In this document: positions 1 to 36,235 of the stretch, piece after piece
How the letters are laid out: the number at the start of each line of letters is the position of its first letter
Numbering within the stretch: position 1 is the stretch's first letter
Origin: Candidatus Taylorbacteria bacterium RIFCSPHIGHO2_01_FULL_51_15
GTDB taxonomy: Bacteria > Patescibacteriota > Minisyncoccia > Phycocordibacterales > UBA10002
DNA: 36,235 nucleotides
Direction: 5' to 3'
Assembly: GCA_001820935.1 (NCBI GenBank)
Contig: MHRI01000030.1
Location: 66,734-102,968, forward strand
Notes under the pieces: generated by a model
What the model saw: only the letters and a program-made list of their open reading frames with translations
Database searches by the model: none
What the model was told of the DNA's origin: nothing
Position numbers and translations under genes: made by a program

Positions 1-1
1 G

Positions 2-1030
2 CATACGGCGCCAGATTTTATCATCTACGCTCTCGCCAGGCTTCATGGCATAAAGACGCTTATGTTCTACGCGACTGAAGTTTCTGACCGTCTTCTCTTT
101 ATGGAGGACTTTACTGCGGGGAGCGCGCTGTTTGAACGAACCGCAAAGGAGTATCAGGGAAAATCATTCGCTTTGTCCGATATCCCACCCGATCTCCACG
201 CGTACTACCGGGCACGCGCGGGAGGAAACTACGTGACGCCTCTTTCCTTACGTTTATACAAGAAGGATTTCAAGGGTAAGAATTTTCTTCTTAAAAAGGG
301 GCGTGTGCTCATAGAGAGCCTCAGAGATCTTTCGCTCTTTCCGAAGGCGATTCGCTACATCTCTCGACAACTTGGCAGTAATCTGAAAAAGGAGTATGAA
401 CGCGTTTCGGTTGAGCCCGATCTTACGGCGAAGTTCGTATATCTTCCTCTACAGTATCAACCTGAAGCGACCACCAACCCTCTCGGCGGTATCTTTATGG
501 ATCAGATACGAATGGTGAAGACGGTTTCTGAAGCGCTCCCGAAGGATTGGTTTATATACGTGAAAGAGCATCCTTCGCAGTGGGGAAGACAGACGACTAA
601 GTTTAATTTCTTTCGATGTAAGGGTTACTACGACACGCTTGCGAAATTCCCGAACGTAAAGATCGTGCCGATGAACACAAAGACTGAAGCGCTTTCTGGA
701 GGATGCCAGGCCGTCGTCACAAATACCGGTACTGCCGGATGGGAAGCAGCACTTCGGCTTAAGCCAACAATAACGTTCGGCTATCCGTGGTATATGTTTT
801 GCCCATCCGTATTTAGGGTGAGTGATGTGGCGTCTGCAAAACAGGCCCTTACGAACATCTCGAGAGGGTTCAAGCCAACCGAGCAAGCCCTCATCAATTT
901 TCTTGCCGCACTCGGTCACTCGAGCATTCACGGATACCTCGAAGCACACACAAAACAACTCTCAAAGATTACCAAAGAGGAAGCGACACGAAACATCTCT
1001 GAAGTTCTTCGCGAAGCATTAATAGCCTAA
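2..1030 (+). CDS. Capsule polysaccharide synthesis-like protein (KpsS/LipB-type), 5' truncated by window edge
   Basis: Frame is open upstream of the listed ATG to the window edge (HTAPDFIIYALARLHGIKTLMFYATEV...); C-terminal NTGTAGWEAALRLKPTITFGYPWY resembles capsule synthase/glycosyltransferase-B motifs. Confidence 0.65.
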   Translation, partial: HTAPDFIIYALARLHGIKTLMFYATEVSDRLLFMEDFTAGSALFERTAKEYQGKSFALSDIPPDLHAYYRARAGGNYVTPLSLRLYKKDFKGKNFLLKKGRVLIESLRDLSLFPKAIRYISRQLGSNLKKEYERVSVEPDLTAKFVYLPLQYQPEATTNPLGGIFMDQIRMVKTVSEALPKDWFIYVKEHPSQWGRQTTKFNFFRCKGYYDTLAKFPNVKIVPMNTKTEALSGGCQAVVTNTGTAGWEAALRLKPTITFGYPWYMFCPSVFRVSDVASAKQALTNISRGFKPTEQALINFLAALGHSSIHGYLEAHTKQLSKITKEEATRNISEVLREALIA

Positions 1031-1726
1031 AAGCTTCATTCTATTTTCAAGAAGGTCCCAGTCCGAGGAGGTATTAATGTCCGCACTTTCATTTTCCTGC
1101 ATCACCAAGAGTTCTACCTTGCTACCGTATAGGTTGGGTGTTTCTTCGTAAAGGTTCTGTGGTTTGAAGAGATAGATACAGTCATTTCTCGAATAGCCCT
1201 TCGGGAGTTCCTGTCTTCGAGCGGGGATCTTTCGGAGCGGGTCACCATTCCAAAGTACCACCTCATCTTTTTCATTTCTCTTGAGAATCCAACCCGGATT
1301 GTTGTTGGCGATTGCTTCATGTACCGTTACGACCGAGTCAGGCTGCTTTTCTATAAAAATCTCTATGGCGTTATCAATTTGCTTGGCTGTACGGATGGGG
1401 TTGGTCGGCTGGAGCAGGGCAACGGCATCGGGCACGTAGTTCTCATGCTTCTTCAGCCAATCAAGCGCGTGTCGAAGTACCGGCTCGCTCGGTGTTGTGT
1501 CGAGAGCAAACTCTCCCGGCCGCATGAACGGAACTTCGGCGCCGTACTTTTTTGCCACCGCAGCAATTTCCGCATCATCAGTTGATACGATAACGCGCGA
1601 GAGTTTGCTCTGTTTCGCGGATTCGATGCTCCAGGCGATGAGCGGTTTTCCTAGGAGTGGCTTGATGTTTTTGCGTGGAATACTCTTTGACCCTCCGCGA
1701 GCTGGAATGATACCTAGGATTTCCAT
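1019..1726 (-). CDS. neuA: Acylneuraminate cytidylyltransferase (CMP-nonulosonate synthetase)
   Basis: MEILGIIPARGGSKSIPRKNIKPLLGKPLIAWSIE...; the IPARGGSK.IPRKNI motif is diagnostic. Confidence 0.9.
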   Translation of the reverse strand: MEILGIIPARGGSKSIPRKNIKPLLGKPLIAWSIESAKQSKLSRVIVSTDDAEIAAVAKKYGAEVPFMRPGEFALDTTPSEPVLRHALDWLKKHENYVPDAVALLQPTNPIRTAKQIDNAIEIFIEKQPDSVVTVHEAIANNNPGWILKRNEKDEVVLWNGDPLRKIPARRQELPKGYSRNDCIYLFKPQNLYEETPNLYGSKVELLVMQENESADINTSSDWDLLENRMKLLGY

Positions 1727-1814
1727 ACGACACGAACTACGAATAAGATACGAACATACGAATGAGTATACCAATACAACTTAGTGTGTAATGGTAGAGT
1801 TATAATACCACGAT

Positions 1815-2627
1815 ATGCCTATCCCTATAGGTATTTTACAGGGTCGCCTCTCGCCGTCAGAAAACGGCCGTTTTCAATTTTCTCCGACAGACTGGGAGCA
1901 GGAATTTGCAAAGGCAAAGGAGCTTGGCTTTAGCTCCATTGAATGGCTCTTTGATTTTGTCTGTCACGAAACGAACACCCTCCTTGCTTCGGGCGGAGCA
2001 GAGCGCATACAAGCTGTCGCCGAAGAAACCGACGTCGCGCTGAACTCAATCTGCGCTGACTATTTTATGAAATACCGTTTTACCGGCGAAGACGCGAAAA
2101 CTTCAACGGAAATCCTGCGGCGTCTTATAAACGTAGCCGCAAAGCTTACGAAACAAAAGCTCATTCTTATTCCGCTACTTGAAGGAAACGCTCCGAAAAC
2201 CGATGCGGAGAAAAGAGAAATCGTCGCAAAGGTCGCTCCGCTTCTTTCAATTGCCGAAAGGCTAGGCGTCCGCCTCGGATTTGAAACCGAGATGGACAAG
2301 AATGAACTTTCTCGTTTTCTTGAGTTGTTCCCCTCGCCCGCCGTCGGCATCTACTACGATATCGGCAATGCAACCTCGTACGGGTATGACGTGCCTGCCG
2401 ACATCCGGTTTTTCGGAAAGCGCATTTTCGGCGTTCACGCCAAAGACCGTAGAAAAGGAAGCACACAGTCGGTCTATTTGGGAGAAGGGGATGCAGACTA
2501 TGAGGGGTGTTTGAGTGCGCTCCGCGGTATCGGTTTTGGTGGTACAATTATCATGCAGGCGTGGCGGACTGCCGACTACCTCTCCGACGCAGAGCGTCAG
2601 CTTTTATTTTTGAAAAAGTATGCGTAA
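1815..2627 (+). CDS. Sugar phosphate isomerase/epimerase (xylose isomerase-like TIM barrel)
   Basis: GILQGRLSPS...FQFSPTDWEQEFAKAKELGFSSIEWL; GVHAKDR motif; overlaps the start of the next gene. Confidence 0.75.
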   Translation: MPIPIGILQGRLSPSENGRFQFSPTDWEQEFAKAKELGFSSIEWLFDFVCHETNTLLASGGAERIQAVAEETDVALNSICADYFMKYRFTGEDAKTSTEILRRLINVAAKLTKQKLILIPLLEGNAPKTDAEKREIVAKVAPLLSIAERLGVRLGFETEMDKNELSRFLELFPSPAVGIYYDIGNATSYGYDVPADIRFFGKRIFGVHAKDRRKGSTQSVYLGEGDADYEGCLSALRGIGFGGTIIMQAWRTADYLSDAERQLLFLKKYA

Positions 2628-3381
2628 TCCGTTTGATATCAAAGGGAGAGTGATTATTCTCACCGGAGCATCCGGTTTTTTGGGCTCGGGGTATGCAAAG
2701 TTTCTTCGCGAAGCGGGAGCGGAGGTTATCGGTTGGGATCGGACTGGCGGCAAAGGAATCGAAGCGGTTGATATCACCGATGAAGGGCAAGTTGCGAAGG
2801 CCGTTGGAACGATCGTGGAGAAACATGGGCGCATTGACGCACTCATAAACAACGCCGCCATGAATCCGGCAGTGGGAAGTGAAGAGTCGAAGAACATGTT
2901 CGTCCCCGTAGAGGACTACCCAATCTCACTTTGGAAAGAAGAGCTCGAAGTGAATCTTACCGGCATGTTCATTTGCATCAAGGCGGTGGTGCCTTGGATG
3001 AAAAAAGGGAAGGGTGGTTCAATCATCAACGTCGCGTCCGAGGTCTCAAGCATCGCCCACGACCACCGCGTATACAATACGGAGGGGAAATACAAATCTC
3101 CCGCCTATATCGCTTCAAAAACTGGCGTTGTCGGGCTCACTCGCTCCATGGCCGCACAGCTCGGCGTGCACGGTATCCGGGTCAACGCTTTTTCTCCTGG
3201 CGGAGTGAGAAATGAAAAAATGCCGGCAGATTTTGTGAGGCGATTTGGAGAGAGCAACATGCTTGGGCGTATGGCGGAGCCGGGTGAATACAACGGCATT
3301 ATGCAATTCCTTTGCTCGGACGCATCGTCATTTATGACTGGCGCGAACCTCACCGCGGACGGCGGAAAGAGTGCGTGGTAA
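2620..3381 (+). CDS. SDR family oxidoreductase
   Basis: VIILTGASGFLGSGYAKFL, NNAAMNP, YIASKTGVVGLTRSMAAQLG, GIRVNAFSPGGV. Confidence 0.9.
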   Translation: MRNPFDIKGRVIILTGASGFLGSGYAKFLREAGAEVIGWDRTGGKGIEAVDITDEGQVAKAVGTIVEKHGRIDALINNAAMNPAVGSEESKNMFVPVEDYPISLWKEELEVNLTGMFICIKAVVPWMKKGKGGSIINVASEVSSIAHDHRVYNTEGKYKSPAYIASKTGVVGLTRSMAAQLGVHGIRVNAFSPGGVRNEKMPADFVRRFGESNMLGRMAEPGEYNGIMQFLCSDASSFMTGANLTADGGKSAW

Positions 3382-3397
3382 CCATGTCGGGGCACGT

Positions 3398-3991
3398 CTA
3401 TTCCGCAAAAGCTTTTTCTACCTCCTGACAAATAACGTGAATAAGCGCGATCTGAAGCTCTTGGACATGCGGTGTACGTCTCTCCGCGATGGCAATAGTC
3501 ACATCGGCCATATCACGAAGCGCCCCGCCGGAGTTGCCAAGCAAGCAAATACTCTTTAGACCTAGTATTTTTGCTTTCTCAACAGCCAGAATGAGGTTCT
3601 TAGAATTTCCGCTTGTTGATATGCCTATGAAGATATCTTCAGGTTTTCCGAATGCCTCAAGCTGGCGCGCGAAGACATCCTCGAAACAATAATCGTTACT
3701 CCAGGCAGTGAGCATGGATGAAGATGAAGAGAGGGCGATGGCGGGACGCGCTTTTCTCTCTTCCATAAAGCGGCCGACAAATTCAGTGGCAAAGTGCTCC
3801 GCGTCAGCCGCACTTCCACCGTTTCCCGCGATAAGAAGTTTGCCGCCTCCTGAGAAGCATTTTGAAATGAGCGAAATAGCTTCGCCAACACTCTTTTGGA
3901 GTTTGCTGTCCTTGCGAGATGTCTCGATCAAAGCACCTATGTCCGCGAGATATTGTCGGATACGGTTAGGCATAATGTTACTTTTGTTCAC
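3398..3991 (-). CDS. SIS domain phosphoheptose isomerase-like protein (start may be the internal ATG at ~3973)
   Basis: GGGKLLIAGNGGSAADAEHFATEFVGRF; FIGISTSGNSKNLI. Confidence 0.85.
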   Translation of the reverse strand: MNKSNIMPNRIRQYLADIGALIETSRKDSKLQKSVGEAISLISKCFSGGGKLLIAGNGGSAADAEHFATEFVGRFMEERKARPAIALSSSSSMLTAWSNDYCFEDVFARQLEAFGKPEDIFIGISTSGNSKNLILAVEKAKILGLKSICLLGNSGGALRDMADVTIAIAERRTPHVQELQIALIHVICQEVEKAFAE

Positions 3992-4042
3992 TCTGCAGGT
4001 TATATATACTATAGTAACTCAATTAGACGTAAAAATATCACT

Positions 4043-4909
4043 ATGGGGACCGTAACTATCGGCGGAAAGCGTGTGGGAGAAGGGCATCCGTGCTTTATCA
4101 TTGCGGAGATCGGCATCAATCATAACGGTTCGATTGAAACTGCGAAGAAGCTGATTGACGTCGCGGTTGATGCCGGATGCGACGCGGTCAAATTCCAGAA
4201 GCGAACGATTGAGATCGTTTACACCAAAGAAGAGCTGGAGCGTCCTCGGGAGAGTCCATTCGGGAAGACTAACGGGGACCTAAAACGCGGATTGGAATTT
4301 GGAGAGAAGGAGTACAGAGAAATAGACCGATACTGCAAGGAAAAAGGGATCCTCTGGGGCGCGTCATGCTGGGACGAAGCCAGCGTGGATTTTATTGAAC
4401 AGTTCAACCCGCCCTTCTATAAAGTCGCCTCGGCTTCGCTCACCGATCACGGGCTCCTTGCGCACAAACGCATCAAGGGGCGTCCCATCATCCTCTCGAC
4501 CGGCATGAGTACGCTCGAGGAGGTGAAGGCCGCGGTAAAGGTGCTTGGCACCAAAGACCTTATCCTTATGCACACGGTCGCGACCTATCCTGCAAAGAAT
4601 GAGGACCTCAATCTTTCCGTCATTCGCACGCTTCAAGAGACGTTTCCTACGGTACCGGTCGGGTATAGCGGTCATGAAGTTGGCGTCCCGCCTACACTCA
4701 TGGCGGCCGTGCTTGGCGCCTCTGTGGTTGAGCGCCATATCACCCTTGATCGCGCGATGTGGGGAACCGATCAGGCGGCAAGTCTCGAGCCTGGCGGCAT
4801 CAAACTTGTCGTGCGGGATATCCGTATGTGGGAAGATGCGCGGGGCGATGGCGTAAAGCGCGTGCTCGAGGCAGAGATTCCTATCAAGCAAAAACTAAGA
4901 CGGAAATGA
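4043..4909 (+). CDS. neuB: N-acetylneuraminate synthase family protein
   Basis: HPCFIIAEIGINHNGSIETAKKLIDVAVDAGCDAVKFQKRT; VGYSGHEVG; VERHITLDR. Start moved from 3896 to the internal ATG at 4043. Confidence 0.9.
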   Translation: MGTVTIGGKRVGEGHPCFIIAEIGINHNGSIETAKKLIDVAVDAGCDAVKFQKRTIEIVYTKEELERPRESPFGKTNGDLKRGLEFGEKEYREIDRYCKEKGILWGASCWDEASVDFIEQFNPPFYKVASASLTDHGLLAHKRIKGRPIILSTGMSTLEEVKAAVKVLGTKDLILMHTVATYPAKNEDLNLSVIRTLQETFPTVPVGYSGHEVGVPPTLMAAVLGASVVERHITLDRAMWGTDQAASLEPGGIKLVVRDIRMWEDARGDGVKRVLEAEIPIKQKLRRK

Positions 4910-4913
4910 ATCT

Positions 4914-5342
4914 ATGTCCGTCCATGTCATTAAAAGAGAAATGATTGACGCGATGCTCGCGCTTCCCCCGGAGGAGGGAAAGCGGCTCTTAGAACCCTTA
5001 AAAAGTCTTGCGGCCACAGAGAAATTACCGTTTAACCTTCTTGAGGATACGAATGTATCGAATGATGCCGAGGTGCATCGACACGAAGCTGATCTGTGGC
5101 TCTGCCTTTCGGGTGAAGTTACATTCAACTGTGGCGGAGCGCTTGTAAATGGAACGCCTCGTAAATTAAAAGATGGAACTATTGATGAACGTGAATGGAA
5201 AGCAAAAGAGATTATAGGGGGCGCAGAGATCGTACTTCGAGTTGGCGATTGGTTGTACATTCCTGCTGGTGTGCCGCATCAGCACCGCGCGATGGGAACC
5301 GCGAAGCTTATGATCGTTAAGATTCCGAAGGTTGAAAAGTAA
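4914..5342 (+). CDS. Cupin-domain protein
   Basis: EVHRHEADLWLCLSGEVTF...LRVGDWLYIPAGVPHQHRA. Confidence 0.8.
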   Translation: MSVHVIKREMIDAMLALPPEEGKRLLEPLKSLAATEKLPFNLLEDTNVSNDAEVHRHEADLWLCLSGEVTFNCGGALVNGTPRKLKDGTIDEREWKAKEIIGGAEIVLRVGDWLYIPAGVPHQHRAMGTAKLMIVKIPKVEK

Positions 5343-5370
5343 CACTGAAACAGGTAATCTGTCTAGAGCT

Positions 5371-5886
5371 ATGCACAACGATTTACAAAGCAAGTTAAAG
5401 GGTATCAAGCTCGTCGCCACCGATTTTGACGGGATACACACGGATGGCTGCGTGTATGTAGATGAGGGGGGAAAAGAGTCCGTGAGGTGCAGTCGTAAAG
5501 ACGGCCTGGGCATTCTCATGCTAAAGCGCGCGGGCATAGAGGTGCATGTGATCTCTAAGGAAACCAACCAAGTAGTAGCGGCTCGGTGCAAGAAGCTTAA
5601 GATTACCTACGATCAGGGAGTGCATGACAGCGACGGGAAACTTGAGATCCTGAGGCGGATTGTTACAGAAAGAGGTCTTATGCCCGAGCAAGTGCTCTAC
5701 ATGGGCGATGACCTCAACGATAAAGCCCCTCTCGAGTATGCCGGAATCGCGGTGACCGTCTCCGATGGCCACCCGTCTCTTGCTTCGATCTGTGACTATG
5801 TCACTAAAAATGGGGGCGGACACCATGCTATTCGTGAAGTTGCCGAACTCATTTTAGAAGCCCAAGGTCATCCCCTCGCGTTTTGA
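5371..5886 (+). CDS. KdsC-like HAD-family phosphatase
   Basis: KLVATDFDGIHTDGCVYVDEGGKESVRCSRKDGLGILMLKRAGIEVHVISKE...VLYMGDDLNDKAPLEYAGIAVTVSDGH. Confidence 0.85.
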   Translation: MHNDLQSKLKGIKLVATDFDGIHTDGCVYVDEGGKESVRCSRKDGLGILMLKRAGIEVHVISKETNQVVAARCKKLKITYDQGVHDSDGKLEILRRIVTERGLMPEQVLYMGDDLNDKAPLEYAGIAVTVSDGHPSLASICDYVTKNGGGHHAIREVAELILEAQGHPLAF

Positions 5887-5986
5887 CGCGCTCATCTAGC
5901 GCACTCATGTTTTTCGCAGCGGCTCTCGACGGGCCGTTTTTGTTTGGGCGATAGTTTTTGCCTCTGGTATATGGTAGAATGAGGGG

Positions 5987-6205
5987 GTGAAATTCCGATT
6001 TACGCATCATGCGGAGTATCGCGTGTTCATCGAACGAAACATCTCTGCTGAAGCAATTAAAGAGACCATTCGGACACCTGACACAGTTACTGCGCTTCCG
6101 GACGGAGTCATTAAATGTTCTAAAAAACTAGAGGCAGGTATGTTGACGGTCGTCTATTGTAAAGATAAAAATACCTATATCATCATAACCGCATATTTTA
6201 AATAA
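5987..6205 (+). CDS. DUF4258-like small protein (GTG start)
   Basis: FRFTHHAEYRVFIERNISAEAIKETI...TVVYCKDKNTYIIITAYFK. Confidence 0.7.
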   Translation: MKFRFTHHAEYRVFIERNISAEAIKETIRTPDTVTALPDGVIKCSKKLEAGMLTVVYCKDKNTYIIITAYFK

Positions 6206-6209
6206 TTCT

Positions 6210-6449
6210 ATGAACATTACCTACGACAAAACAGCCGATGCCATGTATCTGTACTTTCAAAAAGGCAAGAAAATTTCTCGTACCGTTGAACTCGCCGATT
6301 TACTTATTGCTGACCTCGATAAGCAGGGGAAAGTCATTGGAGTAGAGGTCCTCTGCGCGTCTCGCCAGCTTGTAACGAAACGTCGTGGCAAAAAGATGAA
6401 GGCACATAATTTTCTCAAGATGGATATTCCCGTTACGGTGAGCGCGTAA
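6210..6449 (+). CDS. DUF2283 family protein
   Basis: MNITYDKTADAMYLYFQKGK...LIADLDKQGKVIGVEVL. Confidence 0.8.
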   Translation: MNITYDKTADAMYLYFQKGKKISRTVELADLLIADLDKQGKVIGVEVLCASRQLVTKRRGKKMKAHNFLKMDIPVTVSA

Positions 6450-6580
6450 CTTTGGTAAAAATTATTGATTAAATACCAAGATCGCCGCGCTTCAATGGAC
6501 GATTGCGCGGCATGATTTCGCTAAATCAAATGAAAACGCTCTCCTTGAAAGAGGAGACCGTTGTGCTACTATAGGCCCCT

Positions 6581-8770
6581 ATGCAAACCATTGATCGAGT
6601 ACTGCTAAGCGCGACACGGGTTGGCGTTTTTCTTATGCCCTTCGTGCCCCTCGTCATTTCCTCTTCGCTGTTTTTCCCTTTTATCACCGGCAAGGGTTTC
6701 GCGTTTCGGATTATCGTTGAAATCATATTCGCGTGTTGGCTTCTTCTCGCACTGCGGAAACCGGAGTTTCGCCCCCAGAAATCAGCACTTCTTTTCTGCG
6801 TCGCGGCATTCCTTGGCGTTATCTTTCTCGCCGATCTTTTCGCCGAAAATCCGTTCAAAGCGTTCTGGAGCAATTTCGAGCGCATGGAAGGATTCATCAC
6901 CCTCATCCATCTTGTCGCCTATTTCCTCGTAGCTTCCTCGGTCATGACCGAGAAACTCTGGTATCGCTTCCTCGCAACTTCCGTCGGCGTCTCCGCTTTT
7001 TTGGGTATCTACGGCCTTTTGCAACTCGCGGGGAAAATCGTGATCAACCAAGGCGGTGTGCGTCTTGACGGAACTTTTGGCAACGCCGCGTACTTCGCGG
7101 GGTACATGCTGGTCCACATCTTCATTTCGCTCTTTCTCATTTCAAGGCACCGAATATCTTTCTCCTGGAAGTGGCTCTATGGAGGCGCGATGTTGCTCCA
7201 AGTGGTGACGCTCTACTTTACTGCCACACGAGGGGCGGCGCTCGGTCTTATCGGCGGTCTTTTTCTCACGGTACTCCTTGTCGGGCTCTTCGAGAAAAAG
7301 TACCAGCGTCTTCGGATCGCGGCTCTTTCCGGATTACTTATCATCATTGTGCTTGTGGGAGGTTTGTACCTCGCGCGCGAGAGCTCCTTCGTCAAAGAAA
7401 GTCCGGTGCTGACGCGTTTTGCCTCGATTTCACTCGCTGACGCGGGTCCACGCTTCATGGTGTGGGGAATGGCGCTAGAAGGTTTTAAAGAACGGCCGAT
7501 ACTCGGTTGGGGGCAAGAGGGTTTTAACTACGTCTTCAACAAATACTATGACCCCAACATGTGGGCGCAAGAGCAGTGGTTCGACCGCACCCATAACATC
7601 TTCTTCGATTGGCTCATCGCTGGGGGACTCTTTGGACTCCTCGCGTACCTCTCGCTTTTTTGCGCGCTACTCTTCTATCTTTGGAGAGGGAAGCCCTCTG
7701 ATGGGGGAGAACCTTTTTCCTTCACCGAGAAGAGCGTGCTCACCGGCCTTCTTGCGGCCTATGTCGTTCACAACTTTTTCGTTTTCGACAACCTCATAAG
7801 CTACTTGCTCTTCTTCTCCCTTATTGCCCTTATGCACTCCCGCTTCAAACAGCCCTTCCCGTTTTTTGAAAAAGCGAAGACCCTCTTGAGCGAGCAAGCT
7901 CTTTCCATTTCGGGGGCGAGCGCACTCATCGTTCTTATCGCCGCGGTATTCTTCTTGAATATCCGGGCGATCGGGGTTGCTCGCAATCTCATCAGCGGAT
8001 TGAAACAAAGCGCGAAGGGGGCTGCCGAAAATCTCGAGTTTTACAAGCGAGCGTTCGCCCCTGAAACGATCGGAACGCAGGAAGTTGCCGAGCAGGCCAT
8101 GCAAGCCGCCGTTCTCGTCGCAAATACGGGAGCGGTACCTTCGGATCTTAAAAAGGAATTCGTGGATTTCGCCGTTCTCGCGATGGAGCGAGAGATCAAG
8201 CGTGCTCCGAATGACACGAGACTTCGTATGTTCATCGGAGGATTCTATAATCGTCTTGGGAGATTCTCCGACTCGCTCCCGCACCTACAGAAGGCGCGAG
8301 AACTCTCGCCGACTAAACAGACCGTGGCCTTCGAGCTTTCGAACGTGTACCTCAGCACGGGCAAAATCGCCGAGGCGAACGAGCTCCTAAAAGAGGCATT
8401 TGAACGAGCACCCGAATACATGGGGGCGCGCGTCGCGTACGCAGTTTCTGCCATTTACTCGAAAGATCTTGCGCTGCCGGACAAGCTCTTCGCTACCACT
8501 ACCTCGGTGAACGTCCTCGCGGACGAAAGATTGGTTAAGGCGTATTATGAGACAGGCGCGTACCAAAAGGTGATTTCACTTCTTAAATTACGCTTGGAGA
8601 AAAACCCAAACGACGGGCAAACATACGTCTCACTCGCGGCGGCGTATCTCTCAAGTGGCAATAGGACAGAAGCCATTCGCTCACTCCAGAAGGCGATTGA
8701 GCTCAATCCCGAATTTAAGCAGCAAGGTGAATTCTATATCGGCGAAATACGAGCTGGGCGAACCCCATAG
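6581..8770 (+). CDS. O-antigen ligase/polymerase family membrane protein with C-terminal TPR repeats
   Basis: Multiple TM segments; GWGQEGFNYVFNKYYDP...FDRTHNIFFDWLIAGGLFGLLAYL; C-terminal TPR (YVSLAAAYLSSGNRTEAIRSLQKAIELNPEF). Confidence 0.88.
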   Translation: MQTIDRVLLSATRVGVFLMPFVPLVISSSLFFPFITGKGFAFRIIVEIIFACWLLLALRKPEFRPQKSALLFCVAAFLGVIFLADLFAENPFKAFWSNFERMEGFITLIHLVAYFLVASSVMTEKLWYRFLATSVGVSAFLGIYGLLQLAGKIVINQGGVRLDGTFGNAAYFAGYMLVHIFISLFLISRHRISFSWKWLYGGAMLLQVVTLYFTATRGAALGLIGGLFLTVLLVGLFEKKYQRLRIAALSGLLIIIVLVGGLYLARESSFVKESPVLTRFASISLADAGPRFMVWGMALEGFKERPILGWGQEGFNYVFNKYYDPNMWAQEQWFDRTHNIFFDWLIAGGLFGLLAYLSLFCALLFYLWRGKPSDGGEPFSFTEKSVLTGLLAAYVVHNFFVFDNLISYLLFFSLIALMHSRFKQPFPFFEKAKTLLSEQALSISGASALIVLIAAVFFLNIRAIGVARNLISGLKQSAKGAAENLEFYKRAFAPETIGTQEVAEQAMQAAVLVANTGAVPSDLKKEFVDFAVLAMEREIKRAPNDTRLRMFIGGFYNRLGRFSDSLPHLQKARELSPTKQTVAFELSNVYLSTGKIAEANELLKEAFERAPEYMGARVAYAVSAIYSKDLALPDKLFATTTSVNVLADERLVKAYYETGAYQKVISLLKLRLEKNPNDGQTYVSLAAAYLSSGNRTEAIRSLQKAIELNPEFKQQGEFYIGEIRAGRTP

Positions 8771-8778
8771 CACTCATC

Positions 8779-9612
8779 TCAAAACGTGCTGAAGATAAGG
8801 CCGACTACAATCGCGAGAAGGGCGATGATCTTTATGAATATCCCTCTTTCTTTAAAGTAGAAATTTCCCGAGAGGATTGAAAAGAACACACCTAGTCCTC
8901 GTTTTGCGGTCGTGATGATCGACGCCGCGCCGTAGAGGTACGCGAAGCTCATGAGCACGTTTGCGAATCCCGCGCTGACCGATTGTGCCAACACCGTAGG
9001 TCTTTTGAGAAGCAGAATCGGATTTTCCTTCGCTACAAAGAGAGCCATGCAGAAGAAATACACAAGCAGTACGGCAATGACAATGCTCTCCTCCGCTTCA
9101 ACGGAGTTGAAGTGCGTAATATTGTACTTAAAGAGAGACAGTGTCGCCGCCCCAAGTATGCTTGTCCCCATGACGAACCACATGCCGTCCTTTTTAAGGT
9201 CATGGCTCCTGAAGAGCAGAATAAGCACCAGTAGTATAAGACTTATACCGATGAGCGCGAACGTGCTTATTGAATATCCGAGCACCAGATCCACAATAAG
9301 GAGGAGCGGAATCGTTCCAACACGGATAAAGCTGTAGGTGCTTCGATCTGCGCGGGTAATGGCGAGCACTGAAATTTGGGCGAGCAGGAGTTCGAGCGCG
9401 ATACGCAGGCTAAGAGTGGGGAGGGATTCAATCGAGAACCGAAATTCTTCCTTAATGGCGGCGATGATGAGGAAGAATATAAATCCCCCGAGCATGCTGA
9501 TAAATCCCATCGTGTAGATGCTTTGTTTCCCCGTTGCGACGTTGTACTTGCCGAGCGATTCTTGCGTTTCGCCAAAACATGTCGCCACGGCCATGAGCAA
9601 AAGTCCGATCAT
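8779..9612 (-). CDS. EamA/DMT-superfamily transporter
   Basis: About 10 predicted TM helices; RADRSTYSFIRVGTIPLLLIVDLVLG; start moved to MIGLLLMAVATCFGE. Confidence 0.7.
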   Translation of the reverse strand: MIGLLLMAVATCFGETQESLGKYNVATGKQSIYTMGFISMLGGFIFFLIIAAIKEEFRFSIESLPTLSLRIALELLLAQISVLAITRADRSTYSFIRVGTIPLLLIVDLVLGYSISTFALIGISLILLVLILLFRSHDLKKDGMWFVMGTSILGAATLSLFKYNITHFNSVEAEESIVIAVLLVYFFCMALFVAKENPILLLKRPTVLAQSVSAGFANVLMSFAYLYGAASIITTAKRGLGVFFSILSGNFYFKERGIFIKIIALLAIVVGLIFSTF

Positions 9613-9815
9613 AGTGCCATTAGTATAGCAAACAAGTAGAAACAACGCGGGCAAAATAGTCGTATGCCATACAATAGTATGGACGCTTGAGCCAGTGGAC
9701 AAAATCAATATCGCATGGTATGCTGTTTTTTAAACGTTCTTTGATGTTGGAACATCCTGAGAACACTAAAGATCAATCTTCAACTTCATGCAACACCATC
9801 CAAGAGAGGCAAACA

Positions 9816-10826
9816 ATGAATACTCCGCTTGATGCAGACACGCTGGTCGCCTTAGTGGTGAACACCGCGAAAAACGACACGACGACACCTGACCTCCGCA
9901 ATCCGCGGGTGGGGTGGCGTACCGACGAACTTCTCACGAAAGAAATTGATGCGCTTGTGGTCTATGGGCACGATGACCCAGTGCTGTACGCTCTTATTGC
10001 CCGGCGAATCCATGACGCCGTATCAGACCTTTCTGAGGCGGCGGTGCTCGCGAAACTCGCGATATTTCGGGGCGAACGCATTCAGCCGGTAGGACCTGAA
10101 CGAAAATCTATGCTTGATGGGCTCCTGAAGGAACTCCGCGTATCTGTCTCGCTCCTTCCCGAAGGTACGCGCAAGCAAAGGTGTCTTTCACTCCTTCAAT
10201 ATCATGCCGGCGTTTTCTACGACGCCTACGATTGTTTTGCGGAGGCGGCACGGGCGCAATTCGACTCTGAGCTTGAAGCATTGAAGTGCGGCGATGCGGC
10301 GGGTGCGGCCGTAGCCGGATTTGTCGGTGAGCACTACGTACTTAAACGCTTACTCTGCGAAGACCCGGACGAATCCGCACGTCACTTCGAACGATTGAAG
10401 TCTGCGTTCGATCAGCTTCTTAGAGACACAAACGGTAGTTCGTTCCAAGTCTCGTGGGGGGAAGGCAATGCGCCCGTCCACATGATTGAGGCTTGCACCT
10501 GGCTCGACAAAATGGATCCCGATTGGGCCAGATGGGTTGAAACGGCACGTCGTGCTGCCGCAAAACTGGGTGCAGCCTTTTCTCATGGCGCCGAATTTGT
10601 ACGTGCGGCCGATCTTTACTATCAGAATGAGGTTGAGGCCATCCCCGCGCTTCAAGTCGTGGCAGAACAAAGTGCTACGCCAGCGTGGAGAGCAACCGCC
10701 CTGCTCCTTTTAGCGCGGCGCGCTTTGCTCGATGGCAATAAAACGGAGGCATCCAATCTTGTGAAAAGGATGCCACTAACGGGGGCATTCCACGTAGTCA
10801 CCATCGCACGACGCCTCATCGGATAA
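9816..10826 (+). CDS. Hypothetical protein (monocistronic, no family recognised)
   Basis: Long ORF, start taken at MNTPLDADTLVALVV; followed by a strong terminator; helical, alanine-rich. Confidence 0.7.
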   Translation: MNTPLDADTLVALVVNTAKNDTTTPDLRNPRVGWRTDELLTKEIDALVVYGHDDPVLYALIARRIHDAVSDLSEAAVLAKLAIFRGERIQPVGPERKSMLDGLLKELRVSVSLLPEGTRKQRCLSLLQYHAGVFYDAYDCFAEAARAQFDSELEALKCGDAAGAAVAGFVGEHYVLKRLLCEDPDESARHFERLKSAFDQLLRDTNGSSFQVSWGEGNAPVHMIEACTWLDKMDPDWARWVETARRAAAKLGAAFSHGAEFVRAADLYYQNEVEAIPALQVVAEQSATPAWRATALLLLARRALLDGNKTEASNLVKRMPLTGAFHVVTIARRLIG

Positions 10827-10845
10827 CGATAGGGTGACTTCTGAG

Positions 10846-10892
10846 ACGCTTGTGCAATTGATCGCGAGATCAATTTGCACAAGCGTTTTTTT
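10846..10892 (+). terminator. Rho-independent terminator
   Basis: acgcttgtgcaa-ttgatc-gcga-gatcaa-tttgcacaagcgt followed by ttttttt. Confidence 0.9.
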
Positions 10893-10964
10893 GTACTAGT
10901 ATGTTGAGGAGCTTCGGCGACGAAATACTGAGCTCACCAGAGTGAACGTAGAGCTACTTTTTCT

Positions 10965-12107
10965 ATGCACATCAGTGAACATATTTCTCTCAAAGAGCTC
11001 ACGACGCTAAAGATCGGCGGAGTGGCGAGATATCTTGCTTCTGTCAGCGAGGTCTCGGAGTTAAGAGAAGCTCTCCACTTCGCGGAAGAAAGAAAGCTTC
11101 CAGTTATTATCCTTGGCGGAGGTTCAAATGTGCTCATTGCGAACGGAGAGATTAACTCACTTGTCATCAAGATCGATATTAAAGGAATCGAGTGGAAAGA
11201 AGGAGCGCCCCCCACACTCCCCACTCTTAAGAGGGGGGAAGGAAAGGGGGGAGCTGAAGATTTTGTGAACGTCATAGCAAGCGCAGGTGAAAGCTGGGAC
11301 GGGTTGGTTGTGGAAGCGGTAAGGCGAGGACTCTGGGGCATTGAGAATTTATCGGGTATTCCGGGAACCGTGGGAGCAACTCCGATCCAAAACATCGGCG
11401 CGTATGGTGTGGAAATAAAAGACCTAATCGAGTGGGTTGAGGTGTTTGATACAAAGGTCGGGATAGTCCGGAGACTATCAAATGTAGAATGTGGCTTCGC
11501 GTATCGAGATAGTATCTTTAAGCATCCAGAAGGGAAAGGTTTCATTGTCCTTCGCGTGGCTCTTCGATTGAAGAAGGGCGGCATTCCGAATCTTGCCTAC
11601 AGAGATCTCAAAGAAATTTTCAATTCTCAATTTTCAATTCTCAATGAAAGAGAGAAAGAAGAAAGACAGAGCAGACTGACACCACAAGATGTGCGGAAGG
11701 CGGTCCTCGACATCCGGAGCAAGAAATTTCCGGATCTCGGGAAGTTCGGCACCGCCGGGTCATTTTTCAAAAACCCAATCATCTCGAAGGAGAGATTTGA
11801 CGAGCTTAAAAAGAGATTTCCCAACCTCCCCGGGTTTCCTTTGACAAGGTTCGACCTTACATCGGGAGAAAGGTCGAACCTTGTCAAAGTTCCTCTCGCT
11901 TGGATTCTCGATAACGTCTGTAATTTGCGAGGCTATGAAAGAGGGAACGTGAAGCTGTTCGAGAAACAGCCGATCGTACTCGTGCAAAATGGTCTCGCTT
12001 CCTCTGAAGAAATCGAAAGTTTCGCAAAGGAAATCGCAACACGTGTGAAAGAAAAGACCGGCATTGATATCGAGTGGGAGGTACAGAAGGTCAAAAGTAT
12101 GAATTAA
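10965..12107 (+). CDS. murB: UDP-N-acetylenolpyruvoylglucosamine reductase
   Basis: TTLKIGGVARYLASVSEVSEL, ILGGGSNVLIANG, GLWGIENLSGIPGTVGATPIQNIGAYGVEI, LGKFGTAGSFFKNP. Confidence 0.95.
   Translation: MHISEHISLKELTTLKIGGVARYLASVSEVSELREALHFAEERKLPVIILGGGSNVLIANGEINSLVIKIDIKGIEWKEGAPPTLPTLKRGEGKGGAEDFVNVIASAGESWDGLVVEAVRRGLWGIENLSGIPGTVGATPIQNIGAYGVEIKDLIEWVEVFDTKVGIVRRLSNVECGFAYRDSIFKHPEGKGFIVLRVALRLKKGGIPNLAYRDLKEIFNSQFSILNEREKEERQSRLTPQDVRKAVLDIRSKKFPDLGKFGTAGSFFKNPIISKERFDELKKRFPNLPGFPLTRFDLTSGERSNLVKVPLAWILDNVCNLRGYERGNVKLFEKQPIVLVQNGLASSEEIESFAKEIATRVKEKTGIDIEWEVQKVKSMN
11206..11253. repeat. GC-rich palindromic repeat inside murB
   Basis: ccccccacactccccactcttaagaggggggaaggaaaggggggag; resembles the ends of the DUF559 locus at 15725-16190. 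Confidence 0.65.
11617..11644. repeat. Perfect 14-nt tandem repeat inside murB
   Basis: (ttttcaattctcaa)x2. Confidence 0.8.
11839..11889. repeat. 20-bp perfect inverted repeat with 11-nt loop inside murB
   Basis: ctttgacaaggttcgacctt-acatcgggaga-aaggtcgaaccttgtcaaag. Confidence 0.95.
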
Positions 12108-12144
12108 GAGTTCTGAAGTATGGAGCTCGGTTAACATTCCAACG

Positions 12145-12194
12145 TAATTCATAATTCATAATTCATAATTCATAATTCGTAATTCCTAATTCTC
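12145..12194. repeat. AT-rich tandem repeat (aattcat-type)
   Basis: taattcataattcataattcataattcataattcgtaattcctaattctc. Confidence 0.9.
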
Positions 12195-12379
12195 AAATGG
12201 TTATCCACACATCGACGTCACCCGACTATTGTATTCACCTGCACAGTTGCGATAATTACTGGAGCCTATGCAATTTCTTTTCGTCGAGAGAGAATTGTAC
12301 GCTTGAAAATTAAGTTGCCGAGAAGAAATACGCATGCATGAACTCCTTGTGAGCGCACGGACTCTTCTCTTATAGAACT

Positions 12380-12457
12380 ATGGCAAAGAAAAAACGAAAG
12401 GCAGCGAAGCGCAAGAAGACGTCAAAGAAGCGCAAAGGCTCAAAACGCCGTCGCTAA
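12380..12457 (+). CDS. 25-aa extremely basic small protein
   Basis: MAKKKRKAAKRKKTSKKRKGSKRRR*, preceded by a TATAGA-like hexamer and immediately followed by a strong terminator; below the ORF-track length cutoff. Confidence 0.7.
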   Translation: MAKKKRKAAKRKKTSKKRKGSKRRR

Positions 12458-12458
12458 G

Positions 12459-12493
12459 CAAAACTCCCTCGACATTTCGTCGGGGGAGTTTTG
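12459..12493 (+). terminator. Rho-independent terminator
   Basis: caaaactccc-tcgac-attt-cgtcg-ggggagttttg. Confidence 0.85.
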
Positions 12494-12501
12494 TAGAAAA
12501 A

Positions 12502-12523
12502 ACCGACCCTCGCAGAGGGTCGG
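12502..12523 (-). terminator. Hairpin, probable terminator of the convergent hisI transcript
   Basis: accgaccct-cgcag-agggtcggc, with a poly-T tract on the minus strand (aaaaaa on plus). Confidence 0.7.
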
Positions 12524-12557
12524 CCGGTGTGAATGAGCTATGAGAGGGAAGGGCTTC

Positions 12558-13016
12558 TCAACCTTCCTGTTTCAAGAGCACGTGCGCGTTGTGGAATTCG
12601 CATCCCCGGGCTATCCGAGAATGAACCATCATTTCGTCCTTGTCGGACGGCATTTCTTTCGGAGCTGGGTCAAGCGGGATTGATGCCACAACGTGACGAT
12701 AAAAACAGCTCTTTGCGGTGGTATGGCAGGTGGGACCATTTGGTGTGACAAGGTACAAAAGTGCGTCATTGTCACAGTCGATGTGCACCTCGTACACCTT
12801 GAGCGTATGTCCGCTTGTCTCACCTTTTTTCCAGCGCCCCATTCGAGAGCGAGACCAAAACACGCCCTCGCCTGTTTGAAGAGTTTCTCCAAACCCATCC
12901 TCGTCGGTGTACGCGACCATGAGGACTTGTTTCGTATCCTTGTCTTGCACGACAACGGTGACAAGGCCGTCACCTTTTTTAAAGTCTGGGCGAAAGACTG
13001 ACTTCATGATGTTCAT
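12558..13016 (-). CDS. hisI: Phosphoribosyl-AMP cyclohydrolase
   Basis: VLMVAYTDEDGFGETLQTGEGVFWSRSRMGRWKKGETSGHTLKV..IDCDNDALLYLVTPNGPTCHT..KSCFYR; gaggaggag RBS upstream of MNIMKSVF. Confidence 0.88.
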   Translation of the reverse strand: MNIMKSVFRPDFKKGDGLVTVVVQDKDTKQVLMVAYTDEDGFGETLQTGEGVFWSRSRMGRWKKGETSGHTLKVYEVHIDCDNDALLYLVTPNGPTCHTTAKSCFYRHVVASIPLDPAPKEMPSDKDEMMVHSRIARGCEFHNAHVLLKQEG

Positions 13017-13108
13017 AGAGAGATCTCCTCCTCGGAAGTCTACATACCCGTCAAGATTTTGCAAGAAAAATCTTTGTAAAAGCAAAATGAGAGTGGTAGT
13101 ATTGCCCC

Positions 13109-15724
13109 ATGTTTGACCGACTCAAAAAGCTCTTCGGCGACGATACTGTGGCCAAGCTAAAGCCTCTCTACGGAACGGTAGACAAGATAAACAGCCTTGA
13201 GGCGGCGTTGCAAGCACTTCCCTCGGACGCTCTCAAAACGAAAACGGAAGAGCTCAAAACGCGATTGCAAAAAGGCGAGACGCTCGACGATATCCTTCCC
13301 GAGGCATTTGCACTCGTGCGCGAGTCGGCGCGCCGGACGCTTGGTGAGCGACATTTCGACGTGCAACTCTTGGGAGGTCAGATACTGCATAGGCGCGGCA
13401 TCGCGGAGATGCGCACGGGAGAAGGGAAGACTCTCGTCGCGACTCTTCCCGCCTACCTCAATGCGCTCGAAGGCAAGGGCGTGCACGTCGTCACGGTAAA
13501 CGATTATCTCTCTCGCCGCGACGCGGTATGGATGGGACAGATTTACCATTTACTTGGGCTCTCGGTGGGGGTGATCAATCACGATGCTTCTTTTTTGTAC
13601 GATCCCTCACATATCCAGAATAATGAAGTAGGAATTAAGAATTCTGCTCCAGACCATAATTCAGAATTCATACGTCGTAATTCTAAAGACATTGCCAATA
13701 AGAATCATTCAAAAGTGGATGGTAAAGATTTAGATAAACTACGAGATTTACAAGGGGGGTTCCGGGTTGTTCATGAGTTTCTAAGGCCATGCACGCGCCG
13801 CGAGGCCTATGGCGCGGACATCACCTACGGCACCAACAATGAATTCGGGTTCGACTATCTCCGCGACAACTTGGAGTACTCGAAAGATCGTCTCCGCCAG
13901 CGAGAGTTCAACTACGCGATCGTTGACGAGATAGACTCCATTCTTATCGATGAAGCGCGAACGCCCCTCATTATTTCCGCCCCTTCGGGAGATTCGGAGG
14001 ATCTCTACTCGCGCTTTGCAAAGATCGCGCGAGGACTCGAGCGGGACGTCGACTTTACCGTTGATGAAAAGCAAAAGGCTATTTCGCTCACTCCTCTAGG
14101 GATCGAGAAAGCCGAGAAGGAGCTTGGTGTTGACAATATCTACACCGAAAAAGGTATTAAATATGTGCATCATCTTGAGACCTCCGTGCGTGCCAAGGCG
14201 ATCTTCCATCTGGATAAAGAGTATGTGGTTAAGGATGGCGCGATCGTCATCGTCGATGAGTTTACCGGCCGCCTTATGCCCGGTCGGCGCTGGAGCGAGG
14301 GCCTCCATCAAGCGATCGAGGCCAAAGAAGGAGTGAAGGTGCAGAAGGAATCGCGCACTTTTGCCTCCATCACGTTTCAAAACTATTTCCGTATGTATAC
14401 AAAGCTCGCGGGGATGACAGGTACGGCGAAGACGAGTTCCGAAGAGTTTTACAAGGTGTACGGTCTCGATGTCGTTTCTATCCCTACGAACCAGCCGATC
14501 GCACGGGCCGATCGTAATGACCAGATATTCCAGACAGAGAAGGGTAAGTTTAAGGCCATCGCACGGAAAGTGGCGGAGCTTAATAAAAAAGGTCAACCCG
14601 TACTTATCGGCACCGTCTCGATCGAGAAGAATGAAGTACTCTCGGAGTATCTGCGCGTTGCCGGCGTCCCGCATGAACTCTTGAATGCTAAGAACCATGA
14701 GCGCGAGGGAGAAATCATCGCACAGGCTGGGCGGAAGGGGGCGGTAACGGTCGCCACCAACATGGCAGGTCGCGGTGTTGATATCAAATTAGGAGGTAAT
14801 CCGCCTCTCTCCGATGAAGCGCGCTTTGTGCGCGAAGTCGGAGGACTTTTTGTACTCGGTACCGAGCGCCATGAAGCGAGGCGTATTGATAACCAGCTTC
14901 GCGGCCGATCGGGTCGTCAAGGCGATCCGGGAGAAACGCAGTTTTTCGTCTCGATGGAAGATACGCTCATGCGTGTTTTCGCGCACGACACCATCAAGAA
15001 CATGATGGGGCGCTTCGGTATTCCCGAAGACGAACCAATTGAGAATCGTATCATCACGCGTTCGCTTGAAACCGCGCAGACGAAAATAGAAGGGTTCAAC
15101 TTCGATTCGCGAAAACATGTCCTTGAATACGATAACGTCCTCAATCACCAGCGAGGGGTGATCTACGAGCGCCGCCGCAAGATTCTTCTTGGTGGTCCTG
15201 AAGCGGTGGACGAATACTTTGGAGCATTATTCGAACAAGGTTCGACCTTGGATCGGGAGAAAGGTCGAACCTTGTTCGAATCTAAAAAACAGCAACTCGG
15301 CTCTGATTTCTACGGGGCCATACAGCGTCTTATCTTACAAACCATTGACCTCTTCTGGGTGGAACATCTCGAAGTCATGGACTACCTTCGCGGTTCGGTG
15401 AACTTGCGGGCCTACGGACAGCGGGATCCTCTTGTCGAATACAAGAAAGAAGGGCTCAAAATGTTCAAGGAGATGGAGGAAAATATCGTAGCGCAAGTGG
15501 TAAAAATCTTTCCGCATGTTGGGGGTCTCTCTCCCACTGTGGAACAAGTGAGACTTCAGGAAGTGCATGAGCAAGCGCAGCTCATCGGTTCGGGCGACGA
15601 GGAATCGGACGCGAAGCATCAAGGAAATGTTCATCGCACGTCCGATGAACCAAAGGTAGGTCGCAATGATCCGTGTCCGTGCGGCAGCGGGAAGAAGTAT
15701 AAGAAGTGTCATGGAGCCTCTTAG
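13109..15724 (+). CDS. secA: Preprotein translocase subunit SecA
   Basis: [80 protein letters not shown]-terminal zinc motif [15 protein letters not shown]. Confidence 0.98.
13617..13684. repeat. Imperfect 30-nt inverted repeat inside secA
   Basis: agaataatgaagtaggaattaagaattctg / 8-nt loop / cataattcagaattcatacgtcgtaattct; ~22/30 paired. Confidence 0.6.
15229..15281. repeat. 21-bp perfect inverted repeat with 11-nt loop inside secA
   Basis: attcgaacaaggttcgacctt-ggatcgggaga-aaggtcgaaccttgttcgaat. Confidence 0.95.
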
Positions 15725-16190
15725 TTCTTTCTTCCCCTCTTTAGAGGGGAAGTGCCGTGGCTTCCGAGGCGAAGGGGTGTCTTATTGTATGAAAACAAAA
15801 ATAAGTAACTTATCTTCGCTCAAGGATAATCGGCGGAAACTCCGCAATGAATCAACTCCCCAAGAAATAATGTTATGGGCTCGATTAAGGAAGGAACAGC
15901 TGGGTCACAAATTTCGACGTCAGCACTCATTTGGGAATTACATAGCGGATTTTTACTGCCCTGATAAAAAACTCATTGTTGAGATCGACGGCTCACAACA
16001 CCTCGACCAAGAAGCGTATGATACGGAGCGGACTACATTTTTTGGAAAACAAGGTTTTCGGGTGGTAAGGTTTTGGAATAGTGAAATCAATACCAACATG
16101 GAGGGTGTCATTACAAAAATTATAGGATTACTCGAATAACACCCCCTCTCAGTCTCCCCCTCTAAAGAGGGGGAGAATTAAAGCAGGGGG
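15725..16190 (+). mobile_element. Candidate DUF559 endonuclease element bounded by inverted GC-rich palindromic modules
   Basis: Left cttcccctctttagaggggaag...gaaggggtgt; right acaccccctc...tctccccctctaaagagggggaga. Confidence 0.6.
15789..16139 (+). CDS. DUF559 (Vsr-like endonuclease fold) protein
   Basis: STPQEIMLWARLRKEQLGHKFRRQHSFGNYIADFYCPDKKLIVEIDGSQHLDQEAYDTERTTFFGKQGFRVVRFWNSEI. Confidence 0.9.
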   Translation: MKTKISNLSSLKDNRRKLRNESTPQEIMLWARLRKEQLGHKFRRQHSFGNYIADFYCPDKKLIVEIDGSQHLDQEAYDTERTTFFGKQGFRVVRFWNSEINTNMEGVITKIIGLLE

Positions 16191-16197
16191 TCCTCAC

Positions 16198-16983
16198 ATG
16201 AAAGAAGACCTGTTTAAAGATTTTCCAAAAGAGCGAGAGGAGGGGTTAAAGAAACTCTATCGGTACAGCGCGTTTGACGTCATGTTCTATCGCTCTAATC
16301 TTTGGACGCATGCTCATCGGGTCTCGTGGCTCACAGAGGATATCACTCCCGTTGCTTTGAAGTACTTCAAGAAGTTCGATGGGGAAAAGGCGCGTATTCT
16401 CGCCCTCGTTCATGATGATGCCGAGCTTATCACAGGCGACATACAATCCCGCGCCAAGGCCCGGGCGAGCAAAAAAGACAAGCTCAAATGGGAGCGCAGT
16501 GAAGCGCGAGCCATTAAAGAACTAAGCTCTCGATATCCAAAGTATGTAGGTTCGTACCGGTACGGGGAGCTTCTCACCGAGGCACTGGAGAAGAGCACGC
16601 CTGAATCATGGGTAGTCACCTTTGCCGACAAACTCGACGCGTATTGCGAAGGGCTTCACGAAGTTTTCGCGGGGAATTTTTCTCTGCTCCAATGTATTCT
16701 CTTCTATCCCCGCATGCTCGGATTCCTTGATAGAAAATTTCCAAAACTTACTCCTTTCCTCTATGACAGAACTTCCCCGCTTGTTGATGTGGAACGCTAT
16801 TTGCATGTGCCGCTCATCAAGAGCAAGCGCTACGCGCATGCGGGGAAGCCTCACACTAAAAAGACGATCACCCTTTCATCGACCTCGCCATTCTATGATA
16901 GGTGGCGAGCACTTGTTATTAAACACTGGGGTGAAGAGGGAATAAAGACGCTCATTGATCAAAAAGAGTTTCTGTCTCGGTAA
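16198..16983 (+). CDS. HD-domain hydrolase (YfbR/5'-nucleotidase-like)
   Basis: THAHRVSWLTEDIT...ALVHDDAELITGDIQ (H..HD pattern). Confidence 0.8.
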   Translation: MKEDLFKDFPKEREEGLKKLYRYSAFDVMFYRSNLWTHAHRVSWLTEDITPVALKYFKKFDGEKARILALVHDDAELITGDIQSRAKARASKKDKLKWERSEARAIKELSSRYPKYVGSYRYGELLTEALEKSTPESWVVTFADKLDAYCEGLHEVFAGNFSLLQCILFYPRMLGFLDRKFPKLTPFLYDRTSPLVDVERYLHVPLIKSKRYAHAGKPHTKKTITLSSTSPFYDRWRALVIKHWGEEGIKTLIDQKEFLSR

Positions 16984-17084
16984 TTGGTCGTCGGTCTTCG
17001 GTTATTGTCTCTTGGTTATTGATTGTTTATCATTGATTGTCGGTCTTCGGTTTTTTCGGTAATTGATTATTGGTTATTACTTTC

Positions 17085-17552
17085 ATGCCCCACATTCACC
17101 AAAGAATAGATTTCACCGTCGAAGTGTTTATCGTGCATAAGAACCGCGTGCTTCTTCGACTGCATGATAAATATAAAGAGTGGATGAGTGTGGGGGGCCA
17201 CATTGAGCTTAATGAAGACCCGGTGGAAGCGGCGCATCGCGAGGTAAAAGAGGAGGTGGGACTCGACATTGAGCTTATCGGCAATCCGAAGGTGTTTGAA
17301 TCGGCAGATCACACGAGAGAACTAGTGCCCCCCATAGCGCTTAATCGTCACGAAACGAATGTGAGCGGGCACGAGCACGTTACTTTCGTATACTTTGGGC
17401 GCGCGAAGAGTACCGATGTGAAAGCGCTTCATGAGAGCGACAAAAGCGAGGAATGCCGCTGGTGTACAAAAGAGGAAGTGGAAGGGATGCAATTATGGGC
17501 AAATGTAAAGCACTACGCGCTCGCGGCACTAACGAGGCTCAAAGAAGAATAA
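17085..17552 (+). CDS. NUDIX hydrolase
   Basis: Nudix box GGHIELNEDPVEAAHREVKEEVGLDIEL. Confidence 0.92.
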   Translation: MPHIHQRIDFTVEVFIVHKNRVLLRLHDKYKEWMSVGGHIELNEDPVEAAHREVKEEVGLDIELIGNPKVFESADHTRELVPPIALNRHETNVSGHEHVTFVYFGRAKSTDVKALHESDKSEECRWCTKEEVEGMQLWANVKHYALAALTRLKEE

Positions 17553-17588
17553 CTATCACGTAATGTTTCAACTTCGTGAATAGTTTTA
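17551..17588 (+). terminator. Possible terminator hairpin
   Basis: aactatcacg...cgtgaatagtttt. Confidence 0.5.
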
Positions 17589-17600
17589 ATAGAAAAGAGT

Positions 17601-18113
17601 ATGGTAAGAAAAATCGAAAAGAAAAGAAAAGAGAAAATTGTTGCCGTTTCGGGCGGCTTTGATCCTCTGCATATCGGGCACATCCGTTTGCTGAATGAAG
17701 CGAAGAAATTGGGAGATCATCTTGTGGTTATTCTCAATAACGATCACTGGCTTCACGCGAAGAAGGGATTTGTCTTCATGCCCGAGAAGGATAGAAAAGA
17801 GATTCTCGAGTCGCTCGTTGCAGTCGATGCGGTACAGATCACCTCGCATGTAAAAAATGACCCTGATCGGAGCGTATGCCGTGAACTCTTAAGGCTCCGG
17901 CCTCATATCTTCGCAAACGGCGGGGATCGAGATCGAGAAGACGCTGGGAGGAAAAGTTCTTCTCTTAACGCGGAAGTTATATTGTGCGAAAGACTTGGCA
18001 TTACTACCGTGTTTAATGTCGGGAAAGGCGGCAAGGTTCGCTCAAGTTCGAAGCTCGTTACTCGCTTCAGGGAGGGGGAGAAACGTGCTAGAATACGCAG
18101 ATGGCGCCGATAA
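17601..18113 (+). CDS. Adenylyltransferase/cytidyltransferase-like protein (RfaE/TagD type)
   Basis: VAVSGGFDPLHIGHIRLLNEAKKLGDHLVVILNND. Confidence 0.85.
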   Translation: MVRKIEKKRKEKIVAVSGGFDPLHIGHIRLLNEAKKLGDHLVVILNNDHWLHAKKGFVFMPEKDRKEILESLVAVDAVQITSHVKNDPDRSVCRELLRLRPHIFANGGDRDREDAGRKSSSLNAEVILCERLGITTVFNVGKGGKVRSSSKLVTRFREGEKRARIRRWRR

Positions 18114-18832
18114 TTGAGGTTACACATCTCGTAAAAGAATTTGGCTCCGTGCGGGCGGTTGATGACCTCTCTTTTCGCGTGGAAGAAGGTACCATCACGG
18201 GACTTCTCGGCCCAAATGGCGCGGGGAAGACCACGACGATTCAAATGCTCCTTGACCTCATCACGCCAACGAGTGGCACGATTCGCATCTTGGGCAAGGA
18301 GTATCGGTCGGCACGCGAATATATTCTCGCTAATCTTAATTTCTCTTCGCCCTACGTCTCCCTTCCCGGGAATCTCAAGGTACATGAGAATTTACTCACC
18401 TTCGGACGGCTCTACGGAGTTTTGAACCTTCGAGAGCAGATAGATCGCTTGGCGGATTTTTTCGAAATACGGGAGTTTATGAAAAAGTTGACCTACAACC
18501 TCTCGACCGGCCAGCTCACGAGACTCAACCTCACCAAGGCGCTCCTCAATAACCCGAAACTCCTCCTTCTCGATGAGCCGACCGCGTCACTCGATCCAGA
18601 TATTGCCGACCGCACGCGGCAACTCTTAAAGCGCATCCAAAAGGAGAGAGGAGTCACCATCCTGTACACGTCGCATAATATGGAAGAGGTTGAGGAGATT
18701 TGCGACAAGGTCATCTTTATCCAAAGGGGTCGGCTCAAAGACGAAGGCACTCCCGAGGAGCTCGTGAAGAAATACGGCCGCGAAGATCTCAACGATGTGT
18801 TTTTGCATATCGCCCGAAACCAAACTGTATAA
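18101..18832 (+). CDS. ABC transporter ATP-binding protein
   Basis: Walker A GLLGPNGAGKTTT; LSTGQLTRLNLTKALLNNPKLLLLDEPTASLDP. Confidence 0.95.
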   Translation: MAPIIEVTHLVKEFGSVRAVDDLSFRVEEGTITGLLGPNGAGKTTTIQMLLDLITPTSGTIRILGKEYRSAREYILANLNFSSPYVSLPGNLKVHENLLTFGRLYGVLNLREQIDRLADFFEIREFMKKLTYNLSTGQLTRLNLTKALLNNPKLLLLDEPTASLDPDIADRTRQLLKRIQKERGVTILYTSHNMEEVEEICDKVIFIQRGRLKDEGTPEELVKKYGREDLNDVFLHIARNQTV

Positions 18833-18910
18833 CCTATGACTGAATTACTGAATAACAGAGAAAGGCGTCATATCTTGTTTTTGTCATTAGGTCATTCAGT
18901 CATGAGTTAT
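18829..18910. repeat. Inverted repeat between the ABC ATPase and permease genes
   Basis: ataacctatgactgaattactgaataac / gtcattaggtcattcagtcatgagttat. Confidence 0.75.
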
Positions 18911-18925
18911 TAGTTATAAATACTT

Positions 18926-19717
18926 ATGAAATGGCATCGCATAAACGCTCTCCTCATCCGACACCTCTATCTCTACAAGAGGAGCTTTCCTCGGATCATG
19001 GACATCATCTACTGGCCGGTGATGGAGCTTTTGGTGTGGGGCTTTCTTAGTCTCTATATTGACAAGCTCGGCATTGGCGGATTTAACGCGGTGACGGTGC
19101 TTCTTGGCGCCGTGATTTTTTGGGATTTTCTCAATCAATCCCAGAAATCGGTTTCGATCTCATTTCTCGAGGAAATCTGGGAGAAAAATCTTCTTAATAT
19201 TTTCGTAACACCTCTGCGCATCAGTGAATTTTTCGTCTCCACCCTGCTCGTGGGGCTCGTTCGCCTGATCCTTGTCGGCATCATTCTCGCCACGCTTTCC
19301 TTCCTTATGTATCGGTTCAATCTTTTCGAGCTCGGATTCGCGCTCATTCCCTTCGTGCTCAATCTCTTCCTATTCGGATGGGCGCTCGGGCTCTTCGCGA
19401 ACGCGATCATCCTCCGCTTCGGCACTTCAGCCCAGATTCTCGCGTGGGGATTCCTTATCTTAGTCCAGCCCTTTTCGGCGGTCTTCTATCCCGTATCGGC
19501 ACTCCCTTCTTTCCTTCAGGGGATCGCCTACCTTATCCCGTCCACGTACGTCTTCGAGGGCATGCGCGAAGTTTTCGCGACTGGGACGATCTCATCAGCG
19601 CACCTGTGGGGTGCGGCTCTCGCGAATCTTATCTACCTTATTCTTATGACGACATTTTTCTTTAGGATGTTCGCCTATGTTAAGCGGGAAGGGAAGCTCT
19701 TAAAACTGGAAGGGTAA
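18926..19717 (+). CDS. ABC-2 type transporter permease
   Basis: Multiple TM helices; FPRIMDIIYWPVMELLVWGFLSLYI...FYPVSALPSFLQGIAYLIPSTYVFEGMRE. Confidence 0.9.
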   Translation: MKWHRINALLIRHLYLYKRSFPRIMDIIYWPVMELLVWGFLSLYIDKLGIGGFNAVTVLLGAVIFWDFLNQSQKSVSISFLEEIWEKNLLNIFVTPLRISEFFVSTLLVGLVRLILVGIILATLSFLMYRFNLFELGFALIPFVLNLFLFGWALGLFANAIILRFGTSAQILAWGFLILVQPFSAVFYPVSALPSFLQGIAYLIPSTYVFEGMREVFATGTISSAHLWGAALANLIYLILMTTFFFRMFAYVKREGKLLKLEG

Positions 19718-19731
19718 CCTGCAAGTTTGAG

Positions 19732-19857
19732 AATTTCTAATTCACCTAATTATTCTAATTGACCTAAGGAATGTATAAATCAAAAGTCTTAAATTGGGAT
19801 TTGGATATTGGAACTCTTTAGAATAATTAGTGTAATTAGGTTAATCAGAACAATTTT
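19732..19857. repeat. MITE-like inverted-repeat element, no cargo
   Basis: Left gaatttctaattcacctaattattctaattgacctaagg; right ctctttagaataattagtgtaattaggttaatcagaacaatttt; same ends as the four-helix-bundle locus at 21435-21928. Confidence 0.75.
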
Positions 19858-19860
19858 TTG

Positions 19861-19866
19861 TATAAT
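19861..19866 (+). promoter_or_regulatory. Candidate -10 box (TATAAT) 6 nt upstream of the start codon
   Basis: gTATAATtctttcATG. Confidence 0.6.
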
Positions 19867-19872
19867 TCTTTC

Positions 19873-20988
19873 ATGCTCAAAAAAACTCTACTCTTAGGCG
19901 TTCTCCTCTTGCCCGCCCTAGCCTCCGCCGCTTCGGTGCATTTTGGTGATTACTTTCTCAAAAGCGGCGAGAGTGCTCCCGACGATGTGTATGCGATAGG
20001 GGAGAACCCTACGTTTTCCGGCAAAGTGGAGGGCGACGCCGTTTCGATTGGCCGAACTATTTTCAGTCAAAGTGACATTTCGGGAGATGTCTTCTTTATC
20101 GGGGAGGAGGTGCATATCGAGGGCGCGGTTGGCGACGATGTCCGCGTGATCGGGGGCACCGTGACGGTAAGCGGCTCCGTTGCCGATGATCTTGTCGCGC
20201 TCGGATCGAAAGTGATCGTCAATCCTGAAGCTCGGATCGCGGGGTCTCTCTTTGTGATGGGCGGAGAGGTCGAGATACTCGGCACTGTTCTTGGGGACGT
20301 GAAAGCCCTCTCCGACGACTTTTCGCTTCTAGGAACAGTCGAGGGCGACCTTGAACTCTGGGGCCGCGCGTCATTCGATGAACCCTCGCGTATCGGAGGA
20401 GACTTTATCTATCACGCGGAAGGAAAGGGCGCTCTCCCTGAAGGCGTGGTCATCGCCGGAAAGACTGTTCTCGATGAAACTCCTCAAAAGGGTTTTACGT
20501 TTCCGATACGGGGGATACTGGGAGGACTCTTTTCACTTCAAATTCTCATGATGCTCGCGCTCGGATTCGCTCTCTTCTTTTTAGCTCGGGAACGAACGGA
20601 GGAGGTGCTTCTCGACACGCTTCAATGTTTCTGGCCGCGGCTGCTTCGAGGGGCGCTCATCATGATCGTCATGCCGCTTTTGGTCATAGTGCTTATTCCC
20701 ACAGTCGTAGGCATTCCCCTTTCGCTTGTACTCGGAGCCCTTTTCTTCTTGCTTGTGGCGTTCTCGTTTATTTTCGCCGGCCTTATCGTGGGTGCGTGGA
20801 GCGAGCGATTCCTTTTCAAACGTTCCCCGTTTCCGCTCTCTTACCGGCCAGTGCTTCTTGGCGTTATTTTGTTATCGCTCGCTTCTCTCATTCCTTTGGT
20901 TGGCCCGCTATTTCATGGTATCCTGCTCCTCACGGCGGCGGGCTCTCTTGGCACCGTCTTTTTCCGAGCCCTGCAAATAAAAAGGTAA
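19873..20988 (+). CDS. Signal-peptide bactofilin-like (polymer-forming) membrane protein
   Basis: MLKKTLLLGVLLLPALASAASVHFGDYF; repeated G-D-V beta-helix (ISGDVFFIGEEVHIEGAVGDDVRVIGGTVTVSGSV); C-terminal TM segments. Confidence 0.8.
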   Translation: MLKKTLLLGVLLLPALASAASVHFGDYFLKSGESAPDDVYAIGENPTFSGKVEGDAVSIGRTIFSQSDISGDVFFIGEEVHIEGAVGDDVRVIGGTVTVSGSVADDLVALGSKVIVNPEARIAGSLFVMGGEVEILGTVLGDVKALSDDFSLLGTVEGDLELWGRASFDEPSRIGGDFIYHAEGKGALPEGVVIAGKTVLDETPQKGFTFPIRGILGGLFSLQILMMLALGFALFFLARERTEEVLLDTLQCFWPRLLRGALIMIVMPLLVIVLIPTVVGIPLSLVLGALFFLLVAFSFIFAGLIVGAWSERFLFKRSPFPLSYRPVLLGVILLSLASLIPLVGPLFHGILLLTAAGSLGTVFFRALQIKR

Positions 20989-21001
20989 CGTATCAGATCA
21001 T

Positions 21002-21391
21002 ATGCGGCGACTCATACGATTTTTCGACAAACTCGAGGATAGAACCAGAAGCAAGCTTTCGCGCGTGCCTATTGTGTACGGTGTCATTGGTGGAACAGCA
21101 ATCGTCATGTTTTGGCGCGGGGTGTGGCACCTTGCCGATATGTTCGAACAGAGCGGAGGGCTGTGGGCTATCCTCTTTGGAGCTCCCGTTTCGACTATGA
21201 TTAGTACTCTCATCCTCCTTCTTGCGGGGCTCTTCGTGTCCTTCTTTATCGGTGATCGGATCATTCTCTCGGGGCTCATGCATGAGAAGAAAATAGAAGA
21301 GAAAACGGAGAACGAAGTTCGCGCCGAAGGAGCACTCCTCAAGGAGATATATGAGAAGCTGGAACGTATGGAGAAAGATTTGCGGAGATAA
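21002..21391 (+). CDS. Small membrane protein with C-terminal coiled coil, unknown function
   Basis: Two TM segments then EKKIEEKTENEVRAEGALLKEIYEKLERMEKDLRR. Confidence 0.65.
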   Translation: MRRLIRFFDKLEDRTRSKLSRVPIVYGVIGGTAIVMFWRGVWHLADMFEQSGGLWAILFGAPVSTMISTLILLLAGLFVSFFIGDRIILSGLMHEKKIEEKTENEVRAEGALLKEIYEKLERMEKDLRR

Positions 21392-21434
21392 AAGAGAAGC
21401 GGTGAATCCGAAAGCCACATCATGTCTTTCAGAT

Positions 21435-21928
21435 AAATTATTCTAATTGACCTAATTGACCTAATTAGTCTAATTGACCTAAAGAAATCACAATGTCCGA
21501 TAAAAATCCAAAATACGACCTTGAAGAACGCACCGCAAAGTTTGGAGAGGCGATTGTGTTGTTTGCGAAGAAAATACCCGTAAATCCTGTCACTTCGCGC
21601 ATCATTCCACAATTGGTTGGTTCAGGCACCTCCATTGGCAGCAATTATTGTGAGGCAGACGATGCCGAGTCGGGAAAAGATTTCGTCCACAAACTGTGCA
21701 TCTGTAAAAAGGAAGCTCGAGAAACCAAACACTGGCTTCGTATACTGTCCGTTGCTGCGCCAGAGTTAAAGGGTGAAGCAAGAATACTATGGAAAGAGGC
21801 AAATGAACTTAATCTGATTTTCAATGCTATTGTTAAGAAGATTTGAAATAAGAAAACGTCCCTATGAGACATTGGTATTTTGGATTTCTTTAGAATAATT
21901 AGGTTAATTAGAACAATTAGAATAATTT
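21435..21928 (+). mobile_element. Candidate four-helix-bundle element flanked by inverted AT-rich repeats
   Basis: Left aaattattctaattgacctaattgacctaattagtctaattgacctaaagaaat; right atttctttagaataattaggttaattagaacaattagaataattt. Confidence 0.7.
21493..21846 (+). CDS. Four helix bundle protein (S23/IVP-like)
   Basis: DLEERTAKFGEAIVLFAKKIPVNPVTSRIIPQLVGSGTSIGSNYCEADDAESGKDFVHKLCICKKEARETKHWLRIL. Confidence 0.92.
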   Translation: MSDKNPKYDLEERTAKFGEAIVLFAKKIPVNPVTSRIIPQLVGSGTSIGSNYCEADDAESGKDFVHKLCICKKEARETKHWLRILSVAAPELKGEARILWKEANELNLIFNAIVKKI

Positions 21929-21935
21929 TCTCCCT

Positions 21936-22964
21936 ATGCCAGGTATGCGAAAAATCGAACTTACCTTTTTCTTCTTTCTCGTTGTCGTCACCGGCATTTT
22001 CTCCTTTTTCATATTCAAACCTTATCTTTCCGCTCTTTTCGTGGCGCTCGTGTTCGCGCTCGTCTTCCGCCCCGTCTATGAGGCCATCCATAGGAAAATA
22101 CGAAAGCCAAGCCTCGCCTCGCTACTCACCCTCTCGTTTCTTTTTCTCGTCGTATTTATTCCCGCCACACTCTTTGGTTTCTTTATCTTTGACGACGCGC
22201 AAGCGCTGTACCTCTCCTCGCGATCGGAGACCTCCGTTCTCGATCGTTTAGATGAATCGCTAGAGCCGATTGAAGCCTACGTGCAAATCGTTCTTCCCGA
22301 GTTTGAAATTGATATTTCCGAATATATAAACGCCGCGCTCTCGTTTCTCGTCGATAATTTTGGAAGTGTGTTCAGTCGTCTCGTCGGCGTCGTATTTCAG
22401 ACGTTCATCATGCTTCTCGCTCTCTTTTACCTCTTTCGTGACGGTTCCAAGTTTCGCTCGTTTCTCATCACCTTCTCTCCGCTCGAAAATGAGTATGACG
22501 AGCGTATCTTGAAACGCCTTGAAACGGCCATTGCCTCGGTCGTGCAAGGAAAACTTCTTATCGTTGTGCTCCAAGGGATCCTCGCGTCTATCGGCTTTTG
22601 GCTCTTTGGCATACCGCATCCGGTGCTCTTCGGAGCCCTGACTTCTCTTGCCGCCCTCATTCCGGCCGTTGGGATCGCCATCGTCTTTGTTCCCGCGATA
22701 CTCTATCTGTTTGCCTTTTCCAGCATTGGAGCCGCTATCGGACTTCTTGTCTTCGGGATTGTGGTGGGCGTGGTTGATAACATTCTCGGGCCGGTGCTCT
22801 ACGAGAAGGGACTGCAAATGCATCCGCTCATTATCCTGCTTTCCGTACTCGGCGGACTGGTCTTTTTTGGTCCCGTCGGGTTCCTTGCCGGGCCGGTGAC
22901 GCTCTCACTCCTCCTCGCGCTACTTGATATCTACCCGCTTTTGTTCGGAGAACAAAGGCGGTAA
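21936..22964 (+). CDS. AI-2E family transporter
   Basis: FFFLVVVTGIFSFFIFKPYLSALFVALVFALVFRPVYE...GIPHPVLFGALTSLAALIPAVG; VVDNILGPVLYEKGLQMHPLIILLSVLGGL. Confidence 0.92.
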   Translation: MPGMRKIELTFFFFLVVVTGIFSFFIFKPYLSALFVALVFALVFRPVYEAIHRKIRKPSLASLLTLSFLFLVVFIPATLFGFFIFDDAQALYLSSRSETSVLDRLDESLEPIEAYVQIVLPEFEIDISEYINAALSFLVDNFGSVFSRLVGVVFQTFIMLLALFYLFRDGSKFRSFLITFSPLENEYDERILKRLETAIASVVQGKLLIVVLQGILASIGFWLFGIPHPVLFGALTSLAALIPAVGIAIVFVPAILYLFAFSSIGAAIGLLVFGIVVGVVDNILGPVLYEKGLQMHPLIILLSVLGGLVFFGPVGFLAGPVTLSLLLALLDIYPLLFGEQRR

Positions 22965-23158
22965 AGCACAGTACACAAAGACCAAACAAACATACCAAAG
23001 CACAGTATCCAAAAAGCCAAACGAAAGGAGGATTTGTGATTTGAGGCGTTGTGTTTTTGTCTGGTTTTTTGCCCGCCAGCCGGCGGATTGTGTTTTGTGA
23101 AGTTTGAATGTTTTCACGCCAAATGGAGCAGGGCACAGGGTTGTGTTATAGTGTCTCC

Positions 23159-24055
23159 ATGCGGAAAGAACATTCAATTATTGTTACCCACGACGGCAAA
23201 TTCCATGCCGATGACGTCTTTGCGGTGGCTACACTGCTACTTGTATTCCCCGGCGCTACGGTGACCCGAACTCGAGATGAGGGCCTCATCAAGGGGGCGG
23301 ACGCGGCAGTGGATGTTGGCGGTATATATGACGAAGAAACGAATCGTTTCGATCACCATCAGAAAGAGGGAGCAGGGGTTCGAGAGAATGGCATTCCCTT
23401 TGCCGCGTTTGGACTTGTCTGGAAGAGATTTGGCGAAGCACTCTCCAAGGACAGGAAGGTAGCCTACCATGTGGAAGAGACTCTCGTCTCTCCCATTGAC
23501 GCCAATGACAACGGGGTTGATCTCGAAACTCCCGGCCCTGTCGGCATCGGGGCTGGCGTCTTCACCTACACCATCGTTGACGCCATACGCGCGTTTGACC
23601 CGACGTGGCTCGAAGAGGATCATGCTTCGGACGCGGCCTTCGCTGAAGCGACTCTTTTCGCGAAGCGCATCATTGAGCGCGAGATCAAACGGGGAGAAGG
23701 AAAGAAGAAAGGAGAAGAAAAAGTAATCGAGCTATACGAGCACGCGAAGGATAAACGACTCATCGTACTGCCGCATGCCTATTCATGGAAAGATACGCTT
23801 TGCAAGTTCCCCCTGCCACTTTTTGTCGTGCATCCGCAAAACGGGACATGGCGAGTATGTGCCGTGCGGGACAACCCGCATGTATTCGTGAATCGAAAAG
23901 ATTTGCCCGCAGAGTGGGCCGGGCTTCGGGACAGGGAGCTCTCGCGCCTCACAGGCGTTGAAGGCTCGGTATTCTGTCATCGGAACCGCTTTATGGCAGT
24001 TGCAGAATCAAAGGAAGGAGCGATAGCGCTCGCAAACCTCGCGCTTGAGGCATAG
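23159..24055 (+). CDS. MYG1 family protein (UPF0160, DHH-like)
   Basis: THDGKFHADDVFAVATLLLVFPGATVTRTRDEGLIKGADAAVDVGGIYDEETNRFDHHQKEG. Confidence 0.93.
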   Translation: MRKEHSIIVTHDGKFHADDVFAVATLLLVFPGATVTRTRDEGLIKGADAAVDVGGIYDEETNRFDHHQKEGAGVRENGIPFAAFGLVWKRFGEALSKDRKVAYHVEETLVSPIDANDNGVDLETPGPVGIGAGVFTYTIVDAIRAFDPTWLEEDHASDAAFAEATLFAKRIIEREIKRGEGKKKGEEKVIELYEHAKDKRLIVLPHAYSWKDTLCKFPLPLFVVHPQNGTWRVCAVRDNPHVFVNRKDLPAEWAGLRDRELSRLTGVEGSVFCHRNRFMAVAESKEGAIALANLALEA

Positions 24056-24490
24056 TCAAAAGTCCATAAAGTCCATAAAGTCCGTAATGCCCATAACGTT
24101 TAATGCTCAATCATGAGAATCGAGAAATTTGAAGATATTATCGCCTGGCAAAAAGCAAAGATACTTACTCTGCGCATATACGCATTGTTGGAGCATAACC
24201 GTGATTTTTCGTACAGGGATCAGATACAAAGAGCGGCAGTTTCAATCATGAATAATATTGCCGAAGGTTTTGAACGTCGTGGTGATGTCGAGCTTAGACG
24301 CTTTTTCTTTATTGCAAAAGGATCCTGTGGTGAAGTGCGGTCCCTCCTGCATTTAGGTCGAGACTTACACTATTTTTCTGAAAGCGATTTCTTGTATCTC
24401 CACGATCTCGCTCTAGAGACGTCAAAGCTCTTGTCAGCTTTTATAAAAAAGCTAGGATGATGCCTTTATGGACGTTAACGACTTTTGACT
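24054..24490 (+). mobile_element. Second candidate four-helix-bundle element with inverted ends
   Basis: agtcaaaagtc (24054-24064) versus gacttttgact (24480-24490); gtccataaag (24062-24071, 24071-24080) versus ctttatggac (24464-24473). Confidence 0.65.
24113..24460 (+). CDS. Four helix bundle protein (S23/IVP-like)
   Basis: MRIEKFEDIIAWQKAKILTLRIYALLEHNRDFSYRDQIQRAAVSIMNNIAEGFERRGDVELRRFFFIAKGSCGEVRSLL. Confidence 0.95.
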   Translation: MRIEKFEDIIAWQKAKILTLRIYALLEHNRDFSYRDQIQRAAVSIMNNIAEGFERRGDVELRRFFFIAKGSCGEVRSLLHLGRDLHYFSESDFLYLHDLALETSKLLSAFIKKLG

Positions 24491-24505
24491 TTCAGACTTA
24501 TCCTC

Positions 24506-25474
24506 ATGTCTTTCATCGACGAAATAACCTTACATGTAAAAGCTGGAGACGGCGGAAACGGTATCGTCTCCTGGCTGCATGAAAAAGGGAAGGAATTTAT
24601 GGGCCCCGCCGGAGGTGACGGAGGGAAGGGGGGAGACGTGTACTTCAGGGCGGTGGCGGATATAAGTCGTCTCGGGGCGTACCGGTACGGCAATCTCTTC
24701 GCGGCAGGGCGCGGTGGCGACGGGATGCGCAAGAGCCGTCACGGGAAGAACGGCGAAGATCTCGAACTTGAGGTCCCTGTCGGCTCGCTTATCTTGAATA
24801 AGCGGACAAAGCGAGTGTACGAATTGCTCCGTGACGGCGAGCGCGTGCTGGTGCTCCATGGCGGACGCGGGGGACTCGGCAATGAGCATTTCAAAAGTTC
24901 CCGGAACGTGCGGCCGATGGAATCAACTATGGGGAGGAAAGGAGACGAAGCAGACTTTGAAGTTGAGCTTCGGCTTATTGCTGATGCGGGACTTATCGGC
25001 CTTCCGAACGCGGGAAAATCGTCACTTCTCAATGAACTTACCGCGGCGCGCGCGAAGGTAGGGAGCTATGCGTTCACCACCCTCGAGCCGAATCTCGGAG
25101 CGTTTTCTGGATTCATCCTCGCCGATATCCCCGGGCTAATTGAGGGTGCGTCGGCCGGGAAGGGCCTTGGCACAGAATTCCTGCGGCACATTGCCCGCAC
25201 CAAACTCTTACTCCACTGTATTTCGCTCGAGACTGACGATCTCCTCCAAGCGTATAATGTGGTGCGACAAGAACTTACCGCTTTCTCACCCGAGCTTGCC
25301 GGCAAGAGGGAAGTAATCGTGCTTACAAAATCGGATACCCGTGAAGCAAAAGATGTTAAAAAAGCCATCACGGTACTCAAACGAAAAAACCCTGACGTAT
25401 ACACGGTGTCAGTCATCGATGATGCGAAGCTGGAACAATTTAAGAAGGAGCTCCAGGCGCTCCTCAAGGGGTGA
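24506..25474 (+). CDS. obg: GTPase ObgE/CgtA
   Basis: MSFIDEITLHVKAGDGGNGIVSW...GPAGGDGGKGGDVY...IADAGLIGLPNAGKSSLLNELTAARAKVGSYAFTTLEPNLG. Confidence 0.96.
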   Translation: MSFIDEITLHVKAGDGGNGIVSWLHEKGKEFMGPAGGDGGKGGDVYFRAVADISRLGAYRYGNLFAAGRGGDGMRKSRHGKNGEDLELEVPVGSLILNKRTKRVYELLRDGERVLVLHGGRGGLGNEHFKSSRNVRPMESTMGRKGDEADFEVELRLIADAGLIGLPNAGKSSLLNELTAARAKVGSYAFTTLEPNLGAFSGFILADIPGLIEGASAGKGLGTEFLRHIARTKLLLHCISLETDDLLQAYNVVRQELTAFSPELAGKREVIVLTKSDTREAKDVKKAITVLKRKNPDVYTVSVIDDAKLEQFKKELQALLKG

Positions 25475-25530
25475 ACCCAGCCTCATTCCTCCTTCCCTTA
25501 CCTCCCCTCCTTGGATGAGGAGGGGTTGGG

Positions 25531-26010
25531 GGTGGTCGAGTCTTCGAGACGGAGGATATTCCTCCTTTCATAAAGGAGGGTGGTCGAGTCTTCGAGACGG
25601 AGGATTTATGAGGTTACGTTATAACCCACGACTGAGGAACATTGCTCGAAATTTGCGTAGAGCACACAATCTCTCCGAGGTACTCCTATGGCAGGAGCTA
25701 CGAGCTAAAAAACTCGGCGTGCAATTCTTGCGGCAGCGACCAATCGATGAGTACGTAGTGGATTTCTTCTGCACCAAACTAAATCTAGCTATAGAAATAG
25801 ATGGGGTAAGTCATGACAGTAAGGTACAGAAAGATGAAGAGCGAAAAAGGATTCTCGAATCAAAAGGGGTTCATTTCCTCAGATTCCTCGACAGTGAGGT
25901 TCGAAACAATCTTCAGGGTGTTCTTCTGGTGATAGCAGAATACATTAAATCCTCCGCCAAGCCCTTCAAAGCAAGGGCTTCGGCACCTCCTTTAAGAAAG
26001 GAGGAATAAG
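25531..26010 (+). mobile_element. Candidate DUF559 element with palindromic inverted terminal modules
   Basis: 27-bp direct repeat at left end (25531-25557 and 25579-25605); left attcctccttt...aaaggaggg...gagacggaggattt; right is its inverted counterpart aaatcctccgcc...cacctcctttaagaaaggaggaataag. Confidence 0.7.
25608..26009 (+). CDS. DUF559 (Vsr-like endonuclease fold) protein
   Basis: NLSEVLLWQELRAKKLGVQFLRQRPIDEYVVDFFCTKLNLAIEIDGVSHDSKVQKDEERKRILESKGVHFLRFLDSEV; C-terminus reads into the right terminal repeat. Confidence 0.88.
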   Translation: MRLRYNPRLRNIARNLRRAHNLSEVLLWQELRAKKLGVQFLRQRPIDEYVVDFFCTKLNLAIEIDGVSHDSKVQKDEERKRILESKGVHFLRFLDSEVRNNLQGVLLVIAEYIKSSAKPFKARASAPPLRKEE

Positions 26011-26016
26011 ACGGAG

Positions 26017-27579
26017 CTACCGGAGCAGCGAGACAAAGATTTCTCGAAGCATCTCAGGGTTTGCCGCCCCCTTTGTGGCTTTCATGCCTTGGCCGACGAG
26101 AAATTGAAGCGCCGCCATTTTGCCTCCCTTGTAGTCGAGAGCCACTTTCTCATTCGCCGCGATGATGCCCTCTGCCACCTTCCTTAAGCCCGCTTTGTCG
26201 TTTTGTTGTAGAAGTCCTAGAGTCATGGCAAGCGCGCGCGGATCTCCACCCTTTTCAAAAAGCACCGCGAGGACGTCTTTTGCTCCACGCGATGAGAGCT
26301 CCTTTTTTGTAACCATGAGAATAAGCTCGGCGATTGCTTCCGGCGTGAAGAGAAAATCGGCACGATCCTGATCGAGCTTATGCTTTTTGATGAGACCGAG
26401 GAGATCCGAGGTGAGGTAGTTCGCGGCAAGAAGGAGGGCTTCTTTTTCTACTCGCCCCTTTGCCATCGCCTCGAACAGATTGGAGAGGGAGCGGCTGCCA
26501 ACGAGGGTTTCAATATCACTCTCTTTAAGTGAAAGCTCCCGATATCGCGCCCGTTTCGCATCGGGAAGTTCAGGCATCTCTTTCCGGAGGATTTCCTCCT
26601 TGAATTCGGGAATCTCGCGTATCACAAGTTTGGGAAGGTCGGGATCGGGGAAATACCGGTAGTCCTCCGCCTCCTCCTTGCTTCGTTGGCTGAAGGTTTT
26701 TCCGGTGTTTTCGTCCCATCCGCGCGTCTCCTGCTTCACCTTCTCGCCTAGGTCGAGTAGGGAAGCGTGCCGCTCTGCCTCGTACGCGATCGCCCGTTCC
26801 ACCGCGCGGAATGAATTCAAATTTTTCACTTCCACTTTTGTCCCAAGCTCCCCCTCCTCTCCCTCGGACTTCTTGCTAAGGCTGATGTTCGCCTCGATGC
26901 GCATTTCCCCCTTTTCCATGTTCGCGTCCGAGACGCCAAGATAGCGGAGGAGTAGTTGGAGCTCGCGAGCGAAATCTCCCGCTTCTTTCGCGCTTCGAAT
27001 AACCGGCTCGGTCACAAGTTCCATAAGCGGCACTCCCGCTCGATTAAAATCAATCAGACTAAATCCTTCGCTCTTAATTCCTCCTTTAGAAAAGGAGGTG
27101 TCCGAATCTTTGAGGACGGAGGATTTTGAAATCCCTCGGCTCGCAGACTCGCCACTCCCTTTATCCGCCAGCTGGCGGAAAGGGAGAATAGAGGAATCCT
27201 TGTGCAGGGAAGTGGCGGTGTCCTCCTCGAGATGGACGCGAGTGATTTTCACACCCCGAAGCTCGCCTCCGCGAACCAGCGGGAATTCGTACTGACTCAG
27301 TTGATACCCTTTTGGAATGTCGGGGTAGAAATAATTCTTTCGGTCAAACTCGGTGAAATCAGCGAGGGTCCCTCCAAGCGCGATCCCCACTTTCAGCACG
27401 TGTCTCACCGCCTCTTTATTAATCGTGGGAAGCGTACCGGGGTGTCCCATGCAGATAGGGCAGATGTTCGCGTTTGGACGAAGCTCATCCGGATCATTCT
27501 TCGAATCGCAAAACATCTTCGTTTTTGTACGAAGCTGTGCGTGTATTTCAAGACCCACGGTAAGTATGTAGTCGTTCAT
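26017..27579 (-). CDS. gatB: Aspartyl/glutamyl-tRNA amidotransferase subunit B
   Basis: TVGLEIHAQLRTKTKMFCDS...CPICMGHPGTLPTINKEAV; FNRAGVPLMELVTEP; DYRYFPDPDLPKL. Confidence 0.96.
   Translation of the reverse strand: MNDYILTVGLEIHAQLRTKTKMFCDSKNDPDELRPNANICPICMGHPGTLPTINKEAVRHVLKVGIALGGTLADFTEFDRKNYFYPDIPKGYQLSQYEFPLVRGGELRGVKITRVHLEEDTATSLHKDSSILPFRQLADKGSGESASRGISKSSVLKDSDTSFSKGGIKSEGFSLIDFNRAGVPLMELVTEPVIRSAKEAGDFARELQLLLRYLGVSDANMEKGEMRIEANISLSKKSEGEEGELGTKVEVKNLNSFRAVERAIAYEAERHASLLDLGEKVKQETRGWDENTGKTFSQRSKEEAEDYRYFPDPDLPKLVIREIPEFKEEILRKEMPELPDAKRARYRELSLKESDIETLVGSRSLSNLFEAMAKGRVEKEALLLAANYLTSDLLGLIKKHKLDQDRADFLFTPEAIAELILMVTKKELSSRGAKDVLAVLFEKGGDPRALAMTLGLLQQNDKAGLRKVAEGIIAANEKVALDYKGGKMAALQFLVGQGMKATKGAANPEMLREIFVSLLR
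27073..27194. repeat. Composite palindromic repeat (MITE-like) inside gatB
   Basis: cttaattcctcctttagaaaaggaggtgtcc...gacggaggattttgaaatccctcg...cactccctttatccgccagctggcggaaagggagaatagagg. Confidence 0.85.
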
Positions 27580-27699
27580 AGGTAGATAATGTTCATGGAA
27601 AGTACGCTATTCAGACTAACATTGATTGTCGCTCATTTCAAAATGTCGCCCGTGGAAAAGGAGAATACGCGTTGTGAAGAGTTGGTAAAGGTAATTCCC

Positions 27700-27832
27700 A
27701 CACCTCCTATTCTCCCTTTCCGCCAGCTGGCGGATAAAGGGAGTGGCTCATTCTGATGATGTCGAGGGATTTCTAAAATCCTCCGTCCCTCGAGGATTCG
27801 GGACACCTCCTTTTGAAAAGGAGGAATTAAGA
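27700..27832. repeat. Second copy of the gatB repeat, opposite orientation, upstream of gatB
   Basis: Reverse complement: cttaattcctccttttcaaaaggaggtgtcccgaatcctcgagggacggaggattttagaaatccctcg...cactccctttatccgccagctggcggaaagggagaataggagg. Confidence 0.85.
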
Positions 27833-28418
27833 CCTCTTGATTCGGGGGTGTTTGTGTTTTCTAACGCTAGGCTGAAATTGAGGACATCTTCTTCCACCCC
27901 TTTAATAGCACTGTCGCGACATTTTCCCCGTGAACGGCGGAATGCTTGCCGCAATACCCGCCACGGTCAGCGCAATCTGCGTGTGAAACGAGGCACTCCG
28001 GGAGGGAAATCAGGATATGTCTCACGAAAAAGTGGCGGTGGAGAGATGAGAGCGGTCGGTGACAACTTTGCGCGGAGGGAACATGGGTATCATCCGAGAT
28101 GACCAAATCCCGAACAATCTGACCATCTCGGCTAGACTAACTCACATTACTCCGAGAACAGACCGGACCCTGATCGACATTTGAATGCGTGGCGCGAGTG
28201 TGAAACAGGGGAGAGATATCCACGAAAATGTGAATGTTTTCACAAAATTCGATTTCCGGCATCGGAATAAATCTTCTGGTCTCCAGACTCGGCATTTTGG
28301 GAGCGCGAGCTTCGCGCAACCTCGAGAATCGAAGAAAAACTGGCTGAAATTTTTTTGCAATCGCGACGAAATTCCTCTTGTCCACAGATTTTTGGTATCT
28401 CTTCCATTAGGCAAACTC

Positions 28419-28424
28419 TATAAT
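28419..28424 (+). promoter_or_regulatory. Candidate -10 box (TATAAT) for the giant surface protein
   Basis: aactcTATAATtagtcg upstream of the ATG at 28475; no clear -35. Confidence 0.35.
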
Positions 28425-28474
28425 TAGTCGCATCAATCCCCCCAGAGATATCTATCAGGACCATCTCGCCAAAC

Positions 28475-31400
28475 ATGAATTCCGAGCTTATTTTTTCAGG
28501 TAAAAAGTTCATCTCGTCTAAGCGAGCTGCCTTGGAAACTGGCTACGCGCCGGACTACATAGGTCAGCTCTGTCGGAGCGGAAAAATCGGGGGGAGGCTC
28601 GTAGGGCGGACGTGGTACGTCTCTGCCGATGCCATTCTCCAGCACAAATCGGAAAATCCTAATGGCTCTGGCTGGAAACAGCCCCGACGGAATCCACTCG
28701 AGAATGGGGTGTCAGGAGCGCCCGCGGCGGTTTCCTCCACGCCCTCGTCCGAGGTGATCACGGAGAGCGAATCAACCGGAGTCAAAGGCACTCCCGAATC
28801 TTCAGAGGCCGACCCTCTTGCGGTACAAAACATTCCACCCTCCGCTCCACTTCGAGCAGCGGCTGAAGTCGAGAGTGATTCCCCGCGCATCGAGAAGGTC
28901 GTCACATCGGCACTCGAGGAGGCGCATCCGGTTTCCTCGCGCGCTGTGAAGATGCCGATGCTCTCGGCTGATTTTTTTAAAAAAGTTGGCGTCGCGGCGT
29001 TCTCATTTCTTGTCGTATTCGGTTCATACACGTTTGCGAATTCAGAAGTGTTTAGTGAGGCACAGCGGCACGCGAAAGAGTACGCGCAGTTTCTGGCGAT
29101 GAGTGTTTTTGAAGAAGTGAACGAGATCGGCGAGAGGACGCTCGCGGGGGGACTAGCGGTTGTGGAGATGGGTGGGCGAGCGGGAGCGAGTGCGGGAGAG
29201 GCTTTCGCTCTACTCGTCCACGATCCCGAGCGTGCCGCGCTTTCTTTCTACCACGGGGCGAATTATTTCTTCCGCGCGTTGCCTAGGACACTCGCGGCAC
29301 TTCCTCCGTACGCAAAGAGCATGTACTTCGCCACCGGCACGGCGATCTTCGACTCTGCTCATTCGCTTGCGAACTCATTCCTCCGGTACCCGATTTCGGA
29401 AACGGTTGCACTGGTCAGCCGTTCTCTCTTTTATGTCGTCTCCACTGGACTTCAGGAGGGAGTGAGGAGTGCCTCAAGTGCGATACAGGGAGGTCTCGCT
29501 CATCTTGGGAGTAAGGGCACGTACACGGACACATTAGGACAGCCGCTTGCCGCAGGGGCTCTCGCGCTTCGCGAAAGTACGCTTAAGGGCACGTCGGCTT
29601 TCTCCGATCGGCTCCGCTCGTACCATGACCGCGCGTTCTCTTCCGTCTCGGGCGGAATCTCCGCGCTCATGGCGGGCGCATACGATCTTCTCTTACCCCT
29701 TCGCGAAAGTGCTCGTTTTGTCTACACGACCCTACACGGGGGTATCGAGCGTATTCGAACGCTCGGGAGACTGACGGCTCCGCTCGTGGAATCTAAAGAG
29801 GCGGTTCTCTCTCCCACAGCAACTCCAGCAACTTCTTCTCCCGCTCCTTCTCTCGTGCCGCAAGAGAGGATTGTGACGGAGCGAGTGACAGAGCGGGTGA
29901 TCGTGCCCGTTCCAGCGCAAACTTCGCCCTCTGCGCCCATACAAACGGTGTTCGCAAGCGGCGTGTCAGAAAGTGAAATGAACGCCAAACTCTCCGCTCT
30001 GCAAACTCGCCTCGCCGCCGATATCGCGTCCCTCCGAGGAACCACCTCGCAAACCGCGCAAGCGACCGCGAATAACACGACGTACATCAATAATGTGTAC
30101 AACGCGGTGGCGCAGACGAACAATCTCGATCGTATACAAGATGTGCTCCTCGTAAACCCAACCGCGACCAATGGCACCTTTACTTCTCCGTCAATTTCGG
30201 GGGCGACCATTACCGGCTCGACGTTCAGCGGTTCGTCGGGCACCTTCACCGGCTCTCTCACGATTTCCGGCACGGGCACTTCTACGATTACCGGAGACAC
30301 TGCCTTTGACACGGACACTCTCTATATAGACTCCCTGAACAATCGCGTCGGCATCGGCACTTCGTCTCCGACAGATACGCTTTCGATCGCGGGGCCGATC
30401 TTCCTCGCGAACAACACGCCTTCGGCTACTGGAAATCGCCTGTACGCAAACGGCGGCGACCTCTACTACGCGGGCAATCTAATCGGTGGCGCGACGACCG
30501 GCAACTGGACATCGGACGGCACGAGCGTGTGGCGAGCGACGGGTAATGTCGGAGTAGGTACCTCATCACCATACGCCAAACTATCGGTGGTTGGTGAGGC
30601 AGTCGCATCACATTTTACCGCCACCTCAACTATTGCCACTTCCACTTTCTCCGGAGGATTTTCCGTAGGCAGTTCGACGCCGAAATTTCTTGTAGATAGA
30701 TTCACCGGCAAAGTCGGCATCGGCACTTCTTCTCCGCAATACAATCTGGAGCTCTTGGGCAACCTCGGCGCCTTCTATCGCGGAGGCGACACGCAGACGC
30801 CGTTCTCGTTTGACGCATCAGGCTCTTCGCTTGATGCCTATGTCGCTCTTGAAATACGGGTGCCGGCAAGCAGTGGGGAGCAGAAGGCTATCGGTTTTGT
30901 GAGGGGCAGTGACCTCTATTCGTTCGGAGCGTTTGGCTACAATGTCGGAGGCACGGGGAAACCTGGGTTTGATTTGGGTGATGGGTCGGGAGCGCGCGAC
31001 ACTAGCATCTTCCGTGATTCTGCCAATGTTCTCCGAACCGGCGATTCACTCATTGTGGACGGCTCGCTTGGTATCGGGACCACAAGCCCATATGCAAAGT
31101 TAAGCGTCGTTGGCGAGGCAGTAGCCTCACACTTTACCGCCACCTCAACTACCGCAACCACCACCCTCGCAGGCGGTCTCATCGTCGGCTCTGGTGGTGG
31201 GACGAATGGGCTGACGGTGACGGGGAATGCCGCTTTTGATTCCACTACTCTCTTTGTGGATTCGGTGAATAACAGGGTGGGGGTGGGGACGGCGAGTCCA
31301 AGTGATAACTTACATATTACAGGAAGCGTGAATTCCGCAATCACCTTAACTTCATCAAGTTATCCTACAGACTACAAAACTCAATTAGGTAGTAGGGGGG

Positions 31401-34400
31401 GTGTCGGAGTTTTGGTTTTTGGCAATAATGCAAGTAACGAAATACGGTTTGGTCATACTGGTGCTGGTGGCTCCGGTTCTATTCTCGTAAATAATACAAC
31501 TGGGTATGATGCTAGTTCTGATGGTACAAGGGCAATGTTCTTTAGTAGCGGCGGTCTTGTGAGTATTGGTGATGAAACCTCCCCTGGCTCCAAACTCTCT
31601 GTCTCTGGCAACGCAACTATTGGTGCTTCTTACGACACCACTGCTGCTCCGACGAATGGTCTTTTGGTGGAAGGGAATGTCGGCCTCGGCACCACCTCTC
31701 CGTACGCCAAACTTTCTGTGGTTGGACCAGTGGTTGCTGAATATTTCCACGCGACGAGTACAACGGCGACGACGACTTTGGCGGGGGGACTGATCGTCGG
31801 CTCTGGTGGTGGGACGAATGGACTTACGGTGACGGGGAATTTATCAGGTTCGTCAGGTAGACTTGATATTGGTGGTTATGTTTTCTCTACTAGATCAAAT
31901 ACTTCAGTGGATGGAATTATTTATGGCACTACTGCTTATGTGGGAGAGACACCAGGTAATACCGGTATCGGTTCTTCTGGAGCAGGTACAGGTTTTTGGG
32001 ATCAAGGATCGTTAGTGGCAAGAATGGGTGGTAGCGGAGAATTTCAGTTAAATGTGGCTGGAGGTTTATATTTTGGATCAGGAGGACCTACTGCTGGAGA
32101 TGATGTTGGTCTAAAAAGAAATGCATCGGGAGTCATTGAGGTAAATAATGGAACAGCTGGTCAACTTTCTACTCTAATCGCCAACACCATCGGCATCGGC
32201 ACCACCTCACCATACGCCAAACTATCAGTCGTCGGCCCTGTGGTTGCAGAATATTTCCATGCGACGAGCACGACGGCGACGACGACATTGGCGGGAGGAT
32301 TCTCGGTAGGAAGTAGCACGCCGAGAATTTTGGCCGATAGGTTTACGGGAAATGTCGGCATTAGTTTAGCGAGCCCCCTCGCCACGCTTGATGTCGCAAG
32401 GGGTAATGGCGTCAACGGCACCGCAACTTTCCGAGGTACAACACATAGCACTTACTTTAATTATTTTGAAAATGAAGACACCTATATTCGTGGAGGTAAG
32501 GCTGGTTCTGATGTCTATATTAATGACATAGGTATTGGTGACATATATTTAGTTCCGGGCGGTGGCTCGGTTGGAATTGCTAGCACAACTCCTTGGGCGC
32601 AACTTTCTGTAAATCCAAATGGCATCTCTGGTCCATCATTTTCCATCGGGTCTTCAACCGCCACACATCTTGTGGTGACGAATGGAGGGAATGTGGGGAT
32701 TGGGACATCAGCTGTTCCTGTAGCTAATTTTGAAGTGGTTCGAACGACTGACGGTCCGGTCATCATTGCCCGTGGCAGTTCCGCTTCAACTTACAATGAT
32801 GTTCGTATCTATAACGACCAGAATACTGCCCTGCGGTCTCTCACATTTAGCTATACCGGCAGTTCATATACCGGTCCTTTCTGGACAGATGGCAATACAG
32901 GAGAAATCGGTGCTGTTGGAACACTTGGCGCATATCCACTTACATTTGCAACAAATAATACGCAAAGGATGATGATCAGTTCCGCCGGCCTTGTCGGCAT
33001 CGGCACCACCTCTCCTTACGCCAAGCTTTCCGTCGTCGGTCCAGTAGTGGCGGAATATTTCCATGCGACGAGCACGACGGCGACTTCAACATTTGCGGGA
33101 GGAGGACTCTTTGGCACCGGAGGTGGAGCATTTGGGTTTGCCACCACCACTCCAGCAACTGGCTTTGCGGTGGGAACGCATTGCGTGACAGCTGACACGC
33201 GACTAAGACGAAGACGCAAGAAAAAAGGCAAAGTCGGAGGAAAAAGGTTCGACCTTTCTTCCGACCCAAGGTCGAACCTTGGGGAATCCGACTTTATCTA
33301 CGATGAGGTAATGATCAAAGATGTAGAGACGGGAGATGAAGTGGCCTCAATGGATCCATTCAGTGGAAAAATAGTTTGGTCGAGGGTCAATGGGCTTATG
33401 CACATGGGAATCAAGGAAATCTGGACGATCGGCACACGTTCTGGCCGCACTATTCGCACTACCGACAATCACCCTTACTTCGTCCGTCAAAGAAGAACTC
33501 AACCAACTCAAAAACTCTACCGCTTTGAAGTTGATCAATCCGTGAAGATAGAGGAATTCACCAAAGATACTATAGTCGCAGTAGCTAACGAAGATCATTC
33601 GGTAGCGGTATCAGTTCCAAGAAAAGTAAAACAAGCGCTTCGAGCTACACTTCGTCAAAATCAACCGCAGAGATTTAACGCGGCAGTCTTTGCGGCCGCT
33701 ATTGTCGAAGCGCTCGCTACTCTTAATCAACAGGCGCATGAGTTAGTCATTGATATCGAATACAAAGGATACGAGACGACAATTGCCAATGTGATTTCAA
33801 ATGCTTTCCCGGGCATCATGATTTACTTTAAGGGTATTGGCAAGCACTCTCCCGCTCACTATGCGGCGAACTTTGCTCATCGTAAAGAAAGGAAGATAGA
33901 CAAAACACTTTCTCAAACTGATATTTCTATACAAACAGAAAACGCCCTTAGATGGTCTTTCTCCTCGCACTCCCCGAAAGGAGGTGAAGATCCGGATGCA
34001 CCACAGGCGTCTCTGATAAGGAAAAGTATAGCCGACCCAGCTTCTATTGTCAAGGAAGGTCTATGGAAGAAGGTCAAAGAGGTGCGGGTTGGGCAGGAAA
34101 TTGCAGTAGTATATGGCGAGGATGAAAATGCCCGGGTTGCTTGGGAGCCTATTGTTTCTATGAAGATAGAGCCGGAGGAATCAGTCTACGACCTCGAGAT
34201 AGAAGGCACGCACAACTTCATCGCCAATGGAATAGTTGCCCACAACACTTACATCACCGGTGGTCTCGGTGTGGGCGCGGTCAATAATACTTCGGGGACG
34301 CTGACTGTTTCGGGTGCTTCCACACTCGCTGGCCAGCTCAATCTCTCCGGCACTGCCGCCAACATCGCTCTTGGTTCCAATTATCTTTCGGGAGATGGAG

Positions 34401-36235
34401 GAGATGAAGGAGTGTTTGTGGATTCGAGTGGTAATGTGGGGATTGGGACGGCGAGTCCATTCTCTAAATTTCATACGAATTTAACCACAAGTCAGGTTGC
34501 TATCTTTGGAGGACAATCTTTAGGAACGACCAATACTAATTATGCAGGTATAGCTCTTGGATATGCTGAATCTGGACCATTTTATGCAAAAAGTATGATT
34601 GTTCAAGAGCAGTTGGGAGATGGTGCAGCGAGAGGAAAGATTCACATATTGAATGACGGTGCCGCCGATGGCGGTAGTGCCAATCTTTCAGACGCAAGAT
34701 TGACTATTAATTATGACGGCAACGTCGGCATCGGCACCACCTCTCCGTACGCTAAGCTTTCTGTCGTCGGACCAGTAGTCGCAGAATATTTCCATGCGAC
34801 AAGTACTACGGCAACTTCTACATTTAGTGGAGGATTCTTTGTGGGAACAACCACAACACCGAATCTTTTGGTGGATAAATTTACAGGTAATGTGGGAATC
34901 GGGACGGCGAGTCCGGCATCACCTCTTGACATCTATTATGGCGGAAGCAAAATTGCGGACTTCACCAATTCTACTCGCTCATCCATGAGAGTGCTTGGTA
35001 AAACGACGGGTAGTGCTGCCGTCATGACTTTTTATGATGGTCCTGACTCTGCAAATGCCGGATACGCGTCATTTGGTATTGATAATACTTCAAATGCCTT
35101 CGGTATAGCGGGAACAGTTCTTGCTTCCAGTAAAAATGGTTCAGGTACGCAGCAACCTCTGACTATTGGAGGATATGATGGATCCTTCACAAGCTGGATG
35201 ACATTTCTTACGGGAGGTAGTGTGGGCGTGAATACCACAGGACCAGACAGAAGATTTGACATTCTTGACGCTTCAAACCCACAACTTCGTCTCACTTACA
35301 CTGATGGTTCTGTGTATACAGATTTCCAGACCAACTCTGCTGGTAACTTAAATATTACTCCAAGTGGAGGATTCGTTGGCATTGGCACCACCTCCCCCTA
35401 CGCCAAGCTTTCTGTTGTAGGACCAGTGGTAGCAGAATATTTCCATGCGACGAGTACGACGGCGACTTCAACGATTGCCGGCTACCTTTCCACCACCGCA
35501 TTTGCCAACACAGCTATGACCGCGGGTTCCATCCCATTCTTCGGAGCAGGAGGATTCATGCAACAATCAAACGCCAATCTATATTATGACTCTACTAACA
35601 ATCGGCTGGGTCTTGGCACAACATCCCCTTGGGCACAACTTTCCGTCAATCCAAACGGCATCTCGGGTCCATCATTTGCCATCGGGTCTTCAACCGCCAC
35701 ACACCTTGTAGTGACGAATGGAGGGAATGTGGGGATTGGGACGGCAGTACCTGCAAGGAAATTAAGTGTGAAAGGGCAGGGTAATACCGCTTGGCTTGGA
35801 GTTGAAAGAAATACAGATACCACTTTACAATTTCAAATTGTGAATGCGGAAGGCACTGGATTTACGGCTAGCACAGGATTAACATCGCCAACATGGACAA
35901 ATGTAATTGATAATAACAATTCTAATCTTATGTTATCGTCATTTAGTTCTGGCGGAACAGGAGGAAAGATAATCTTAGATTCAGAGTTTGTTGGCATTGG
36001 TACCACATCCCCATACGCAAAGTTAAGCGTGGTCGGAGAAGCTGTAGCCAGAAACTTTACAGCCACTTCAACTACCGCCACATCTACATTTGCTGGAGGA
36101 TTGAATGTGGGATCAGGCGCCTTCCTCTACGACTTCTCATCGGGCATCACTAGTATCAATGCTCTGGAGACAGGTTCACTGAACTTTGACACCGATGCCG
36201 GTATTGTCAGTTGGGTGGATTTGCCGATTTCCTCA
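28475..36235 (+). CDS. Giant surface/fibre protein: HTH-like N-terminus, TM helix, coiled coil, VGIGT-type repeats, embedded intein; 3' end outside window
   Basis: Continuous frame from ATG 28475: MNSELIFSGKKFISSKRAALETGYAPDYIGQLCRSGKIGGRLVGRTWYVSADAI...VGVAAFSFLVVFGSYTFA...NRVGIGTSSPTDTLSIAG...; missed by the ORF track, presumably because it lacks a stop in the window. Confidence 0.9.
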   Translation, partial: MNSELIFSGKKFISSKRAALETGYAPDYIGQLCRSGKIGGRLVGRTWYVSADAILQHKSENPNGSGWKQPRRNPLENGVSGAPAAVSSTPSSEVITESESTGVKGTPESSEADPLAVQNIPPSAPLRAAAEVESDSPRIEKVVTSALEEAHPVSSRAVKMPMLSADFFKKVGVAAFSFLVVFGSYTFANSEVFSEAQRHAKEYAQFLAMSVFEEVNEIGERTLAGGLAVVEMGGRAGASAGEAFALLVHDPERAALSFYHGANYFFRALPRTLAALPPYAKSMYFATGTAIFDSAHSLANSFLRYPISETVALVSRSLFYVVSTGLQEGVRSASSAIQGGLAHLGSKGTYTDTLGQPLAAGALALRESTLKGTSAFSDRLRSYHDRAFSSVSGGISALMAGAYDLLLPLRESARFVYTTLHGGIERIRTLGRLTAPLVESKEAVLSPTATPATSSPAPSLVPQERIVTERVTERVIVPVPAQTSPSAPIQTVFASGVSESEMNAKLSALQTRLAADIASLRGTTSQTAQATANNTTYINNVYNAVAQTNNLDRIQDVLLVNPTATNGTFTSPSISGATITGSTFSGSSGTFTGSLTISGTGTSTITGDTAFDTDTLYIDSLNNRVGIGTSSPTDTLSIAGPIFLANNTPSATGNRLYANGGDLYYAGNLIGGATTGNWTSDGTSVWRATGNVGVGTSSPYAKLSVVGEAVASHFTATSTIATSTFSGGFSVGSSTPKFLVDRFTGKVGIGTSSPQYNLELLGNLGAFYRGGDTQTPFSFDASGSSLDAYVALEIRVPASSGEQKAIGFVRGSDLYSFGAFGYNVGGTGKPGFDLGDGSGARDTSIFRDSANVLRTGDSLIVDGSLGIGTTSPYAKLSVVGEAVASHFTATSTTATTTLAGGLIVGSGGGTNGLTVTGNAAFDSTTLFVDSVNNRVGVGTASPSDNLHITGSVNSAITLTSSSYPTDYKTQLGSRGGVGVLVFGNNASNEIRFGHTGAGGSGSILVNNTTGYDASSDGTRAMFFSSGGLVSIGDETSPGSKLSVSGNATIGASYDTTAAPTNGLLVEGNVGLGTTSPYAKLSVVGPVVAEYFHATSTTATTTLAGGLIVGSGGGTNGLTVTGNLSGSSGRLDIGGYVFSTRSNTSVDGIIYGTTAYVGETPGNTGIGSSGAGTGFWDQGSLVARMGGSGEFQLNVAGGLYFGSGGPTAGDDVGLKRNASGVIEVNNGTAGQLSTLIANTIGIGTTSPYAKLSVVGPVVAEYFHATSTTATTTLAGGFSVGSSTPRILADRFTGNVGISLASPLATLDVARGNGVNGTATFRGTTHSTYFNYFENEDTYIRGGKAGSDVYINDIGIGDIYLVPGGGSVGIASTTPWAQLSVNPNGISGPSFSIGSSTATHLVVTNGGNVGIGTSAVPVANFEVVRTTDGPVIIARGSSASTYNDVRIYNDQNTALRSLTFSYTGSSYTGPFWTDGNTGEIGAVGTLGAYPLTFATNNTQRMMISSAGLVGIGTTSPYAKLSVVGPVVAEYFHATSTTATSTFAGGGLFGTGGGAFGFATTTPATGFAVGTHCVTADTRLRRRRKKKGKVGGKRFDLSSDPRSNLGESDFIYDEVMIKDVETGDEVASMDPFSGKIVWSRVNGLMHMGIKEIWTIGTRSGRTIRTTDNHPYFVRQRRTQPTQKLYRFEVDQSVKIEEFTKDTIVAVANEDHSVAVSVPRKVKQALRATLRQNQPQRFNAAVFAAAIVEALATLNQQAHELVIDIEYKGYETTIANVISNAFPGIMIYFKGIGKHSPAHYAANFAHRKERKIDKTLSQTDISIQTENALRWSFSSHSPKGGEDPDAPQASLIRKSIADPASIVKEGLWKKVKEVRVGQEIAVVYGEDENARVAWEPIVSMKIEPEESVYDLEIEGTHNFIANGIVAHNTYITGGLGVGAVNNTSGTLTVSGASTLAGQLNLSGTAANIALGSNYLSGDGGDEGVFVDSSGNVGIGTASPFSKFHTNLTTSQVAIFGGQSLGTTNTNYAGIALGYAESGPFYAKSMIVQEQLGDGAARGKIHILNDGAADGGSANLSDARLTINYDGNVGIGTTSPYAKLSVVGPVVAEYFHATSTTATSTFSGGFFVGTTTTPNLLVDKFTGNVGIGTASPASPLDIYYGGSKIADFTNSTRSSMRVLGKTTGSAAVMTFYDGPDSANAGYASFGIDNTSNAFGIAGTVLASSKNGSGTQQPLTIGGYDGSFTSWMTFLTGGSVGVNTTGPDRRFDILDASNPQLRLTYTDGSVYTDFQTNSAGNLNITPSGGFVGIGTTSPYAKLSVVGPVVAEYFHATSTTATSTIAGYLSTTAFANTAMTAGSIPFFGAGGFMQQSNANLYYDSTNNRLGLGTTSPWAQLSVNPNGISGPSFAIGSSTATHLVVTNGGNVGIGTAVPARKLSVKGQGNTAWLGVERNTDTTLQFQIVNAEGTGFTASTGLTSPTWTNVIDNNNSNLMLSSFSSGGTGGKIILDSEFVGIGTTSPYAKLSVVGEAVARNFTATSTTATSTFAGGLNVGSGAFLYDFSSGITSINALETGSLNFDTDAGIVSWVDLPISS
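33182..34246 (+). other. Intein / Hint protein-splicing domain (355 aa) inside the giant surface protein
   Basis: N-terminal Cys (GTH|CVTADTRL), block B GRTIRTTDNHPYFV (TxxH), C-terminal VYDLEIEGTHNFIANGIVAHN|T with penultimate His, terminal Asn and +1 Thr. Confidence 0.9.
33230..33294. repeat. Palindromic element inside the intein, same family as in murB and secA
   Basis: aaagtcgga..aaggttcgacctt-tcttccgaccc-aaggtcgaacctt..tccgacttt. Confidence 0.9.

Follow-up and report, generated by a model that had tools for sequence, protein, structure and literature searches.

The window, by which we mean the whole stretch of 36,235 nucleotides that was analysed, carries two DUF559 genes between inverted hairpin units, together with gene-less copies of such units in and beside gatB:

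15725-15788, plus strand: left-hand unit at the second DUF559 gene, with hairpin CCCCTCTTTAGAGGGG (15734-15749), second stem and G-box
15789-16139, plus strand: second DUF559 gene, 116 aa (PF04480, E 7.5e-37), between secA and an HD-domain-like gene
16143-16193, minus strand: right-hand unit at the second DUF559 gene, with C-box ACACCCCCTCTC and hairpin CCCCTCTAAAGAGGGG (16157-16172)
25484-25557 (start approximate), plus strand: outer left unit, CCTCC type as judged from its sequence, broken up by a unit of a different type with hairpin CCCCTCCTTGGATGAGGAGGGG at 25504-25525
25558-25607, plus strand: inner left unit, with hairpin CCTCCTTT-cat-AAAGGAGG (25561-25579), short second stem and G-box GGAGGATTT
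25608-26009, plus strand: DUF559 nuclease gene, 133 aa (PF04480, E 1.1e-29; 3hrl, E 2.8e-13)
25947-26010, minus strand: right unit, with C-box AAATCCTCC, long second stem GCC...GGC, hairpin at 25986-26004 and end AATAAG
27074-27190, no strand assigned: gene-less two-unit copy in gatB (CCTCC unit and CTCCC unit), an in-frame insertion
27704-27832, no strand assigned: second gene-less two-unit copy, upstream of gatB and in inverse orientation to the copy at 27074-27190

Going inwards from the outer edge of the element, a unit has a short CTTATT end, followed by a strong hairpin (CCTCCTTT-loop-AAAGGAGG), by TG and by a second stem, whose length varies greatly; the G-box GGAGGATTT comes last. Folding with DNA parameters predicts two hairpins and an unpaired G-box, and in 998 of 1000 shuffles that swapped the partners, the second-stem arms of 18 units of the window genome paired less well than with their true partners. 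The units fall into CCTCC, CTCCC, CCCCC, CCCCTCC and CCCCTCT types, the two arms of the hairpin varying in concert. At the DUF559 gene at 25608-26009 the inner left unit reads attcctcctttcataaaggagg...ggaggattt and abuts the ATG of the open reading frame: because the unit runs straight into the start codon, the GGAGG of its G-box fits as the ribosome-binding site of the gene. The right unit, in inverse orientation, reads aaatcctccgcc...ggcacctcctttaagaaaggaggaataag and encodes the last codons and the stop, giving the protein the tail ...ASAPPLRKEE*, in agreement with the earlier note, which had placed the end of the reading frame within the right repeat. Judging from their sequences, the C-terminal tails of sister proteins look unit-derived as well: GAPPLGKEE in G009, SAPPL in G003 and TSAPPFTKEE in G001 (G000 denotes the genome of the window and G001-G012 its congeners).

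The hairpin parts of the left and right units match at 21 of 22 positions, and the inverted-repeat score of the two flanks is 21, compared to a mean of 9.2 and a maximum of 15 for shuffled sequence. Positions of the same geometry elsewhere in the window averaged 9.6, with a few higher scores of up to 35 that probably stem from the two other copies beside gatB. Elsewhere in the genome, the sequence closest to the left unit matches it at 96% over a length of 50 bases. Thus, the reading frame does lie between inverted copies of a module that is also present in the gatB repeat, as had been claimed, although both the ends and the module prove to be more complex than described. The ends are inverted, but the left one is not single: 25530-25557 is repeated with 100% identity at 25578-25605, on which basis we read the left end as two units in tandem, of which the outer is interrupted. 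As for the module, the window gene exhibits a CCTCC-type unit at both ends and the gatB repeat shares this type, but the latter contains a CTCCC-type unit in addition, the two standing head to head.

Such head-to-head pairs, with hairpins outside and G-box and C-box inside, are the general layout of the gene-less copies, which were counted by pattern searches and by reading stretches of the genome. Hairpins of the CCTCC type with an attached ATT occur 13 times in the window genome (reversed-pattern control: 0), and the stretches read contained 8 distinct complete CTCCC plus CCTCC gene-less pairs of 94-140 bases. The DUF559 elements of G009 (L032) and G003 (L040) combine a CTCCC-type left end with a CCTCC-type right end, which are the same two ends as those fused in the gene-less pairs, the gatB repeat included; their right ends are alike to the gatB copy at 45-47 of 54-56 positions, whilst the left ends agree more weakly (29 of 39 aligned positions). 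Gene-less copies thus share both ends with a gene-bearing element (G003/G009 versus the 8 gene-less copies), as MITEs do. The window gene had been proposed as the parent of such a MITE family: gene-less derivatives with like ends were indeed found, but the closest parent of the gatB repeat lies elsewhere, the G003/G009 type being nearer. Several gene-less copies of the window genome (L300-L309; G000 contigs C3, C12, C17, C21 and C32) exhibit an extra outer inverted repeat, GTAACTCTCCACACC, which is not clearly shared by DUF559 elements, is absent from those of G003 and G009, and could be the signal of another transposase or enzyme. The idea that GTAACTCTCCACACC is a pre-existing target was unsupported, units being present inside every clear copy that was read, and we have kept it as a feature of a sub-family. 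The L300-L309 copies also hold nested units of another type, CCGCCATCCCCTCCTGCCCGAGGAGGGG...GGGAGCGGCGG.

The second DUF559 protein of the window is 36% identical to the first, and unlike those of the first gene its ends are of the CCCCTCT type. Hairpins of this type occur 12 times in the genome, 2 of them at the second DUF559 gene, with no occurrence of the reversed pattern: the two paralogues stand for different unit types, and the genome contains gene-less copies of both. The window holds other repeats besides. A/T-rich repeats, TCTAATTGACCTAATTAG, lie in direct and inverted orientation around several genes (19737-19857, 21425-21486 and 21871-21929), and six or seven imperfect repeats of 139 and 127 nt families fill 30346-36117, probably encoding a repetitive surface or fibre-like protein.

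Both window proteins clearly belong to PF04480 (103 and 126 bits against a cut-off of 20.6, spanning model positions 3-108 of 109). The family-invariant residues E, Q, D, E-x-D-G-x-x-H and D-x-x-R are kept in the aligned protein of 25608-26009, and D, E-x-D-G-x-x-H and D-x-x-R are invariant across a 17-sequence alignment that includes both window proteins. Amongst solved structures, the family profile best matched 3hrl, an endonuclease-like protein (E 1.9e-36), followed, as a distant relative, by the mobile intron protein 3r3p (E 4.7e-5), which we take to be the EDxHD homing endonuclease I-Bth0305I; homing-endonuclease profiles in turn gave weak matches to DUF559. That endonuclease family has been described in PMC3943268. 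Sister DUF559 genes are under purifying selection, with pN of about 0.19-0.28 against a saturated pS of 0.74-0.91. The DUF559 protein VsrA of Caulobacter is required for an SOS response in a methyltransferase mutant, which links a member of the family to DNA damage in vivo, and has been proposed as a Vsr-type mismatch repair enzyme (PMC12907096). A role in a defence system was set aside, PADLOC giving weak partial matches only, and a literature search that mostly covered papers free of subscription found no link between DUF559 and repeats.

PF04480 was present in 15 of the 41 genomes of the genus and order and in 46 of 193 genomes of the phylum. A hairpin detector that was blind to the gene scored C/T-rich hairpins on both sides at 15 of 16 DUF559 loci of the genus and order and at 22 of 25 of the phylum (37 of 41 in Patescibacteria), and also, amongst named GTDB genomes from numerous phyla, at 57 of 77 loci. 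These GTDB loci do not sample the family at random, having been taken as the 80 matches that scored best against four Patescibacteria proteins. The controls gave 3 of 606 random positions and none of 17 RAYT genes; in the GTDB set, the inverted repeat between the two flanks exceeded the 99th percentile of controls at 55 of 78 loci. Most DUF559 loci display a G-box or C-box facing the reading frame, a layout shared by the gene-less copies and by the one at hrpB-mrcB in E. coli, and a frequent form of the unit is CCCTCTCCC-loop-GGGAGAGGG-TTRGGGTGAGGG. DUF559 genes free of flanking units occur in Legionella and in some Pseudomonas. The possibility raised in the earlier note against its own reading, that DUF559 genes elsewhere might lack such flanks, thus applies to exceptions: the physical association between DUF559 and the units is strong and general.

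Copy number follows the nuclease less strictly. In the phylum survey, at least 8 CYCCYTT-type hairpins were found in 10 of 46 genomes with PF04480 versus 4 of 147 others (Fisher p 1e-4), and unit-rich genomes with no detected DUF559 gene exist in the phylum (G061, G089, G123 and G155) and in the genus (G005), those of the phylum counting against a strict dependence on the nuclease. The DUF559 gene of E. coli is ycjD. Over 59 E. coli genomes drawn evenly down the match list, the median number of units was 16 with ycjD and 3 in its absence, a comparison confounded by phylogeny and made up of few lineages, and some ycjD-less genomes retain 10-17 copies. Amongst 13 congeners, the type of unit at DUF559 matched the abundance of that type only in part (p 0.008, 0.03 and 0.18).

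Occupied and empty sites were compared at several places. obgE and gatB are adjacent across the genus, and the gap between them holds a DUF559 element in G000, a distinct one, with a unit type of its own, in G001 and a RAYT gene in G008, whilst in G002, G007, G009 and G012 it measures about 13-33 bases and contains no unit; because gatB is inverted in some genomes, it is the gap alone that can be compared and not the exact junction. The two-unit in-frame insertion within gatB is shared by G000, G002 and G010 and absent from 8 congeners (G001, G004-G009 and G012). GatB of G008 (L098) has a different in-frame insertion of its own, at another place (the KRRLNADGRGNKILRNSASGQRSSA region). Between hrpB and mrcB, E. 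coli K-12 carries a two-unit copy, many strains have none and an O111 strain shows a collapsed single hairpin. No clear target-site duplication was seen at gatB or hrpB-mrcB, where the flanks compared are diverged. The earlier note had made its case depend on pairs of occupied and empty sites; such pairs were found at obgE-gatB, inside gatB and at hrpB-mrcB, and as read from these sequences they indicate mobility of the kind expected of MITEs.

Other candidate sites served less well. The comparison of Sinorhizobium K101 with S. meliloti Ak57 was rejected, since Ak57 has a deletion within the DUF559 gene, and on Azospirillum plasmids no empty site was found, all 7 of 7 matches spanning the DUF559 locus. 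The ycjD locus is not a clean empty site: the two ycjD-less strains that were read, S88 and O157:H7 TW14359, have an efflux operon beside sapF instead. The region sapF-ycjD-fabI (L280, L287-L291) is present in about 3,360 of 5,426 E. coli genomes.

The statement that no recognisable transposase is involved agrees with our search, which covered the Y1 family (PF01797) alone and gave no match in the window genome; a transposase of another family may be present. RAYT genes are common in the genus; the palindromes that flank them differ from these units, and with none of 17 RAYT genes bearing the units on both sides we rejected RAYT as their owner. A further palindromic repeat, AAGGTTCGACCTT...AAGGTCGAACCTT, lies at 11844-11884, 15235-15275 and 33242-33282 (in the coding sequences of murB and secA and near 33242) and resembles RAYT-type REPs, although the window genome gave no Y1 match.

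The explanation to which we give about even credence is that a DUF559 gene and its two inverted units form one selfish, REPtron-like element, in which a Vsr/EDxHD-like PD-(D/E)XK nuclease would take the place of the HUH transposase and the gene-less pairs would be non-autonomous relatives spread in trans. The nuclease itself would move the repeats, as the earlier note had inferred, a causal role that appears likely. Where single strands are exposed, for instance on the lagging-strand template, a unit would fold into the strong hairpin, the variable second hairpin and the unpaired G-box, a predicted structure whose second stem is backed by covariation; the nuclease would recognise the folded unit and nick there, and host repair would then copy or re-ligate the freed element into a new place or a resident unit. 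PD-(D/E)XK nucleases are hydrolytic: they nick or break DNA and cannot join it, so that completion of the reaction must fall to host repair or to a further enzyme. With the left unit providing the ribosome-binding site and the right unit the last codons, an overlap seen in the sequence, gene and ends would travel together.

Nicking of folded single-stranded units followed by host repair is the most economical model, and its main rival is homing into existing pairs: the units would spread by other means, DUF559 would cut a gene-less pair, and repair from a gene-bearing copy would insert the gene between the units. The relationship to 3r3p and the weak homing-endonuclease matches fit this reading, a nuclease alone suffices to drive homing, and the gene occupies the precise point at which two units meet head to head, where it would be expected were the pair the target. 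We nevertheless consider homing unlikely, as by itself it does not account for the arrival of gene-less copies in unrelated places, the coding sequence of gatB for example, or for the tracking of unit copy number with the nuclease, and the empty obgE-gatB sites contain no unit. That the units are moved by another enzyme or process, be it a TIR transposase, a RAYT since lost or template switching at palindromes, with DUF559 as a passenger or preferred insertion partner, is in our judgement improbable: the outer repeat GTAACTCTCCACACC on several copies of the window genome, the unit-rich genomes without DUF559 and the abundance of RAYT genes in the genus would suit it, but the RAYT palindromes are unrelated and no RAYT gene has these units on both sides, the G003 and G009 elements lack GTAACTCTCCACACC, and a mere passenger would not show so high a flanking rate across phyla. 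Least credible, and very doubtful, is a host Vsr-like mismatch repair nuclease, as proposed for Caulobacter VsrA (PMC12907096), accompanied by immobile units selected alongside as terminators or DNA structures, given that presence and absence differ between sister genomes and strains, that genomes hold several paralogues each with its own unit type, that there is an in-frame gatB insertion, and that the obgE-gatB gap of G000 is filled by a different DUF559 paralogue from that of G001.

If the selfish-element reading is extended across bacteria, the units and their nucleases would make up a class of mobile DNA whose hairpin-ended elements and gene-less derivatives are spread by a stand-alone Vsr-like nuclease, aided by host repair, rather than by a transposase; this class, which we put forward tentatively and with somewhat less than even confidence, would include the common proteobacterial CCCTCACCC-CCCTCTCCC-GGGAGAGGG repeats and probably BoxC of E. 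coli. The intergenic space of many bacteria is filled by short palindromic repeats, several families of which have no known mobilising enzyme, and DUF559 is a candidate engine for the spread of such very common, unexplained repeats. Here a repeat class and a nuclease family of unknown function, both widespread, are tied by position across phyla, and a causal link would account for both; E. coli K-12, which carries ycjD and its units, is where that link can be tested. Should homing rather than transposition be at work, homing-type nucleases would even then have been found in a new habitat.

Amongst known systems, Rickettsia palindromic elements, for which we know of no DUF559 link, share the in-frame placement of a palindromic element within a housekeeping gene (gatB in the present case). 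The E. coli unit between ycjD and fabI is, we presume, BoxC-like in size and copy number, its identity with BoxC being a lead; likewise, the DUF559 gene of Sinorhizobium K101 (L272) is directly followed by what we take to be a RIME-like repeat, again as a lead, and RIME may belong to the DUF559 unit class. CGTC-type REPs have no known mobilising enzyme (PMC3733652), and for bacterial small repeats the mechanism was left open in PMC2229807: both resemble the DUF559 units in being abundant, palindromic, often paired, intergenic as well as intragenic and mobiliser-less, a likeness that does not imply identity of the families, and they differ in that the reports name no nuclease partner. With I-Bth0305I and Vsr the nuclease domain shares a relationship that is detectable by sequence (3r3p, E 4.7e-5, family profile); in contrast to EDxHD homing endonucleases, the DUF559 gene does not lie in an intron or intein but is flanked by its own dispersed repeat, and at 116-133 aa the protein leaves no room for an extra DNA-binding domain. 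REPtrons (REP/REPIN-RAYT) differ in their enzyme, a Y1/HUH transposase where the DUF559 element has a PD-(D/E)XK nuclease, and in their repeats, the DUF559 unit possessing a C-box/variable stem/hairpin architecture that is not a RAYT-attached REP type, whilst RAYT genes with distinct REPs of their own coexist in the genus. The likeness lies in the organisation: palindromic repeats in inverted orientation enclose a single gene and also occur elsewhere as many pairs without it, repeat sequences vary between genomes and paralogues, and copies can reside within coding genes.
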